Shown here: one piece after another, positions 1 to 64,000 of the stretch
How the letters are laid out: the number at the start of each line of letters is the position of its first letter
Position numbering within the stretch: position 1 is the stretch's first letter
Assembly: GCF_000328765.2 (NCBI RefSeq)
Contig: NC_019954.2
Span: 500,501 to 564,500, forward strand
Length of the DNA: 64,000 bases
Source: Tepidanaerobacter acetatoxydans Re1
GTDB lineage: Bacteria > Bacillota > Thermosediminibacteria > Thermosediminibacterales > Tepidanaerobacteraceae
Direction: 5' to 3'
Translations under genes and position numbers: made by a program
Notes under the pieces: generated by a model
Seen by the model: the letters and a program-made list of their open reading frames with translations, nothing else
Databases searched by the model: none
What the model was told of the DNA's origin: nothing

Positions 1-1115
1 TGCTTTCGTGGGGTCCCCTTATACTGGGACATGCCCATCCGGAAGTGGTATCGGCTATTAAAAAACAGGCTGAGCTGGGCACAAGCTTTGGCGCATGTAC
101 AGAACTTGAAGTGCTTATGGCTGAAAAAATAAGAGAAGCCGTGCCGTCAATTGAAGTTGTGAGAATGGTAAATTCCGGCACTGAAGCCACTATGAGTGCA
201 ATACGGCTTGCGCGCGGCTATACAGGTCGAAATATTATAGTTAAATTTGCAGGCTGTTACCATGGCCATTCTGACAGCCTCCTCATCAAAGCAGGTTCAG
301 GAGCCCTTACCTTTGGCAATCCGGATTCTGCCGGAGTGACTCAAGATACTGCAAGAGATACCATCGTTTCTAACTATAATGATATAGATATGATAAGAGA
401 TATTTTTGAAAAATATCCAAGCGATATAGCTGCCGTTATTGTGGAACCTGTAGCCGGCAATATGGGGACAGTGCCCCCAAAGCCCGAATTTTTACAGGAG
501 CTGAGAAGTTTAACAAAAAGTCACGGAACGCTTTTGATTTTCGATGAAGTCATCACAGGATTTAGAGTTGGATATCGAGGTGCACAGGGATTGTATGATA
601 TTGTGCCTGACATAACAACACTTGGAAAAATTATCGGAGGCGGTCTGCCGGTGGGAGCCTATGGAGGGAAAGAAGAAATCATGCGCAAGGTATCTCCAGA
701 TGGTCCTGTATACCAGGCGGGAACCTTATCCGGCAATCCTTTGGCTATGGCTGCAGGGTATACAACTTTAAGTATACTTTCTAAAAATCGTGATATATAC
801 AGTGAGCTTAACAAGAAAGCGGAAAAGCTTTGCTCAGGATTAAAGGACATTATGGATAAAGCAGCTATCCCGGTTACAATAAATCGCGTAGGAAGCATGA
901 TGACGCTTTTCTTTACAGAGAGCAAAGTTTATGATTATAATTCAGCAGCCACATCTGATACAGCCCGTTATAATACCTTCTTTAAAAAAATGCTGCAAGC
1001 CGGTATCTATCTTCCCCCATCCCAATTCGAAACCTTCTTTGTGTCGACCGCACATACAGATGAAGATATAGAAAGAACTTTAAACATAGCGGAAGATGTG
1101 GTAAAAAAGATATGA
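1..1115 (+). CDS. hemL: Glutamate-1-semialdehyde 2,1-aminomutase, 5' end outside window
   Basis: This PLP enzyme converts glutamate-1-semialdehyde to 5-aminolevulinate, the precursor of tetrapyrroles in the C5 pathway. The frame is open from the left edge (from base 3) and reads [15 protein letters not shown], a conserved N-terminal stretch of the family, so the GTG at 45 is not the start. About 370 residues are present against roughly 430 usual, so some 55-60 residues lie outside. The PLP lysine is in [18 protein letters not shown], and [13 protein letters not shown] and the [15 protein letters not shown] substrate loop are intact. No other hem gene is visible downstream; the gene is probably the last of an operon that enters from the left. 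Confidence 0.93.
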
Positions 1116-1248
1116 TAATATAAAATATAAGCTCAATAACTTGCCTAAAATAAACCTATCATGGGAATAGACGCAAAAGCTTCATTTTTGTTCTCTAATA
1201 TTGCCGTATAGTGTGCATATAAAGCTTTTGAATATTTTTGGATAAAAG

Positions 1249-1277
1249 TATACAATAAATCGCTTTGGTGGTATAAT
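1249..1277 (+). promoter_or_regulatory. Candidate sigma-A promoter of nagB
   Basis: A perfect TATAAT (1272-1277) lies 17 bp after TATACA (1249-1254). It sits 45 bp before the nagB start, and the GGAGGGG ribosome site follows. No clear NagR operator was recognised. Confidence 0.6.
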
Positions 1278-1321
1278 CATTAGTGTGTTTAATTATGTAG
1301 AAATTTGGAGGGGATAGCTTT

Positions 1322-2056
1322 ATGCAGGTATTTATTGAGAAAGATTATTCAGCCATGAGTAAAAAGGCAGCTCAAATTTTTGCTAATGAAATACAACAAA
1401 AACCTGATTTAGTTCTTGGGCTTGCTACAGGAAGCACTCCTATAGGGACATACCAGGAGCTTATCCGGATGCATAAGGAAGAAGGATTGGATTTTTCCAA
1501 GGCAGTATCCTTTAATCTAGACGAATATTATGGCCTTGCTTCTGATAATCCCCAGAGCTATAATTATTTCATGTTCGAGAATCTTTTCAACCATGTAAAT
1601 ATAAAAAAAGAAAATGTCCACATACCAAACGGCTTGGTATCAGATGTCGAAACTTACTGCAAACAGTACGATGAAGAAATCGAAAAATATGGCGGCATAG
1701 ACTTACAACTACTGGGAATCGGTGTAAATGGTCATATAGGTTTTAATGAGCCTGCAGAGGAATTGGTTCTAGGAACACACCTAACCGACCTTACAGAAGA
1801 TACAATTAAAGCAAATTCCCGTTTTTTTGATTCGCCAGAAGAAGTTCCCACAAAAGCTATAACCATGGGTATTGGCTCCATAATGAAAGCCAAAAAAATT
1901 CTGCTGTTGGCAAGTGGTAAGAATAAAGCCGAAATCATGGCAAAACTTCTTAATAGCGATGTTGTAACTACAAAAGTTCCCGCGTCATTACTCATGCTTC
2001 ATCCCGATGTAACAATAATAATGGATGAAGAAGCAGCATCGCTGTGCAAGAGATAA
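1322..2056 (+). CDS. nagB: Glucosamine-6-phosphate deaminase
   Basis: This cytoplasmic enzyme converts glucosamine-6-phosphate to fructose-6-phosphate and ammonia, the last step of amino-sugar catabolism. The 244 residues match the usual family length. The phosphate loop [13 protein letters not shown] (about residues 33-45), the NLDEYYGL segment with the general-base Asp, and the [11 protein letters not shown] segment with the catalytic His are all present. A strong GGAGGGG site precedes the ATG. The gene has its own promoter and a terminator directly downstream, so it can be transcribed apart from nagA, which has a separate promoter. The gene acts with nagA next door; no GlcNAc transporter is visible in the window. 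Confidence 0.95.
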
Positions 2057-2070
2057 AATAAAAGCTAGAT

Positions 2071-2107
2071 AAAACGCCAAGAGCAATTTTCTCCTGGCGT
2101 TTTTTAT
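2071..2107 (+). terminator. Intrinsic terminator after nagB
   Basis: The arms AACGCCAAGAG and CTCCTGGCGTT enclose a short loop (one mismatch), followed by TTTTTTATTT. It lies 15 bp past the nagB stop codon. Confidence 0.85.
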
Positions 2108-2128
2108 TTACGAAAGTGAAAAGTATTT

Positions 2129-2156
2129 TTTACAATCAACCTTTCTATGGTAAAAT
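2129..2156 (+). promoter_or_regulatory. Candidate sigma-A promoter of nagA-cutC
   Basis: TTTACA (2129-2134) and TAAAAT (2151-2156) are separated by 16 bp. They sit between the nagB terminator and the AGGAGG site of nagA. Confidence 0.55.
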
Positions 2157-2193
2157 ATATTAAAGTACTAGAATAAAAACAGGAGGAAGCTTA

Positions 2194-3363
2194 ATGAGTC
2201 TTTTTATAAAAAGTGCCAATATCATTACACCTTATGAGATATTATATGGTTTTGAACTGGCTGTTGAAGGAACTAAAATAAAGCATATAGCGCCAGCGGG
2301 AACATTAGAAGAAGGCGGTTTTGATGAAATAATAGATGCCAAAGGGAACTATCTTTCACCGGGTTTTATAGACATTCATACACATGCAAATTCAGGACAT
2401 GATACCATGGATGCCACATTTGAAGCACTGGATGCAATGGCCCGATTTCACAGTAAAAACGGTGTAACAGGATTTTTGGCTACAACTATGACAGCATCAA
2501 CTGCGGATACAAAAAAAGCTATAAAAAATGTATCTGACTATATGGTACAACAAAAACACGGAACCTTAGACATCTCAAACAATCCGCAGGCAGAAGTTTT
2601 GGGGTTGTATCTTGAGGGACCGTATTTTTCTTTGGCTAAAAAAGGGGCTCAATCGCCTGAATACCTAAAAAACCCGGATATTGACGAACTTGTGGATTTA
2701 ATTAAACTATCAGGAAACTCTATAAAAGTAGTGGCATTAGCACCAGAACTTCCGTATGCCATGGAAGCGGTAAGTTTTTTACATAGTCAAGGCATAACGG
2801 TATCAGCAGGTCACAGTGATGCCTCTTTTGAGATTGCAAAAAATGCTTTTGATCATGGAGCAACACAGGTTACCCATATTTTTAATGGCATGAAAAGTTT
2901 TACGCACAGAGAGCCGGGAATTGCCGGGGCTGCGCTGACTGATGAAAGAGTATACTGTGAGATGATTTGTGACGGCATTCATTTACACCCGGGTGCTATG
3001 AGGCTGGTTGTAAATGCAAAGGGCAAAGATAAAGTCATACTTATCTCTGACTCTATGATGGCAGCAGGTCTTCAAGATGGGGAATACACCTTGGGCGGAC
3101 AAAAAGTTATAGTAAAAGATAGACAAGCCCGGCTTATAGATGGTACTTTAGCCGGTTCAACACTTACGCTAAATCAAGCTGTGTATAACATGGTGAAAAT
3201 GGTGGGGGTGCCTTTACAGGATGCTGTGCGCATGGCCAGTTTAAATCCGGCCAGAGCTATCGGCATAGATAGATACAAAGGCAGTATAGAAATAGGAAAA
3301 GATGCAGACCTTATAATTTTTGATGAAGAGCTCAACATTTTAAATGTTGTAAAAGCATACTAA
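2194..3363 (+). CDS. nagA: N-acetylglucosamine-6-phosphate deacetylase
   Basis: This metal-dependent amidohydrolase removes acetate from GlcNAc-6-P and gives the substrate of NagB. The 389 residues are typical. The metal and substrate motifs are in order: HTHANSGHDTMDA near residue 65, EGPYF near 142, SAGHSDA near 205, THIFNGM, DGIHLHPG near 263 and the catalytic-Asp segment LISDSMMAAG near 285. An AGGAGG site precedes the ATG. The gene is 23 bp from cutC on the same strand and they are probably co-transcribed. With nagB it forms a complete GlcNAc-6-P to fructose-6-P route, useful for cell-wall recycling or chitin-type sugars. Confidence 0.95.
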   Translation: MSLFIKSANIITPYEILYGFELAVEGTKIKHIAPAGTLEEGGFDEIIDAKGNYLSPGFIDIHTHANSGHDTMDATFEALDAMARFHSKNGVTGFLATTMTASTADTKKAIKNVSDYMVQQKHGTLDISNNPQAEVLGLYLEGPYFSLAKKGAQSPEYLKNPDIDELVDLIKLSGNSIKVVALAPELPYAMEAVSFLHSQGITVSAGHSDASFEIAKNAFDHGATQVTHIFNGMKSFTHREPGIAGAALTDERVYCEMICDGIHLHPGAMRLVVNAKGKDKVILISDSMMAAGLQDGEYTLGGQKVIVKDRQARLIDGTLAGSTLTLNQAVYNMVKMVGVPLQDAVRMASLNPARAIGIDRYKGSIEIGKDADLIIFDEELNILNVVKAY

Positions 3364-3386
3364 AGAAAGTGTAGAGGTGATAAGAT

Positions 3387-4085
3387 ATGTTGGAAGTTAT
3401 AGCGACATGTATTGATGATGCACTAAAAATAGAGGCTTGTGGCGGCCAAAGGATAGAGTTGGTGTCAAGTCTTACTGAGGGAGGGCTTACACCAAGCTAT
3501 GCCCTTATTAAAAATGTAGTTGAAAAAGTTACCATTCCTGTTAATGTAATGATTCGTCCCCATGCCAAATCTTTTGTATACAGCAAAGAAGACATAGAGA
3601 TTATGAGAGAAGACATAGAAATTGTAAAAGAGCTTAAAGCAAACGGAATCGTTATAGGCATGATAGATGAAAATGGCAATATCGCTGAAGAAAATTTAGA
3701 AAAATTGCTGGAAGCAGCAGAAGGTCTTGACGTGACATTTCACAGGGCAATTGAGGAAACTAATGACTTAGTGAAGAGCGTTAAAATTCTAACAAAGTAC
3801 CCTCAGATCAACCGTATTTTAACCTCTGGCGGAAAGGGCAAAATTATAGACAACCTCGATGTAATCCGCCGGATGGCTGAGGCCGGCGAGGGAAAGCTTG
3901 AAATTATGGCAGGCGGAGGCATGACAAAAGAAATTTTAAGGCCTGTTATTGAAAAAACAGGGATATCTGAAGTGCATTTCGGCACTGCAGTTAGAATAAA
4001 CGACTCTTGCACTTTGGATATTAGCTGCGAAAAGCTGAGAGAAGTAGCAGAGGAGTATACAAGGATTACAAGTCTCAACGCTTAA
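3387..4085 (+). CDS. cutC: CutC-family TIM-barrel protein
   Basis: The 232-residue protein has the CutC family signature: the N-terminal LEVIATCIDDALKIEACGGQRIELVSSL, the TIPVNVMIRPH segment near residue 50, the VTFHRAIEET segment, the RILTSGG motif and IMAGGG near the end. CutC was named for copper homeostasis in E. coli, but that role is disputed. Here it follows nagA by 23 bp with its own GAGGTG ribosome site, which points to a role in sugar or amino-sugar metabolism in this organism. That link is inferred from position only. No copper genes are visible nearby. Confidence 0.85.
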   Translation: MLEVIATCIDDALKIEACGGQRIELVSSLTEGGLTPSYALIKNVVEKVTIPVNVMIRPHAKSFVYSKEDIEIMREDIEIVKELKANGIVIGMIDENGNIAEENLEKLLEAAEGLDVTFHRAIEETNDLVKSVKILTKYPQINRILTSGGKGKIIDNLDVIRRMAEAGEGKLEIMAGGGMTKEILRPVIEKTGISEVHFGTAVRINDSCTLDISCEKLREVAEEYTRITSLNA

Positions 4086-4177
4086 AATCTGCTGTAATTC
4101 CAAATATTAGCTTAAGGTCTTGCGAATGCAAGAAAGTATATGAAAATTTAATCTCAAATTTATCTATAAAATAACAA

Positions 4178-4199
4178 AACCTCTTGAAATCAAGAGGTT
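4178..4199. terminator. Bidirectional terminator between cutC and tmRNA
   Basis: A perfect 9-bp stem, AACCTCTTG/CAAGAGGTT, has a 4-nt loop. On the minus strand it is followed by TTTTGTTATTTT, a good terminator for the tmRNA. On the plus strand TTTATATTT follows, which suits cutC. Confidence 0.7.
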
Positions 4200-4229
4200 T
4201 ATATTTATATCAATATTTAAGTTCTTTTA

Positions 4230-4579
4230 TGGTGGAGGCGAGGGGAATCGAACCCCTGTCCGGAGGTACATCAATAAGAGCGTCTACAAGCTTATCCCTC
4301 ATTTTAAATCTTGCCGGCTTTACTCCTGAGGGAAGGATTAAAGCTCGGCCAGCTCTGTAAGTTTCTCTTTTAGCACCAGAGCAATGCCAAAAGAAAATCC
4401 CGACTTTTTGACGCCCTTATCCCCGGCTCTCGGGCAAAGCCAAGGAAGGACGCACCGCTTTAATTAAGCAGCGTAAGCTAAATCGTTATTGGCGTTTAAA
4501 TTCGCTTCCGGATTTACGAGTCGGAAAGCTCGGCCTGCAGCTCTTACCACTGCCACCCCCGTCGAAACCAAACGCCCCC
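4230..4579 (-). ncRNA. ssrA: Transfer-messenger RNA (tmRNA)
   Basis: This RNA rescues stalled ribosomes with SmpB. Read on the minus strand, the 5' end GGGGGCG pairs with CGCCTCC before an encoded CCA, forming the acceptor stem. The 5' GGTTTCGACGGGGGTGGCAG block and the 3' T-arm GGGGTTCGATTCCCC are diagnostic. The tag reading frame at 4493-4464 encodes ANNDLAYAA followed by TAA, an ending like the -LAYAA and -LALAA degradation tags of clostridia. The length is about 350 nt. Pseudoknots were not folded here. Confidence 0.96.
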
Positions 4580-4586
4580 ATATGAA

Positions 4587-4614
4587 ATTATACTACAAGT
4601 CTATTATATAACAA
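4587..4614 (-). promoter_or_regulatory. Promoter of ssrA
   Basis: On the minus strand, TTGTTA (4614-4609), a 16-bp spacer and TATAAT (4592-4587) end 7 nt before the mature tmRNA 5' end at 4579. That is the expected start-site distance. Confidence 0.65.
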
Positions 4615-4638
4615 ATGATGCAAAATATCAAGAAGCGC

Positions 4639-4670
4639 GGCGCCTGTAAGTTCGAAACTTTACAGGCGCC
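4639..4670 (-). terminator. Hairpin after the PrsA-like gene
   Basis: Long near-perfect arms beginning GGCGCCTGTAA pair with TTACAGGCGCC, with one bulged A. The hairpin lies 20 bp beyond the prsA-like stop. The following tract is only moderately T-rich, so termination may be partial. Confidence 0.55.
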
Positions 4671-4689
4671 AGATAACTTTGTTGTTTGT

Positions 4690-5592
4690 TTATATGAGCG
4701 TTTCTATCTTGTATTCGCCAAATTTTTCTTGGATCCAAGTGCTAAATGCAGTTGACAGTTTTTCCTCCAGCAAGATATTTTTTACCTCATCCTTGCTTTC
4801 TTCATAAGTTGCTTCTTTTGCCTCTTTTTTGTCTTCAACCTTGATAATATGATAGCCGAATTCTGTCTTTACAGGATCACTAATTTCTCCTGCCTTTAGA
4901 GAAAAGGCGGCTTCTTCAAACTCTGGGGTCATTTGTCCCTTTGAAAAGTAGCCAAGCTCTCCACCCTGCTGATTATTTGAGGTGTCGGTAGAATAAGTCT
5001 TTGCAAGTTCTGCAAAATCTTCTCCGTCTTGCAATTTCTGCTTAACCTCTTTTGCTTTTTCTTCAGTGTCGACCAAAATATGGCTTGCCTTTACCTGCTC
5101 CGGCGTGTCAAAACTTGCTTTATTCTCATCAAAATAGCTCTTTATTTCGCTTTCCTCTATTTTAATTGTAGGTTCAAGCAGTTTTTTGACATTTAGATTC
5201 ATTTTAATGTTCTCTTTTATCTCATCTAAAGAATAGCCATACATTTCAAGAAACTGAGTAAGTGCTTCTTCGCCGCCGTATTGCTCGGCCAGTTTATCGA
5301 CTTCTTTTTGCACATCTTCTTCTGACACAGTTATATTTTGTTTTTTAGCCTCAAGCTCCACTATTTTATTGGCGATTAAGGAATTTAATACTGCGTCGCC
5401 GTTTTCTTGAACTAACGCATCATACAATTCATCCCTCGTAATAACTTCATCATTGATACGTGCAACTACATTGTTGTCAGCCTTTTTAGCCGATGTGCTC
5501 GTATTACAAGCAGATAAAATTAATGGTATTGCCAATGATAAAACTATGATCGAAGCTAGAAATTTTTTGTGCTTAATTAAAATTGTCCTCAC
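4690..5592 (-). CDS. prsA: PrsA/SurA-like peptidyl-prolyl isomerase lipoprotein
   Basis: This is an extracellular membrane-anchored foldase. The N-terminus has a basic stretch, a hydrophobic segment and the lipobox LSAC near residue 29, so it is a predicted lipoprotein. A SurA-N-like helical region (about residues 40-160, charged) is followed by a parvulin domain at about 165-258 with [37 protein letters not shown] and [10 protein letters not shown]. The 300 residues fit PrsA. The first codon given is GTG, but this GTG overlaps the only good ribosome site (AAAGGGTGAGGA), so the true start may be a few codons downstream, possibly a rare ATT. The symbol is by similarity. Confidence 0.88.
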
Positions 5593-5624
5593 CCTTTAAC
5601 TGTAATATTTTTTGACTATCTAAT

Positions 5625-5654
5625 AGTATATCAGTTTTTAAGTAATTGTGTCTA
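5625..5654 (-). promoter_or_regulatory. Candidate promoter of the prsA-like gene
   Basis: On the minus strand, TAGACA (5654-5649), an 18-bp spacer and TATACT (5630-5625). It lies about 33 bp before the coding start. Confidence 0.45.
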
Positions 5655-5760
5655 CAGCTTATTAAAAGCTTTAATGCTGGAGATATGTGTTTTTGACCTT
5701 TAAAAATGCTTCTAACTACTATATATAATTATGTCATATAGATTGTGAATAATGATGGAT

Positions 5761-5800
5761 AAAAATAAGTGAAAATAAGTGAAATTAAGTGAAATTATAT
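5761..5800. repeat. Short tandem repeat, 10-bp period
   Basis: Four 10-bp units read AAAAATAAGT, GAAAATAAGT, GAAATTAAGT and GAAATTATAT. The A-rich blocks are phased at one helical turn, so intrinsic curvature is plausible. It lies between the divergent-sided ends of the prsA-like promoter and the SGNH hydrolase stop. Confidence 0.7.
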
Positions 5801-5846
5801 TAGAAGTCCTGATGATGCGTGAAGTTAAAAGAAAAGACCATAAAAT

Positions 5847-6497
5847 TCAAGAAACATATATATGTTCTTTTATATATTTTGCAACTTCTTTCCCCAATAT
5901 GGCATGACTTTCTGGATCTAAATGCATACCATCTATTTTGCTGGTTGATATAAATTTAGACGAATCTAGTAAATGGCATTGCCCACTCAATACTGCTGCA
6001 AATTGTTGAGGAAAATGCTTGCTTTTTTCTACGGTTTTTTCAAACTCAGGAATCAGATAATCCACTTGCCTAGCTTCTTTAGGAATCAGAATTGGAGGCG
6101 GGATTATGACAAGGATTTCTGGTGAATCTAAATTAGGGCCTGTCTCACTTTTTTTAATAATATTTACCAGCATTTCTACACTCTGCGCTATTTCAGTAGA
6201 GGTTACACTAAACCTGTATTTTAAATCATTGCTTCCTAAAAATAATACTACCAAATCTATGGGCTTATGAGTATGCAAGCATGGCAATAAATAAGCTTTT
6301 CCATTTCTATATTCACCTCTAACCGGATCATTCCAAACAGTAGTCCTGCCATTTAAGCCTTCAGAGATAACATCATAATCTTCCCCAAGTTCATTTTGCA
6401 ATACACCGGTCCAGCGTATATGCTTCGGGTATCTGCCAGTGCCATCAGGCTTATACCCCCAAGTGTTTGAATCTCCATAGCAAAGTATAGTCTTCAT
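5847..6497 (-). CDS. SGNH/GDSL-family hydrolase (esterase)
   Basis: This 216-residue cytoplasmic hydrolase probably acts on an ester or an acyl group. Block I is CYGDSNTWG near residue 6 with the nucleophile Ser, block II has SEGLNGRTT with Gly and Asn nearby, block III is FLGSNDL near 91 with the oxyanion Asn, and block V is DGMHLDPESH near 192 with the catalytic Asp and His. No signal peptide is seen. The overall pattern resembles the arylesterase/acyltransferase branch typified by the M. smegmatis acyltransferase. The start is the ATG at 6497, which has GAGGTG 9 bp upstream; an in-frame GTG at 6509 lies within that ribosome site. The natural substrate is unknown. Confidence 0.85.
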   Translation of the reverse strand: MKTILCYGDSNTWGYKPDGTGRYPKHIRWTGVLQNELGEDYDVISEGLNGRTTVWNDPVRGEYRNGKAYLLPCLHTHKPIDLVVLFLGSNDLKYRFSVTSTEIAQSVEMLVNIIKKSETGPNLDSPEILVIIPPPILIPKEARQVDYLIPEFEKTVEKSKHFPQQFAAVLSGQCHLLDSSKFISTSKIDGMHLDPESHAILGKEVAKYIKEHIYVS

Positions 6498-6864
6498 TAG
6501 TTTACTCACCTCATATAATAAATTTTACATTTACTTATATCATAACATGTAAATCAAGGGAAATGCATACATCTTTGCATTAGATATTTATGAAGGTTCT
6601 CAAGGCTTTTTGAGAATACGCACAGCTATGGCAGTTATAGATATTCCTAATAATAGAAATATCAGATATATCATACATTGTAAAAGTGATAACAGTCAAG
6701 AAAAGAATTTTGAATTTTCGTCCCATGCAGGAAATTGGATTTCTTTAAAGAATATATATATGATTCCACCGTAAAGAGTAATTTTTGATAGGTGGTTTTA
6801 TTTTGAGTTTATCTTGCTAAAAGGTTATCATGACTAAAAATCTTAAGAATAGAGGGGTAGCTTC
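6498..6864. other. Intergenic region before the two-component system
   Basis: No gene was found in these 367 bp. There is a 7-bp hairpin TTCTCAA/TTGAGAA at 6597-6616 and a weak CCACC/GGTGG stem at 6766-6795 followed by TTTTATTTT. Neither can be assigned. Confidence 0.5.
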
Positions 6865-8478
6865 ATGATAAAGGTTGTAATAGCTGACGATGAGGTGAGG
6901 GTATGCAAATTGATTTGCAATCTTATAGATTGGAAAGCATTAGATATGGAGATAGTTGTGGTAGCTCATAATGGCATTGAGGCATTGGAATTAATAGAAA
7001 AACTTCAGCCTGATCTGATGGTTACTGATATACGCATGCCGGGATGCGATGGGCTGGAAATGATTGAGAAGGGCAAGCAAATCAAAGAAGATGTTGATTT
7101 TATAATCATAAGCGGGTACAGTCATTTTGAATATGCTCAAACTGCTATAAAATACGGAGTCAGGGATTATTTACTAAAACCAATTAATAAAAATGAACTC
7201 TTAAATACATTAAATAAAATACGTGAAAAATACAGGCAGAAAACTCAACAATTATCCAGAGAAGAGGAATTGCAACTTCAATTAAAAGATAACATAGACA
7301 AATTGCGGTCTGGATTTTTCGTAGAGATGTTATTAAGTAAAAATGCAAATCGGGCGGATATGAAGATTGATGAAATTAACAAAAACTATCTTTTTAAATT
7401 TCAACCTGCCTGCTTTCAAGTTTTTATCGTTAAAGTGGACTGCAAATACAAGGATTTATGTGAAAATATGAATGTAGTAGGCGAGAAAATTGTACAAACA
7501 CTGAACAAAAGTCTAGGCAAAGAATGTTTTGACGTAGAAACTTACCTTAAAAACAGTAGGGTCTACGGTATCCTAAACTATGATAAAGCGAAGCAGGATG
7601 TGGTACGTAAAAAACTCAAGTCAAGTTTTGACGATATCCTTGTGCAACAGCGATTATACCATGAAATAGAATTTACTGTTGGTCTTGGGAGACCTGTGGA
7701 AGATATTAGACAATTGGAAGATTCTCTCCTTGAGGCAGAATGGGCTATAAGACAGCGCCTAGTAGAAGGAACAGGAAATTTACTGGAGTATGCGGAATTA
7801 AAAAACCACCATGAAAGTTGTGACAGTATAATAGCAGAACTTACCGAAAACATAGAGAGTCCTTTGGAAGTTTTAGATTCAGAAGGTGTTATTTGCGAGA
7901 TTAATTTACTAAAAGAAAAGATGCTAGATAAACCGAATATTTCCGGCCAAGAGATATTTGATTTAGTAACGGCTATTTATAGTACTTGCTTGATGTTATT
8001 GAGGAAGTATAAGTTTAATATAAGTGACTCGGAACTGCTTTATGAAACCTTTTTATTACATGCAGACCTTTGCAGCTCTGCAGAGGAACTGTTTGAGCTA
8101 TTAGTAGAGAACATTTGTAAATCTTTAGGCATTATTGTAAAAGATAAAATGCAAACTGATATTAAACCAATTTATATGGCAAAGCAGTATATTCAGCAAA
8201 ATTATATGAAACCCATTACACTAAAAGATGTTAGCGATTTTGTCGGGTTTAATGATTCCTATTTTAGTTTTTTATTTAAAAAAGAAAGCGGAAAAAATTT
8301 TACAGAATACCTTTCTGAAGTAAGGCTGAATAAAGCAAAGGAACTCTTGAAGGAAACGGATATGAATATTGCCAATATTTGTGAAGTAGTAGGGTACGCT
8401 GATTTAAAACATTTTAGAAAGAGTTTTACAAAATATACCGGTCTTAGACCGAATGAATATAGAAAATTATATGCTTAG
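6865..8478 (+). CDS. Response regulator, YesN type (REC + AraC-family HTH)
   Basis: This 537-residue DNA-binding regulator has an N-terminal receiver with the acidic pair IADDE (Asp8, Asp9), the phospho-acceptor Asp55 in LMVTDIRMPG and Lys in RDYLLKPINK. A long middle region of no known fold follows. A C-terminal AraC-type double helix-turn-helix (about 430-535) contains ITLKDVSDFVGFNDSYFSFLFKKESGKNFTEYL and ANICEVVGYADLKHFRKSFTKYTGLRPNEYR. AGAGGGG precedes the ATG. The gene overlaps the histidine kinase that follows. By family and position it should activate the sugar ABC importer downstream. Confidence 0.93.
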   Translation: MIKVVIADDEVRVCKLICNLIDWKALDMEIVVVAHNGIEALELIEKLQPDLMVTDIRMPGCDGLEMIEKGKQIKEDVDFIIISGYSHFEYAQTAIKYGVRDYLLKPINKNELLNTLNKIREKYRQKTQQLSREEELQLQLKDNIDKLRSGFFVEMLLSKNANRADMKIDEINKNYLFKFQPACFQVFIVKVDCKYKDLCENMNVVGEKIVQTLNKSLGKECFDVETYLKNSRVYGILNYDKAKQDVVRKKLKSSFDDILVQQRLYHEIEFTVGLGRPVEDIRQLEDSLLEAEWAIRQRLVEGTGNLLEYAELKNHHESCDSIIAELTENIESPLEVLDSEGVICEINLLKEKMLDKPNISGQEIFDLVTAIYSTCLMLLRKYKFNISDSELLYETFLLHADLCSSAEELFELLVENICKSLGIIVKDKMQTDIKPIYMAKQYIQQNYMKPITLKDVSDFVGFNDSYFSFLFKKESGKNFTEYLSEVRLNKAKELLKETDMNIANICEVVGYADLKHFRKSFTKYTGLRPNEYRKLYA

Positions 8479-9559
8479 GAATATGATGGTTATGAAAAAT
8501 AAAAATGCTCATTATATATCTTTTCGAGTGTCCCATATGTTTGTGGTATTACTGGTCTTTATAGCTTGCCTGCTATTTGCTCTTACTTTAATATCAGTAG
8601 CCAATAACAAATACATTCCGATGCTTATAATAAGCTATGCGGTATTTTTTATTATTGCATGTGCGTCATACAAGCGGATATACCTTCCATATAAAGAAAC
8701 GTCCAAGGTCTTGAAACTTTTTGCAAAGGGTTACACCATACAAGGCATTTACCAGCTTAGATGGCCACTTAGCCCGGAAATGGATCAGGCTATTAAAAAA
8801 ATCAAGGCGATTTTTGATACAAGTGATTTGATAAATGCGACAAAAAAGCAGTCACAGTATCTAGCATTGCAAAATCAAATAAATCCTCATTTTTTGTATA
8901 ATAGCTTAGAAGGTATCCGCGGTGAAGCCGTTGTGGCCGGCTTGGATAATGTAGCTGAAATGGCGGAAGCGTTGGGAGTCTTTTTCCGATATACGATTTC
9001 TAACATGGAGAATTTGGTTACATTAGAGGATGAACTGACAAATATTGAAAATTACTATATTATTCAACAATATCGCTTTGGAGAGCGCCTGAATTTAAGC
9101 GTCAAATATGATTGTGAGGATAAAAAAGAGGTATTAAAGTTGCGCTTGCCTAAGCTAACATTGCAGCCTATTGTAGAAAATGCAATTTTTCATGGAATTG
9201 AAAGGAAAATGGGCAAGGGCAATGTTACCATTAGAATTGAAACCACTCCCAAGCGGCTCATCATAACGGTGTCTGACGATGGATTAGGTATACAGGAAGA
9301 ACAATTACGAGAACTTAACAAAAAACTTAATACACAGTCTTTTGATTATATGAGGACTGACGGTGAAAGGAGAGCCGGTATCGGCATAATAAATGTAAAT
9401 AATAGAATCAAGCTTTTATTTGGAGAAAAATACGGGATTGATATTTACAGCACAGTAAATTTAGGTACAGATGTAGAAATTACGTTACCGAGAATTACCG
9501 AAAAAGGTGGAGAAAGTCCGGATGAAAGAAGAAGTTTTTCGTATGGAACGGGTAACTAA
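8453..9559 (+). CDS. Sensor histidine kinase, YesM type
   Basis: The protein (up to 368 residues) is the partner of the regulator upstream. Two membrane helices (about 28-50 and 53-72) precede a short linker with almost no extracellular domain. The His_kinase (PF06580) motif INPHFLYN near residue 146 carries the phospho-acceptor His. The N box PIVENAIFHGIE, the G box DDGLGI and the RAGIGIINVNNRIKLLFG segment of the ATPase domain follow. The start is uncertain: 8453 has no ribosome site; ATG 8483 or 8486 with an upstream AGGA is an alternative. Since classical YesM sensors have a large external domain, this one may sense through a binding protein or another partner. Confidence 0.9.
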   Translation: MNIENYMLRNMMVMKNKNAHYISFRVSHMFVVLLVFIACLLFALTLISVANNKYIPMLIISYAVFFIIACASYKRIYLPYKETSKVLKLFAKGYTIQGIYQLRWPLSPEMDQAIKKIKAIFDTSDLINATKKQSQYLALQNQINPHFLYNSLEGIRGEAVVAGLDNVAEMAEALGVFFRYTISNMENLVTLEDELTNIENYYIIQQYRFGERLNLSVKYDCEDKKEVLKLRLPKLTLQPIVENAIFHGIERKMGKGNVTIRIETTPKRLIITVSDDGLGIQEEQLRELNKKLNTQSFDYMRTDGERRAGIGIINVNNRIKLLFGEKYGIDIYSTVNLGTDVEITLPRITEKGGESPDERRSFSYGTGN

Positions 9560-10973
9560 GATTACTGATGGTGTGACTTTTTTAGATAATTTCAGTATGC
9601 ATGTTTTTAAAGGGGAAATTATGGGTCTTGTATGTGTCAACGCCCATGGCAAAGAAGCTTTAATTAAACTGCTTTGCCAAAATACGCCTATTCACTATGG
9701 ACATATATATTTTCAAGAAAAATTAGTCAATAGCTATCAACATAGTGGCATGGATATGAATCCGGTATCCATCATTGAAAAGCAAAGCCGATTAGTAGAG
9801 GACTTAACGGTAGCGGATAATGTATTTGTAATGAGAAGAGGCTTTAAAAAATACGTAATTAATCCAAAAGTGCTTAATACTCAGTTTAGCCTATTTGCAA
9901 AAGAATTGGATATTCAAATTGATGGAGAAGAATTAGTATCGCATTTATCTTTTTTTGAAAAATGTGTAGTAGAAATCATAAAAGCAGTTGTATCAAATGT
10001 CAAATTGATTGTTCTAAGAGATATCAGCAACTTCATAAGTGCGGTTGATCTGAAAAAGATTCATGATATTTTACGCTATTACTCAAAGCAGGGCATCTCA
10101 TTTTTATATATCTGCAATCATCATGAAGAAGCCTTTAAAATTTGTGATAGGGTTTCTTTAATGGAGAATGGCAGGCTGTTAAAAGTACTAAATAAAAGTG
10201 AATTTAGAGATGAAATGATAGAGCCATATACCCTTGATTTTAGTCATGTGGGTTCGGCAATTGCTTCTAGGAGTAGTAGTAAGGGCATGTTAAAATTTCA
10301 AAATGTTTGCACAGAATATATCAGCGATATGAGCTTTACAATTGAAAAAGGCGAGTGTGTTGCTTTTTTAGATATAAATAATACTACTTTAACAGATATT
10401 ATTAAATTAATTAACGGAGAAATTGAGCCCAAATCTGGAACTATTTTTCTTGATGGTGATAATTATATTGAGAAGATTGCAAAATTAAATAAAAAGGTTT
10501 GTTTTATTCAAGAAAACCCTATTCAGACAATGTTATTTTATGAAAGAAGCTATTTAGATAATCTATGCTTCCTGCTGGATAGGAAGCTGTCCAATCATTT
10601 TTGGCGCAGCAAAAGTGTTAAAAATAGCATCATCCAAGAATATGAGCCATTGTTAGGGGAAGATATTTATGCGGATGACATAAGAAATTTGACTCCAAAG
10701 TCCCTATATAATTTAGTCTATTACAGAGTTCATCTTTACAACCCAAAGGTTGTTTTTTGCATGCAACCGTTTTCGGGCGCAGATATGTATCTTAGGCATC
10801 ATGTAATTCAGTTAATTGACCAACTTAGAAAAAAGGGAATTACAGTGGTTATTTTAGCTGTTAGCATATCGGATTGCCTTACTGTAGCTGATCGACTTAT
10901 TGTAGTAGAACAAGGGAAACTTCGAGATAAATATGACAGCGAAAAATTTCCGCTGTTTCGTGCAAGCCAATAA
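9522..10973 (+). CDS. Degenerate tandem ABC ATPase-like protein (pseudo-ATPase)
   Basis: This 483-residue protein has the double-cassette layout of sugar ABC ATPases (RbsA/MglA type), but every nucleotide-binding motif has decayed. In cassette 1 the Walker A site reads CVNAHGKEAL in place of GxxGxGKST, the signature reads LSFFEKCVVEI, and the Walker B Asp-Glu reads LRDIS. Cassette 2 has FLDINNTTLTDI for Walker A and no signature. The fold-defining hydrophobic strands remain. ATG 9522 has AGGTGGAG 9 bp upstream; a GTG at 9507 lies in that site. It overlaps the kinase gene by 38 bp, so it belongs with the two-component system. A regulatory, non-catalytic role is inferred. Confidence 0.8.
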   Translation: MKEEVFRMERVTKITDGVTFLDNFSMHVFKGEIMGLVCVNAHGKEALIKLLCQNTPIHYGHIYFQEKLVNSYQHSGMDMNPVSIIEKQSRLVEDLTVADNVFVMRRGFKKYVINPKVLNTQFSLFAKELDIQIDGEELVSHLSFFEKCVVEIIKAVVSNVKLIVLRDISNFISAVDLKKIHDILRYYSKQGISFLYICNHHEEAFKICDRVSLMENGRLLKVLNKSEFRDEMIEPYTLDFSHVGSAIASRSSSKGMLKFQNVCTEYISDMSFTIEKGECVAFLDINNTTLTDIIKLINGEIEPKSGTIFLDGDNYIEKIAKLNKKVCFIQENPIQTMLFYERSYLDNLCFLLDRKLSNHFWRSKSVKNSIIQEYEPLLGEDIYADDIRNLTPKSLYNLVYYRVHLYNPKVVFCMQPFSGADMYLRHHVIQLIDQLRKKGITVVILAVSISDCLTVADRLIVVEQGKLRDKYDSEKFPLFRASQ

Positions 10974-11152
10974 TTAATCTTAGTTTATAACTAGCCATTG
11001 TCAGCAACCCGGATTTAGTATTACCGAGGAGCTTACAGTGGCTTTTTAATATGTAGAAGGATTTAACTTTCCAGAAAAATACATATTATTAGATTGTCAT
11101 AAAATTAAATGAAGTCCCAAAGAATACCCCCCTAATTCCAAAGACTACCTCT

Positions 11153-11181
11153 TTGTTATGTCAAATCACAGATGATATAGT
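11153..11181 (+). promoter_or_regulatory. Candidate promoter of the sugar ABC importer
   Basis: TTGTTA (11153-11158), a 17-bp spacer and TATAGT (11176-11181) lie 45 bp before the ATPase start. The 180 bp upstream would hold any response-regulator site; no clear repeat was seen there. Confidence 0.5.
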
Positions 11182-11226
11182 GGTAAATAGGTGAGCGAAT
11201 ACTAAATCTAAGAACAGGTGAGGTTC

Positions 11227-12744
11227 ATGCAAGAATATATAGTCGAAATGGAGCATATTTACAAAACTTTTCCGGGAGTAAATGCCTTAGATGATGTATC
11301 ACTTAATTTAAAGGCTGGGGAAGTTCTTGCTTTACTTGGGGAAAATGGCGCAGGTAAATCAACTTTGGTAAAAATCCTAAGTGGTGTCTACACACCTGAT
11401 AGCGGCGATGTCAGGATTTTAGGCCAAAAAGTAGATAATTTAACTCCTAAAAAGGCGCAAGAGCTAGGTGTAGCGATTATACATCAAGAATTGAACATGT
11501 GTCCACATCTCACAGTAGCAGAAAATATCTTTTTAGGCCGTGAGATGAGTCAGAAAGGCATTTTGTCAAGTCGTGAAATGAATAGACGGGCAAAAGCTAT
11601 TCTTGAAAAGCTTAACATTGATATTTCTCCAGACACAATTGTCGGCGATTTAGCAGTTTCTAAACAGCAGATGGTGGAGATTGCAAAAGCTCTTTCAATA
11701 AATTCTAAAATACTGATAATGGATGAACCTACATCCGCCTTAACCTCTAAAGAAATTGATGACTTGTTTAAAATAATACGAAAGCTAAAAAGCGAAGGCT
11801 GTGGTATCATATATATTTCCCATCGCTTAGAGGAATTACAGCACATTGCCGATCGGGTCATGATTATGCGAGATGGAAAGCACATTATAACTAAAAACTT
11901 CTCTGATATTACAATGCCGGAAATTATAACTTATATGGTAGGCCGAGAAATTAAGCAGAAATTCCCAAGGGTGGTTACAGATCGAGGAGAAAAAATATTT
12001 GAGGTAAAGAACTTAAATGCAGGCAGAATGGTACGAAATGTCAGCTTTGAACTGTATGAAGGCGAAATTCTGGGAATTGCAGGCTTGATGGGTGCAGGGC
12101 GCACGGAAACCACTCGTGCTATTTTTGGAGCTGAGCCCAAAGAATCAGGTGAAATCATCTTACATGGCAAGACCATAACGATTGATAGGCCGATGGATGC
12201 AATTAAAGCAGGGATAGTGCTAGTCCCGGAGGATAGAAAAAAAGACGGTTTATGCACTGAGTTAAGTGTTCGCGAAAATATTGCATTACCTAATTTAGAT
12301 ATACTTTGTAATAAGCAGGGTGTGGTGGACTTTCAAAAAGAAAAATCAATAGTAGACAAAGCTATAAATGATTTAAGCATTAAACTGCCAAGTCCCGAAG
12401 TAAATGCAGGCAGCCTTTCGGGAGGAAATCAACAGAAGGTTGTTGTAAGCAAATGGCTTGCCAGAAACTCTCATGTAGTGATATTTGATGAACCTACAAG
12501 AGGAATTGACGTAGCAGCAAAGGTAGAAATTTATAATATTATGAATGACTTAAAGCAGCAGGGAATAGGTGTTATATTTGTTTCTTCGGAAATGCCGGAG
12601 ATAATGGGTATTAGTGATAGAATACTTGTTATGTGTGATGGGAGAATCACCGGCGAGCTTAACATTGAAGATGCCACACAAAATCTTATCCTTGAATATG
12701 CAACAAAATTCGAGACTAAAATAAACAATGCTGCTACTGCCTAA
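11227..12744 (+). CDS. Sugar ABC importer ATPase (RbsA/MglA/XylG type)
   Basis: This 505-residue cytoplasmic protein energises sugar uptake. Cassette 1 has GENGAGKSTL (about residue 38), a signature LAVSKQQMVEIAKAL, Walker B ILIMDEPTSAL and ISHRLEEL. Cassette 2 has GLMGAGRTET, a typical deviant Walker A of this family, and LSGGNQQKVVVSKWL with FDEPTRGID. It is therefore a functional contrast to the decayed paralogue upstream. ATG 11227 follows AGGTGAGG; the GTG at 11218 lies in that site. The permease follows after 34 bp. The exact sugar (ribose, galactose, xylose or another) cannot be read from the sequence. Confidence 0.92.
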   Translation: MQEYIVEMEHIYKTFPGVNALDDVSLNLKAGEVLALLGENGAGKSTLVKILSGVYTPDSGDVRILGQKVDNLTPKKAQELGVAIIHQELNMCPHLTVAENIFLGREMSQKGILSSREMNRRAKAILEKLNIDISPDTIVGDLAVSKQQMVEIAKALSINSKILIMDEPTSALTSKEIDDLFKIIRKLKSEGCGIIYISHRLEELQHIADRVMIMRDGKHIITKNFSDITMPEIITYMVGREIKQKFPRVVTDRGEKIFEVKNLNAGRMVRNVSFELYEGEILGIAGLMGAGRTETTRAIFGAEPKESGEIILHGKTITIDRPMDAIKAGIVLVPEDRKKDGLCTELSVRENIALPNLDILCNKQGVVDFQKEKSIVDKAINDLSIKLPSPEVNAGSLSGGNQQKVVVSKWLARNSHVVIFDEPTRGIDVAAKVEIYNIMNDLKQQGIGVIFVSSEMPEIMGISDRILVMCDGRITGELNIEDATQNLILEYATKFETKINNAATA

Positions 12745-12778
12745 AAACAACATAAATAGATCTATAGGAGAGATATAA

Positions 12779-13813
12779 ATGAAAAAAAGAAAAGATCAGA
12801 GTATATTTAAAAAAATAATGGCAACTAGGGGCATGGGTCAGGTCGTATCGGTAACATTCGGTCTTATTATAATTTGCATTGTATTTGGCATATTAAATCC
12901 AATATTTTTTTCAAGCAGGAATATTAGTAATCTGCTTCGTCAAATTGCTCCTATTCTGATAATCGGCATAGGTCAATCATTTGTCTTAATTACAGGCAAT
13001 ATCGACCTTTCTATAGGTTCTGTTATCGGTATGAGTTGTATGATTTCAGCAACAATGATGACAAAAGGAGTTAATCCATGGGTTGCTGTTGTGATTACAT
13101 TTTTTTGCTGCCTAGTGGTTGGCGTAACAAACGGACAGTTGGTTGCAAGCTGCAAACTGCCGCCATTTATTGCAACACTTGGCACTATGACTATTGCAAG
13201 GGGCATAGCTCAAATTGTAAATAATAACTACAATACTGATTCGATTGGGGCTGCAGCAAATGGTTTCAGGAACTTTTTTTACTATGGTAAAATCTTAGGA
13301 ATATATAATACCATATGGATTGCAGTTGTCTTGTGGCTAGTGTTTAACTTTATTCTTAGCAAAACCAGAACAGGTCGCTATATTTATGCGATTGGCAGCA
13401 ACATAGAAGCATCAAGGCTTTCAGGTGTTAATATAATTGCTACTACTACAACAGCTTATGTTGTCAGTTCGATTTGTGCTTGTACAGTCGGCCTTATTAC
13501 TTGCGCTATAAGCGGCATGGGTACTATGGATGCTGGTACCGGTTATGAGATGTTTGCGGTTGCTGCTTCTGTTATTGGCGGTGTAAGTACTCTGGGAGGG
13601 CAAGGAATTTTGCTGGGAACCGTGGTAGGAGCTTCTATCTGGGGAGTATTGCAGAATGGCTTACAATTTGCCGGCGCGCCGGTTGCCATACGTAATATTG
13701 TGATTGGAATCATTGTTGTGGTTTCTGTTTTATTGGACGTTATTGTTAGAGGTGGAAGTATAAGAAAGAAAAGGGAAAAGGTGATTTCAGATTCTGGTGA
13801 AATTAAAGCATGA
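12779..13813 (+). CDS. Sugar ABC importer permease (RbsC type)
   Basis: This 344-residue membrane protein forms the transport channel as a homodimer. It has about 8-10 hydrophobic helices, and the BPD_transp_2 family hallmarks LITGNIDLSIGSVIG (near residue 70), LPPFIATLGTMTIARG (near 127) and AVAASVIGGVSTLGGQG (near 260). GGAGAG precedes the ATG. It lies between the ATPase and the binding-protein gene in the standard order for this class. Confidence 0.93.
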   Translation: MKKRKDQSIFKKIMATRGMGQVVSVTFGLIIICIVFGILNPIFFSSRNISNLLRQIAPILIIGIGQSFVLITGNIDLSIGSVIGMSCMISATMMTKGVNPWVAVVITFFCCLVVGVTNGQLVASCKLPPFIATLGTMTIARGIAQIVNNNYNTDSIGAAANGFRNFFYYGKILGIYNTIWIAVVLWLVFNFILSKTRTGRYIYAIGSNIEASRLSGVNIIATTTTAYVVSSICACTVGLITCAISGMGTMDAGTGYEMFAVAASVIGGVSTLGGQGILLGTVVGASIWGVLQNGLQFAGAPVAIRNIVIGIIVVVSVLLDVIVRGGSIRKKREKVISDSGEIKA

Positions 13814-13854
13814 TGCTTTAATTTATAAAAACTAAAAACAAGGAGGAATAGAAA

Positions 13855-14838
13855 GTGAGACTTCTAAAATCTAAGTTGTTTGCGTTGTTGCTGTGTTTGG
13901 TTTTGATTGCTAGCTTTGCAGCCGGTTGTGGCAATAAAGAAGCAAATAAAGGAGCACAAGAGTCTACACCTACACAAACAAATGGAGGTAAAGCCGATTC
14001 CCAAAATTATAAAGTATATTTAATTACAATGGATCAAATGGATCAGCACTGGGTAAATGTAGATAAAGGATGTAGACAGGCAGTATCTGAGCTGGGTAAT
14101 ATTGACTATAAGTGGTTAGCCCCTGATGTTAAAGATGATGCGAAACAGATTGAATGTATTAATAATGCTGTAGCTGGTGGAGCGGATGCGATACTGCTTG
14201 CTGCTAACGGTCCTGTAGCAGTTCAGTCTGCACTCGAAGAAGCCCAAGCAGCTGGTGTTAAAATTGTCTATGTCGATTCTCCGGCGGATTTTCCCGCTAT
14301 TCAAACCTTAGCGACTGATAACAAAGCTGCTGGAAAGACAGCCGGTGAGGAAATGCTTAAAGCGCTTGAAGCTGCGGGCATTAAGGAAGGTAAAATTGGC
14401 GTTATTAGCGTAAATGCCGCCACAGCATCTACAGTGGCACGTGAAGAAGGTTTTAGGGAAGCATTAAAAGGCAGCAGTTTTGAGGTTCTTGAAACACAGT
14501 ATTGTGATGGTGATGCGGCCAAATCCAAGGATGCCGCTGCTAATTTCATAACCCAAGGCTGTGTGGGTCTATTTGGAGCTAATGAAGGTTCAACGGTTGG
14601 AATTGGCAATGCTATCAAAGAAGCCGGCAAGAATGTTATAGGAGTTGGGTTTGACAAGTCAGATGCAATTCTCAATCTCATTAAAGAAGGCTATTTACTC
14701 TGCACAATGGCACAAAACCCGGAAGTGATGGGTTATGAAGGTGTAAAAACTGCTGCGAAGGCCTTAAATGGTGAAGAAACTGGCCATGAGTTTATTGATA
14801 CAGGTGTGTCGGTTATAACAAAAGACGATGTTAAGTAG
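13855..14838 (+). CDS. Sugar-binding lipoprotein (RbsB type, peripla_BP_4)
   Basis: This 327-residue extracellular receptor delivers sugar to the importer. The start is GTG with AAGGAGG upstream. A signal peptide ends in the lipobox FAAGC near residue 24, followed by a flexible Asn/Gln/Ser/Thr-rich linker. The sugar-binding fold is shown by KVYLITMDQMDQHWVNVDKGCRQAV, GADAILLAANGPVAVQSALEEAQAAGVKIVYVDS, LATDNKAAGKTAGEEM, GLFGANEGSTVGIGNAI and NVIGVGFDKSDA. A strong terminator follows. It may also be the sensory partner of the two-component system upstream, which is an inference. Confidence 0.93.
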   Translation: MRLLKSKLFALLLCLVLIASFAAGCGNKEANKGAQESTPTQTNGGKADSQNYKVYLITMDQMDQHWVNVDKGCRQAVSELGNIDYKWLAPDVKDDAKQIECINNAVAGGADAILLAANGPVAVQSALEEAQAAGVKIVYVDSPADFPAIQTLATDNKAAGKTAGEEMLKALEAAGIKEGKIGVISVNAATASTVAREEGFREALKGSSFEVLETQYCDGDAAKSKDAAANFITQGCVGLFGANEGSTVGIGNAIKEAGKNVIGVGFDKSDAILNLIKEGYLLCTMAQNPEVMGYEGVKTAAKALNGEETGHEFIDTGVSVITKDDVK

Positions 14839-14864
14839 TTTATAATAATTTGGCTTACAGACAT

Positions 14865-14909
14865 AGAATACCGCAAAACTGTCCCAAGGTAGTTTTGCGG
14901 TATTCTATT
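14865..14909 (+). terminator. Intrinsic terminator after the sugar ABC operon
   Basis: A 16-bp perfect stem with arms AGAATACCGCAAAACT (14865-14880) and AGTTTTGCGGTATTCT (14891-14906) is followed by ATTT. Confidence 0.88.
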
Positions 14910-14911
14910 TG

Positions 14912-14940
14912 CAAAAAAATATCACGGGTATAACCCGTGA
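14912..14940 (-). terminator. Intrinsic terminator after the PPi-PFK gene
   Basis: On the minus strand the stem TCACGGGT/ACCCGTGA is followed by TATTTTTTT. It lies 47 bp past the stop. Confidence 0.82.
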
Positions 14941-14986
14941 ATTATTGTTAAGGCTGTACGAATCACATTAGCACATACTTGCTTGC

Positions 14987-16171
14987 CTAAATAAACCTTA
15001 TATATTTAGGTATGCCGTTTACATAAGGAACTTTTACCTCGCCTTGAATAAGTGGCAGCATGTAATCGATGGCATCCTGTGTAACCCACCTATTTTTACT
15101 ATCTATCCACTGGCTAGGCAATAGTTTAGTACGATTGGCAACTTCGGATAGGGGAACTGTTCCAGCTTCAAAGCCGTTATCAGTGTTCTTGATAGATATC
15201 ATTATATCGCTTACGCCATCCATGATTTTTTTTACAGCAGCCTCTCCAACCATGACAGCAGCCTCATTATCTGCAAGTGAAGCCGCATGAGCCGCACAGC
15301 GCTGGATAATTGACAGCTCAACAACCTTAACCCGTTTTGTTATATTTTCAGTTACAAGATGTCTCATGTAATGTCCTACGCCGCCCATTTGTACATTTCC
15401 AAAGGCATCGGCTTTCTGCTCGTTTAAATAAATATAATTACCATCCTTGTTCTTGAGGCCTTCAGAAGCTACTATAAATACTTTGCCGTTATTTCTTTTA
15501 AAAGTTGTCTTGACATCATTTAAAAATTCATTTTCATCAAAGGGTATTTCAGGGAAATATATTAAATGAGGTGAACTGACAACATTATCACGAGCCAATG
15601 CACCGGCGGCAGCCAAAAAGCCGCTATTCCGTCCCATAACTTCCACAATAGTGACGATGTCCTTTGCATAAACATCAGCATCCAACGACATTTCACGCAC
15701 GCTTGTAGCTATATACTTTGCAGCGCTTCCATAGCCGGGGCAAAAATGTGTATTCACAAGATCATTATCAATAGTTTTAGGCACACCTATGACTTTAATG
15801 TCCCTACCTATCTTTTTAATATACTCCGATAATCTATGGGCAGTGTCCATAGAGTCATTACCGCCGATATAGACAAAATAACCTATCTGATACTTGTCAA
15901 AGGTTTCAATTATTTTTTCAAAATCCTCATCTTTGAGTTTATGTCTGCAGGAGCCGAAAGCTGCCGATGGTGAATATCTTAAAAGATTTAAATCTGATTC
16001 GCTGATATTGGTCATATCGATCAAATTATTTTGTAATATACCCTCGATACCGAATTTTGCTGCATATAATTTAATTTCGTATTTTCTGGCTTCTTTTATA
16101 ATACCATAGCAACTAGCATTGATAACTGATGTAGGACCTCCTGATTGGGCGAGAACAAGGTTTTTTTTCAA
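14987..16171 (-). CDS. pfp: Pyrophosphate-dependent 6-phosphofructokinase
   Basis: This cytosolic enzyme phosphorylates fructose-6-P with PPi instead of ATP, reversibly, and saves ATP in fermentative glycolysis. The family N-terminus KKNLVLAQSGGPTSVINAS is clear. IGGNDSMDT (about residue 100) replaces the ATP-PFK GGDGS, and PKTIDNDL carries the Lys that marks PPi use. The SLDADVYAKDIVTIVEVMGRNSG segment is also typical. The TTG at 16171 fits GGGAGA at a good distance and gives the family N-terminus; a GTG at 16180 directly abuts that ribosome site and is less likely. The protein has 394 residues. It is monocistronic on the minus strand. Confidence 0.92.
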   Translation of the reverse strand: MKKNLVLAQSGGPTSVINASCYGIIKEARKYEIKLYAAKFGIEGILQNNLIDMTNISESDLNLLRYSPSAAFGSCRHKLKDEDFEKIIETFDKYQIGYFVYIGGNDSMDTAHRLSEYIKKIGRDIKVIGVPKTIDNDLVNTHFCPGYGSAAKYIATSVREMSLDADVYAKDIVTIVEVMGRNSGFLAAAGALARDNVVSSPHLIYFPEIPFDENEFLNDVKTTFKRNNGKVFIVASEGLKNKDGNYIYLNEQKADAFGNVQMGGVGHYMRHLVTENITKRVKVVELSIIQRCAAHAASLADNEAAVMVGEAAVKKIMDGVSDIMISIKNTDNGFEAGTVPLSEVANRTKLLPSQWIDSKNRWVTQDAIDYMLPLIQGEVKVPYVNGIPKYIRFI

Positions 16172-16354
16172 AAGATTCACTCTCCCTACATAATAATTTT
16201 AAATAAAGTGAAAATTATGTTTTTTATAATTATCTTTATGATAGCTTATCCTGCTTTAGAAATACTAAATTTTCTTTCATCATTATAGCATTAGATTAAT
16301 AGCTAAACAAGTCGAACATTTCCCTTCCCTCTTCTTAGCTATAGTATTTCATGC

Positions 16355-16383
16355 TTGATATATTTTCTAAATCATGCTATATT
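16355..16383 (+). promoter_or_regulatory. Promoter of the TPP riboswitch-thiT transcript
   Basis: TTGATA (16355-16360), a 17-bp spacer and TATATT (16378-16383) lie 34 bp before the aptamer. Confidence 0.55.
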
Positions 16384-16416
16384 AAATTCAGCAAAATAAA
16401 TATTTATATTTTATGT

Positions 16417-16503
16417 CCACTAGGGGAGCGCGGATAGCTGAGATAGTGAGTAAACTCACTGACCCTTGAACCTGCTCTAGGTAATGCTAGCGTAGGGAAG
16501 TGG
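16417..16503 (+). promoter_or_regulatory. TPP riboswitch (THI element)
   Basis: The conserved blocks GGGGAGC, GCTGAGA, GACCCTTGAACCTG, GGTAATGCTAGCGTAGGGAAGTGG are present in order (the last block is split here across its natural loop). P1 pairs CCACT (16417-16421) with AGTGG (16499-16503). The downstream gene is the thiamine transporter thiT. Thiamine pyrophosphate binding should lower its expression. Confidence 0.97.
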
Positions 16504-16519
16504 TTTTAGTATGTAAATA

Positions 16520-16550
16520 AAGCCGCTAACCTTGTTGTTGGCGGCTTCTT
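16520..16550 (+). terminator. Riboswitch expression-platform hairpin
   Basis: AAGCCGCTAAC pairs with GTTGGCGGCTT (one G-U pair), followed by CTTT. It lies between the TPP aptamer and thiT and is the likely ligand-controlled terminator. The short T tract leaves the strength open. Confidence 0.7.
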
Positions 16551-16605
16551 TGCCATCTACTCTCCGGACATATTGCATTTTCACAGGGGGAGGAGGTGAG
16601 CTAAG

Positions 16606-17241
16606 TTGAATACTGCAGTTAATTTTTTCGAAGACTTTGCGGAAATAACTCCAATAACATGGCTTGTTTTGTTTTGCATTTTTGCGTTTGTGGTGGTGCT
16701 TAGCACCCTAGGGAAACACACAAAGTTTAATACAAAAGCTATTGTATATGGTGGTCTTTGCGTTGCAGTTGCCTTTATACTGTCCTACATTCGGTTATAT
16801 CGCTGGCCGCAGGGGGGTTCTATAACTTTGGCAAGTGCACTGCCAATATTTATCTATGCCTATATTTTCGGACCGGCTGCAGGTTTGATGGCTGGAACAG
16901 CATATGGTCTTTTGCAACTTGTTCAAGACCCATATATATTACACCCGTTTCAGGTCTTCCTGGATTATATTTTAGCCTTTGCAGCATGGGGACTAGCTGG
17001 ATTTTTCCGTAATAATATCAGTTTAGGTATTATCGCAGGAGGTCTTGGCCAGATATTTTCAAGTTTTCTTTCAGGAGTCATATTTTTTGCGTCTTTTGCT
17101 CCTGAAGGGATGAGCCCCATTGTCTATTCAATAGCAGTAAACGGCACGGTATTAGGAACAGATATTTTAATATGTCTTTTGATTTCAATGATTCCTAAGG
17201 TCCGAAAAGTTATTGAACAGCTAAAGAATCAAGTAAAATAA
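16606..17241 (+). CDS. thiT: Energy-coupled thiamine transporter S component ThiT
   Basis: This membrane protein binds thiamine and works with the shared ECF module (EcfA, EcfA', EcfT), which is not in the window. About six hydrophobic helices are seen. The ThiT signature region YRWPQGGSITLASALPIFIYAY (about residues 66-87, quoted in part) with the aromatic and Gly residues of the binding site, GPAAGLMAGTAYGLLQ and DYILAFAAWGLAG are present. The start is TTG with a very strong GGAGGAGGTGA site. The 211 residues are slightly long because of an N-terminal extension with an extra hydrophobic segment. The TPP riboswitch upstream confirms the substrate. Confidence 0.93.
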   Translation: MNTAVNFFEDFAEITPITWLVLFCIFAFVVVLSTLGKHTKFNTKAIVYGGLCVAVAFILSYIRLYRWPQGGSITLASALPIFIYAYIFGPAAGLMAGTAYGLLQLVQDPYILHPFQVFLDYILAFAAWGLAGFFRNNISLGIIAGGLGQIFSSFLSGVIFFASFAPEGMSPIVYSIAVNGTVLGTDILICLLISMIPKVRKVIEQLKNQVK

Positions 17242-17274
17242 AAAATTTTTTAGCATTCATACCAATTATTGATA

Positions 17275-17317
17275 CAAAAAAACCGGGAAAAATGATATGA
17301 TACTTCCCGGTTTTTTT
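17275..17317. terminator. Bidirectional terminator between thiT and hsp20
   Basis: Arms AAAACCGGGAA and TTCCCGGTTTT are flanked by an A tract on the left and a T tract on the right. It therefore serves thiT on plus and the heat-shock gene on minus would end before it. Since hsp20 ends at 17333, it is positioned for both. Confidence 0.85.
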
Positions 17318-17332
17318 GTATACTATTGTATG

Positions 17333-17773
17333 CTATTCAATATCTATAATTTTTCCGCTCGGCTTTGAGATTTCTAATTTTGGCAAAATAACCTTTAAGA
17401 CGCCATTGTTAAAGTTTGCTTTAATCGCATCACTTTTAACATTGTCTGGGATAGGAATGGACCTGGAAAAATTGCCTTGACGGCGTTCGCGTCGAATAAA
17501 ATTCTTATCTTTTTCTTCGGTGGCTTCCTCATAATTTGCGTTGATTGTAAGGATGTCCCCTTCATAACTAATTTTAATATTATCCTTATCACAGCCGGGA
17601 AGATCTGCTTCAATTATATATTCCTTATCGGTTTCCCTTAAATCCACTTTAAAAGGCTTAAAATCAAACTCGTCAAAAAAATTTGTTAAATCATCAGTGT
17701 TAAAAGCCCAGTCAAAAAACTCAGGAAGTAAAGTCTTACGCCGCCTCCAAGGCATCAAACCTCTACTTTGCAT
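17333..17773 (-). CDS. Small heat-shock protein, Hsp20/alpha-crystallin family
   Basis: This 146-residue ATP-independent holdase binds unfolding proteins. The alpha-crystallin domain spans about residues 44-140, beginning FKVDLRETDKEYIIEADLPG and ending in the conserved strand FNNGVLKVILPK. The N-terminal arm has FFDWAF and FFDEFDF hydrophobic patches. An ATG at 17773 with AAGGAGG is chosen; an upstream TTG at 17794 lies before that ribosome site. A sigma-A-type promoter is seen; no CIRCE element was recognised. Confidence 0.93.
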   Translation of the reverse strand: MQSRGLMPWRRRKTLLPEFFDWAFNTDDLTNFFDEFDFKPFKVDLRETDKEYIIEADLPGCDKDNIKISYEGDILTINANYEEATEEKDKNFIRRERRQGNFSRSIPIPDNVKSDAIKANFNNGVLKVILPKLEISKPSGKIIDIE

Positions 17774-17812
17774 AATATTTTCCTCCTTTATCAAATGTAA
17801 ATATTTACTAAT

Positions 17813-17841
17813 ATTATACCATAAAGGTCAGGATAGGTCAA
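17813..17841 (-). promoter_or_regulatory. Promoter of hsp20
   Basis: On the minus strand, TTGACC (17841-17836), a 17-bp spacer and TATAAT (17818-17813), a near-consensus sigma-A promoter 40 bp before the start codon. Confidence 0.75.
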
Positions 17842-17983
17842 TAAATTTTTAGTTTAAATTTAAAAAAACGAAGGTTTTTATACATAGATATAGAAACTAT
17901 ATATATATTTATATGGTATACGGTTGTATTGATTATTTTATGCTTATTTTAAAAATATAATTCATCTTATACAGAGGCTTGAT

Positions 17984-18406
17984 ATGCAAATTGGTGTGGA
18001 TATTATTGAAATAAATAGAATAAAAAAAGCTTGTCAAAGGAAGGCATTTGAGAAGCGTTTCTTTACTTGCAGGGAGCTTAGTGAAATAAACGGCAAAAAG
18101 AATTATTACATGCATCTTTCCGGAAAATATGCCGCAAAAGAAGCTGTGGTAAAAGCATTAGGTACTGGTTTTCGCAATATAAAATGGAAAGATATAGAAA
18201 TTTTAAGTGATATATCTGGAAAACCGATAGTTGCTATAACAGGGAAAGCTCTAGAAATATTCAAGTCAAAGAACTTTAAAAGCATGCTTGTTACAATTTC
18301 GCACAGTAAGGAATATGCTATAGCTTTTGCTGTAGCACTTGGAGGTGCAGAAGATGAAAGCAGTGAGTCCCTCTACTATGAGGAAGATGGATCAAACAGC
18401 CGTTGA
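17984..18406 (+). CDS. acpS: Holo-[acyl-carrier-protein] synthase
   Basis: This enzyme transfers the 4'-phosphopantetheine arm of CoA to acyl carrier protein. The 140 residues fit AcpS with a short tail. The Mg-binding GVDIIEINRI near the N-terminus, RFFTCRELSE, the SGKYAAKEAVVKALGTGF segment with the catalytic Glu and Lys, and the C-terminal SHSKEYAIAFAVA strand are present. Its last 53 bp overlap the start of nnr, the order acpS-nnr seen in many firmicutes. Confidence 0.94.
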   Translation: MQIGVDIIEINRIKKACQRKAFEKRFFTCRELSEINGKKNYYMHLSGKYAAKEAVVKALGTGFRNIKWKDIEILSDISGKPIVAITGKALEIFKSKNFKSMLVTISHSKEYAIAFAVALGGAEDESSESLYYEEDGSNSR

Positions 18407-19970
18407 AACTTACGAAATTCCCGGAGTTGTTCTCATGGAAAATGCCGGTAGAGAGGTAGCGTTGGCTGTAAAGAATATGTGGGATTGTCAAAGAGAAGAT
18501 AAAAGACCGGCAAACATGACAAAAGTTGTATTATTCTGTGGTAAAGGCAACAATGGCGGTGATGGTTTTGTAGCTGCTCGGCACCTAGCTAATATGGGTT
18601 TTGATACAAATGTGTTTATTATAGCAAATCCAAGCAGCATAACAGGTGATGCAGCTATAAATTTGAAAATTGCAAAGAATATGGGCTTAAAGATAAAAGT
18701 CATTGATGAAGAAACAGATTTAAATGCAGTAATGAAAATGACAAGCAATGCCTCAATCTTGGTCGATGCCATACTTGGCACAGGATTAAAGGGTGATGTG
18801 AGAGGTATTGCTCGAAATGTAATCGAAATGATTAACAAATCAGAAATTCCGGTAATTGCTGTGGATATACCTTCAGGGATATGTGGCGAAACGGGGAAGG
18901 TGCTTGGAAATGCAGTGAAGGCTGAGCAGACGGTTACTATGGCTGCTCCTAAAATAGGTTTACTACTCTATCCCGGAGTTGAATATGTAGGTAAGTTAAT
19001 TGTTGCCGACATAGGTATGCCGATAAATTTAATTGAATCTAATGAAGCTGAGGCTGAATTTCTGGATTGCAAGTGGGTTTCGAATTGTTTTAAAGAATAT
19101 CCTCCTGACGCCCATAAAGGCACTTTTGGCAAAGTCTTTGTTATTGCCGGCTCCTATGGAATGACAGGAGCAGCGGCTCTGTCGGCAGAAGCCGCGGTGA
19201 GAAGTGGAGCGGGCCTGGTAATACTTGGAATTCCCGAAAGCCTGAACGACATCCTTGAGGTAAAACTTACGGAAGCTATGACAATACCGCTTCCTGAAAC
19301 GCCAGAACGCTGTATTAGCATTGCTGCTCTTGATAAGGCATTACAGTTTGCAAACCAAAGTAAGGTTGTAGTCCTGGGGCCGGGTCTTTCTGCAAAAAAT
19401 GAAACAAAACAATTTGTAATGCAGTTTATTCTAAACTGTAAAGTGCCAATGGTTATCGATGCTGACGGCTTAAACGCTTTGGCAGAATATCCGGAGACCT
19501 TAAATAAAGCACAAGCTCCGGTGATTATTACTCCACATCCCGGAGAGATAGCCCGACTTCTTTCTATAACTTCATCGGAAGTTCAACAGGACAGAATATC
19601 TTCTGTTAAGACAGCAGCCAAGAGGTTCGGCTGCACAGTAGTCTTAAAGGGTGCCAGGACTTTAGTCGCTACTTCCGAGGGAAAGTTGTTCATTAATCCT
19701 ACGGGTAATGCTGGGATGGCTACTGGCGGCAGTGGCGATGTACTTTCAGGTATTATTGGAGCTTTTTTGGCTCGCGGCATGAAACCTTATGAGGCTGCAG
19801 CAGCAGGTGTATACTTGCATGGCTTAGCCGGTGACCTTGCAGCCAGGGAAAAAGGAGAAATATGTCTTGCAGCCGGAGATATTATTGATTATTTGTATAA
19901 AGCAATAAAGGATATTAAGGAGTATAAAGATGCCCAAAGAACTTCTAAATATCAGACCTACTTGGGCTGA
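18354..19970 (+). CDS. nnr: Bifunctional NAD(P)H-hydrate repair enzyme
   Basis: This 538-residue protein repairs hydrated NAD(P)H. The N-terminal YjeF epimerase domain (about 1-215) contains VLFCGKGNNGGDGFVAARHL and VDAILGTGLKG. The C-terminal ADP-dependent dehydratase of ribokinase-like fold (about 225-510) contains GTFGKVFVIAGSYGMTGA, VIDADGLNAL, ITPHPGEIARL and NAGMATGGSGDVLSG. ATG 18354 with GGAGGTG six bases upstream is chosen over a TTG at 18339. The gene overlaps acpS at the 5' end and alr by 41 bp at the 3' end, so the three are translationally linked. Confidence 0.95.
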   Translation: MKAVSPSTMRKMDQTAVETYEIPGVVLMENAGREVALAVKNMWDCQREDKRPANMTKVVLFCGKGNNGGDGFVAARHLANMGFDTNVFIIANPSSITGDAAINLKIAKNMGLKIKVIDEETDLNAVMKMTSNASILVDAILGTGLKGDVRGIARNVIEMINKSEIPVIAVDIPSGICGETGKVLGNAVKAEQTVTMAAPKIGLLLYPGVEYVGKLIVADIGMPINLIESNEAEAEFLDCKWVSNCFKEYPPDAHKGTFGKVFVIAGSYGMTGAAALSAEAAVRSGAGLVILGIPESLNDILEVKLTEAMTIPLPETPERCISIAALDKALQFANQSKVVVLGPGLSAKNETKQFVMQFILNCKVPMVIDADGLNALAEYPETLNKAQAPVIITPHPGEIARLLSITSSEVQQDRISSVKTAAKRFGCTVVLKGARTLVATSEGKLFINPTGNAGMATGGSGDVLSGIIGAFLARGMKPYEAAAAGVYLHGLAGDLAAREKGEICLAAGDIIDYLYKAIKDIKEYKDAQRTSKYQTYLG

Positions 19971-21111
19971 GATTAATTTAGATGATTTACGACATAACTT
20001 ATTGGAAATTAGAAGAATTACTTCCACCAACGCCAAATTATGTGCGATAGTAAAGGCAGATGGATACGGACACGGAGCCGTAGAAGTTGCACAGACTGCT
20101 CTTTCTTGTGGAGCACATTATCTTGGAGTGGCATTTTTGGATGAAGCAGTAGAACTAAGGGAAAAAGGCATAAAAGCACCCATCCTTATTTTGGGTTTTA
20201 CACCTGAAAATCAATTTGATACAATAATAGAACACGATATTACTCAGACCGTATATAGTCTAAAATCTGCAATTTTGCTTTCTGAAAAGGCTTTAAAGCG
20301 AAAGAAAAAAGCCAAAGTTCATATAAAACTTGATACGGGTATGAGCCGGATAGGTTTTCAAACGGATGCATCTTCTATTTCAGATATCAGAAAACTGTTT
20401 CAGCTTGAGGGCCTAAAAGTAGAAGGCATTTTGACTCATTTTGCAAAGGCAGATGAAAAAGATAGAACAGTTACTGAAGAACAATTTCGAATTTTTACTG
20501 AAGCGGTAAATACTATTGAAGCAAAAGACTACAAGATACCAATAAAGCATATTGCTAATAGTGCGGGTATTATAGAGTATCCAAATACACATCTTGATAT
20601 GGTTCGACCAGGCATTATCCTTTACGGCATGTATCCTTCAGATGAAATTACCAAAAGTAAAATCCATTTAAAACCCATACTGAGTTTAAAAACTCGAGTA
20701 GCTCATGTTAAGTCATTGCCGAAGGGCAAAGCAATTAGCTATGGTGGAACATATATAACTGAAAGGCATACCATTATTGCAACACTACCGGTGGGGTATG
20801 CTGATGGCTACTCAAGACTGCTTTCGTCCCGAGCCCAGGTACTGATAAATGGGCAACGAGCTCCGGTTGTAGGACGTATTTGCATGGATCAATGCATGGT
20901 AGATGTTACTGACATACAAGGTGAGGTAAAACCGAAAGATGAAGTTACATTAATTGGAGCCGATGGCAGCGAGAGAATCGAGGCTGAAGACATAGCAAAA
21001 ATCATAGGAACTATAAATTATGAAATAACTTGTGGTATATCAAAAAGAGTGCCAAGGGTATATATTAGTAATGGTAAAATACAAAATATCAAAAATTTTT
21101 TGGTAAAATAG
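19930..21111 (+). CDS. alr: Alanine racemase
   Basis: This PLP enzyme makes D-alanine for peptidoglycan. The 393 residues are typical. The PLP lysine is in CAIVKADGYGHGA near residue 42, the second catalytic Tyr is in GKAISYGGTYI near 270, and the C-terminal domain carries GRICMDQCMVDVTDI. AAGGAG precedes the ATG inside the end of nnr. The gene precedes mazE-mazF, as alr precedes ndoAI-ndoA in Bacillus subtilis. Confidence 0.96.
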   Translation: MPKELLNIRPTWAEINLDDLRHNLLEIRRITSTNAKLCAIVKADGYGHGAVEVAQTALSCGAHYLGVAFLDEAVELREKGIKAPILILGFTPENQFDTIIEHDITQTVYSLKSAILLSEKALKRKKKAKVHIKLDTGMSRIGFQTDASSISDIRKLFQLEGLKVEGILTHFAKADEKDRTVTEEQFRIFTEAVNTIEAKDYKIPIKHIANSAGIIEYPNTHLDMVRPGIILYGMYPSDEITKSKIHLKPILSLKTRVAHVKSLPKGKAISYGGTYITERHTIIATLPVGYADGYSRLLSSRAQVLINGQRAPVVGRICMDQCMVDVTDIQGEVKPKDEVTLIGADGSERIEAEDIAKIIGTINYEITCGISKRVPRVYISNGKIQNIKNFLVK

Positions 21112-21130
21112 GTATATTTTTCTTGCCCGA

Positions 21131-21158
21131 TTGACATAATTATATTGATATATATAAT
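21131..21158 (+). promoter_or_regulatory. Promoter of the mazEF pair
   Basis: A perfect TTGACA (21131-21136), a 16-bp spacer and a perfect TATAAT (21153-21158). It lies 47 bp before the antitoxin start, so the pair can be transcribed apart from alr. Confidence 0.75.
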
Positions 21159-21204
21159 AAATTATGTACTTGCACGTTGCTTTAAAAATTTAGGGGGTGC
21201 CGGT

Positions 21205-21480
21205 ATGGCGGAATTAAAACGCATTGTTGTTAGTTTGCCGGATAATTTATTAGAAGAGGTAGATTATTTCGTTGCTTTGGAAAATAGAAATCGCAGTGAA
21301 TTTATTCGCGATGCAATGAAATTATATATTAAAGAAATGGAGAAGATAAGGATAAGGGAACAGTTAAAAGCCGGTTACATGCAGATGGCAGAATTAAACA
21401 TAAAATTTGCAGAAATGGGGATATGTGAGGATTACAAAGACTTTGTACTATATGAAACAAGACTTTCGGGGTGTGAATAA
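21205..21480 (+). CDS. ndoAI: Ribbon-helix-helix antitoxin (NdoAI/MazE-like)
   Basis: The 91-residue protein should neutralise the MazF-type toxin and bind DNA. The N-terminal strand [19 protein letters not shown] and the helix [20 protein letters not shown] make a CopG-type ribbon-helix-helix (about residues 4-48). The C-terminal half, with [12 protein letters not shown], is the toxin-binding tail. ATG 21205 with GGGGG upstream is chosen; an upstream ATG frame to 21145 has no ribosome site. The stop overlaps the region just before the toxin GTG. Confidence 0.92.
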
Positions 21481-21481
21481 T

Positions 21482-21832
21482 GTGCTGGTTAGGCGTGGTG
21501 ACATATTTTATGCAGACCTAAATCCGGTAGTCGGATCGGAACAGGGCGGCATTAGACCGGTATTAGTGGTACAGAACGATGTAGGAAATAAATACAGTCC
21601 TACTGTTATTATTGCTGCAATTACTTCGCAGATCGATAAGGCAAAACTGCCCACACATGTAGAATTGCAAAGCAAGGATTATGGTCTTGAAAAGGATTCG
21701 GTAATTTTGCTTGAACAGCTTAGGACAATAGATAAGCGAAGGCTAAAAGAAAAGATTACAATTTTAGATCAGGATATAATGAAAAAAGTCGATGAAGCAT
21801 TAAAAGTTAGCCTAGGGCTTGAGGAACTGTAA
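21482..21832 (+). CDS. ndoA: MazF/EndoA endoribonuclease toxin
   Basis: This 116-residue mRNA-cleaving toxin has the same length as B. subtilis EndoA. The conserved [20 protein letters not shown] (catalytic Arg and loop), [17 protein letters not shown] (Thr/Ser of the active site), [17 protein letters not shown] and [17 protein letters not shown] are all intact. The start is GTG one base after the antitoxin stop, which indicates translational coupling. Homologues cut at UACAU; that specificity is assumed, not seen. Confidence 0.94.
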
Positions 21833-21847
21833 TGAAAATAAGAAGAT

Positions 21848-21936
21848 AAGGCTTCCGTATTCCCTTAATGTATACAGTTTTATTACTTTAACTGTCTACT
21901 TCAAGGAGAGCATTTCAATAAAATAGCGGGAGCCTT
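21848..21936 (+). other. Long-range stem after ndoA
   Basis: AAGGCTTCCG (21848-21857) pairs with CGGGAGCCTT (21927-21936) with one G-U pair, enclosing about 70 nt that hold a smaller ACAGTT/AACTGT hairpin. AATTTT follows. It may be a 3' end structure of the toxin mRNA or a leader for the next gene. Confidence 0.35.
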
Positions 21937-22052
21937 AATTTTATGTCAATCATTGTTAAATTAAACATGATTTTTCTAAAAAAAGGAGGATTATGTAATA
22001 TTATTTAGAATATATAAAATGATAAAATATAGAGTGACGTTGGGGGATAAAG

Positions 22053-23264
22053 ATGAAGATAAAGACAAAGACGAAGACCCGGTTTTTTACGGAGCTCATG
22101 ATGGCACTGTCTTTAATGATGGATTTAGATGAAAACAGGAAAATCTATCACGCATGGAGGGTTGCAATTTTAGCTGAAAGAATGTCGCGAAAAATATTAC
22201 CCGAATATAGAACTCAGATATTTTATGCAGGACTTTTGCATGATATAGGTGCAATATCTTTAAAGGAGCACGTGATTCACTACACAGATATAGAAGAACA
22301 TTTTAAAAATCCCGTACTGTTAAAACATAGCGAAAAGAGTGCTCAAATCGTAAGTGAAATAGGTCCGCTAACTATTGCGGCAAATATGATAATAGAGCAC
22401 CATGAGTATTGGGACGGCAGGGGATACCCGAAAGGCCTAAAAGGCAACAACATAAACTTGGGAGCACAGATATTAAGAATTGCCGATACCTTTGATATTT
22501 TAGCTAGAGTAAAGCCCCCGCTGGATCTAAATGGAGTAAAAACTATTCTTTTCGCACGCAGAGGCTCGGAGTTTTCAGATTTAATGTGTGAGCTAATGAT
22601 TGCGACCCTGGAAGAGGGTAATTTTTTTGATGAAATTATGGATGAAAAAAGAGTTTCAGAAATGCTGCCGAAAGCTATGAGGGAGTTGCCTCCTTTTGAC
22701 TTAACAGCATGCAACATAGATATAAGAAATGCAGTCAAAGTGTTTGCTCAAGTCATTGATGCCAAGCACAGTTATACGGCAGGTCACTCGGAACGTGTAG
22801 CACTTTATACATATAGGCTTGCTAAGGGTATGGGTTTATTTGAGGAAACGGCTAAAAAATACGAGATAGCCGCATATTTACATGATGCAGGGAAAGTAGC
22901 AGTACCCAAGAGTATATTGGATAAACCCTCAGCCCTGACGCTGGAAGAGTTTAAGCTTATGAAAAGACATCCGGTGTATACAATGGAAATTATCAGCATG
23001 ATAAGCGAACTAAAAGATTTGGTACCTGTGGCGGGAGGCCATCATGAAAGATACGACGGCAGAGGATATCCTGACGGTGCTAGTGGAGAAAATATTCCAT
23101 TGGGTGCACGAATAATGGCAGTAGCGGATTCCTTCGATGCAATGACGTCTTTTAGACCGTATCAAAAAACTAAGAGCAAGGATGAGGCTAAAAAGGAACT
23201 GATAAAAAATGCAGGAAGTCAGTTCGACCCCGAGATAGTCAAAGTTGCGACGAGGGTGTTATGA
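22053..23264 (+). CDS. Tandem HD-GYP domain protein
   Basis: The 403-residue cytoplasmic protein has two HD-GYP units and no receiver or membrane part. Unit 1 has LLHDIG (63-64 HD), HHEYWDGRGYPKG (116-117 HH, 124-126 GYP). Unit 2 has HSERVA, YLHDAGKVAVP (277-278 HD), HHERYDGRGYPDG (330-331 HH, 338-340 GYP). HD-GYP proteins with full motifs hydrolyse cyclic di-GMP or related dinucleotides. Unit 1 lacks the Lys of HDxGK (HDIGAI), so it may be less active or regulatory. GGGGG precedes the ATG. It starts a run of genes ending at the amidohydrolase. Confidence 0.88.
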   Translation: MKIKTKTKTRFFTELMMALSLMMDLDENRKIYHAWRVAILAERMSRKILPEYRTQIFYAGLLHDIGAISLKEHVIHYTDIEEHFKNPVLLKHSEKSAQIVSEIGPLTIAANMIIEHHEYWDGRGYPKGLKGNNINLGAQILRIADTFDILARVKPPLDLNGVKTILFARRGSEFSDLMCELMIATLEEGNFFDEIMDEKRVSEMLPKAMRELPPFDLTACNIDIRNAVKVFAQVIDAKHSYTAGHSERVALYTYRLAKGMGLFEETAKKYEIAAYLHDAGKVAVPKSILDKPSALTLEEFKLMKRHPVYTMEIISMISELKDLVPVAGGHHERYDGRGYPDGASGENIPLGARIMAVADSFDAMTSFRPYQKTKSKDEAKKELIKNAGSQFDPEIVKVATRVL

Positions 23265-23295
23265 AGTATAAAATATAAGAAGGGACGTATATGAA

Positions 23296-24006
23296 ATGCT
23301 GCCTCTTATAGGAATTACCATGTCTTTTGATTATGATAAAAATCAGGCTCAACTAGGTGAAAAATATTTTCATGCGGTACAATTAGCCGGAGGGTTACCG
23401 GTTGCAATACCGCCGATTCAAGATGAAACGGCCTTGAAAGCCATGGTTGAAAAGCTTGACGGTATAATCTTATCCGGAGGGCCCGACATAGACCCTTCAT
23501 ATTATAATGAAAAACCAAGTACTAATCTAGGAGATGTAAATCCCTGCAGAGATACTGCTGAAATGTTTCTTGCCGATGAGATGCTAAGAGTCAAAAAGCC
23601 TTTATTGGGGATATGTAGGGGTATGCAAGTTTTAAATGTAGTTTTGGGTGGAACATTATTTCAGGATATCCCCACCGAGTTTAAACAGCCTTTAAAACAT
23701 GTTCAGAGTGCACCTCGCTGGCATGGCACACATGAAATTGAAATTGTCGAAGAAGATTCTGCTATTTTTCAAATTTTAAGGAAAAAACACTTATGTGTAA
23801 ATAGTTTCCACCATCAAGCGGTAAAAGAACCGGCAGCTAGCTGTAAAGTTTCTGCATTGGCTTCGGATGGAGTTGTCGAAGCCATAGAACTAAGGGAAGT
23901 GGATATGTTTTGCATTGGGGTCCAGTGGCACCCGGAGGAAATGATGGGGGATGCTGCATTTTTACGCATATTCGAATCCATGATAGATGCTGCAAAGCGG
24001 TGTTAA
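23296..24006 (+). CDS. Peptidase C26 family gamma-glutamyl hydrolase (PuuD-like)
   Basis: The 236-residue class I glutamine-amidotransferase-like hydrolase probably cuts a gamma-glutamyl amide, such as gamma-glutamyl-GABA. It has GGPDIDPSYYNE near residue 57, the nucleophile elbow LGICRGMQVLNVVLGGTLFQDIP near 98-120, NSFHHQAV and the catalytic His/Glu in GVQWHPEEM near 218. The gene lies 33 bp before dppA. The neighbours are a peptidase and an amidohydrolase, so it fits a small-peptide or amide salvage cluster. The true substrate is open. Confidence 0.88.
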   Translation: MLPLIGITMSFDYDKNQAQLGEKYFHAVQLAGGLPVAIPPIQDETALKAMVEKLDGIILSGGPDIDPSYYNEKPSTNLGDVNPCRDTAEMFLADEMLRVKKPLLGICRGMQVLNVVLGGTLFQDIPTEFKQPLKHVQSAPRWHGTHEIEIVEEDSAIFQILRKKHLCVNSFHHQAVKEPAASCKVSALASDGVVEAIELREVDMFCIGVQWHPEEMMGDAAFLRIFESMIDAAKRC

Positions 24007-24039
24007 AACAAATAAGCCGACGGTTGGAGGAGGATTATT

Positions 24040-24858
24040 GTGAAAATATATATTTCAACTGATATGGAGGGAATTTCCGGAATTACTTCCATGCATCAAA
24101 TAAATTCCGGCGCACGTGAGTATGAAAGAGCAAGAAGGATGATGACAAGTGAGGTTAATGCCGTAATTGAAGCGGCCTTTGAAAACGGAGCAAAGGATAT
24201 TGTCGTAAATGATGCCCATGGAGATATGGATAATATACTTATTGAAGAATTGGATTCTAGGGTTTCACTTATCAGTGGAAGCCTCAAACCGCTTAGTATG
24301 ATGGAAGGTATTGATGAATCATTTGATGCGGTCTTTTTTGTCGGATATCACGCTCGAGCAGGAAGCAGTGAATCAATAATCGACCATACATATACTTTTC
24401 GCGTATTAGAGGCAAAGATAAATGGCAGGCCTGTAAGCGAAGCAGGATTAAACGGGCGACTTGCGGGGTATTATCATGTTCCAGTAGCTTTTGTGTCAGG
24501 AGATCAAAATGCCATAAGATGTGCTCGAGAGGAACTGAATGAACATGTGGGAGTGGCGGTGAAACGTGCATTAGGGCGCACTGCTGCTGTGATTTATCCA
24601 TTTAGTCGAGTTGAAGCTCGTTTAAAAGCAGGTGTGGCTGAAGCCATGAAAAAAATCCCATCATTTAAACCAACAGTGGAAAAAGCCCCCGTGGAATTAG
24701 AGGTAACTTTTACCGTATCTGATATGTCGGCAATGGCGCAGCTTATACCAGGTGTAATGAAAAAAGATGCACGTACGGTAATTTATACAGGAAGAGATTA
24801 CTTAGAAACTTACAAAGTATTTAGGGTTATGCTTGCCTTAACAAGTGGTATAATATGA
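24040..24858 (+). CDS. dppA: D-aminopeptidase, M55 family
   Basis: This 272-residue zinc peptidase forms a decameric ring in B. subtilis and releases D-amino acids from peptides. The metal ligands Asp8 and Glu10 are in STDMEGISG, a His near residue 60 in NDAHGDMDN, and another near 103 in GYHARAG. The SEAGLNGRLAGYY segment is also conserved. The start is GTG with GGAGGA upstream. It overlaps the next gene closely (18 bp before its ATG). A role in D-Ala dipeptide recycling is inferred. Confidence 0.92.
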   Translation: MKIYISTDMEGISGITSMHQINSGAREYERARRMMTSEVNAVIEAAFENGAKDIVVNDAHGDMDNILIEELDSRVSLISGSLKPLSMMEGIDESFDAVFFVGYHARAGSSESIIDHTYTFRVLEAKINGRPVSEAGLNGRLAGYYHVPVAFVSGDQNAIRCAREELNEHVGVAVKRALGRTAAVIYPFSRVEARLKAGVAEAMKKIPSFKPTVEKAPVELEVTFTVSDMSAMAQLIPGVMKKDARTVIYTGRDYLETYKVFRVMLALTSGII

Positions 24859-24875
24859 TAAGCAGGAGGAAAAAC

Positions 24876-26039
24876 ATGTTAGCTATTGTAAATGGTAAAA
24901 TATATACTATGACCGGTAAGGTTATTGATAAGGGAAGCTTACTAATCGAAGACGGCAAGATAAAGGAAGTTGGTCAAGCAGTAGAGATTCCTAAAAATGC
25001 CGATGTAATTGATGCGTCCGGGAAATATGTTTTTCCGGGTTTTATCGATGCTCACAGTCATATAGGCATTTTTGAAGAAGGAGTAGGCGATATAGGGGAA
25101 GAAGGCAATGAATGCACCAATCCTGTGACACCTCAACTTCGAGCTATTGATGCAATAAATCCCGGTGACCAGGCCTTTAAGGATGCAATAATGGGAGGCA
25201 TCACATGTGCCTTCACAGGCCCCGGAAGTGCCAATGTTATCGGTGGACAGTCTATTATTATAAAGACATATGGGAAAATTATAGACAAAATGGTTGTAAA
25301 AGAGCCTGCAGGCTTAAAAATCGCATTTGGGGAAAATCCCAAAAGGGTATATGGTGAGCAGAAAAAAATGCCCGCTACCCGGATGGCAACGGCAGCTTTG
25401 CTCAGGGAAGCCTTGGTAAATGCTCAAAACTATAAAGTAAAATACCAAAAGAGTTTAAACGATCCGGATAAAGTAATTGAAAGAGACCTTAAAATGGAGA
25501 TTTTATGTGATGTTCTTGATAAAAAGCTTCCATTAAGAGCACATGCTCATAGAGCAGATGATATAATGACTGCTGTGAGAATTGCCAAAGAATTCGATGT
25601 GGATATGGTTATTGAACATTGTACAGAAGGTCATTTGATAGCTGATGAATTAGCAGAATTAGGTATTCCTGCAGTGGTAGGTCCTTCGTTTTCATCTCGT
25701 TCAAAGGTAGAACTTAGAAACCTGAGTTTTACCACACCGGGAATCCTAGCAGATAAAGGTGTAAAAGTAGCCATAATGACCGATCATCCGGTTATACCAA
25801 TACAATACTTACCTGTTTGTGCCGCCTTGGCAGTGCGTGAGGGCATGAAGGAAGAAGATGCTTTGGCAGCTATTACTATCAATGCAGCTGAAATTTTAGG
25901 CATTGCACAACGCCTTGGCAGTCTTGAGAAAGATAAGGATGCCGATGTAGTAATATGGAACGGATATCCGCTTGACATAAAATCTAAACCCCATTGCGTC
26001 ATAGTTAACGGTGAAATAGTCTATGAAGAGGGCTGCTGA
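24876..26039 (+). CDS. Amidohydrolase (imidazolonepropionase-related, COG1228 type)
   Basis: The 387-residue metal hydrolase has the amidohydrolase layout: a small beta domain (LAIVNGKIYTMTGKVIDKGSLLIEDGKI), GFIDAHSHIGIFEEGVGD with HxH near residue 62, LRAHAHRADDI, VIEHCTEGHL and IMTDHPVIP with the catalytic Asp near 300, and DADVVIWNGYPLD at the end. ATG 24876 with CAGGAGG is chosen over an ATG at 24855 that lacks a ribosome site. It follows dppA and the C26 peptidase and may act on a peptide-derived amide. The exact substrate is not known. Confidence 0.85.
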   Translation: MLAIVNGKIYTMTGKVIDKGSLLIEDGKIKEVGQAVEIPKNADVIDASGKYVFPGFIDAHSHIGIFEEGVGDIGEEGNECTNPVTPQLRAIDAINPGDQAFKDAIMGGITCAFTGPGSANVIGGQSIIIKTYGKIIDKMVVKEPAGLKIAFGENPKRVYGEQKKMPATRMATAALLREALVNAQNYKVKYQKSLNDPDKVIERDLKMEILCDVLDKKLPLRAHAHRADDIMTAVRIAKEFDVDMVIEHCTEGHLIADELAELGIPAVVGPSFSSRSKVELRNLSFTTPGILADKGVKVAIMTDHPVIPIQYLPVCAALAVREGMKEEDALAAITINAAEILGIAQRLGSLEKDKDADVVIWNGYPLDIKSKPHCVIVNGEIVYEEGC

Positions 26040-26123
26040 TTTAGTCAAGTTTTCTTTCAATTTATTGTATTATATTTTGTGATATAATAATTTTACAAAT
26101 AATTTTTAGCGGATAAAATTAGG

Positions 26124-26588
26124 ATGAGCACAATGGAAAAAGTCTTTGAAACAAAAAATGTTGAGCAAACAGAAAAGCTAGGAGTATCGCTGGGAAAACT
26201 TCTTTCCAAAGGGGACTTTTTGGCTCTAACCGGAGATTTAGGTGCGGGCAAAACGGCTTTTACTCGAGGTATATCAAAGGGATTAGGCATAGACCACCCC
26301 GTTACAAGTCCCACTTTTACTATAATAAATGAATACCATGGTCCTGTTGCCCTTGCACACATGGATGCATATAGACTTAAAACTCTCGAAGAGCTTGAAA
26401 ATATTGGGTTTGATGATTATCTAGAAGATTTTATTATTGTTATGGAATGGGCCGACAAAGTAAAGGAAATGCTGCCTGATGATGTATTATGGATAGATTT
26501 CAAAGTTGTGGGAGAAAACCGCAGGCAAATAAGATTTACAACAAAAAGTCCTCGTTATGACAGGATTATTCAGGAGCTGAGCATATGA
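26124..26588 (+). CDS. tsaE: tRNA threonylcarbamoyladenosine biosynthesis ATPase TsaE
   Basis: This 154-residue ATPase is part of the TsaBDE complex that makes t6A37 on tRNAs reading ANN codons. Walker A is GDLGAGKTAFTRG near residue 40, followed by TSPTFTIINEY, HMDAYRL and VMEWADKV. The start is either ATG 26124 or ATG 26133, the latter having an AGGATGAG site; the two differ by three residues. It overlaps tsaB by 4 bp. Confidence 0.94.
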   Translation: MSTMEKVFETKNVEQTEKLGVSLGKLLSKGDFLALTGDLGAGKTAFTRGISKGLGIDHPVTSPTFTIINEYHGPVALAHMDAYRLKTLEELENIGFDDYLEDFIIVMEWADKVKEMLPDDVLWIDFKVVGENRRQIRFTTKSPRYDRIIQELSI

Positions 26589-27310
26589 CACGGATTTTAG
26601 GAATCGATTCATCTTCAATTGTAGCGACTGCAGCCGTATTAAGCGAAAAAAAGCTTTTCTCAGAGTATATTGTAAATAATAAGAAGACCCATTCGGAAAA
26701 AATGATGGCAATCGTTGACCAAGTGCTGAAAGATTCAGGGTTAACCATAAATGACATAGATGCAATAGCGGTGGCTAAAGGGCCGGGGTCATTTACAGGA
26801 ATCCGCATAGGCATGGCCTGTGTTCAAGGCATGGCACATGCCTTGAACAAGCCTTTGATAGGAGTTAATACCCTTGATGGTTTGGCATATAATCTTATGG
26901 GCACAAAAGATTTACTGTGCCCAGTGATTAATGCTCAGCGGCAGGAAGTTTATACATCTCTTTACCGTTGGGAAGACTGCAAGCTTAAAAGGCTTTGGGA
27001 CTATAAATTGATTAAAGCTGATACGCTGCTTGAAGAACTTTTAGGCATTAATGAAAATATAGTGGTTTTGGGCGATGGTTTACCGATATTAGAGGATTCA
27101 TTGAAAAACAGAGGAAACCAGGCAGAAGAAAATATCATTTCCGCCCACCCCGTATTTTCTATGCCTCGTGCTTCATCAATAGCAGCAGCAGCTTTGCAGG
27201 AATATATCCATGGGAATATACAAGATTGCTTTTCAATAAAACCTTTCTATATACGAAAATCCAATGCCGAGGAGAAATGGGAGGAGCATCATGGAGCAAA
27301 GAGCCGATGA
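26585..27310 (+). CDS. tsaB: tRNA threonylcarbamoyladenosine biosynthesis protein TsaB
   Basis: The 241-residue ASKHA-fold partner of TsaD starts TRILGIDSSSIVATAAV and carries THSEKMMAIVDQVL, DAIAVAKGPGSFTGIRIGMACVQGMA and PVINAQRQEVYTSLY, the family hallmarks. It overlaps tsaE (4 bp) and rimI (20 bp), so the three are co-translated. tsaD lies just downstream on the other strand, completing the t6A set apart from TsaC. Confidence 0.94.
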   Translation: MTRILGIDSSSIVATAAVLSEKKLFSEYIVNNKKTHSEKMMAIVDQVLKDSGLTINDIDAIAVAKGPGSFTGIRIGMACVQGMAHALNKPLIGVNTLDGLAYNLMGTKDLLCPVINAQRQEVYTSLYRWEDCKLKRLWDYKLIKADTLLEELLGINENIVVLGDGLPILEDSLKNRGNQAEENIISAHPVFSMPRASSIAAAALQEYIHGNIQDCFSIKPFYIRKSNAEEKWEEHHGAKSR

Positions 27311-27755
27311 TGATTTAACCGTAGAGGTTATGAAAATGAAGGATCTGGATGATGTAATGGAAGTTGAACGTCAATGTTTCACAACGCCTTGGTCCCGATA
27401 TTCCTTCGCATGTGAACTTACCGATAATCAATTTTCCCATTACATTGTAGTAAGGCATATTGGTAAAGTTATAGGCTATGCCGGTATGTGGATAATACTA
27501 GACGAGGCTCATGTTACCAATGTAGGGGTTCTGCCCGAATATCGTGGAAAGGGCATTGGAGAGCTGCTGATGCGTTCACTTATGGCAGCAGCTAAAAATC
27601 ATGGAGCCACAAAAATGACCCTTGAAGTCCGTAAAACCAATTATATAGCCCAAAACTTATACTCCAAACTTGGCTTTGAACCGGTTGGAATCCGACGAGG
27701 ATATTACATGGACGATGGTGAGGATGCGATTATTATGTGGAAAGATTCACTTTAA
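27291..27755 (+). CDS. rimI: Ribosomal-protein-alanine N-acetyltransferase
   Basis: The 154-residue GNAT acetylates the N-terminus of ribosomal protein S18 in E. coli. The acetyl-CoA loop is VLPEYRGKGIGELLMRSL near residue 76, preceded by the VTNVGV strand, and followed by TLEVRKTNYIAQNLYSKLGFEPVGIRRGYY. ATG 27291 with GGAGG is chosen; the frame opens further upstream within tsaB. The tsaE-tsaB-rimI order is common in firmicutes. Confidence 0.92.
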   Translation: MEQRADDDLTVEVMKMKDLDDVMEVERQCFTTPWSRYSFACELTDNQFSHYIVVRHIGKVIGYAGMWIILDEAHVTNVGVLPEYRGKGIGELLMRSLMAAAKNHGATKMTLEVRKTNYIAQNLYSKLGFEPVGIRRGYYMDDGEDAIIMWKDSL

Positions 27756-28220
27756 AGGCTTTATGGGTATTCCTCCTACAAATGCATAATCAGGCACATC
27801 CCTGTTAACCAATGAACAGGCTGAAACAGTCGAACCATTGCCGATAATAACTCCCGGCAATATGGTGACATTAGTACCAATCGTTACATCCTTTCCTATA
27901 ACAACTTTCCCTTTTCCCCATTCTTTTACCATATACTCATGTGCCAATATGGTTGAGTTATACCCGATTATGGTATTATCTCCGATTTCTATGAGCTCAG
28001 GAAAGAATATGTCGAACATGGCCATTAATCCTATTGACACGTTTTTTCCTACCTTCATTCCGGTGAGCCTATACATGGAATTTTTCAACGGAAGGAAAGG
28101 CACAAACCTTGCCGTATAAATCACTATAAAATTAAAGACCGCTCTTAACGGATTAACTGTTTTATACCAAAACCACAGAGAATTAATTGGCTCTGTTCGG
28201 TGTCTTTCTACTCTACGCAT
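27747..28220 (-). CDS. Hexapeptide-repeat acyltransferase (left-handed beta helix)
   Basis: The 157-residue protein has a hydrophobic N-terminal segment (about 27-42) and then hexapeptide repeats such as VGKNVSIG, IGDNTIIG, IGKDVTIGTNVTILPGVIIGNGSTVSACSLV. A His in LAHEYMV matches the catalytic-type loop of maltose/galactoside O-acetyltransferases. It ends with the family PxxFVGGIPIKPLK-like tail. It probably acetylates a sugar or surface polymer. The 3' end overlaps rimI tail-to-tail by 9 bp. It precedes the minus-strand tsaD end. Confidence 0.85.
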   Translation of the reverse strand: MRRVERHRTEPINSLWFWYKTVNPLRAVFNFIVIYTARFVPFLPLKNSMYRLTGMKVGKNVSIGLMAMFDIFFPELIEIGDNTIIGYNSTILAHEYMVKEWGKGKVVIGKDVTIGTNVTILPGVIIGNGSTVSACSLVNRDVPDYAFVGGIPIKPLK

Positions 28221-28242
28221 AGAACCCTCCGCTAGTTATTAT

Positions 28243-29253
28243 TTAAAATAAATTTAAGCTTGCATGAGCATTTAGAGTGAAATCATGCTTAATTCCCCGG
28301 AGAAAACGATAATAACCTGCACAAGCTATCATAGCAGCATTATCTGTGCACAGTATCATAGGCGGAAATTGAATTCTAAATTCCCCGCCGGCTCTATTGG
28401 TCAATTCATCCCTCAAGCGGCTATTGGCAGCAACACCGCCGGCCAGGGCGATTGTCTTAACGTTTTTTGCCCTTGCGGCCTTTAAGGTGTTTTCTACCAA
28501 AGCATCAACTACAGCCTTTTGAAAGCTGGCTGCCACATCCTCTACTATTATAGGTAAACCTTTTTGCTTTTGATGATTCAAATAGTTCAAAACCGCAGAT
28601 TTTAGTCCGCTGAAACTAAAAGATAAGTTGTCTTCCTTAAAATGGGCCACAGGAAAAGATATGGCCGATTCATCGCCCAATCTTGCAGTTTTATCAATAA
28701 GCGGACCTCCTGGATACCCCAAACCTAAAGCACGGGCTATCTTATCGAAGGCTTCGCCGGCTGCATCATCAACGGTCCTTCCCATAAGTTCATAATCACC
28801 ATAATCATTTACATAAATTAGATGGGAATGACCTCCTGACACTACAAGGCACAAAAAAGGCGGAGCGAAATCGCTTTCCAAGAAATTTGCAAAAATATGC
28901 CCTTCAATGTGATTTACGCCTACCAACGGCTTTTCAAGAGCATAAGCCAGACCCTTCGCATAGGATACCCCTACCAGCAGTGCGCCGACCAAACCGGGAC
29001 CATGGGTTACCGCTACCAAATCCACGTCATCAAATTCAATGCCGGCATCTTCTACGGACTTTTGAGCTACATGGGTTATTGCTTCCAGATGCTGCCTTGA
29101 GGCAATTTCAGGAACTACACCGCCGAATTTTTGATGCTGTTTAATCTGAGAAAAAATAGTGTTCGATAATATTTTTCTACCATCATTTACCACTGATACC
29201 GAAGTTTCATCACAAGATGTTTCAATGCCTAATGTAATAAAATTTTCTTTCAA
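28243..29253 (-). CDS. tsaD: tRNA N6-adenosine threonylcarbamoyltransferase TsaD
   Basis: The 336-residue catalytic subunit transfers threonylcarbamoyl to A37 of t[20 protein letters not shown] opens the ASKHA fold. The metal His pair is in [12 protein letters not shown] near residue 110. [47 protein letters not shown] and [11 protein letters not shown] are intact. It starts 14 bp after the end of the ABC-F gene on the minus strand, so they may be co-transcribed. It complements tsaE and tsaB nearby. Confidence 0.96.
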
Positions 29254-29267
29254 AAATATCGCTCCTT

Positions 29268-31160
29268 CTAACCCTCATAATCCAACTGCTCATATAAATG
29301 TTCCAAATCGCTAATTACTTGGTTGTATGCTGTATTGACCTTTTGAGAATTTTCCGGGTTGCTGTATACTTCCGGTTGGCACAGCATATGTTCAAGCTTT
29401 TCCAGTTCCTTTTCCTTTTCCAAAATACTTTCTTCTAATTGCTTAAGTCTTCTTTGCTCCTGCTTCTTTTTTTCACGTTCTTTGCGCTCCCGAAGCTTGA
29501 CCTTACGAAGCAATGTTTTATTCTCTTTGTTTTCAGGGATGACCTGCTTTTTACTCTCGCTTTTTTTCTCTAAATAGTAATTGAAATTACCATTAAAATC
29601 TATAATATTGCCATTGTCAAATTCCCAAATACGAGTTGCGATTTTCATTAGAAAATAGCGGTCATGAGAAACGGCGATAATAGTTCCCTTAAAAGCCTTC
29701 AGAGCATCTTCTAGCTTTTCTTTTGACAATATATCAAGATGATTTGTAGGTTCATCCAATAAAAGAAGATTTGCCCCTTGAAGAATTGCCTTGCCTAAAG
29801 CAACCCGGCTTTTTTCTCCACCGCTAAGTACCCCTATATTCTTTTCTACATCATCATCAAAAAACAATAAACTGGCAAGAAAGGTTCTAATTTCTGTTAA
29901 ACTAAGACCTGGCGCAGAATTCCATACTTCATCCAATATTGTGGCATCAGGAGAAAAGTCCTGTTGCTCTTGGTCAAAATATACCGGCTCAACATGATGG
30001 CCAAAGTGTATGAAACCCTCCTGCGGTTCAAGTTCACCTGCCAGTATCTTCAAGAGGGTGGATTTTCCTATGCCGTTTGGACCGATTATGCCTATGCGCT
30101 CGCCGCGAAACACCTTTAAATTTACATCACTCAATATATTTTTATCTCCATAGGAGAAGCCCAGATTTTCAATCTGGAGCACTTCTTTTCCGCTGGTTTC
30201 TTGAATATCAAACTTCAGCCTAACGGGAGAACTGCTATTTTTTACAATAGATTTCGGCAGCAAATCCTCCAGCCTTTTTCTCCGACTTTCTGCTTGAACA
30301 TAATTCCTGTGTGAGATAAAGGTTTGAATATTGCTTTCAAGCTTTTCGATTTCCTTTTGCCTAATTTCCTCATGTTTTTGTAGAACTTTTGTCAATGCAT
30401 GTTTTTTATTCACATAATCAGAGTAGTTGCCGGTATAAACAGAGATATGGTTATTTTCTAATTCAAAAATCTTGCCGACTATATTATCGAGAAAATACCG
30501 GTCATGTGACACCACCAGCAGAGCCTTTGGATAATCTTTCAAAAATGTTTCCAGCCATTGAATTGATTCTAAATCCAAATAATTAGTGGGTTCATCTAAA
30601 AGTAAAAGATCAGGAGATTCTAAAAGAACCTGACCTAAAGCAAGACGCGTTTTTTGACCGCCGCTCAGGTTTGAAATCAGTGCATCGGCATCGTTAAAAC
30701 CTAAACCATTTAGAATTCCCCGTATACGACTCTGTATTTCAAATCCGCCATTTGCCTTAAAGTCTTCAAAAAGTATAGAGTATTGGTGCATCAAACCTTC
30801 TAAACGTGCTTCATTCTCATAAACCTTCGGGGAGGACATCAAAGCTTCAAGTCTATGCAGTTCTTTCTCCTGATTTTGCTGCTCTTGAAAGATAGACGAA
30901 AGGGCCTCGCCAACAGTTTGATGGGTTTCAAACTTAGCACCTTGAGCTAGATACCCAATCTTGATATTGCGGTCTATATAAATGTTACCACTGTCATAGG
31001 TCATTTGCCCTGCAAGTATTTTGAGTAAAGTAGATTTGCCGGTGCCGTTGAGACCTACCAACCCTATTTTATCCTTTTCTTCGATTAAAAAATTAATATC
31101 TTCCAGAATGGTATCTATACCAAAACTTTTATTTAAATTTGAGACATTTACGATAGCCAT
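29268..31160 (-). CDS. ABC-F family ATPase
   Basis: This 630-residue soluble protein has two ABC cassettes: Walker [11 protein letters not shown] (about 35) and [10 protein letters not shown] (about 350), signatures [13 protein letters not shown] and [13 protein letters not shown], and Walker [14 protein letters not shown] and [12 protein letters not shown]. The interdomain linker (about 240-305) is charged, and a long C-terminal coiled coil (about 540-625, Lys/Glu-rich) is present, as in YdiF/Uup-like members. ABC-F proteins act on ribosomes; some protect against antibiotics. No membrane part is present. Which subclass it belongs to cannot be decided here. Confidence 0.9.
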
Positions 31161-31567
31161 TTATATCACCAAATATACTATTGATTATAATGCAGAAAGC
31201 TGGATGGTGAATATGACACCACCTAATTATAAATTCAAACAATGTTCACCAAAACCATAAGTATATGTTAACACAACCTTAATATAATTGACAATAAAAG
31301 TTACGCAAATAGAGAAACACGATTTTACTGTAAAAAGTCAATTTTGACCTAAAATATGAACACCCTGTTTTTATTATAATAAGGCATACCATATGTTGAC
31401 CATAAATTTATAAAAAAGAAGTTTCTGCGGTAGAATCAAATATATATAGATAAAAGAAAATAAAAAATAAAGAAGGATTTTGGTTAAATTAATCGAAGTA
31501 AATAACCATAAAATAGAATCACGCAAGCAGCTTAACACAAACAAATTAAAGAGGTGAAAATTATTAA
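31161..31567. other. Intergenic region before the fumarase operon
   Basis: These 407 bp are very AT-rich and lie between the divergent ABC-F and fumarase genes. TTGACA (31288-31293), TTGACC (31344-31349) and TATAAT (31375-31380) occur, but no pair has proper spacing. A hydrophobic minus-strand ORF over its right part looks like a chance reading of AT-rich DNA. Confidence 0.4.
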
Positions 31568-32413
31568 ATGAGAGAGGTAAATGCAAAGGTAATTCAACAG
31601 ACTGTTAAAGAATTATTTTTAGAGGCAAATTATGTAATCGGAAAAGACATTTTGGATAAGTTGCGGCAGCAGTATGAAACAGAAGAATCACCCATAGGAA
31701 AATCAGTAATTAACCAGATAATTAAAAATGACGAAATAGCTGTGGAAGAAAAAATAGCACTATGTCAGGATACAGGTATGGCAGTTGTTTTTATAGAACT
31801 AGGCCAAGAAGTGGCAGTGGTAGGCGGAGATTTTAATGATGCTATAAATCAGGGGGTTAAACAGGCCTATACCAAAGGGTATCTGCGCAAATCAGTTGTA
31901 AACGATCCTTTGTTTGACAGAGTGAATACAAAATACAATATACCAGCCATAACACATATAACTATAGTGCCGGGTGATAAAATAACGATTAACGTAACTG
32001 CTAAAGGATTTGGCAGTGAGAATATGAGCAGAATAAAGATGTTAAAACCTGCTGATGGCATACAAGGTGTTAAGGACTTTATTGTAAAGACTGCCGTTGA
32101 GGCAGGGCCTAATCCGTGTCCCCCGATTATTTTAGGTGTAGGCATCGGGGGGACGATGGAAATGGCGGCAATTTTAGCAAAAAAAGCTACAACGAGGCCC
32201 GTGGGGGAGCATAACAGTGATGTGAGATACGCAAGGCTTGAAGATGAAATTCTAAATGAAATAAATAAATCCGGCATAGGCCCGGCCGGGTTGGGAGGCA
32301 GGACTACGGCACTTTCGGTAAACATTGAATACTTTCCCACACATATTGCCGGTCTTCCTGTAGCGGTAAATATTTGCTGTCATGCAGCAAGACATGCGCA
32401 AAGAGTTATATAA
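31568..32413 (+). CDS. fumA: Fumarate hydratase class I, alpha subunit (copy 1)
   Basis: The 281-residue iron-sulfur subunit, with the beta subunit, interconverts fumarate and malate. Three Cys for the 4Fe-4S cluster are seen in ALCQDTGMAV (about 61), PNPCPPIILG (about 182) and NICCHAARH (about 270). ESPIGKSVINQI, YLRKSVV and GGRTTALSVNIEYFPTHIAGLPVAV are family hallmarks. GAGGTGAAA precedes the ATG. The beta gene follows after 17 bp and then malic enzyme, so the product malate is converted to pyruvate. L-tartrate dehydratase alpha is the main alternative, but the malic enzyme favours fumarase. The symbol is generic. Confidence 0.9.
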   Translation: MREVNAKVIQQTVKELFLEANYVIGKDILDKLRQQYETEESPIGKSVINQIIKNDEIAVEEKIALCQDTGMAVVFIELGQEVAVVGGDFNDAINQGVKQAYTKGYLRKSVVNDPLFDRVNTKYNIPAITHITIVPGDKITINVTAKGFGSENMSRIKMLKPADGIQGVKDFIVKTAVEAGPNPCPPIILGVGIGGTMEMAAILAKKATTRPVGEHNSDVRYARLEDEILNEINKSGIGPAGLGGRTTALSVNIEYFPTHIAGLPVAVNICCHAARHAQRVI

Positions 32414-32430
32414 AGCGAGGAGGCAAGGAA

Positions 32431-32988
32431 ATGGAAAAAAGCATTAGGATAAAAACGCCTGTTACTGATGAAGAGATTAGAAAGCTAAAGGCTGGAGATA
32501 ATGTTTTAATAACCGGAGTGATTTATACGGCAAGAGATGCAGCTCACAAGCGACTTATAGAACTTATAAATCGTGGGGAAAAGCTGCCTATTGACCCAAA
32601 AGGCCAGATTATATACTATGTAGGTCCAGCACCAGCAAAACCGGGATATGCAGTAGGACCGGCAGGTCCTACCACAAGCTACCGAATGGATTCCTATACA
32701 CCGCCTTTGTTGGAGCTGGGACTAAAAGGCATGATTGGAAAAGGCCTAAGGTCCAAAGAAGTAATTAATGCCATGAAAGAACATGGCGCAGTATATTTTG
32801 CGGCCGTAGGCGGAGCCGCAGCTCTGATTTCTAAGAGTATTAAAAAAGCCGAAGTCGTTTGTTACGAGGACTTAGGCGCCGAGGCCATACATAGATTTTA
32901 TGTGGAAGATTTTCCTGCAATAGTCGTCATAGATTCATATGGCAATAATCTTTATGAAAGTGAACCCCCGAAATACAGAATTCAATAG
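32431..32988 (+). CDS. fumB: Fumarate hydratase class I, beta subunit (copy 1)
   Basis: The 185-residue beta subunit carries LITGVIYTARDAAHKRLIELI near residue 29 with the Arg of the active site, GPAPAKPGYAVGPAGPTTSYRMDSY, MIGKGLRSKEV and VVCYEDLGAEAIHRFYVEDFPAIVVID. ATG 32431 with GAGGAGG is chosen; an in-frame TTG at 32374 lies inside the alpha gene. It lies 45 bp before the malic enzyme gene. Confidence 0.9.
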   Translation: MEKSIRIKTPVTDEEIRKLKAGDNVLITGVIYTARDAAHKRLIELINRGEKLPIDPKGQIIYYVGPAPAKPGYAVGPAGPTTSYRMDSYTPPLLELGLKGMIGKGLRSKEVINAMKEHGAVYFAAVGGAAALISKSIKKAEVVCYEDLGAEAIHRFYVEDFPAIVVIDSYGNNLYESEPPKYRIQ

Positions 32989-33033
32989 CAAGTTCAATTG
33001 TCTTAAATAAAAAAACAAGGGAGGCTTACAAAT

Positions 33034-34248
33034 ATGGATTTAAAACAAGAGGCATTGCAACTTCATATGAAACATCAAGGTAAGATAGAAGTAATCAGCA
33101 AAGTTCCGCTGAAAAATTCAAGAGATTTAAGTCTTGCTTATACACCGGGTGTAGCCGAACCATGCAAAAAAATAAAGGAAAATCCAGATTCTGTATATGA
33201 ATATACGGCTAAAGGACGCATGGTTGCGGTAGTTACCGATGGCTCAGCTGTGCTGGGTTTAGGTAATATCGGAGCTGAGGCTGGTATGCCTGTGATGGAA
33301 GGAAAGGCTGTTCTCTTTAAAAACTTTGGCGGAGTGGATGCTTTTCCTATATGCCTTGATACACAAGACGTAAACGAAATAGTGGATACTATAAAACATA
33401 TAGCCCCAACTTTTGGAGGAATTAACCTGGAAGACATAGCGGCTCCCAGGTGCTTTGAAGTTGAGAAGAGATTAAAACAAGAACTTGATATTCCGGTGTT
33501 CCATGACGATCAACATGGTACAGCCGTTGTGGTTTTAGCGGCCATTATCAATGCTCTTAAAATAGTTAAAAAAGACATAAAGGATGTTAAAGTTGTCATA
33601 AGTGGAGCAGGAGCCGCCGGCGTGGCCATATCTAAACTGCTGCTTTCGGCGGGAGTTTTTGATGTTGTGGTTTGCGACAGTAAGGGTATAGTGTCAAGGG
33701 ATAGAACAGATTTAAATAAGAGCAAACAGGAATTAGCTGATATTTCAAACAAGCAGGGTTTAAGTGGAGATATTTCTTGTGCCCTAAAAGACAGCGATAT
33801 ATTTATCGGAGTATCTGGCCCGGGTACTGTTACTAAAGATATGATAAAAACCATGGCAAAAGATGCCATAATATTTGCACTGGCTAATCCGGTGCCTGAA
33901 ATATACCCAGATGAGGCTAAGCAAGCCGGGGCAAAAGTAGTGGGAACAGGGCGTTCGGATTATCCCAATCAAATAAACAATGTCCTTGCATTTCCAGGTA
34001 TTTTTCGTGGAGCCTTGGAGGTAAGGGCTTCTGATATAAATGAAGAAATGAAACTTGCAGCTTCGTATGCCATAGCTTCTCTTATAACACCTGAGGAACT
34101 GTCACCGGAATACTGCATTCCAGGTGCATTTGACAAAAGAGTAGCGGCTCATGTAGCCTGCGAAGTAGCAAAAGCAGCTATGAAGTCAAAAGTTGCAAAA
34201 ATTAAAATTGATGCCGAAGAGCTTAAAGAATCAATGATGAAACAGTAG
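33034..34248 (+). CDS. NAD(P)-dependent malic enzyme
   Basis: The 404-residue enzyme decarboxylates malate to pyruvate. SLAYTPGVAEPCKKI near residue 34 has the catalytic Tyr, MPVMEGKAVLFKNFGGVDAFPICLDT carries the catalytic Lys, DDQHGTAVVVLAAI and the Rossmann loop VVISGAGAAGVAISKLL follow, and FALANPVPEIYPDEA is near 285. It is of the short bacterial type without a phosphotransacetylase domain. AGGGAGG precedes the ATG. It ends the fumarase operon with a terminator 27 bp on. Confidence 0.93.
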   Translation: MDLKQEALQLHMKHQGKIEVISKVPLKNSRDLSLAYTPGVAEPCKKIKENPDSVYEYTAKGRMVAVVTDGSAVLGLGNIGAEAGMPVMEGKAVLFKNFGGVDAFPICLDTQDVNEIVDTIKHIAPTFGGINLEDIAAPRCFEVEKRLKQELDIPVFHDDQHGTAVVVLAAIINALKIVKKDIKDVKVVISGAGAAGVAISKLLLSAGVFDVVVCDSKGIVSRDRTDLNKSKQELADISNKQGLSGDISCALKDSDIFIGVSGPGTVTKDMIKTMAKDAIIFALANPVPEIYPDEAKQAGAKVVGTGRSDYPNQINNVLAFPGIFRGALEVRASDINEEMKLAASYAIASLITPEELSPEYCIPGAFDKRVAAHVACEVAKAAMKSKVAKIKIDAEELKESMMKQ

Positions 34249-34275
34249 AACACTTTAATTTAAAAGGCAACATAT

Positions 34276-34307
34276 AAACCCTGCAGAGATAAAATTCTGC
34301 AGGGTTT
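34276..34307 (+). terminator. Terminator after the malic enzyme gene
   Basis: A perfect 12-bp stem AAACCCTGCAGA/TCTGCAGGGTTT has an 8-nt loop. The T run is short. Confidence 0.7.
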
Positions 34308-34398
34308 ATGTATGATGTGTAATTTAGGTTAGAGTAAAATTATAGTATGCAAAGTAGGCACAAAAAAGGGCACCCTGCAAAGCAGAGTAGCCCAGAAC

Positions 34399-35918
34399 AT
34401 GCAAATCCTGTATAATAATGTTAACACACAAAAAAATACAGGAGTGAAATGCATGTTCAATATAAGTTTACCCTTAAATGACATAGACTTCAAGACCCTA
34501 GAGAAAGAAATATACCAAAGGGTATTAAAATATGGAAGAGAAAAGATAAAATCAATCTTAGAAAAACTAGATGTAATGATAATGGAAAGTCGAGACAAAG
34601 CCAAATTTCGCAACATATGTATAAAAAAGACATCAATCAAAACAGTAATGGGAACCATTGAATACAGCAGAAGGATATATAGATACTATGACGAAGATGG
34701 AAACAAGCATTACATAAGCCTGCTAGATGAGTATCTTAAAATGGACAAAACCATAGGCCAAATGTCAGCAAACCTAGTAGAAAAAATAATAGAAAACGCA
34801 ACAAACATGTCATACAGAAAAACTGCCCAAAACATTACAGAACTAACCGGCCAAGACATAAGCCATCAAGCAGCATGGGACGTAGTTCAAAAGATGGGAG
34901 AAAAAATACAAGAACAAGAAAAACAAAAATAAAAGCATATGAAAAAGGCGAACTAAAAGGCAAAAGAGAAGTAAAAGTATTATTTGAAGAATCCGATGGT
35001 CTTTACATAAACATGCAAGGCAAAGACCGAAAAGGCGGCAGTGGCAGGAAAAAAGAAATAAAACTTGCAGTAACTTACGAAGGTTGGGAAAAGCGCTATT
35101 TTGGCAAGTGTGACGAATACGTAGTAATAAACAAAAACGTAGTAGCAGGGTTTCACAACTCAAAAGAATTTGCCGATTTAAGTGAAGCTACAGTAAGCGA
35201 AGAATATAACATAGAAAAAATACAATTAAGAATATTAAACGGAGATGGAGCTTCCTGGATAAAAGAAAGCGCTTCCCTTGCCCTAAAACATTTCCAGCTA
35301 GATAGATTTCACATATTTCAAGCCATACACAAATACATCTATGATAAAAAAGAAGCCAAAAAAGTATCAAGAATGATAAAGAAATTAAAAATAGACCAAG
35401 CCCTAAACCATATAGAACAACTAAAATATAAATGTGGCGGAGAAGCCAAAGAAGTAAAAAAACTTGAAACCCTACAACAATATCTAACAAACAACCGCGA
35501 TGGTCTAATACCCTATAAACAAAGAAAAAACATTAAACTACCAGCTCCTCCCGAAGGAATTAGCTATAGAAACCTTGGTACTATGGAACATAACATATGT
35601 GACATACTCTATCTCAGGATGAAAAACCGGAAAATGAGTTGGAGCAAAGCCGGTGCCAATAATTTAGCCAAAATACTAGCTTTAAAAGCCAGTGGAAAAC
35701 TACATGATAAAATTAACTCACTACTATCAGGAGAGCTTTCAGAAAGACTTACACAAGAAGTTAAAGAAATTAAGAAACCTAAGCCGAAAACAAACAAGAT
35801 AAAAACAAATATATATCCTGTCCGCAGGGGAGGTATGCCCTTTTCCGGATGTTCAGTTACCAATGGCCGAAAAGCAATTCAGGATTTAATAACATATGGC
35901 GGTCAAAGCATATTTTAA
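34399..35918 (+). mobile_element. ISLre2-type insertion sequence (ends unresolved)
   Basis: The element is recognised by its transposase. No convincing terminal inverted repeat or target duplication could be found by eye; both flanks contain TGCAAAG in opposite orientation (34349-34355 and near 35930), which is too short to define ends. The true right end may lie within the structured repeat at 35961-36078. Confidence 0.6.
34453..35918 (+). pseudogene. ISLre2/UPF0236 transposase, frameshifted
   Basis: The first frame runs from ATG 34453 (GGAGTG site) to a TAA at 34932, with ISLPLNDIDFKTLEKEIYQ and SYRKTAQNITELTGQDISHQAAWDVVQ. The second frame is shifted by -1 and continues without loss of homology (TKIKAYEKGELKGKREVKVLF, DGASWIKESASLALKHFQLDRFH, NLGTMEHNICDILYLRMKNRKMSWSKAGANNLAKI) to 35918. 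The shift falls at a run of A bases near 34916-34921, so loss of one A explains it. A true slippage site or an assembly error are the alternatives. The joined protein would be near 488 residues, a normal length. Confidence 0.88.
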
Positions 35919-35960
35919 AATCATTTGCTTTGCACTAAAAAGCTCTTTATGCCTCGAAAG

Positions 35961-36078
35961 CCTATTGATATGGGTCACCCTCTGAGATACAATTTAAAAT
36001 AGCGAAATAAGCTAATTACAGGGCATTTTCGCCCGATACAATAGTGTCCAGAGGGTGTAGGAGCTCCATGCCAATAGG
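35961..36078. other. Structured inverted repeat of unknown nature
   Basis: CCTATTG (35961-35967) pairs with CAATAGG (36072-36078), and CACCCTCTG (35976-35984) pairs with CAGAGGGTG (36049-36057). Inside are two small hairpins: AGC-GAAATAA-GCT at 36001-36013 and GGGC-ATTTTC-GCCC at 36021-36034. GATACAAT occurs on both sides of the inner part. The layout resembles a folded RNA. No known class was recognised. 36079-36405 beyond it shows no gene. Confidence 0.5.
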
Positions 36079-36405
36079 ACCGTGGAATAAATGCAAGTTT
36101 TACAAATAGAGCTTAAATATAGATACTTTAGATTATTTTCAATCAAACTTTAGCTCATACTGGGATAGTAGACCCACTTTAAAAATCATTGATTAGAGGT
36201 GTATGATTTTATTAAAAAACAACGATTTTTTCTCTATTAAAACAATAAAAAAGCCACATTATTATGCAGGATAAAAATTTGAGAGGAAAAATGCCAACTT
36301 TTACTTGACACTAACGTAATTTAGTTGCAGTTTAAATTAAAGTCATTTTTATGTTATAATAATTTTGCTCTAGTGTTACTACATAATTGGAGGCTTGGCA
36401 TCAGT

Positions 36406-37287
36406 ATGGAAAATCAATTATTCGCTTTAGTATGCCTTTTATGGGGATCAGGCTGGATGTTTATAAAGATTGGCCTGTCTTATTTTCCACCCTTTACCTT
36501 TGGAGCTTTGAGGTATTCTATTGCAGCTTTAGTACTCTATATAGTTATGAGAATCAATCATTTGTCATTACCTACCCGTTGGGAAGACGCCAAACCTGCA
36601 GTGGTTTTTGGGATACTTAACGGTCTTTCGGGAGCAATGCTAAATTGGGGTGGGCAATTCTTAAGTTCTACATTAACATCCATGATGAATACCACAACAC
36701 CTTTTTTTATGGCAATATATGCCTACTTTTTATTGGATGAAAAATTTGACAAATATAAAATTATAGGCCTGTTCATGGGTTTTGCGGGTCTTATGATAAT
36801 CTTTAGCGGCGGATCGGAGATTTATGCCAAATCTTTTTGGGGAGCGATAGCTGTAGTGGTTCAATCAGCTATTTATGCTTTGGCGGCAACTTACAGCAAA
36901 AAATATAAAGTAGATATAAAGCCCATGCAGGTTGTTACCGTTCAACTTATGTCCGCCGGCTTAGTAATGACTTTGCTTGGAATTCTTTTTGAAAGAAATC
37001 AACCAATTATCATTTCTACAATGGGCATAATTTCATTGCTGTATCTTTCAATTTTTGCCGGAGCTTTGGCTTTTCTCATATATTACTATCTTTTGACTCG
37101 CATTGATGTTGTAAGAATATCATATACTTCATTTATTACCCCTATTGTTGCTACAATTGAGGGTGTTGTATTTTTGAATGACTCTATTACCTTAAGGATG
37201 ATTTTAGGGCTTATCTTAACTTTGTGTGGGGCCTATGTTACGAATATATTATCAGCGAGCACGCAAAAACAAGAGAGTTCACAGTAA
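36406..37287 (+). CDS. EamA/DMT family transporter
   Basis: This 293-residue membrane protein has ten predicted helices in two EamA repeats (about 5-135 and 150-285). LLWGSGWMFIKIGLSYFPPFTFGALRYSIAALVLY and TPFFMAIYAYFLLDEKFDKYKIIGLFMGFAGLMII are typical of repeat 1. The second repeat ends SFITPIVATIEGVVFLNDSIT. Members export or import amino acids, nucleotides or drugs; the substrate is not evident. ATG 36406 has TGGAGG 12 bases upstream; the frame is open from 36325 but the extra part has no ribosome site. It stands alone. Confidence 0.88.
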   Translation: MENQLFALVCLLWGSGWMFIKIGLSYFPPFTFGALRYSIAALVLYIVMRINHLSLPTRWEDAKPAVVFGILNGLSGAMLNWGGQFLSSTLTSMMNTTTPFFMAIYAYFLLDEKFDKYKIIGLFMGFAGLMIIFSGGSEIYAKSFWGAIAVVVQSAIYALAATYSKKYKVDIKPMQVVTVQLMSAGLVMTLLGILFERNQPIIISTMGIISLLYLSIFAGALAFLIYYYLLTRIDVVRISYTSFITPIVATIEGVVFLNDSITLRMILGLILTLCGAYVTNILSASTQKQESSQ

Positions 37288-37322
37288 TATTTATATTTAT
37301 ACCGTGAACCCTCCGATGTTTA

Positions 37323-39467
37323 TTACTGAATATTATCGCTTTTAAGCATTCTTACCAGAATTGTTGCGGCTTGTGCACGAGTAACATCGGTTTTTGGCTT
37401 GAAGTTGCCATTGTCAGCCGATAGAAGTTTAAGGCCCATAGCTATAGTGGCATGACCTTTATACTCAGGTTTTATAGAAGCACTATCCTTTGCAATGTCT
37501 TTATAAATATCAGATAGACATGCAACCTTTTCCAGACCCATAGCTCTTACAACAAAAGCCGCTGCTTTTTCACGGGAAAGGAATCTTTTAATATCAACCT
37601 CACCTGGTTTTACCCAACCCAATTTTAAAGCTACATCGACATATTTTTGAATTTCTTCGCCGGATTCTGACTTGGCAACAGGCTGCAATTCCATGTCATC
37701 GGATATTCCTTGATTTTTAGCTATTAATAAAAGCTTGATAAATTCACCTTCGGTGATGCTTTTATCAGGGTAAAATTTGTCTTCTGCAGATTTAATAACA
37801 CCAAGGTCTATTAAAAGTTGAATATCATTTTCAGCCCAGTGACCTTTAATGTCGGTAAAAATTGTTTTAACATCTTCTTCAATAGGTCTACCTTTATAGT
37901 CTAAAGGCTTGAAATCAGAGGCATCGAAGGTATATGATTTGGCGGTTTTAGGTCTGTAGACCAGTCTGTAGCTATTAGTATCATCCTTCGGGTTGTATAT
38001 AGATGCATAAACCAATTCTAGCCCTATATCTTTTAAGAAACGAGCTTCTGCATCGGATTTTGCTAAGATTCCATCTGTACTGGGAAAATCTCTTTCATGC
38101 CATTGCATACGGTAGCTGGTTATATTGCCGCTTTGTGCATCTACAGTTAAGTTAAATCCGTTAGCAGTATAAGGAATTCCGTTAACTATTCGCGTATAGG
38201 TAAAGTTGTGTTCACGTATTTTTTCTAGCTCATCTACTCTTTCGTTTACTTCTTCTAACTTTACTTCTTTAAAACGTTCCGGCTGGATTTTCTCTAAAAA
38301 CTCTTCAGCCTTCTTTTGGGCGGCTGTTCTATCATAATTTTGCTTAAATTCCTTTGGCTGATTACTATAATCGTAAAAATCAAAACTTAGCAGCTCTGAA
38401 GTTACTGCATTGACCCGAGCGTAAATTGATCCGCCTTCTCCGTTGTCATCGCTTTTTTCCCAACTGATACTCCAAACTTTCTGGTCAGGGTTATCATAGT
38501 CCTCATATAGATTTGCCCAACTTTGTTTATAATCATTGGGAATGGAAACGTATTTCTTGACAATATTTACAGCGGCATCTTTTGATATGCAATTTTTTGT
38601 AATTTCGACTTCTTTTGCCTCCGCAGGCGTGAAATCGGAATCCATCGCCTTTTGTGCTTCGCCGGCTCCCATGTTGTAATTATCGTAGTACACATCATTA
38701 ATCAGTTCTCCCGTTATCGCATCGATTAAAAATCTTTGGGAGCTAAGGGTATAAACGAGCTTAATATTTTCCTCCCGGGTTCTGTAGTCGTAATATCGCT
38801 GGTAAATCAGCTTTAGTCCTTCTTTATCACTAAAAATTTTTTCTGCATCTTCTGGCGAAATCACCTTTTCAGCAGATGGTAAAGGTTCCCAAGACCAATT
38901 AAAGGAATAGCTTACAACTTCACCTGTATGTGCATCTACATTAATGTAAATGCCATCGTTTTCAACAGGTATATTGCTTTCTATACGGGTAAAATTAAAG
39001 AAATAGCTGTCATCGTAATCTTTGACACTTAAAGGATAAATGATTTCTTCGCGGTTAATCAATTTAGTTTTGGCAAATTCCAAAGGCTGTAATTTTTCGG
39101 CAAAGGTTTTGGCTATTTCTATAGCCTGCTCCCTGCTGTATTTAGGAATAGCCGAAGTTTTTCTGTCAGGATCATAGCCTTTGTACATGTACATATTTAA
39201 GATATTGCCGGTTTCCGCATCAATACTTGCACTTAAGCTGCCATATGGTGCTTTTGATTTGGACCAGTATAATTCCCAGACCTTTTTGTTACCGTCATTT
39301 TCATTGTAATTTATATTGAATCGGTCATAGATAGTTGTATCGAATATTTTTTTAATCTTTTCTATCGCTTTTTCCTGGGAAATACTCGTGTCAGCCAAAG
39401 CAATAGCAGGGCTGACAATTGAGAAAGCAAAAGTCAATACTAAAACTAAAGATAATAATTTTTTCAT
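37323..39467 (-). CDS. Secreted S-layer protein with YcdB/PepSY-like repeats and SLH domains
   Basis: The 714-residue protein has a signal peptide (first 25 residues, ending AIALA). Residues about 25-480 hold repeated YcdB/YcdC-type units with SREQAIEIAKTFAEK, ISPEDAEKIFSDKEGLKLIY, ISKDAAVNIVKKYVSIP and DAETGNI/DAHTGEV/DAQSGNI turns, a PepSY-like pattern. Three S-layer homology domains follow (about 535-580, 600-650 and 655-712), including FTDIKGHWAENDIQLLIDLGVI and TDVTRAQAATILVRML. The SLH part should anchor it to cell-wall polymer. GAGGAGG precedes the ATG. PepSY-like domains may inhibit peptidases; the role here is open. Confidence 0.9.
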   Translation of the reverse strand: MKKLLSLVLVLTFAFSIVSPAIALADTSISQEKAIEKIKKIFDTTIYDRFNINYNENDGNKKVWELYWSKSKAPYGSLSASIDAETGNILNMYMYKGYDPDRKTSAIPKYSREQAIEIAKTFAEKLQPLEFAKTKLINREEIIYPLSVKDYDDSYFFNFTRIESNIPVENDGIYINVDAHTGEVVSYSFNWSWEPLPSAEKVISPEDAEKIFSDKEGLKLIYQRYYDYRTREENIKLVYTLSSQRFLIDAITGELINDVYYDNYNMGAGEAQKAMDSDFTPAEAKEVEITKNCISKDAAVNIVKKYVSIPNDYKQSWANLYEDYDNPDQKVWSISWEKSDDNGEGGSIYARVNAVTSELLSFDFYDYSNQPKEFKQNYDRTAAQKKAEEFLEKIQPERFKEVKLEEVNERVDELEKIREHNFTYTRIVNGIPYTANGFNLTVDAQSGNITSYRMQWHERDFPSTDGILAKSDAEARFLKDIGLELVYASIYNPKDDTNSYRLVYRPKTAKSYTFDASDFKPLDYKGRPIEEDVKTIFTDIKGHWAENDIQLLIDLGVIKSAEDKFYPDKSITEGEFIKLLLIAKNQGISDDMELQPVAKSESGEEIQKYVDVALKLGWVKPGEVDIKRFLSREKAAAFVVRAMGLEKVACLSDIYKDIAKDSASIKPEYKGHATIAMGLKLLSADNGNFKPKTDVTRAQAATILVRMLKSDNIQ

Positions 39468-39666
39468 TTTTAATTCAGTCCTCCTCTATTTTTTAAGCTA
39501 TATGCTAGGAACTCTGAAAGGAATATAGAAATAACTATCACCCCCTAAATACTTCTTTGTGCCTTTATTATATTTGACGGCTATTTAGAAAAAAAGTTCC
39601 CAATTAATTGTAATACATTTCAAGGCAATAAATTTCAGCAACTTTAAATCTACAAAAGTAGTAAAA

Positions 39667-39695
39667 TTGACCAAAAAATTAAATAGCGGTATAAT
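39667..39695 (+). promoter_or_regulatory. Promoter of the glpP-mgtC pair
   Basis: TTGACC (39667-39672), a 17-bp spacer and a perfect TATAAT (39690-39695), 75 bp before the start codon. Confidence 0.7.
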
Positions 39696-39770
39696 CTTTT
39701 TAGACAGTTATAAAAAGACAAGAGTAGTAATGTTATGCTATATAAACCTTAAAAATCGGGAGTGAATTTC

Positions 39771-40346
39771 TTGAATAACGAAATCTTAGCCGATATTAAA
39801 AAATATCCCATTATAGGGGCCATAAGAGATATTGATGATGTGGATATGGCTCTGTCCAGAAAACCCAAGTGCATTTTTTTACTTACGGGAAGTATTTTAA
39901 ACATAAAGTACGTGGTTCACTGCATAAAAAAAGCAGGGAAGAGGGCATTTTTGCATATTGACCTTGTCGAAGGAATAAGCAAGGACAGTGAAGGAACCAA
40001 GTATATTGTAGAGGAAATCAGGCCAGATGGCATCATCACAACAAGAAGCAATTTAGCTCTTAGTGCACGCAGGATGGGAATTTTCACCATACAACGAGTA
40101 TTTATCCTCGATAGCCTTGCAGTGGATACGGCTGTCAGGACCATTGATCAAGTAGAACCTGATGCAGTTGAAATTTTGCCGGGAGTATTAACCAAGACGC
40201 TAAAAAGAATTTCAGAAAGAGTGAGAACACCTTTAATAGCGGGAGGACTTATCGAAACTGAAGAAGAAGTAAAAAATGCGTTGGCTTCGGGTGCCATTGC
40301 CATTTCAACTACGAGAAAAAGTTTATGGGATATGGACTTATCATAA
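39771..40346 (+). CDS. GlpP-family glycerol-3-phosphate-responsive antiterminator
   Basis: The 191-residue protein belongs to the GlpP family (PF04309), which binds glycerol-3-P and mRNA leaders to allow readthrough in glpFK and glpD of B. subtilis. The hallmarks PIIGAIRDIDDVDMAL, CIFLLTGSILNI, AFLHIDLVEGISKD, GIITTRSNLALSARRMG, QRVFILDSLAVDTAV and VEILPGVL are present. The TTG at 39771 fits the GGGAGTGA site; a GTG at 39762 lies inside that site. No glp genes are near; it is 22 bp from an MgtC gene instead. Confidence 0.9.
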   Translation: MNNEILADIKKYPIIGAIRDIDDVDMALSRKPKCIFLLTGSILNIKYVVHCIKKAGKRAFLHIDLVEGISKDSEGTKYIVEEIRPDGIITTRSNLALSARRMGIFTIQRVFILDSLAVDTAVRTIDQVEPDAVEILPGVLTKTLKRISERVRTPLIAGGLIETEEEVKNALASGAIAISTTRKSLWDMDLS

Positions 40347-40368
40347 AAAAATAAAAAGGGGTGAAAAA

Positions 40369-41040
40369 ATGGTTTTAAGTAATACCGAGCTAACATTAAG
40401 ACTGATAATGTCGATTGTGCTGGGCGGAATTGTAGGCCTTGAAAGGGAAAGCACAAATAAACCGGCAGGTTTTAGAACTCATATTCTGGTCTGTATGGGT
40501 TCTGCTATAATTATGCTCACATCAATATTCATTTTTACCCAGTTTCAAGGCAAGACTAATCTAGACCCGGGGAGAATACCGGCACAAGTTGTAAGCGGTA
40601 TAGGCTTTCTTGGCGCAGGCACTATTATCAGAGAAGGAGCTACCGTTAAAGGCCTTACTACCGCTGCCAGTTTATGGGCTGTATCGGCAATTGGCTTGGC
40701 GATTGGAGCTGGCTTTTATTATGGCGCTGCTTTAGCTACAGTGTTGATACTTATAACACTTGTAACCTTTAATAAATTAGACCAGATAATCATCCAAAGA
40801 AAGTTTTTACAATCACTCTTTGTAGTTATAGAAGATAACCCGGGTCAGTTGGGTAGGGTAGGGTCATGCTTGGGTGAGATGAATATCAGTATTAAAAATA
40901 TTAAAATGGAAACCATCGAAGAAAATAAGTTGCAGATAACTTTAATGATACCCAAAATTAATAAATTGGAATTTGAAGAAATTAAGCAAAAGCTAAAAGA
41001 AATAGATGGAGTATATGATATAACAGCAGAATTTGACTAA
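40369..41040 (+). CDS. MgtC/SapB family membrane protein
   Basis: The 223-residue protein has four to five N-terminal helices with the family hallmarks LGGIVGLERESTNKPAGFRTHILVCMGSA and VSGIGFLGAGTIIREGATVKGLTTAASLWAVSAIGLAIG (quoted in part order), then a C-terminal ACT-like cytoplasmic domain (about 145-223). MgtC proteins modulate ATP synthase or membrane potential in pathogens; in free-living firmicutes the role is unknown. GGGGTG precedes the ATG. It ends in a 4-bp tail-to-tail overlap with the next minus-strand gene. Confidence 0.9.
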   Translation: MVLSNTELTLRLIMSIVLGGIVGLERESTNKPAGFRTHILVCMGSAIIMLTSIFIFTQFQGKTNLDPGRIPAQVVSGIGFLGAGTIIREGATVKGLTTAASLWAVSAIGLAIGAGFYYGAALATVLILITLVTFNKLDQIIIQRKFLQSLFVVIEDNPGQLGRVGSCLGEMNISIKNIKMETIEENKLQITLMIPKINKLEFEEIKQKLKEIDGVYDITAEFD

Positions 41041-41342
41041 TCATCGTCAAAATAAGATTCAAAAAAGCTTTCCCTATCAACAGAATAAATAAATGCCAGT
41101 ATCTCTGCTACGGCTTGATAGAGTTCAAGAGGAATTTCCTGCCCTACTTCAAGTTGAACCAATGCTTCCACTAAAGCCGGGTCCTTGTATATTGCTATAT
41201 TATGCTCTTGTGCAAGTTCTAAAATTTTTTCTGCAATTATACCTTTTCCGGAAGCGATGATTTTCGGAGCATTATCTTCGGCGCTATTATATTTGAGTGC
41301 GGTTGCTTTTTTCTTTATAAAATCAGGTGATTTTTCAGTCAT
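41037..41342 (-). CDS. FlhB C-terminal-domain-like protein (YlqH type)
   Basis: This 101-residue protein matches the cytoplasmic tail of FlhB/YscU export proteins: KKKATALKYNSAEDNAPKIIASGKGIIAEKILELAQEHNIAIYKDPALVEALVQLEVGQEIPLELYQAVAEILAFIY is the family core (quoted descriptively from residues 10-88). The self-cleaving NPTH motif and the membrane part of FlhB are absent. The gene follows the FliK-like gene with a 28-bp gap, the same pairing as ylqG-ylqH of B. subtilis. Its function outside the flagellar export gate is not established. Confidence 0.85.
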   Translation of the reverse strand: MTEKSPDFIKKKATALKYNSAEDNAPKIIASGKGIIAEKILELAQEHNIAIYKDPALVEALVQLEVGQEIPLELYQAVAEILAFIYSVDRESFFESYFDDD

Positions 41343-41370
41343 GGTATTTTTAGCTCACCTCTTTAAAATA

Positions 41371-42408
41371 TCAAACCATGAGATTTATTCCTGTCGGCAT
41401 GGGCTGTTCTTTAATTTCGCCAAAGAAGAAATCATCAACAGATACCTTACCGACTTTAAGTTTTATGCTTTTAATTAAACTGCTAGCGCTCTTATTCATA
41501 CTTAAAACCCTTTTAGCCGCATCTAAGGCTTTTTTATCTTCAAAGGTGGATGATGCCGTTATTTTTCCGTTGGCATATACCAAGTCAATAAGCACAGCTC
41601 CTAGGTTTTTTGTATTGATAATAAAACTAAGGCATATATGATGCGCCTGTGTATTATCACGAGAAGAGAAGTTGTGAGAAACCTTTAGGTAAATATTATG
41701 ATATATAGGTACAGGTACTGTATAAAAGCAAATATTATTATTCCCACCTTCATTGTGTATGAAGTTTAAGGATTTTAATGCCAAGTAATCTTTTATTATA
41801 TCTGCCTTGGTTCGATTATGTATCGTAGTTTTATTCAAAGCAGAAGTTTCGTCTTTAAGTGCTACAAATTCTTGAAGTTGTTCTAAAACCTGGTCTTCAA
41901 AAGATATAGAGTCGCTATTGATGTAATTTGACAGTGCTTTATGGAATAATAAATTTTGAGATTGAGAGGATAATTCTCTTTCCAAGGCCAATGAAGATTC
42001 CTGACTATCATTATTGTTTACAACATGCCTTAGTAAATCCATAATAAGTGTCAGACGTTCTTTTTTTATGGGCAGGTTAAGTTTTGCTAAAAGTTTTAAT
42101 GCAGCATTGGTTTCTATGGTTTGAGGCATGTTAAACGGCATTAAAGGTCTTGATACGACTTCTTCCGACTCTCCTTTTGCTTCATATTGCACAACTTTAA
42201 ATACAATTTGTGATGCTGAAGATTCAACTAGCTTTAATTTAAGAAAATCGCCTATATTCAGATCAAGCAAGCAGTGCGCAAAAACCTCATCACCACAAAT
42301 GTTTACAATGTACCCGTTTTCAGTTTTTTGTACTATATGAGCATTTATCACATCTTGAGGTTTAAAACTTCCACTCATATCAGGGGTTTTAGGTAAATAG
42401 ATTTTCAC
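41371..42408 (-). CDS. FliK-like/YlqG-like hypothetical protein
   Basis: This 345-residue protein is of uncertain function. An N-terminal small beta region (about 20-75, INAHIVQKTENGYIVNICG and GDFLKLKLVE) is followed by a helical stretch and a C-terminal domain (about 235-340). That domain, with PVPIYHNIYLKVS, LSFIINTKNLGAVLIDLVYANGKITASSTFEDKKALDAAKRVL, resembles the C-terminal domain of flagellar hook-length control proteins. No flagellar genes lie near. The position upstream of the FlhB-tail gene supports the YlqG assignment, which remains tentative. Confidence 0.6.
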   Translation of the reverse strand: MKIYLPKTPDMSGSFKPQDVINAHIVQKTENGYIVNICGDEVFAHCLLDLNIGDFLKLKLVESSASQIVFKVVQYEAKGESEEVVSRPLMPFNMPQTIETNAALKLLAKLNLPIKKERLTLIMDLLRHVVNNNDSQESSLALERELSSQSQNLLFHKALSNYINSDSISFEDQVLEQLQEFVALKDETSALNKTTIHNRTKADIIKDYLALKSLNFIHNEGGNNNICFYTVPVPIYHNIYLKVSHNFSSRDNTQAHHICLSFIINTKNLGAVLIDLVYANGKITASSTFEDKKALDAAKRVLSMNKSASSLIKSIKLKVGKVSVDDFFFGEIKEQPMPTGINLMV

Positions 42409-42542
42409 GGGAACACCTCACAAGCCAAGTCTAAATTGCAATATTTATTTGATTATACCATAATAAAATAAATAATAAAAAACCTGCAGCAAAAAGCACA
42501 AATTTTAAGATAGGATTTTACTGTTTATAATACGTAACTATA

Positions 42543-42624
42543 ATGCTATATAGTAGAAATGAAAAAAACTTTTTACCAACATACGAACTATATATTCAGC
42601 AATTAAATATATTGTTCGTTTTTT
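42543..42624 (+). promoter_or_regulatory. Putative attenuator leader of the NCS2 permease
   Basis: A terminator-like hairpin has arms ACGAACTATATATT (42583-42596) and AATATATTGTTCGT (42606-42619) with one mismatch and TTTTTT after it. Upstream, TATATAGT (near 42547-42554) can pair with ACTATATA (42588-42595), which would break the terminator. The two pairings exclude each other, as in a riboswitch. The classic purine aptamer core was not found. TATAAT at 42526-42531 may be the -10 box. Confidence 0.45.
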
Positions 42625-42744
42625 ATATTGACAAGAAGGGCTTACTTTGTTAAGATATTTTACGTACGAGCAAAACGCTATAGTTCTTTTAAAAACAAAT
42701 CATATCAACTAATTGAAGGCACAATTTATGAGGAGGCTTTTATA

Positions 42745-44079
42745 ATGAAGGAGGATATCTCTATTCCAAATGGGTCAAATAGTTGGCTTGAAAGGAGATT
42801 CGAGCTAACAAAAAATGGGACAAATCCAAAAACGGAAATCCTAGCAGGCCTAACTACTTTTGTGACAATGGCGTATATACTCTTTGTAAATCCCATTACA
42901 TTAGAAGCGGCAGGGATGGACAAAGGTGCGGTATTTATGGCCACTGCTCTTGCATCGGCTCTTACTACACTATTAATGGGTCTATATGCTAACTATCCTT
43001 TTGCCCTGGCTCCGGGCATGGGCTTGAATGCTTATTTTGCCTATGTTATGGTCGGCAATGTTGGCCTTTCTTGGCAGGCAGCTCTGGGAGCCGTATTTAT
43101 TTCCGGCATTATTGGAATCATAGTAACACTTACAGGACTTAGGGAACTTCTGATTAATGCCATACCAATGCCTTTAAAACACGCTATGGGTGCAGGAATC
43201 GGAATGTTCATAGCATTTATAGGTCTTAAAAATGCAGGTATTATAGTTGCAAGTGAGGCTACGTATTTAGATTTGGGCAATCTTGCAGAACCCGGGCCTT
43301 TGCTGGCTGTCATAGGCCTTGTCATAATGGCAATTTTAACAGCTAGGAGAGTAAAAGGCGGTATTTTACTAGGCATTATAATAACGACCATCATTGGTAT
43401 TCCAATGGGTATAACAAAATTTCCTTCAAGCATAATATCACTTCCGCCAAGTCTTGCGCCAACTTTATTCAAACTGAACATTAGAGAGGTTATGCAGATA
43501 TCTTTATTCCCTGTGGTATTTTCGCTGTTTTTTACAGACATGTTTGACTCTATCGGCACATTTGTCGGTGTTGCGAGCCGTACCGGAATGATTGATAAAG
43601 AGGGTAAACTAGAGCGTGGAAATAAAGCACTGTTTGTAGACTTTATCGGAACAGTTTTAGGTTCCCTGATGGGCACAAGTACAATAACAACTTATGTAGA
43701 GTCAACTGCTGGAGTAAGTGAAGGCGGAAGGACCGGACTTACGGCGGTAGTTGTGGCAATAATGTTTGCGGCAAGCATTATTTTTTCGCCTATTGCCTTG
43801 GCCGTTCCTGGTGAAGCAGTAGCTCCTGCACTAATCTTAGTTGGTGTGTTTATGTCCAGCAGCTTAAATAAGATAAATTTCAACGATTTCTATGAAGCAT
43901 TTCCTGCCTTTCTGACTATTATAATGATGCCATTTTCATTCAGCATCTCATTTGGTCTTGCCATAGGATTCGTGGCATATGTGGCGGTAATGCTACTAGG
44001 TGGAAGAGGCAAAGAAGTGCATTGGATAATGTATGCTCTTGCTGTCATATTCATACTCTACTTTGCAGTTATAAGATAA
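42745..44079 (+). CDS. NCS2 family purine permease (AzgA type)
   Basis: The 444-residue protein takes up adenine, guanine or hypoxanthine. It begins with the AzgA signature TEILAGLTTFVTMAYILFVNP and has GLYANYPFALAPGMGLNAYFAY, FTDMFDSIGTFVGVASRTGM and STITTYVESTAGVSEGGRTGLTAVV, in a 12-14-helix fold. ATG 42745 with GAGGAGG is chosen; the frame is open from 42628 but the added part is not family-like. A putative attenuator precedes it and a strong terminator follows. Confidence 0.92.
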   Translation: MKEDISIPNGSNSWLERRFELTKNGTNPKTEILAGLTTFVTMAYILFVNPITLEAAGMDKGAVFMATALASALTTLLMGLYANYPFALAPGMGLNAYFAYVMVGNVGLSWQAALGAVFISGIIGIIVTLTGLRELLINAIPMPLKHAMGAGIGMFIAFIGLKNAGIIVASEATYLDLGNLAEPGPLLAVIGLVIMAILTARRVKGGILLGIIITTIIGIPMGITKFPSSIISLPPSLAPTLFKLNIREVMQISLFPVVFSLFFTDMFDSIGTFVGVASRTGMIDKEGKLERGNKALFVDFIGTVLGSLMGTSTITTYVESTAGVSEGGRTGLTAVVVAIMFAASIIFSPIALAVPGEAVAPALILVGVFMSSSLNKINFNDFYEAFPAFLTIIMMPFSFSISFGLAIGFVAYVAVMLLGGRGKEVHWIMYALAVIFILYFAVIR

Positions 44080-44125
44080 TCTATCAGAATTGGTTTTGAC
44101 ATAAAAATCAGAGTTGCTTTAAAAC

Positions 44126-44166
44126 GATATTCCTGCATTAAAAAAAGATGCAGGAATCTTTTTTTG
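44126..44166 (+). terminator. Terminator after the purine permease gene
   Basis: The stem ATTCCTGCAT/ATGCAGGAAT is followed by CTTTTTTT. Confidence 0.9.
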
Positions 44167-44362
44167 CAGCAGTATCATAGCAAGTGATGATAAATTGAGT
44201 CAGCTTTAAATATGCCAAGGATGCAGAGCTTTAGACCTTTTAGCAGTCGTAGGATTTGACGTTTCTTATAGCATATGCCATTTAGAGCAAAGCAGCAATT
44301 AAAAGATTGCTCAAGCATTTATTGCTTTTAGAAAGTTTTTTGGTGTGATTTATCAATATTTG

Positions 44363-44404
44363 ATTGCATTTGAGCATAATTAATAATTGCATTTGAGGCA
44401 TAAT
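44363..44404. repeat. Direct repeat upstream of the V/A-ATPase operon
   Basis: ATTGCATTTGAGCATAAT (44363-44380) and ATTGCATTTGAGGCATAAT (44386-44404) are a near-identical pair with a 23-bp period. Each ends in a -10-like CATAAT, so it may be a duplicated promoter core or an operator. The rest of 44167-44525 shows no gene. Confidence 0.6.
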
Positions 44405-44525
44405 AGTTATACACTTAGGAATAAATTTCAAAAAACGTTTTATGCAGTCTGTCCGGCTCATATGAGCTTAGGGGCAGACTTTCAAACTTTTTTACAAATT
44501 TTAATACCTTTAAGAAGGTGGTATT

Positions 44526-44858
44526 TTGCAAGAACGGGCTATAACTAGGTTAATAGAGCTGGATGCTAAGGTAGAGGAAATTAGAGCAGTATGGGAAAAG
44601 CGATTGGCAGAATTGGAACGTAACTATAAGGAAGAAGAACAAAGAATAGCAGCGGATTTATCACGCAAGGCAGAAGATGAAAGTAATGCGGTTATTCGGC
44701 AGATAATGCAAGAAGCACAAGAGGAAGTTAATAATCTAAATGAAAAGGCGGCTCAAGCTTTAGAAAACATGGAACAAGAATTTCAAAATGTTCATCAAAG
44801 TTTAACTTCCAAGATAATAGAGCAGGTTTTTAATATCGAGAGGGAACGTCATGGATAA
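44526..44858 (+). CDS. V/A-type ATPase subunit H (NtpF/G-like stalk protein)
   Basis: The 110-residue protein is almost wholly charged coiled coil (about residues 10-95), as expected for the peripheral-stalk partner of subunit E. The start is TTG with AAGGTGG upstream. It is the first gene of the nine-gene operon and overlaps subunit C by 8 bp. Assignment rests on position and composition. Confidence 0.75.
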   Translation: MQERAITRLIELDAKVEEIRAVWEKRLAELERNYKEEEQRIAADLSRKAEDESNAVIRQIMQEAQEEVNNLNEKAAQALENMEQEFQNVHQSLTSKIIEQVFNIERERHG

Positions 44859-45897
44859 AATAACTGTCTATGCAGCAGTAAACGCCAAGATAAAGGCATT
44901 GGAAGGCGAATTTTTAAAACAAGATGACTATATGAATCTCTTGCAAAAGAAGTCAGTTGCTGATGTGGCTCATTATTTAAAAGATAACACTTCTTACGGT
45001 AAGCTTCTAGAAGATATGCGTATAGATAAAGCAGGAAGAAGAGATATAGAAGATATCTTAAAGCGCAATATGATAAATAATATGGACAAATTGCTGCATT
45101 ATTTTAGACATGATTACAAAGATTTTATCCGTTCATTTTATATAAAATATGAGGCTGAAGATTTGAAAGTTTTAGCAAGAGAGATATTTAATGGGGAAAA
45201 GCTGGATACTATGGAAAGGCCGCTTTCTTTTTTAGGTAAGTATAGCAGAATTGATTCTCGAAAGCTCTTAGAGTCTAAAACTGTAGAAGAGCTCATATAT
45301 GCTCTGGAAGGCTCGGATTTCTTCGAAGTACTTAAGCCTTTACTTAAATTCAAAAACGAGGACCTTTTTAGGTTTGAGATGGCTATTGATACAGGTTATT
45401 TCAGTATTATAGAGAGCAGGAGAAAATACATTTCAAAACAAGATAGCGAAGTGCTCAAAAAGTGGGAAGGCATGGTAGCCGACCTCTACAATATTCAATG
45501 GATATATCGAGGCAAAAAATTCTATGCAATTTCACCGGAAGAACTTCTAAACTATACCATTAATTTTGGGGATAAGCTTAATTTTGATGCAAGAAAAGCA
45601 ATGTGTTATACAAAAAGTCTTGAGCAACTTTACCACATGGCAGCAGACTTTGGATATGGATTTTTATTTAAAAAAGAAGAAATGTCTAGAGATATTTATA
45701 TGGAAAGGCGAATAAACCGATTTATGTACTATAAGTTAAGAACCTTAGCTCATGAGCATCCAATGAGTGTAATGCAGACTATAGAGTATATAATATCCTT
45801 CGAATTTGAAATACGAGATATTGTTTCAATAATTGAAAGTATAAGATATGATATGCAGCCGGAACAAGCCAAAAAATTTCTTATTAAGGTTATATAA
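44851..45897 (+). CDS. atpC: V/A-type ATPase subunit C
   Basis: The 348-residue protein links the central shaft to the membrane rotor. It has the family's three repeated helical units with YAAVNAKIKALEGEFLKQDDYMNLL, VADVAHYLKDNTSYGKLL, DLYNIQWIYRGKKFYAISPEELL and YKLRTLAHEHPMSVMQTIEYIISFEFEIRDIVSIIESIRY (last part of the chain). It lies between subunits H and I, not between E and F as in the Enterococcus ntp order. Confidence 0.9.
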   Translation: MDKITVYAAVNAKIKALEGEFLKQDDYMNLLQKKSVADVAHYLKDNTSYGKLLEDMRIDKAGRRDIEDILKRNMINNMDKLLHYFRHDYKDFIRSFYIKYEAEDLKVLAREIFNGEKLDTMERPLSFLGKYSRIDSRKLLESKTVEELIYALEGSDFFEVLKPLLKFKNEDLFRFEMAIDTGYFSIIESRRKYISKQDSEVLKKWEGMVADLYNIQWIYRGKKFYAISPEELLNYTINFGDKLNFDARKAMCYTKSLEQLYHMAADFGYGFLFKKEEMSRDIYMERRINRFMYYKLRTLAHEHPMSVMQTIEYIISFEFEIRDIVSIIESIRYDMQPEQAKKFLIKVI

Positions 45898-45917
45898 GTT
45901 GTGGGAGATGATTTTTT

Positions 45918-47924
45918 ATGGCAGTAGAGAAGATGAAAATCGTTGGTGTAATTGGTGAAAATGCTATTTTAAATCGCGTTCTACGTCTTGTGCTGGTAGA
46001 CGGTAGCATGCATACGGTAAATGCCTTAGCACGCATAAATTCCAGCGATTTTTTTCTACCTCCTAACGAAAAAAACATAAAGGCTTTAGAAGAACTGCCG
46101 TTTTTAAAACCAAATTCTTCTAAACGTGATTTTACTCATGATGAACAGATGATTGCAGCACTCCTGAATCTCTTTAGTATGAAACCTTATGTCAGGTTAG
46201 AACATCTTGGCCAGGATTATGATTATGATGAATTCATGCAAGGGCTTTCCGATATCTATGACAAGGTTTGCCGTACTGCTGATGAGGTGGATGAAAAGCT
46301 GCGTTCTATAGAACAAAAAAGAGCATATATCGATAGCCTGAAGTATCTACGGCAATATAACTTTAACATAGATATGCTTTCCAACATGAAACATCTAAGT
46401 TTTAAACTTTTAAAACTCTCTAAGGAAAATTATACTAAGCTTAAAAAGAATTATGAAAATATACCGGCTGTGGTTTTAAAGGTAGCGGAGGAAAGTAAAG
46501 ATGTCATAGTAGCTGTTATAACTCCGATAATCTTGGAAGAAACAGTTGAGAGGATATTCGGTTCTTTGAACTACACCCTTCTCTCATTGCCTACATGGAT
46601 ATCAGGCACTGCTGCAGAGGCTATTGATGAGCTGACAGACAGTATAAAAGAGGATCAAGACGCCGTAGAATTTTTAAAAAAATCGCTAAAAGAATATAGA
46701 GTAAAGTTTGCGGAGGAGTTTGAAAAAGGCTTTTCAAGACTGGAAATGGAAGAAAAAATTGAAGAGCTCAAATCAGATATTGCTGTAGGTGATAAATTAT
46801 TTTTTATGTTTGGCTTTGTGCCTATAAGCTGTGTGCCAAGGCTGGAAAACAGCCTCAAGCAGCAGTTCAAAGATGCCGTTATTGTGCTGACAGATGAAGC
46901 GGATGCAAGCGATTCTATTATAACTCCGCCTACTAAACTGAGTAATTCGAGAATCTTTAGGCCGTTTGAAACGTTGGTAAAAATGTACGGCACACCCGCC
47001 TATAACGAGATAGACCCGACTGTTTTTTTCAGTTTGACATACATGTTGCTGTTCGGTGCTATGTTTGGAGATGTAGGGCAGGGCCTTATATTGTTTTTGG
47101 CCGGGACTTTTTTGGAAATTGTAATGAAAAGGACCAGTTTAGGAGGCGTGTTAAGTAGGGTGGGATTTGCCTCCACTATATTTGGTTTTATTTATGGAAG
47201 TGTTTTTGGTTCTGAAGAAATTATTGAGCCACTTGTCGTAAGACCGATGGCAAATATAAATTTTATGCTAGTAGCAGCTATAGTCTTGGGCGTTTTCCTG
47301 ACTATAGCCGGCTATATATACAACATTATGAATTCCTATATTGATCGGAATATGGAAGAAGGCATTTTCGGCAGAAATGGCGTAGTAGGGCTTGCTTTTT
47401 ATTTGATAGTGTTATATGCAGTAACGCGCACAGTTCTTGTTAATAGTGGTATTTCGCCGGTGATGGTTTATACATTGATATGTCTTTTGCTCTTAATGGT
47501 GTTTAAGCAGCCGTTGGCAAACAGTATCACACATGCAGGCAAGCTTTACAGTGGCTCTCCCACCGACTATTACATCGAAGAAGGTTTTGGGATAATTGAG
47601 ACATTGCTTTCAATGATGTCTAATACTATTTCCTTTATTAGGGTCGGAGCATTTGCACTAAACCACGTAGGCCTTTATATGGCTTTTGCGACTATGGGAG
47701 AGATGATTGGCTCGGCATGGGGGAATATTCTGTTGCTTGTGCTGGGAAATGTGATAATAATTGGGCTTGAGGGTTTGATAGTTTTTATTCAGGCATTGCG
47801 GCTGGAATACTATGAGCTCTTTACAAAATATTTCAGGGGAGATGGCATCGAGTATGCACCTGCAAAGATAAAGCGAAAATCGTTTAACGATAGGAAGTTA
47901 GATACTGCTCATAGCAGTGTATAA
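45918..47924 (+). CDS. atpI: V/A-type ATPase subunit I
   Basis: The 668-residue stator protein has a large N-terminal cytoplasmic coiled-coil part (about 1-340) and a C-terminal domain with seven or eight helices (about 370-640). The half-channel region includes FSLTYMLLFGAMFGDVGQG and the Arg-containing segment TISFIRVGAFALNHVGLYMAF near residue 575. GGGAGA precedes the ATG. Ion choice (proton or sodium) cannot be told from this subunit. Confidence 0.93.
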   Translation: MAVEKMKIVGVIGENAILNRVLRLVLVDGSMHTVNALARINSSDFFLPPNEKNIKALEELPFLKPNSSKRDFTHDEQMIAALLNLFSMKPYVRLEHLGQDYDYDEFMQGLSDIYDKVCRTADEVDEKLRSIEQKRAYIDSLKYLRQYNFNIDMLSNMKHLSFKLLKLSKENYTKLKKNYENIPAVVLKVAEESKDVIVAVITPIILEETVERIFGSLNYTLLSLPTWISGTAAEAIDELTDSIKEDQDAVEFLKKSLKEYRVKFAEEFEKGFSRLEMEEKIEELKSDIAVGDKLFFMFGFVPISCVPRLENSLKQQFKDAVIVLTDEADASDSIITPPTKLSNSRIFRPFETLVKMYGTPAYNEIDPTVFFSLTYMLLFGAMFGDVGQGLILFLAGTFLEIVMKRTSLGGVLSRVGFASTIFGFIYGSVFGSEEIIEPLVVRPMANINFMLVAAIVLGVFLTIAGYIYNIMNSYIDRNMEEGIFGRNGVVGLAFYLIVLYAVTRTVLVNSGISPVMVYTLICLLLLMVFKQPLANSITHAGKLYSGSPTDYYIEEGFGIIETLLSMMSNTISFIRVGAFALNHVGLYMAFATMGEMIGSAWGNILLLVLGNVIIIGLEGLIVFIQALRLEYYELFTKYFRGDGIEYAPAKIKRKSFNDRKLDTAHSSV

Positions 47925-47961
47925 ATATACAACTAACAATAAGCTTTAGGAGGTAGTCAAC

Positions 47962-48381
47962 ATGTATATAATATTATTTATTGCAATGGCTATATCAGTT
48001 TTAACTGTGGCGACAGGACTTGTTATTTACTTAATGGGAGATAGAATAAAAGCAAAAAGATTTAAGAAACTTAGCAGATTTAGTGCACTGGCTTATGCCA
48101 TACTCATGGCGGTTTTTCTATTCTTTATGGTTCCGAGTACTGCAAGTGCCGCAGCTCTTCCTAATCCCGCATCGGGCTTAGGATTTATTGCAGCCGCCCT
48201 TGCTACGGGGCTTGCTACCATAGGTGCAGGTTATGCAGTAGGTGCCGTAGGTTCCTCGGCTTTAGGAGCGGTTTCCGAAGATCCGAATATACTGGGTAAA
48301 ACTCTAATATTTGTAGGGCTGGCCGAAGGTATTGCAATTTATGGCTTGATTGTATCTATAATGATTCTCGGAAGATTGTAG
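47962..48381 (+). CDS. atpK: V/A-type ATPase subunit K (rotor ring proteolipid)
   Basis: The 139-residue proteolipid has two N-terminal helices (about 2-24 and 42-65) without ring motifs and one ring hairpin (about 75-139). The ion-binding Glu is in IFVGLAEGIAIYGLIV near residue 122; the first hairpin helix has the Gly-rich ALATGLATIGAGYAVGAVGSSALGAVSEDP segment. The N-terminal pair could act as an insertion or cap segment and is common in clostridial homologues. GGAGGT precedes the ATG. Confidence 0.92.
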   Translation: MYIILFIAMAISVLTVATGLVIYLMGDRIKAKRFKKLSRFSALAYAILMAVFLFFMVPSTASAAALPNPASGLGFIAAALATGLATIGAGYAVGAVGSSALGAVSEDPNILGKTLIFVGLAEGIAIYGLIVSIMILGRL

Positions 48382-48393
48382 AGGAGATATCAC

Positions 48394-48702
48394 ATGAAAT
48401 GTTTTTTGATAAGTGATAACAGCACGACTCTAGCGGGTATGAGATTGGCCGGTATAGAGGGTGTTGTTGTGCATGAAAGGGAAGAAGTGCTAAATGAGCT
48501 AAAGAAATTAAAAAGAAGCCGGGATATTGGTATAGTAATTATCACGGAGATTTTGGCAGAAAAAGTACAGCATGAATTAGATTTCATGAAACGCTCAAAC
48601 AGTCCTCCAATTATAATTGAAATTCCCGACAGACATGGCTTTAGACGGCCCGCCGACTTTTTGACAAAGCATATAAGGGAATCCATAGGAGTTAAGATTT
48701 GA
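48394..48702 (+). CDS. atpF: V/A-type ATPase subunit F
   Basis: The 102-residue rotor-shaft protein opens MKCFLISDNSTTLAGMRLAGIEG, the family signature, with the conserved GIVIITEILAEKV strand and PPIIIEIPDRHG. GAGGAG precedes the ATG. It lies between subunits K and E. Confidence 0.92.
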   Translation: MKCFLISDNSTTLAGMRLAGIEGVVVHEREEVLNELKKLKRSRDIGIVIITEILAEKVQHELDFMKRSNSPPIIIEIPDRHGFRRPADFLTKHIRESIGVKI

Positions 48703-48711
48703 GGTGACAGT

Positions 48712-49338
48712 ATGCCCACTACAATTGAAGATAAGATATCCCTTTTTACAAAGGTATTGATAGAAAGAATAGAGTCAGACTACACAGAAAAACAAAAAAA
48801 ACTTATGAGTTATTATGAATCTCGGAAATTAGGGATTATCAAAGATTATGAAGAAAAAACAAAGGCGGCTATAGATGATGCAACTAAAAATGCCGAGATT
48901 AAAAAACAACAGATGATTTCAAAAGCCAAGTCTGATATGCACCTTGCAGTGTTAAAGCAGAGACGTGAATTTACTGAAAGAATTATGGATGAGGTAAGAA
49001 AAGAAGCCGAGGCCTTCGGCAAAACACCTGAATATGTTGAGTTTTTGCGGCAGGCTATTAAGAAAGTCAGCTCCCAATTTACTGATAATGACTTTGTAAG
49101 TTACAGTTTCAGTAGAAATGATATTGAAAAACATAGAGATATTATTTTAAACACAATAAAATTATTTCGAGATGAGGGCAACTTCAAAATCGAAGAAGCA
49201 AACAACATAATCGGCGGCGTCTTTGCCAGAGATGGCGATGGCGGTGTGGAAGTGGATTTAACAGTGAATTCTATCATAGAAGAAAGTCGCAAATTGATAG
49301 GAGAAATCCTGTCTTCGAAGTTTAATGAGAGGTGGTAA
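48712..49338 (+). CDS. atpE: V/A-type ATPase subunit E
   Basis: The 208-residue peripheral-stalk protein has a long N-terminal coiled coil (about 10-110, with KQKKLMSYYESRKLGIIKDYEEKT) and a C-terminal head with NNIIGGVFARDGDGGVEVDLTVNSIIEESRKLIGEIL. It overlaps the RBS region of subunit A; the A-subunit ATG at 49340 lies one base beyond its stop. Confidence 0.9.
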   Translation: MPTTIEDKISLFTKVLIERIESDYTEKQKKLMSYYESRKLGIIKDYEEKTKAAIDDATKNAEIKKQQMISKAKSDMHLAVLKQRREFTERIMDEVRKEAEAFGKTPEYVEFLRQAIKKVSSQFTDNDFVSYSFSRNDIEKHRDIILNTIKLFRDEGNFKIEEANNIIGGVFARDGDGGVEVDLTVNSIIEESRKLIGEILSSKFNERW

Positions 49339-49339
49339 A

Positions 49340-51145
49340 ATGTCAGGCCAAGGCAATATAATATATATCAACGGTCCGGTGGTAAAAGCCGATCATATGG
49401 AAGATTTTATGGTACGGGAAATGGTAATGGTCGGCGATAAAAAGCTCATAGGTGAAGTCATTTCACTAGAAGAAGATATTGGCACAGTTCAGGTCTATGA
49501 AGAAACATCCGGCCTTAAGATGAATGAAAAAATAATCGGCACAGGTAAGCCGCTATCGCTGAAGCTGGGTCCGGGAATCATAGGCAATATTTTTGACGGA
49601 ATTGAACGGCCTCTTTCTGAAATATACAATTCAGGTTTTAAATTTATTCCTGAGGGAATCGGCCTTATATCTATAGATGAAAAGAAGCTTTGGCATGTTG
49701 ATATTTTAGTCAAAAAGGACGATATATTAAAACAGGATGATGTATTTGCGAAGGTTCAGGAAACATCTATCGTAACTCATAAAATCATGGTCCCGCCCGG
49801 CATAGAGGGCAAAGTGGTAAGTGTTGTAGAAAGCGGAGATTATAATATTTGCGATACTTTAGCTGTGCTAGAGGATTCGGCCGGTCGGAGACATGAACTA
49901 AAAATGTACCAAGAATGGCCGGTAAGAACTCCCAGGCCTGTTAGCAGGCGTATGCCAATTGAAAAACTACTTGTAACAGGTCAAAGAGTAATTGATGTAT
50001 TTTTCCCAATAGCCAAAGGCGGCACTGCGGCTATTCCCGGTGGGTTTGGAACAGGGAAAACCATAACACAGCATCAACTGGCAAAGTGGAGCGATGCCGA
50101 CATTATAGTGTATGTAGGCTGTGGTGAGCGAGGAAATGAAATGACCGAAGTTTTAGAGGATTTTCCAAAGCTAAAAGATCCCAGAACCGGAAATCCGTTA
50201 ATGGATCGGACCGTCCTTATAGCAAATACCTCCAACATGCCTGTGGCAGCGCGAGAAGCATCTATATACACAGGGATTACCATAGCTGAATATTTTAGAG
50301 ATATGGGTTACAGTGTGGCTATAATGGCAGATTCAACTTCAAGATGGGCTGAAGCGCTGAGGGAAATAGCTGGCAGACTTGAAGAAATGCCGGCTGAAGA
50401 AGGCTATCCTGCATATTTGGCTTCGCGCTTGGCGGCCTTTTACGAAAGAGCAGGATATGTCGAAAACCTAAACGGCACAGAGGGGTCAGTTACTATAATT
50501 GGTGCGGTTTCTCCGGCAGGCGGAGATTTTTCTGAACCGGTTACTCAATCCACAAAAAGAATAGTAGGAGCCTTTTTGGCTTTGGATAAGGAACTTGCCC
50601 ATGCCAGGCATTTCCCGTCAATAAACTGGATTTCATCTTATAGTGGCTATGTTTCAATGCTTGAGGAATGGTTTAAGGAGCATGTGGCTCCTGATATTTT
50701 AGAGCTGAGGGCCAAAATGATGAAAATACTTCAAGAAGAAAATAAGCTTATGGACATAGTAAAATTAGTAGGTGAAGATGTATTGCCGGATGAGCAGCGT
50801 ATAATTCTTGAGATAGCCAAGATTATAAAAGCGGGGTATTTACAGCAAAATGCATACCATGCCCAGGATGCATACGCCCCGCTTGTAAGGCAATATAAAA
50901 TGCTCAAGGTAATTGATAAGCTGTATGAACGTGCGTCATCTTGTATTAAGAAGGGCATACCGATATCTAAAGTAAAAGACGAAACCTTATTTTCCGACAT
51001 TATAATGATGAAATATAATGTTTCCGATGATAAACCGAAAGTTTTTGAAAACCTAAACAGTAAAATAGACAGCTATTACGATAGCTTGGAGAGCATGTAC
51101 AAAGAAGGTGATACTGATGAAAGTCAGATACCGAAAATTAGATAA
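49340..51145 (+). CDS. atpA: V/A-type ATPase catalytic subunit A
   Basis: The 601-residue catalytic subunit has the P-loop [13 protein letters not shown] near residue 235, the catalytic Glu in [12 protein letters not shown], and [37 protein letters not shown]. The non-homologous insert typical of A subunits lies at about 115-190. ATG 49340 with GAGGTGG is chosen over an upstream in-frame ATG. The subunit hydrolyses or makes ATP. Confidence 0.96.
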
Positions 51146-52490
51146 GGCTGAAGGCCCTCTTATAGTCATGAGCAATGTCAAGGATGCGGTTTATGATGAA
51201 ATAGTCGAAGTAGAGATGCCTGATCACGAGCACAGAATAGGTAAGGTCGTTCAAATCGACAAGGACAAAGTCATAATACAGGTGTTTCAAGGCATATCCG
51301 GTATTTCCTTAAGTGATGTAAGCGTGGAATTTAGCGGCAAACCTATGGAAATACCATTATCAAGAGAAATCTTAGGCAGGAGATTTAACGGTATAGCACA
51401 GCCTGCCGATGGCGCAGGAGAGATTTATTCGGATAAATATTACAATATAAATGGCAGACCAATGAACCCTGTAGCACGGCTTTACCCCAGAAACTATATA
51501 CAGACAGGCATATCGGCAATTGACGGACTTATGACACTGATAAGGGGACAGAAACTTCCTATTTTTTCGGGAGACGGCCTGCCGCACAATCAGTTAGCAG
51601 CTCAGATAGTAAGACAAGCTAAAATCAGTGATGAAGAATCCGGCAACTTTGCAGTAGTTTTTGTGGCTATGGGCATAAAACATGATGAAGCTAACTTCTT
51701 TACTAAGGTTTTTGAAGAAGCTGGAGTTATGGACAGAGTCGTGATGTTCATAAATCTGGCGGATGATCCGGTGGTAGAAAGAATTATCACCCCTAGGTGT
51801 GCGCTTACTGCTGCAGAGTATCTGGCCTTTGATTGTAATATGCATGTGCTTGTCATAATGACTGATATGACAAGCTACTGTGAGGCTCTAAGGGAAATAT
51901 CCTCTGCACGGGAAGAAGTGCCTTCCAGGAAGGGTTATCCCGGATACCTTTATTCAGATTTGGCAAGCCTTTATGAGAGGGCAGGCATGCTAAAGAGCGT
52001 AAAAGGAAGCATAACTCAAATACCCATACTTACAATGCCTAATGATGATATCACACATCCGGTGCCGGACCTTACCGGCTATATTACCGAAGGGCAGATA
52101 GTTTTAAGCAGGTCCTTATATCAAATGGGTATATATCCGCCAATTAATGTGCTTCCCTCACTTTCACGGCTTATGAAGGACGGCATAGGAGCAGAATACA
52201 CCCGTGAGGACCACCCCGATGTGTCCAATCAGGTTTTTTCCGCATATTCCAATGTTCAGGAAATAAGGGCTTTGGCACAGGTTATAGGAGAGGACGAACT
52301 TTCGGATACCGACGCAAAGTATATGGAATTTGGGCGCAAATTTGAGGAGCTTTTTGCAAAACAAGGCTTCGAAGAAAATAGAGATATTAACCATACATTA
52401 GACCTTATGTGGAAGCTGCTGAAGATTTTACCAGAGCAAGAACTTAACAGAATAGACCCATCACTAATACAAAAATACCTTAGGAAGTGA
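51117..52490 (+). CDS. atpB: V/A-type ATPase regulatory subunit B
   Basis: The 457-residue non-catalytic subunit has [38 protein letters not shown] near residue 130, where FSGDGLPHN replaces the P-loop, and [39 protein letters not shown] 51117 with AAGGTGA is chosen; a GTG at 51108 lies in that site. It overlaps the end of subunit A by 29 bp. Confidence 0.96.
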
Positions 52491-52495
52491 TTTCA

Positions 52496-53110
52496 ATGCA
52501 GGAAAATATCGCACCTACTAAGGCAAATCTAATGGCTTCAAAGGCAGCACTGGACTTTTCCCAAAAAGGCTACGAGCTGCTGGATAAGAAAAGAAATGTG
52601 CTCATTCGGGAAATGATGGGCTTTATGGACAGGGCAGAGAAACTCCAGCAGATTATAGGCGAGACATTCAAAGAAGCCTATGAGGCCCTAATTATGGCAA
52701 ATGTCACCCTCGGAATAACTGAAGTCTATGAAGTGGCAAAGTCTATACCGACAGCAGATGAAACAACTATGCTAACCCGCAGCGTAATGGGTGTAGAAAT
52801 TCCTATGATAAAATATGAAAAACAAGATATTCAGCATTATTATAGTTTTTATCATACAAATACTGCCCTAGATGTAGCCTTACAGAAATTTCACGAAGTA
52901 AAGTATCTGATATATGAATTGGCGGAAGTAGAAAATTCGGTATATAAACTTGCGGTAGAAATCAAAAAAACACAAAAAAGAGCCAATGCCCTGCAAAATA
53001 TTCAGATTCCCAAATATGAATTCCTCGTAAAAATGATATCGGACGTATTGGAAGAAAAGGATAGAGAAGACTTTTTCCGCTTAAAATTATTAAAGAAGAA
53101 AAAGGTTTGA
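52496..53110 (+). CDS. atpD: V/A-type ATPase subunit D (central shaft)
   Basis: The 204-residue shaft protein begins IAPTKANLMASKAALDFSQKGYELLDKKRNVLIREMM, the family signature, with long N- and C-terminal helices. ATG 52496 with AGGAAGTG is chosen; a GTG at 52487 overlaps that site and the end of subunit B. It is the last gene of the operon. Confidence 0.93.
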   Translation: MQENIAPTKANLMASKAALDFSQKGYELLDKKRNVLIREMMGFMDRAEKLQQIIGETFKEAYEALIMANVTLGITEVYEVAKSIPTADETTMLTRSVMGVEIPMIKYEKQDIQHYYSFYHTNTALDVALQKFHEVKYLIYELAEVENSVYKLAVEIKKTQKRANALQNIQIPKYEFLVKMISDVLEEKDREDFFRLKLLKKKKV

Positions 53111-53209
53111 TGAATAAAAAAATTCTTTAAAAAACCTTTTTATAAATAAATGATGAAACTATCTTATCATTTTGGTAATCTTGTGTTATACTTTTCATAG
53201 CATGAGCCT

Positions 53210-53264
53210 CCATTTTGGTTTATTGGTTTGTCAATTTAATTATATCCAAAATGGTAGATTCATG
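53210..53264. other. Imperfect inverted repeat, ATPase operon 3' side
   Basis: CCATTTTGG (53210-53218) pairs with CCAAAATGG (53246-53254), with CATGA and TCATG extending both arms outward. The loop is 27 nt. No T tract follows. It lies in the 378-bp gap 53111-53488, which holds no gene. Confidence 0.55.
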
Positions 53265-53415
53265 TTATATTTATACCCAATAATGTTGAATTTTCAAGGT
53301 TTATATTACTTTTGAAAGTGTGAAGTTTTAGTTACAGATTTTACCTTATGAAGTTGTCAAAGTGAAGAGATGGAGTGTAGAAACATGATTTTTACACTAG
53401 AATCAATTATATATT

Positions 53416-53452
53416 AAAAAAACTCGTTGCGGTTAACCGCAACGAGTTTAAT
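53416..53452. terminator. Perfect palindrome before the sigma-54 regulator
   Basis: The arm AACTCGTTGCGGTT (53421-53434) is followed directly by its complement to 53448. A run of seven A lies to the left, so it is a strong terminator read on minus and a moderate one on plus. It may end ATPase operon transcription, or act as an operator. Confidence 0.6.
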
Positions 53453-53488
53453 TGTATCTTTAGATAATTACATTGAAAGGATGATTAT

Positions 53489-55348
53489 ATGATAGATATT
53501 ATTTTAATATCCCCGAATTTACAAATTGCTGAAAGTGCTATTGAGGCTAAAAAAATATATGGCTTAGATCTTACAATTAAATGTGGTTTAATGGAAGAAG
53601 CTGTAGGTATAGCAAGAGAAATTATTAATTCCGATAATAAAATAAAAATTTTTATATCAAGGGGTGGCACAGCTTTAAAGTTATCAGAAATAGAAGGGAT
53701 TAACTTAGTTGAAATTAAAATAACGGTAGAAGATATATTTGATGCTTTATCAAAAGCAAAAAAGATAGGTAATAGAATATTGTTAATTGGATTTAAAAAT
53801 CATATCCAAGGGTTTCATAACCTCTCAAACCTTGTTGATTTAGATATAAAGCAGGAAATTATATATAATGAAGATGATGCATATGAAAAAATTTTAAAGG
53901 CTAGACTTGAAGGCTACGAAGTTGTGGTAGGAGGAGAAGTACAATGTGGTATAGCAAAAATGTTAGGAATTCCTTACGTTTTATTAGAAACAAGCCCATC
54001 GTCCTTCTATATTGCTTATCAGGAAGCCCTAAGGATACGAAATGTAATAATTAATCAAAAGAGGAAATTGGAAGAATTCAGGGTAATATTAGATAATACT
54101 GATGATGCATATATTGCATTTGATATGAATTCTAATGTTACATTAATAAATGAAGCTTGCTGTGAATTTCTTAATGTTAATCAAGATATTATTGGTATAA
54201 ATATAGATAAAATAAAAATAAAGGGATTTGAATTTAAAAATATTTTAGATCAAATATCAAAGGATACATATGAACTTTTTGAAATAAATGGAAAGACTGT
54301 TTTAGCATCTAAGCAAGACTTAAAGCTTAACTATGATGATATTGGTTATATGATTATATTTAAAGATATTGTAAACATTAGAGCTGAAGAATCAAAGGTA
54401 AGACTCAAACAAAATAATAGATGGCTATCAGCAAAATATAATTTTGATAAAATTATTGGGAAAAGCAAAGCTCTTCAAGAAACAAAAAAGATTGCAAAAT
54501 TATATGCTAAACATGAATCGCCGATATTAATATTTGGCGAATCTGGGACTGGAAAAGAAATGTTCGCACAGTCCATACATCAAAATAGTAAATTAAAAAA
54601 TGGACCATTTGTTGCTATAAATTGCGCATCTCTTAGTACAAGCATTTTGGAAAGTGAACTATTTGGTTATGTAGAGGGTGCTTTTACTGGTGCCAAAAAA
54701 ACAGGGAAACCAGGTGTATTTGAAATGGCGCAAGATGGTACTCTGTTTCTTGACGAAATTTCCGAAATACCTTTGGATGTTCAAGGTAAACTATTGAGAG
54801 TTATACAAGAAAAACAAATAATGAGACTTGGTGACGATAAGATAATGCCTGTAAACGCAAGGATAATTGCTGCTACGAACAAAAACCTAATCGAAGAAAT
54901 AAATAATGGTAGATTTCGTAAGGATTTATATTTTAGAATTAATGTTTTAAGACTTAATATACCTCCTCTTAGAAATAGAAAAGAAGACATTGAAGATTTG
55001 GTAAAATTTTTTATTACAAAATATGGCTATAATAGTGTATTAATATCACAAAACGCATTAGATTTAATGGAAAATTATGATTGGCCTGGAAATGTTAGGG
55101 AACTAGATAATCTTGTTGAAAGACTATGTGTAATTTCAAATGACAATAAAATATCTGATAGTGATATATTAAATTATTTTAGTGAGGTAAGAAATTTAGA
55201 AGGAATAAAAGAATTAAGTAATTTTAATAATAACTTAACAAAAGATAAAATTATAGAAACAATTAACTTCTTTAATGGTAATAAGAGCAAAGCTGCAGAA
55301 TATTTAGGTGTTCACAGATCTACAATTTGGAGGTATTTGAATAAATAA
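53489..55348 (+). CDS. Sigma-54-dependent activator with PrpR-like sensor domain
   Basis: The 619-residue protein has a PrpR_N-type N-terminal sensor (about 1-195; IFISRGGTALKLSEIEGINLVEI and EVVVGGEVQCGIAKMLGIPYVLL), a PAS region (about 200-300), a AAA+ ATPase (about 325-555; FGESGTGKEMFAQSIH, the sigma-54 loop GAFTGA, LFLDEISEIPLDVQGKLLRVIQ), and a C-terminal Fis-type HTH (about 580-618; NKSKAAEYLGVHRSTIWRYL). Such activators bind upstream palindromes and open -24/-12 promoters when their ligand is present. The genes it should control lie directly downstream. The coding sequence is strikingly AT-rich compared with the ATPase genes. Confidence 0.94.
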   Translation: MIDIILISPNLQIAESAIEAKKIYGLDLTIKCGLMEEAVGIAREIINSDNKIKIFISRGGTALKLSEIEGINLVEIKITVEDIFDALSKAKKIGNRILLIGFKNHIQGFHNLSNLVDLDIKQEIIYNEDDAYEKILKARLEGYEVVVGGEVQCGIAKMLGIPYVLLETSPSSFYIAYQEALRIRNVIINQKRKLEEFRVILDNTDDAYIAFDMNSNVTLINEACCEFLNVNQDIIGINIDKIKIKGFEFKNILDQISKDTYELFEINGKTVLASKQDLKLNYDDIGYMIIFKDIVNIRAEESKVRLKQNNRWLSAKYNFDKIIGKSKALQETKKIAKLYAKHESPILIFGESGTGKEMFAQSIHQNSKLKNGPFVAINCASLSTSILESELFGYVEGAFTGAKKTGKPGVFEMAQDGTLFLDEISEIPLDVQGKLLRVIQEKQIMRLGDDKIMPVNARIIAATNKNLIEEINNGRFRKDLYFRINVLRLNIPPLRNRKEDIEDLVKFFITKYGYNSVLISQNALDLMENYDWPGNVRELDNLVERLCVISNDNKISDSDILNYFSEVRNLEGIKELSNFNNNLTKDKIIETINFFNGNKSKAAEYLGVHRSTIWRYLNK

Positions 55349-55361
55349 TAAATAAAATAAA

Positions 55362-55396
55362 TGTTGCATGCAACAATCATTGTGTTGCATGCAACA
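55362..55396. promoter_or_regulatory. Two identical palindromes, likely activator binding sites
   Basis: TGTTGCATGCAACA occurs at 55362-55375 and again at 55383-55396. The centres are 21 bp apart, two helical turns. They lie about 105 bp before the sigma-54 promoter, where upstream activator sites are expected. AT-rich flanks make the whole region one larger palindrome that could also end the regulator mRNA. Confidence 0.75.
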
Positions 55397-55483
55397 TTTA
55401 TTTTATTTATGAATTAAAAAATCTGATACCCAATATATGCTATCATACAAGGATAATGCATGTTTTGTAATAGTTCCTATTTC

Positions 55484-55500
55484 TTGGCATACAAATTGCT
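55484..55500 (+). promoter_or_regulatory. Sigma-54 promoter (-24/-12)
   Basis: TTGGCATACAAATTGCT matches the consensus TTGGCAC-N5-TTGCT, with GG at 55486-55487 and GC at 55498-55499, exactly ten bases between. It lies 43 bp before the fumarase-like alpha gene and downstream of a sigma-54 activator gene. Confidence 0.85.
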
Positions 55501-55542
55501 ATATTAAAGGTCGTATCAAAGATTAAGAAAGGAGCGATTGAT

Positions 55543-56388
55543 ATGGCTAGAGTATTAAATACTAGTGTAATAATACCAGTAATTGAAGAACTGGTAAAGA
55601 AAGCTTGTTACGAATTAGACGATAATTTTATTGGGGCGTTAGAGGAAGCACTTAAACATGAGGAATCTCCAATAGGGAAGAAAACCATTTCCTTGTTATT
55701 AGAAAATGCAAAATATGCAAAAGAACAACAAATTGCTGTATGTCAAGATACGGGAACTACTGTTGTATTTCTTGAAATTGGAGAAGAAGTTTCATGGACT
55801 GGTGATAGTTTAACTAATGCTGTTAATCAGGGAGTTAGAGAAGGTTACATAAATGGATACCTGAGGAAATCCATTGTTAAGGACCCATTAGTTAGAATTA
55901 ATACTGAAGATAATACACCCGCAGTAATACATGTAGATATAGTTCCAGGTGATAAAGTAAAAATAACTGTTATGCCTAAAGGTGGAGGCAGCGAGAATAT
56001 GGGGAGTTTTACCACCCTTATACCATCTGAAGGAGCTGAAGGTGTTAAAAACTTTGTATTAAAATCTGTAATTGAAGCAGGAGGTAGACCCTGCCCTCCA
56101 TTAATAGTTGGGGTAGGAGTAGGGGGCACAATGGATCAATGTGCAATTCTTGCTAAAAAGGCATTACTGAGACCAATTGGGGAACGTCATAAAGAAGAAC
56201 ATTATGCTGCTCTTGAAGTAGAAATACTAAATGAAATTAACAAATTGGGAATTGGTCCATTAGGCACTGGTGGAAGGATTACTGCATTAGATGTTCATAT
56301 AAATTATTTCCCTTGTCATATCACTGCATTACCTGTTGCTGTAAATTTTCAATGTCATGCTTCAAGGCATGCTTCGATTACTATATAG
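55543..56388 (+). CDS. Fumarase/L-tartrate dehydratase alpha subunit (copy 2)
   Basis: This 281-residue iron-sulfur subunit is a paralogue of the one at 31568. Cluster Cys are in AVCQDTGTTVVF (about 68), GGRPCPPLIVG (about 187) and NFQCHASRH (about 272). HEESPIGKKTISLL and GGRITALDVHINYFPCHITALPVAV are conserved. AAGGAG precedes the ATG. Since the genome already has a fumarase, and this copy sits under a dedicated activator with a transporter, it may handle imported fumarate or L-tartrate. The substrate cannot be decided by eye. Confidence 0.88.
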   Translation: MARVLNTSVIIPVIEELVKKACYELDDNFIGALEEALKHEESPIGKKTISLLLENAKYAKEQQIAVCQDTGTTVVFLEIGEEVSWTGDSLTNAVNQGVREGYINGYLRKSIVKDPLVRINTEDNTPAVIHVDIVPGDKVKITVMPKGGGSENMGSFTTLIPSEGAEGVKNFVLKSVIEAGGRPCPPLIVGVGVGGTMDQCAILAKKALLRPIGERHKEEHYAALEVEILNEINKLGIGPLGTGGRITALDVHINYFPCHITALPVAVNFQCHASRHASITI

Positions 56389-56400
56389 GGGGATGAAAAA

Positions 56401-56949
56401 ATGAAAATTAATTTACCAATTACTAAGGAGATTGCAAAAAGCTTTAAGGTAGGAGATGAATTATATCTAACAGGATTTCTATATACAGCTAGGGATGCAG
56501 CCCATAAGAGAATTAAGGAAGCTATAGAATCTAATGGTGAGTTACCAATTGAATTAAAAAATCAAACAATATTCTATACTGGTCCGACACCTGCAAAACC
56601 TGGGTGGAAGACGGGTTCAATTGGTCCTACAACTAGTTCGAGAATGGATCCTTTTGTTGAAATCATGTTACAACATGGTGTAACAGCTATGATTGGTAAG
56701 GGACAAAGAGCGGATTATGTAGCTGATTTATGTAAAGAATATGGGGCTGTGTACTTATTGGGCATAGGTGGGTTATCAGCTTTATATACAAAAAACATTA
56801 AAAGCGTTGAAGTAGTTGCATATGAAGATTTAGGGACAGAGTCAATAAAGAAACTTTATGTTGAAAATTTAAGAGTGCTTGTGGGTATAGATACAGAAGG
56901 CAGAATACTACAAAATGAGGAAATAAAAAAGTATAGAATATCTGATTAA
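56401..56949 (+). CDS. Fumarase/L-tartrate dehydratase beta subunit (copy 2)
   Basis: The 182-residue beta subunit has LYLTGFLYTARDAAHKRIKEAI, GPTPAKPGWKTGSIGPTTSSRMDPF, MIGKGQRADYV and VVAYEDLGTESIKKLYVENLRVLVGID, matching copy 1 of the window throughout. GGGGG precedes the ATG, which lies 12 bp after the alpha stop. The symporter gene follows after 30 bp. Confidence 0.88.
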   Translation: MKINLPITKEIAKSFKVGDELYLTGFLYTARDAAHKRIKEAIESNGELPIELKNQTIFYTGPTPAKPGWKTGSIGPTTSSRMDPFVEIMLQHGVTAMIGKGQRADYVADLCKEYGAVYLLGIGGLSALYTKNIKSVEVVAYEDLGTESIKKLYVENLRVLVGIDTEGRILQNEEIKKYRISD

Positions 56950-56979
56950 TTTTATTCTAAATAGAATGGAGGGTTCTGT

Positions 56980-58212
56980 GTGTCCAAATATTGGAAAAAC
57001 CTAAATTTATTTACAAAAATTATGATAGGCTTCATTTTAGGTATAGTTGCAGGAGCAATATTAGGTCCTAAAGCTAGCAAACTTGAATTTTTAGGGACTA
57101 TTCTAGTTAGATTACTAACTATGGTTGTTGCTCCATTGGTATTAAGTTTACTTATTTGTGCTGCAGCAGACGTAGGTGATTATAAATCACTAGGGAAAAT
57201 TGGTATTAAAACAGTAATTATATTTTTAGTTAGTACTGTAGCTTCAATAATATTAGGATTAGTATTAGCAAATATGTTTAATGTAGGATTGGGTATGAAT
57301 ACAAATTTAACAACTGATGCAAAAACTGTAGAAATACCATCAACATTAGATACACTTATTAATATCATACCTAAGAATCCATTCCAAGCCTTAACAGAAA
57401 TGAATTTACTTCAAATTATTTTCTTTGCTTTATTTGTTGGTTTTGCTATCACAAAAATAGGAGAAAAGGGAGACGCTGTATATAAATTTTTTAGTAGCCT
57501 AAAGGATGTTATGACTACAATCACAGATATAGTACTAAAATTTACTCCTTATGGAGTCTTTGGATTAATGGCAAAAGTTGTAGGAACTAATGGATTGGGA
57601 ATTTTAATCCCATATACAAAAACTATAATAGCAATGTACTTAGGTTCTATAATATGTATGTTTTTAATACAGGGCGTTATTATGGTAGGTATGTTAGGTA
57701 AAACAAATGTCTTTGAATACTTTAAGGCAATGAAAGAGGCAGCTATGTTTGCATTTGCAACCTGTAGCAGTGTTGCAACGATTCCTCTAACTCTTGATGG
57801 AGCAAAAAAATTAGGAATAAATGAAAAAGTTTCAAATTTTGTTATCCCTCTTGGTGCTGTTGTTAATATGAATGGGACAGCAATATATTCTGCTATAGCA
57901 GTAGTATTTACAGCACAGGTTTATGGTATTGAATTGACTTTTATGCAGCAATTAATGGTTCTTTTTGCCGGAACACTTGCAGCTATTGGAACTGCGGGAG
58001 TTCCTGGGTCTGGTTTAGTAATGTTAACAATTGTTTTAAGTGCAGTTAACCTTCCTTTAGAAGGCATTGGTTTATTAGCAGGAATAGATAGAATACTAAA
58101 TATGGCAAGAGTTGTTCCCAATATAATGGGTGATGCTGCTGCAGCTGTAATTGTATCAAATTCAAAAGATTTACTTAATGAGGAAAACATTTCTAAAATA
58201 GCAACAGAATAA
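56980..58212 (+). CDS. Dicarboxylate/amino acid:cation symporter (DAACS)
   Basis: The 410-residue transporter has about eight helices and two re-entrant loops. Loop 1 holds ATCSSVATIPLTLDGAKKLG, the substrate and cation site is NMNGTAIYSAI, loop 2 is GTAGVPGSGLVMLTIVLSAVNLP, and DRILNMARVVPNIMGDAAAAVIVS closes the core. The start is GTG with GGAGGG. Given the enzyme genes upstream, it probably imports fumarate, malate or tartrate with sodium or protons. It is the last gene of the sigma-54 operon. Confidence 0.9.
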   Translation: MSKYWKNLNLFTKIMIGFILGIVAGAILGPKASKLEFLGTILVRLLTMVVAPLVLSLLICAAADVGDYKSLGKIGIKTVIIFLVSTVASIILGLVLANMFNVGLGMNTNLTTDAKTVEIPSTLDTLINIIPKNPFQALTEMNLLQIIFFALFVGFAITKIGEKGDAVYKFFSSLKDVMTTITDIVLKFTPYGVFGLMAKVVGTNGLGILIPYTKTIIAMYLGSIICMFLIQGVIMVGMLGKTNVFEYFKAMKEAAMFAFATCSSVATIPLTLDGAKKLGINEKVSNFVIPLGAVVNMNGTAIYSAIAVVFTAQVYGIELTFMQQLMVLFAGTLAAIGTAGVPGSGLVMLTIVLSAVNLPLEGIGLLAGIDRILNMARVVPNIMGDAAAAVIVSNSKDLLNEENISKIATE

Positions 58213-58226
58213 TTAGTTTAACTATA

Positions 58227-58480
58227 TCAAAATATCCAATTCAAGAATATTCTTGAATTGGATATTCCAAACCTTAATTCGAATAATCTCTGGGTATTAT
58301 TTATTACACTTTTACATCGATAAAGTATAATTCTATTATCTGCTAGTTTTTCTTCTTCCATAAAAGAATTCTATCTATTTTAATAAATACATTATTGTTA
58401 TTTTCAGTTAAAATTCTACACCTAAAAGGTATAGGAAAATTACCATTATTAAACCAAGCAATCATTTCTATTGGTTTCAT
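58227..58480 (-). pseudogene. Small conserved clostridial protein, frameshifted
   Basis: On the minus strand, ATG 58480 starts KPIEMIAWFNNGNFPIPFRCRILTENN...KIDRILLW and stops at 58343. A second frame from 58361 reads EEEKLADNRIILYRCKSVINNTQRLFELRF. Together they resemble a common clostridial hypothetical of about 80 residues (from memory). One frameshift separates them, and the C-terminus is replaced where a palindrome lies. AGGAGG is found upstream of the start. Confidence 0.5.
58231..58266. repeat. 36-bp perfect palindrome after the symporter gene
   Basis: The left arm AATATCCAATTCAAGAAT (58231-58248) is followed at once by its complement. It lies 18 bp after the symporter stop and may end that operon although no T run follows. 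It also forms the altered 3' end of the minus-strand pseudogene. Confidence 0.7.
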
Positions 58481-58747
58481 CAACACCTTCGCAATTACCT
58501 CCTAAAGCATACTAGACATCTGGGATATTCATCTTACATCAAAACTCCTCCTAAAGTTGACTAGAGAAATAGCAGACTGCTGCAAAAAAGCAGCCGTTTT
58601 ATGGGCCGCTGTAGGTGGGGCTCTTCAGTGAACCATTTTTATGCTATAATAATAAAATACAGCAAAATTATTATTGAATTCAAAACAATTACAAGTAAAA
58701 TTTGGAATAATGGTAATTGGTAAAAATATTGAGGCGGAGGAAAGTAA

Positions 58748-59100
58748 ATGGCAATAAAAAAAGCGATTTATACAGTAAGCTTTGGCAAAGCTGTGATGAA
58801 TTAAGAGGCGGCATGGATGCCTCACAATATAAAGATTGTGTGTTGGTGCGGCTATTTGTGAAATATGTAACGGATAAATATTATGGAAAGCCGGATTCAT
58901 TATTGGTAGTGCCTGATGGCGGAAGTTTTCACGATATGGTGAAGCTAAAAGGAAATAGTGAAATCGGCGACGGAATGAATAAGATAATTCATAGGCTTGC
59001 CGAAGAAAATGATCTGGTAGGGATTATAACAGTAGCGGATTTTAATGATGATGACAAACTGGGCAAGGGGAAGGAAAAGGTAGACAGACTGAGCTTTTAG
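58748..59100 (+). pseudogene. hsdM: Type I restriction methylase HsdM, N-terminal fragment
   Basis: ATG 58748 with GGAGG starts MAIKK, then the frame is lost in a run of seven A (58756-58762). The family sequence resumes in another frame with KKSDLYSKLWQSCDELRGGMDASQYKDCVLVRLFVKYVTDKYYG. It breaks off after KVDRLS near 59096, where an antisense HNH fragment joins. About 115 residues of a roughly 500-residue protein remain. The catalytic NPPF part is gone. Confidence 0.85.
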
Positions 59101-59310
59101 ATAGTCATATAAATATGGTATAATGGTATCCAATATGCTAGCATGCTTGTATTGCTCCGTTATTCCTTGAGCTTTGCCCGCTAGCTCTACTTTAGCTTTT
59201 GAATCAGTGTGCACCTTATCATGACATTTGCTGCACAATCCAGCTATGTTCTTATAGGTATTACTCCCGACTTGTGAGTGTGGAACTATATGATGTAGAT
59301 GTTCTATCTA
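59096..59310 (-). pseudogene. HNH endonuclease tail, possibly IscB-like
   Basis: On the minus strand the frame reads IEHLHHIVPHSQVG, then NIAGLCSKCHDKVH, a complete HNH motif with HH, Asn, CxxC-like Cys and His, then YKHASILDTIIPYLYDYL. The last part resembles the RuvC-III segment that follows HNH in IscB/Cas9-type nucleases. Stops TAA TAG directly upstream (about 59311-59316) cut off the rest. It joins the hsdM fragment head to head. Confidence 0.55.
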
Positions 59311-59393
59311 TTAAGCCACCTAACGATAATGGACAATATATCTTAAGTATGATAATAAATATACAAAATAAGCGTTAGGAGGCGTATAAAATC

Positions 59394-59733
59394 ATGGTAC
59401 AAAGAAAATATAGTGATGAATTCAGTAATACCTGCCCTATGCCCCTTATGAGTACATATACGACAATGCCGGTGATAGAGGCCAGCCGGCTGTAAGGCAT
59501 GCAAGTCTACTTTCTATCCTAATAAGGCTTATTTGGAGAAACTTACGCTTAAATGCCCATATTGTGGTAGACCTCTTCAGAAAAAAACACGACCGTAAGC
59601 AGTTCTTCGTTTATTCGTGTTATGCTACTTCTGCTGCCAGGGTGATTAAACCATATATCGATAATTATCCTTATGTGCTTTCTGATTCCATCGCTATTTG
59701 CGGTGATAAGACTTATGTTAATGCTCATGGTTA
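59394..59733 (+). pseudogene. DDE transposase remnant with zinc-finger head
   Basis: Starting VQRKYSDEF at ATG 59394, the family sequence can be followed through at least three frameshifts: PYEYIYDNAGDRGQPA, CKACKSTFYPNKAYLEKLTLKCPYCGRPLQKK, DRKQFFVYSC, then a large internal deletion, then VIKPYIDNYPYVLSDSIAICGDKTYVNAHG. The two Cys pairs form a zinc ribbon. A CCTAACG/CGTTAGG inverted pair flanks its left side (59318-59324, 59374-59380). The IS family was not identified. Confidence 0.65.
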
Positions 59734-59840
59734 ATAAAGAAGCATACCACAAGACGAGCCAGATAATAACAGCCGTTCTGTCCTATTCCGAGTCCGCAAT
59801 AAAAGATTCATTTAAGCAAATAAAAGGAAACATAAAAACT

Positions 59841-59889
59841 AAAAAATGGCAAACAGAACCCAGAGAATATTGTATTTGGGTTCTGTTTG
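59841..59889 (-). terminator. Strong terminator of the secreted-protein unit
   Basis: On the minus strand the 13-bp perfect stem CAAACAGAACCCA/TGGGTTCTGTTTG (59889-59850) is followed by CCATTTTTT. It lies 27 bp past the stop of the zinc-ribbon gene. Confidence 0.85.
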
Positions 59890-59916
59890 ATAGCATGTGG
59901 GACTATAAAAATATTC

Positions 59917-60156
59917 CTAATCTTCGTATAGTATTATTATTATTTTGCAATTACGGCATACATATGCATGCGGCCACTGTGGGGCTAAAGACAAGAAATT
60001 TGGTGCAAGACGTATTGCTCCTTTTTTGTTCATTGCCTGTTTAGAATATAGTATTGGAACACTTTCGCCTGCGGGTAAGTAAAAATTACCACCTCTGCTT
60101 CGAAGCGTTCCCTCTTCTAAAGGATTTCCGCAATATGGGCATGTTTGTGTCGTCAT
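59917..60156 (-). CDS. Zinc-ribbon protein, DUF6487-like
   Basis: The 79-residue protein begins MTTQTCPYCGNPLEEGTLRSRGG and ends YVCRNCKIIIILYED, so two Cys pairs (CPYC at 6-9, CRNC near 70-73) form a zinc ribbon of the DUF6487 kind. The ATG lies five bases past the stop of the secreted-protein gene, with no ribosome site of its own, so translation is probably coupled. Function is unknown; in this unit a regulator or immunity-like partner is possible but only a guess. Confidence 0.75.
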   Translation of the reverse strand: MTTQTCPYCGNPLEEGTLRSRGGNFYLPAGESVPILYSKQAMNKKGAIRLAPNFLSLAPQWPHAYVCRNCKIIIILYED

Positions 60157-60161
60157 AGGCT

Positions 60162-61070
60162 TTATGAATAGCTGCTTACACCAGGATAAGTGTACGCCCA
60201 AAAGTCACAGAACATCCAATACGCTACTGCGTTTGTACGCCAAGGAAGATAACCCTCATAATAATACTCCGATGAATAGCCCCCACCACTTAAAGCTACT
60301 TGGTATCTTTTTGCATCATAGATGTTCTCACGAGAAGTACTCACATCACGAGCTTTCACATTATAGTTAGTCGTTCGAACATAGTATTGCTTTGCAATCG
60401 CACCCTGTACAATCCCACCGACAATTGTCGTTCCTGCTGCGTATGCAGCAGCATATAGAAGATTTGTAGAAACAACCGAAAGTGCAGGACAAATAACCGT
60501 TAAAGCAGCAGCGATAACACCAATTACTATTGAAGCAACAGCACCTTGTGCGGCATTAACTGTTTCATACTCATAAGTAGTACTTCCAGTTTCCTGATAG
60601 ATAGACAGTTTATCATTATATTGGTTCCCAAATGAATCATAATACGTATTATAGTTTATTCTTCCTTGATAAGAATATGAAGATATAGATTTTGGGGATT
60701 CAGTAGTTGTATGTGAATAGCTAAGATAATTTGAAAGCGGCTCAATGTAAGACCGTGACACAGCGTTAGCTATATCGTTATAAACAATGCGGACACTGCT
60801 TGATTTATTAATAGAATCAACACCGGCAGAATTAATTTCAAGAAGCGTAACATCTGCAGTATTAATCAAAACTCCATCAATATAATAATCTACATGAGCC
60901 GTACCGATTTGAGATGATGAAATATGTACGGTGTTTGTTTTACCCTCACCATCAATAAAGGACGAAACTTGAACCCCTTCAAGTGCATTCGACTCACTCG
61001 CAGCAAATGCAGGTGTTGTGAAGGTAAAAATCATAGTCATAGTTAGCAATAAGGCTATTATTTTTTTCAT
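60162..61070 (-). CDS. Unrecognised secreted protein with hydrophobic Gly/Ala core
   Basis: The 302-residue protein has a clear signal peptide (about 1-23, ending AFA). Residues 24-175 are polar and rich in Ser, Tyr and Thr. Residues about 176-232 form a Gly/Ala-rich hydrophobic stretch (GAVASIVIGVIAAALTVICPALSVV then LLYAAAYAAGTTIVGGIVQG) that could be a membrane hairpin. The C-terminal 70 residues are Tyr/aromatic-rich (YQVALSGGGYSSEYYYEGYLPW). AAAGGAG precedes the ATG. The plan recalls large secreted bacteriocins or pore formers such as the geobacillin-26 type, but no real match was recognised. The gene is intact amid broken ones. Confidence 0.75.
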   Translation of the reverse strand: MKKIIALLLTMTMIFTFTTPAFAASESNALEGVQVSSFIDGEGKTNTVHISSSQIGTAHVDYYIDGVLINTADVTLLEINSAGVDSINKSSSVRIVYNDIANAVSRSYIEPLSNYLSYSHTTTESPKSISSYSYQGRINYNTYYDSFGNQYNDKLSIYQETGSTTYEYETVNAAQGAVASIVIGVIAAALTVICPALSVVSTNLLYAAAYAAGTTIVGGIVQGAIAKQYYVRTTNYNVKARDVSTSRENIYDAKRYQVALSGGGYSSEYYYEGYLPWRTNAVAYWMFCDFWAYTYPGVSSYS

Positions 61071-61112
61071 TATTAACTCCTTTCACAAAGCAAACCGTAA
61101 CTTTTCTAATTT

Positions 61113-61154
61113 AAAAAGCGCACAAGCAGACCATCAGCAGTCCGGCTTATGCGC
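61113..61154 (-). terminator. Strong hairpin between small ORF and secreted-protein gene
   Basis: On the minus strand GCGCATAAGC pairs with GCTTGTGCGC (one G-U) and TTTTT follows. The TAA stop of the small ORF lies inside the first arm. Only 42 bp separate it from the ATG of the secreted protein, and no promoter is obvious there, so it may be an attenuator. Confidence 0.8.
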
Positions 61155-61251
61155 CCATATGAATGATTTTGATTTGTCCTCTCCATAACTGTGGACTGCA
61201 CCAAAACTGTATTCGCCATAACCCAGACTGTTTGCCGTCAAAACGATACAT
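61147..61251 (-). CDS. Small ORF, 34 codons, with good ribosome site
   Basis: On the minus strand GGAGG lies seven bases before ATG 61251. The product MYRFDGKQSGLWRIQFWCSP continues QLWRGQIKIIHMGA; it is basic with three Trp. The next frame is also open and reads LGYGEYSFGAVHSYGEDKSK then SFIWAHKPDC, ending in the same hairpin and looking more protein-like, so a frameshifted or differently started peptide gene is possible. No family was recognised in either frame. Confidence 0.4.
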   Translation of the reverse strand: MYRFDGKQSGLWRIQFWCSPQLWRGQIKIIHMGA

Positions 61252-61305
61252 GATGTTACCTCCAATCATATCAATAGTCAAATAGAATATTCTACTTGCA
61301 AGTTA

Positions 61306-61334
61306 AGCATAACGCATCTAAACAAATTATTCAA
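61306..61334 (-). promoter_or_regulatory. Candidate promoter of the secreted-protein unit
   Basis: On the minus strand TTGAAT (61334-61329), a 17-bp spacer and TATGCT (61311-61306). It lies 55 bp before the small ORF. Confidence 0.5.
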
Positions 61335-61536
61335 TATTTTTGCCCGGATTAGATCGCGTCAAGTAATCTTAGGTTTTTTACAAGACCTCTACCAGCCTTG
61401 CTACAGAATAAATTAGCTCTATTTTATGCCTTAATTATGGCGGTTTACACAAAATATGGGACACATCCTAAGCGGATTTAGGAATGAATAAATATGTTTT
61501 GCAAACTGAAAAGAAACTTTCAAACAAAGGGTTTAA

Positions 61537-61836
61537 TTTGTCTACTATAGCCTCCTCTATTTAACACCGAAAATAAGGGAAATGGCATCAGAGCAAGCTA
61601 TCCCCATTATTAATAAATCAACATTTGAGACAATAGAAATCTTCCTCCCACCCCTTGAAGAACAAAAAGCCGTTGCCGAGGTTTTGCCCGATATAGATGA
61701 ATTAATAACATCAATAGAGAAATTAATAGATAAAAAACAGAAAATAAAGCAGGGCACAATGCAGCTTTTGCTAACAGGCAAAAAACGATTACCAGGATTT
61801 ACCGGGGAGTGGGAAGTAAAGAGGCTGCAGGATTAA
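61537..61836 (+). pseudogene. hsdS: Type I restriction specificity subunit HsdS, internal fragment
   Basis: The frame is open from 61537 (FVYYSLLYLTPKIREM) through EQAIPIINKSTFETIEIFLPPLEEQKAVAEVLPDIDELI (the conserved end of a target-recognition half) and the central KQGTMQLLLTGKKRLPGFTGEWEVKRL, then stops. Both flanks are gone: no start upstream and the following hsdR piece joins directly at about 61830. An ATG at 61582 is internal to the homology. Confidence 0.82.
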
Positions 61837-63218
61837 AAGAATGTGCCATAGTGACATCTTACAGCCCTAATATAAATGACATTAAAGGCGAGACTACCGG
61901 AGAAAATAAAGCTACTGAAAATGTAGAAAAATACAGGATCTATCAAAAGATGCTTAACGGTAAAAGTCCAGAAGTATTTGAAGAAGAAGTAAAAAGGAAA
62001 TTTATAGATGAACCTGCTCAGATGAAGCTGCTCATTGTGGTGGATAAATTGCTTACAGGTTTTGATGCACCTCCGGCAACATATTTATACATTGACAAAA
62101 GCATGAAGGATCATGCCTTATTCCAAGCTATATGCCGTGTAAATCGGCTTGACGGCGATGATAAAGAATATGGTTATATAGTCGATTATATGGATTTATT
62201 TAAAAGCCTGCAAAAATCTGTAAAAGATTATACATCAGAAGCCTTTTCAGGCTATGATGAGGAAGATGTTAGAGGGCTACTTAGCGACAGATTGGAAAAA
62301 GCTAAAGAGCATTTGGATGAAGCTTTGGAAAAGGTAAAAGCGCTCTGCGAGCCGGTAGAACCTCCTAAAGATACACGTCAGTATATCAGATATTTTTGCT
62401 GGGAAAATATTTTTAGAAGCGAAGAAGAACTGAAAGAAAAAGAAGAAAAGCGATTAGCCCTTTATAAGTATACTACTTCGCTAATCAGAGCCTATGCCAA
62501 TATTGCAAATGAGATGGAAGAAGCCGGATATACCCCTAAAGAAATAGAAGACATAAAAAATGATGTAAAACATTTTAATACTGTTCGCAGAGAAGTAATG
62601 CTTGCAGCAAATGATAATATAGATTTAAAATCCTATGAACCAGCTATGAGACATTTAATTGACAATTGTATAAGTGCAGATGAAAGCAGGCAGATTTCCG
62701 CCTTTGAGGATATGACATTGATTGAGTTGATCGTTAATCGCGGAGAAGATTTTATCAAGGAACTGCCGGATGATATAAAAAAAGACAAGGAAACCGCAGC
62801 CGAGATTATTGAAAACAATGTGCGCAAACTGATTGTAGAAGAAAAACCTACAAATCCTAAATATTACGAAAATATGTCGGCGCTTTTAGAAGAAGTAATA
62901 AGACAAAGAAAAGCAGCGGCAATATCCTATGAAGAATATTTAAAAAAAGTTGTTGAGATAGCCCAAAAGTCAAAGAATCCAGAAACTGCTTCGGATTATC
63001 CCGTTAATATAAATACCAAAGCCAAAAGAGCAGAGGCAGAAGGTTTTAAAAGAGTGGTACAGACAAGAACTAAAATCCTTAATCCCCCCGCTCATAGAAA
63101 AGTGGGAGCCGATAATGGGAGTTCATGTCAAGTCCTGGGGAGTAAAATCGATGAAAACCAAATGGGGCAGCTGCAATATAAATGCCGGAAGGATTTGGGT
63201 AAATTTAGAACTTGCTAA
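61809..63218 (+). pseudogene. hsdR: Type I restriction endonuclease HsdR, C-terminal fragment
   Basis: Homology starts near 61830 with CAIVTSYSPNINDIKGE and runs through helicase motifs V and VI (MKLLIVVDKLLTGFDAPPATYLYIDKSM and QAICRVNRLDGDDKEYGYIVDYMDL) and the helical C-terminal domain to about VNINTKAKRA near 63040. The nuclease domain and helicase motifs I-IV are absent. Downstream of that the frame is only the wrong frame of a peptidase gene. The piece is still open, so the loss was by deletion, not slow decay. Confidence 0.85.
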
Positions 63219-63372
63219 GAAAAATCCGGCTTGCCTTGAATATATTATAGTGCATGAAATGGTGCATCTGCTTGAGCGCCTTCACAACAAGCATTTTATT
63301 TCATATATGGATAAATTCCTCCCAAATTGGCGAAGTATCAAGGCGGAATTAAACGGCTTGATTTTTGAATAA
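63046..63372 (+). pseudogene. YgjP/M48-type metallopeptidase, N-truncated
   Basis: The frame reads VLKEWYRQELKSLIPPLIEKWEPIMGVHVKSWGVK, KTKWGSCNINAGRIWVNLELAKK and the zinc motif IVHEMVHLLERLHN (HExxH), ending at 63372. It overlaps the tail of the hsdR frame and lacks its N-terminal half. Such SprT/YgjP-like peptidases often follow hsdR in firmicutes. The first possible ATG is 63115; the homology starts before it, so it is a fused remnant. Confidence 0.8.
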
Positions 63373-63599
63373 AGGTTTACAATCAATCTCGATGCTATCA
63401 TCTCTGTCGGCTATAGAGTAAATTCTGTTCGCGCGACTCAATTTGGAATATGGACTACGAGAAACCCATATAGATATATTATCAGCTCTGGTGCATAAAC
63501 AGAGTTTCTACACTAGAGCCGATTTTAAATTAATGCAAAACAGTGATATCATGTATTATAGCAAAAATTAAAACAGGAAGGTGAAATAATATAAAATAA

Positions 63600-64000
63600 G
63601 GACACTGCCAGACTAAGATGACTTGTGCTCTGAAAAACTTAAAGGGCTGTATTCCCAACAAAGAAAAGAGAAGATTTCATACTATGGGACTGCATAAACC
63701 CATTGCATACCTAAATAAAGCCGTTAAAAGCGACTTGATAATAGTAGATGGACTGGTAGGAGATTTAAACTTTGAAGAAGGCGGCAATCCTGTTCAAATG
63801 GACAGAATTATCCTGGGGTTTGATCCGGTTTTAGTCGATTCATATGTAGCAAATTTAATGGGATATGATGAAAAAGAGATACCGTACATAAAGATAGCGG
63901 AGCAAATAGGTGTGGGAAACTGCATTGCCTCAAAGGAGCAGGTAAATGAATTGAACGAAAATAATAATACTCAAAAAATACCCTACTCACGTGAAATCGA
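63600..64000 (+). pseudogene. DUF362 protein, 5'-truncated, runs off the right edge
   Basis: A frame open to the window edge reads GHCQTKMTCALKNLKGCIPN, KEKRRFHTMGLHKPIAYLNK, SDLIIVDGLVGDLNFEEGG and RIILGFDPVLVDSYVANLMGYD. These are DUF362 motifs from the middle of the protein; an in-frame TAA lies just before (63597-63599) and the first ATG is 63618. An orphan AGGAAGGTG ribosome site lies upstream at about 63577. So the N-terminal third was deleted. The 3' end is outside the window. Confidence 0.75.

Follow-up and report, generated by a model that had tools for sequence, protein, structure and literature searches.

A once-selected, dispensable gene pair encoding a putative exported protein and a DUF6487 zinc ribbon within a broken restriction locus of Tepidanaerobacter acetatoxydans Re1

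The described systems closest to the locus analyzed here are two-gene bacteriocin/immunity operons, polymorphic toxin loci with orphan immunity genes, and the stand-alone members of the zinc ribbon family PF20097 (DUF6487). The locus resembles the first in that a gene whose secreted product carries a hydrophobic, Gly/Ala-rich segment is followed by a small coupled gene. Its resemblance to the second comes from Mahella relatives, in which the N-terminal part is lost while the conserved C-terminal part and the small gene behind it remain. It shares with the third the CPYC and CxxC knuckles and a K/I-rich end, found here in the product of the small gene. DUF6487 is a family without known function, and no mention of it was found in the literature searched. 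A published analysis of T. acetatoxydans Re1 predicts 179 proteins to be secreted or at the cell surface, apparently with Sec as the export route of all of them, and reports no TAT pathway (PMC4374699).

Within the 64,000-nucleotide stretch of DNA that was analyzed (the window; contig positions 500501-564500), the unit lies on the minus strand and runs from position 61334 downward through a promoter-like site, a 34-codon open reading frame (ORF), a hairpin, a gene for a 302-residue protein, a DUF6487 gene, and a terminator (Table 1). A preliminary description had laid out this anatomy, and the ORFs, the hairpin, and the final terminator are all borne out by ORF calls and hairpin statistics; the secreted gene also has a Shine-Dalgarno (SD) sequence. 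Its view that an intact unit sits within a restriction-system graveyard also holds, as hsdM, hsdS, and hsdR are all truncated and accompanied by insertion sequence (IS) remnants. At the far end of the window, positions 63386-64000 are a 97-99.8% copy of 580127-581173, located 16 kb further along the genome, relative to which about 430 bases are absent between the two pieces of the copy.

Table 1 Features of the two-gene unit and its broken surroundings (window positions)
Feature	Position	Strand	Evidence or detail
hsdM N-terminal fragment, HsdM_N only	58717..59100	+	HsdM_N E 1.3e-12
Transposase-like remnant with internal deletion	59439..59722	+	77-82% to sites in its own genome (282 kb) and in G002
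Intrinsic terminator of operon, 13-bp stem then U6	about 59850..59889	-	dG -18.6, z -6.1
DUF6487 zinc ribbon, 79 aa, CPYC ... CRNC	59917..60156	-	PF20097 44.6 bits; ATG start (more likely)
Putative Sec-type exported orphan protein, 302 aa, ATG start	60162..61070	-	SD AAAGGAG
Terminator-like hairpin and U5, between 34-codon ORF and secreted gene	61114..61156	-	dG -24.0, z -4.8
Leader ORF MYRFDGKQSGLWRIQFWCSPQLWRGQIKIIHMGA, 34 aa, ATG 61251 to TAA 61147	61147..61251	-	SD GGAGG
Promoter-like site TTGAAT-17-TATGCT	61306..61334	-	Sequence and consensus scan, 8/12 to consensus
ISLre2/UPF0236-type IS end, 60-bp, right border debris	61352..61411	+	87% to copies in another Tepidanaerobacter genome
hsdS C-terminal fragment	61582..61836	+	Methylase_S E 1.6e-6
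hsdR fragment from domain 3 onward, without N-terminal domains	61809..63218	+	T1R_D3-like E 6.6e-30

The first gene of the pair encodes a protein comprised of a signal peptide (about residues 1-24; MKKIIALLLTMTMIFTFTTPAFAA, Kyte-Doolittle 1.4, by inspection), a polar N-terminal region, a Gly/Ala hydrophobic segment (about residues 172-225, Kyte-Doolittle up to 2.6), and a conserved Tyr/Trp-rich C-terminus (residues 226-302). Judged from sequence, this succession of regions is consistent with an exported membrane-inserting protein. No significant family match was obtained in Pfam, NCBIfam, PHROGs, or PADLOC, with sub-threshold matches arising only in the first three, and a PDB sequence search returned chance matches only. 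A clear match to a known family of unrelated function, which the preliminary description had named as evidence against its reading of the secreted protein, was thus not seen in the databases searched. The matches to Rhabdo_NV, SseC-like (PF04888; 13.8 bits versus a cut-off of 30.2, covering the hydrophobic stretch only), and holin-like families are below cut-off or insignificant, and we put them down to composition. AlphaFold2 models of the whole protein (pLDDT 30, two sequences) and of residues 25-120 alone (pLDDT 38) are both unusable; in these weak models the polar N-terminal part is strand-rich. The searches run on phages, plasmids, and viral contigs with the exported protein and the zinc ribbon found nothing.

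The second gene was previously described as DUF6487-like, and its score for this family is well above the gathering cut-off (44.6 bits versus 24, E 2e-11; 36.9 bits for the Mahella copy); its end at 59917 is confirmed as well. Its start, by contrast, is more likely ATG 60156 (79 aa), which lies 5 nt beyond the secreted-gene stop codon and lacks an obvious SD of its own, than the TTG at 60201 (94 aa) chosen earlier. The CPYC and CRNC knuckles, predicted to bind zinc, are invariant between the window and Mahella zinc ribbons. DUF6487 members in two further genomes (G002 and G023) have no secreted partner beside them; immunity is therefore not a general role of DUF6487 genes. In one of these, a Tepidanaerobacter relative, the stand-alone DUF6487 gene is found among small uncharacterized genes, one of them with DUF6438 (L038; G002:C62, 5200-8600).

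Relatives were sought in several hundred genomes of the same phylum and of the Mahella class, taken as overlapping draws, and by a pattern scan of 84,980 species; the exact peptide patterns of that scan all came from one sequence, so distant relatives could escape it. Among the genomes searched, relatives of the exported protein were found in two Mahella-order genomes only: a Mahella sp. metagenome-assembled genome (locus L003) and a single-contig genome (G838) that, to judge by synteny, is probably Mahella australiensis. In both, a C-terminal piece of the exported protein is followed immediately downstream by a DUF6487 gene. The junction of the two genes in Mahella is an ATGA-type overlap, compared with the 5-nt gap in the window. 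Conservation of the pairing, proposed earlier as a check on the unit, is therefore found in a different order of Clostridia. The L003 and window sequences are 81% identical over 89 residues of the exported protein C-terminus and 50% identical in the zinc ribbon. The two Mahella loci, which share 96% and 92% nucleotide identity over their common stretches, represent one ancestral locus and therefore add a single independent occurrence to that in the window.

Substitution patterns indicate that both products were maintained as proteins. For the C-terminal part of the exported protein, dN is about 0.12, while dS is 1.2 by YN00 or saturated by NG86; of 69 differences, 47 fall at third positions, and constraint on this part was strong. 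For the zinc ribbon, dN is 0.41 against a saturated dS of about 3. Given that dN is far below dS in each, the exported protein and the zinc ribbon were both real and constrained. Of the two explanations offered previously for the intactness of the unit, selection thus gains support as past purifying selection on the exported C-terminus, while recent arrival has no backing from composition. Both genes equal the host average in codon usage (CAI 0.750 versus a gene mean of 0.751) and GC content (0.38 versus 0.372), so that no compositional sign of recent import is present. The presence of the pair in two orders but not in close relatives would fit either transfer or repeated loss.

In both Mahella genomes, the exported-protein gene is without its 5′ part and lies near a group II intron end, the zinc ribbon frame is open, and the N-terminal half of the exported-protein gene was found in neither neighborhood. 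In L003, homology sets in sharply at about residue 214, where a repeat element (4759-4999) has its 3′ edge; this element is preceded by the group II intron end, terminates in GGAGTTTCCGAAAGTACTC, and is present in about 20 copies in the genome. Several inspected copies of this repeat end some 10-20 bases before an SD-like sequence; the repeat may represent either a small mobile element or a leader motif. In G838, the end of the group II intron lies immediately before about residue 249, and shortly beyond that point the frame is lost to a 1-base deletion. The zinc ribbons of the two Mahella copies differ by 6 changes, 4 of which are at first or second codon positions, and there is consequently little sign of present constraint on this gene in Mahella. 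An immunity gene would be expected to outlive the secreted gene in this way, but chance damage proceeding from the 5′ side would equally leave the small gene in place. Because the secreted gene has decayed in Mahella, the two-gene unit is dispensable. We conclude that the unit is a real cassette of two genes that was once under selection, is dispensable, and resembles its host in codon usage.

We propose that this cassette may act as an accessory operon that outlasted the mobile elements and deletions that wrecked the restriction locus around it. The product of gene 1 would be exported through Sec, with its Gly/Ala-rich segment probably residing in or inserting into a membrane, and would display the conserved Tyr/Trp-rich C-terminus. 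The start of gene 2 is coupled to the gene 1 end, and its product, a DUF6487 zinc ribbon in the cytosol, would cooperate with the gene 1 product, give protection from it, or regulate it; the partnership of the two products is putative, as is any antagonistic role. Our tentative reading is that the pair may encode an envelope- or competitor-directed membrane-active factor and a dedicated cytosolic partner. The signal peptide, the hydrophobic stretch, the conserved gene order, the coupling, the constraint, and the strong terminator after gene 2 speak for this reading. Against it stand the breakage of the secreted gene in both Mahella genomes, the partnerless DUF6487 members of G002 and G023, the unusable structure models, and the Pfam, NCBIfam, PHROGs, and PADLOC searches, which gave no toxin or bacteriocin family match. 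A zinc ribbon that is soluble and cytosolic would, moreover, be an unusual immunity factor for a membrane-active product. The narrower suggestion made earlier, that of a secreted toxin or bacteriocin-like factor, finds no positive support, as the unit lacks a toxin-family match, an exporter, a usable structure, and any maturation or immunity gene of a kind already described.

The Sec signal, the Tyr-rich C-terminus, and the missing toxin match would also suit an envelope or surface protein without any antagonism, that is, a structural or spore/cell-surface factor whose expression or folding is regulated by the zinc ribbon. A large surface-protein-like gene adjoins the Mahella locus (by inspection), and the sparse distribution of the pair fits accessory surface proteins too. 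We nevertheless hold this alternative to be somewhat unlikely, in view of the loss of the protein in Mahella, its absence from the two other Tepidanaerobacter genomes, and its sequence, in which no surface-anchor motif was seen. It is more doubtful still that the pair is an orphan, decaying cassette, useful in another lineage or at another time and too recent here to have broken. The broken surroundings, the truncated or frameshifted secreted gene of Mahella, and the codon positions of the changes between the Mahella zinc ribbons would all be expected of such a cassette, but the frames, the SD of the secreted gene, and the terminator are intact in the window, and the codon usage is host-like.

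Upstream of the secreted gene, the signals are less certain. The promoter reported earlier is present as a sequence, but it is a weak match that is inseparable from chance, with further weak minus-strand sites nearby in the consensus scan (61362-61333 and 61281-61253) and promoter-like matches abundant in this AT-rich DNA (21 observed versus 11.9 ± 3.4 in shuffles). The hairpin preceding the secreted gene and the final terminator each outscore all 200 of 200 shuffles, no RNA family was found in the unit with Rfam, and the hairpin is a possible attenuator. The small ORF of the preliminary description is retained as a frame with a good SD, but its coding score is below background and no relatives of it were found; we therefore treat it as a leader and not as a demonstrated gene. 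It contains 3 Trp codons among its 34, its stop lies inside the 5′ arm of the hairpin, and the layout of ORF and hairpin resembles that of an attenuator. When the ORF was read as part of a frameshifted gene with a second frame, YGEYSFGAVHSYGEDKSKSFIWAHKPDC, the joined reading gave one weak match, which is antisense in a HAD-type hydrolase gene and therefore due to chance. Control of the operon by this leader through attenuation, with translation of the ORF determining whether transcription reads through to the secreted gene, would be compatible with the other readings and draws on the SD, the Trp codons, the placement of the stop, and the z score of the hairpin, but it is improbable given the coding score, the lack of a conserved leader elsewhere (the Mahella copies being without the 5′ part), and the separate promoter that the secreted gene could own.

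Returning to a membrane-active factor with a cytosolic partner, it is a long shot that the pair embodies a new kind of secreted, membrane-active antagonism factor, with a coupled DUF6487 zinc ribbon in the cytosol protecting or regulating the producing cell. If true, this would be the first function for DUF6487. The conserved pairing with an exported orphan protein provides a handle for testing one subset of the family; beyond that, the unit is another rare accessory cassette in a syntrophic acetate-oxidizing bacterium.

Set against bacteriocin/immunity operons, the unit differs in having a Sec signal and no double-Gly leader, a product of 302 aa, and a soluble zinc ribbon as partner, with no exporter or known family match. 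It departs from polymorphic toxins and their orphan immunity genes in that the loss in Mahella adjoins debris of group II intron and repeat origin, conservation is higher in the C-terminus than in the partner, and no toxin- or trafficking-domain match is present. Relative to the stand-alone PF20097 members, which score 73-77 bits, the window and Mahella zinc ribbons score well lower, and the DUF6487 gene of the window is coupled to an exported-protein gene, whereas the other members seen here stand alone.
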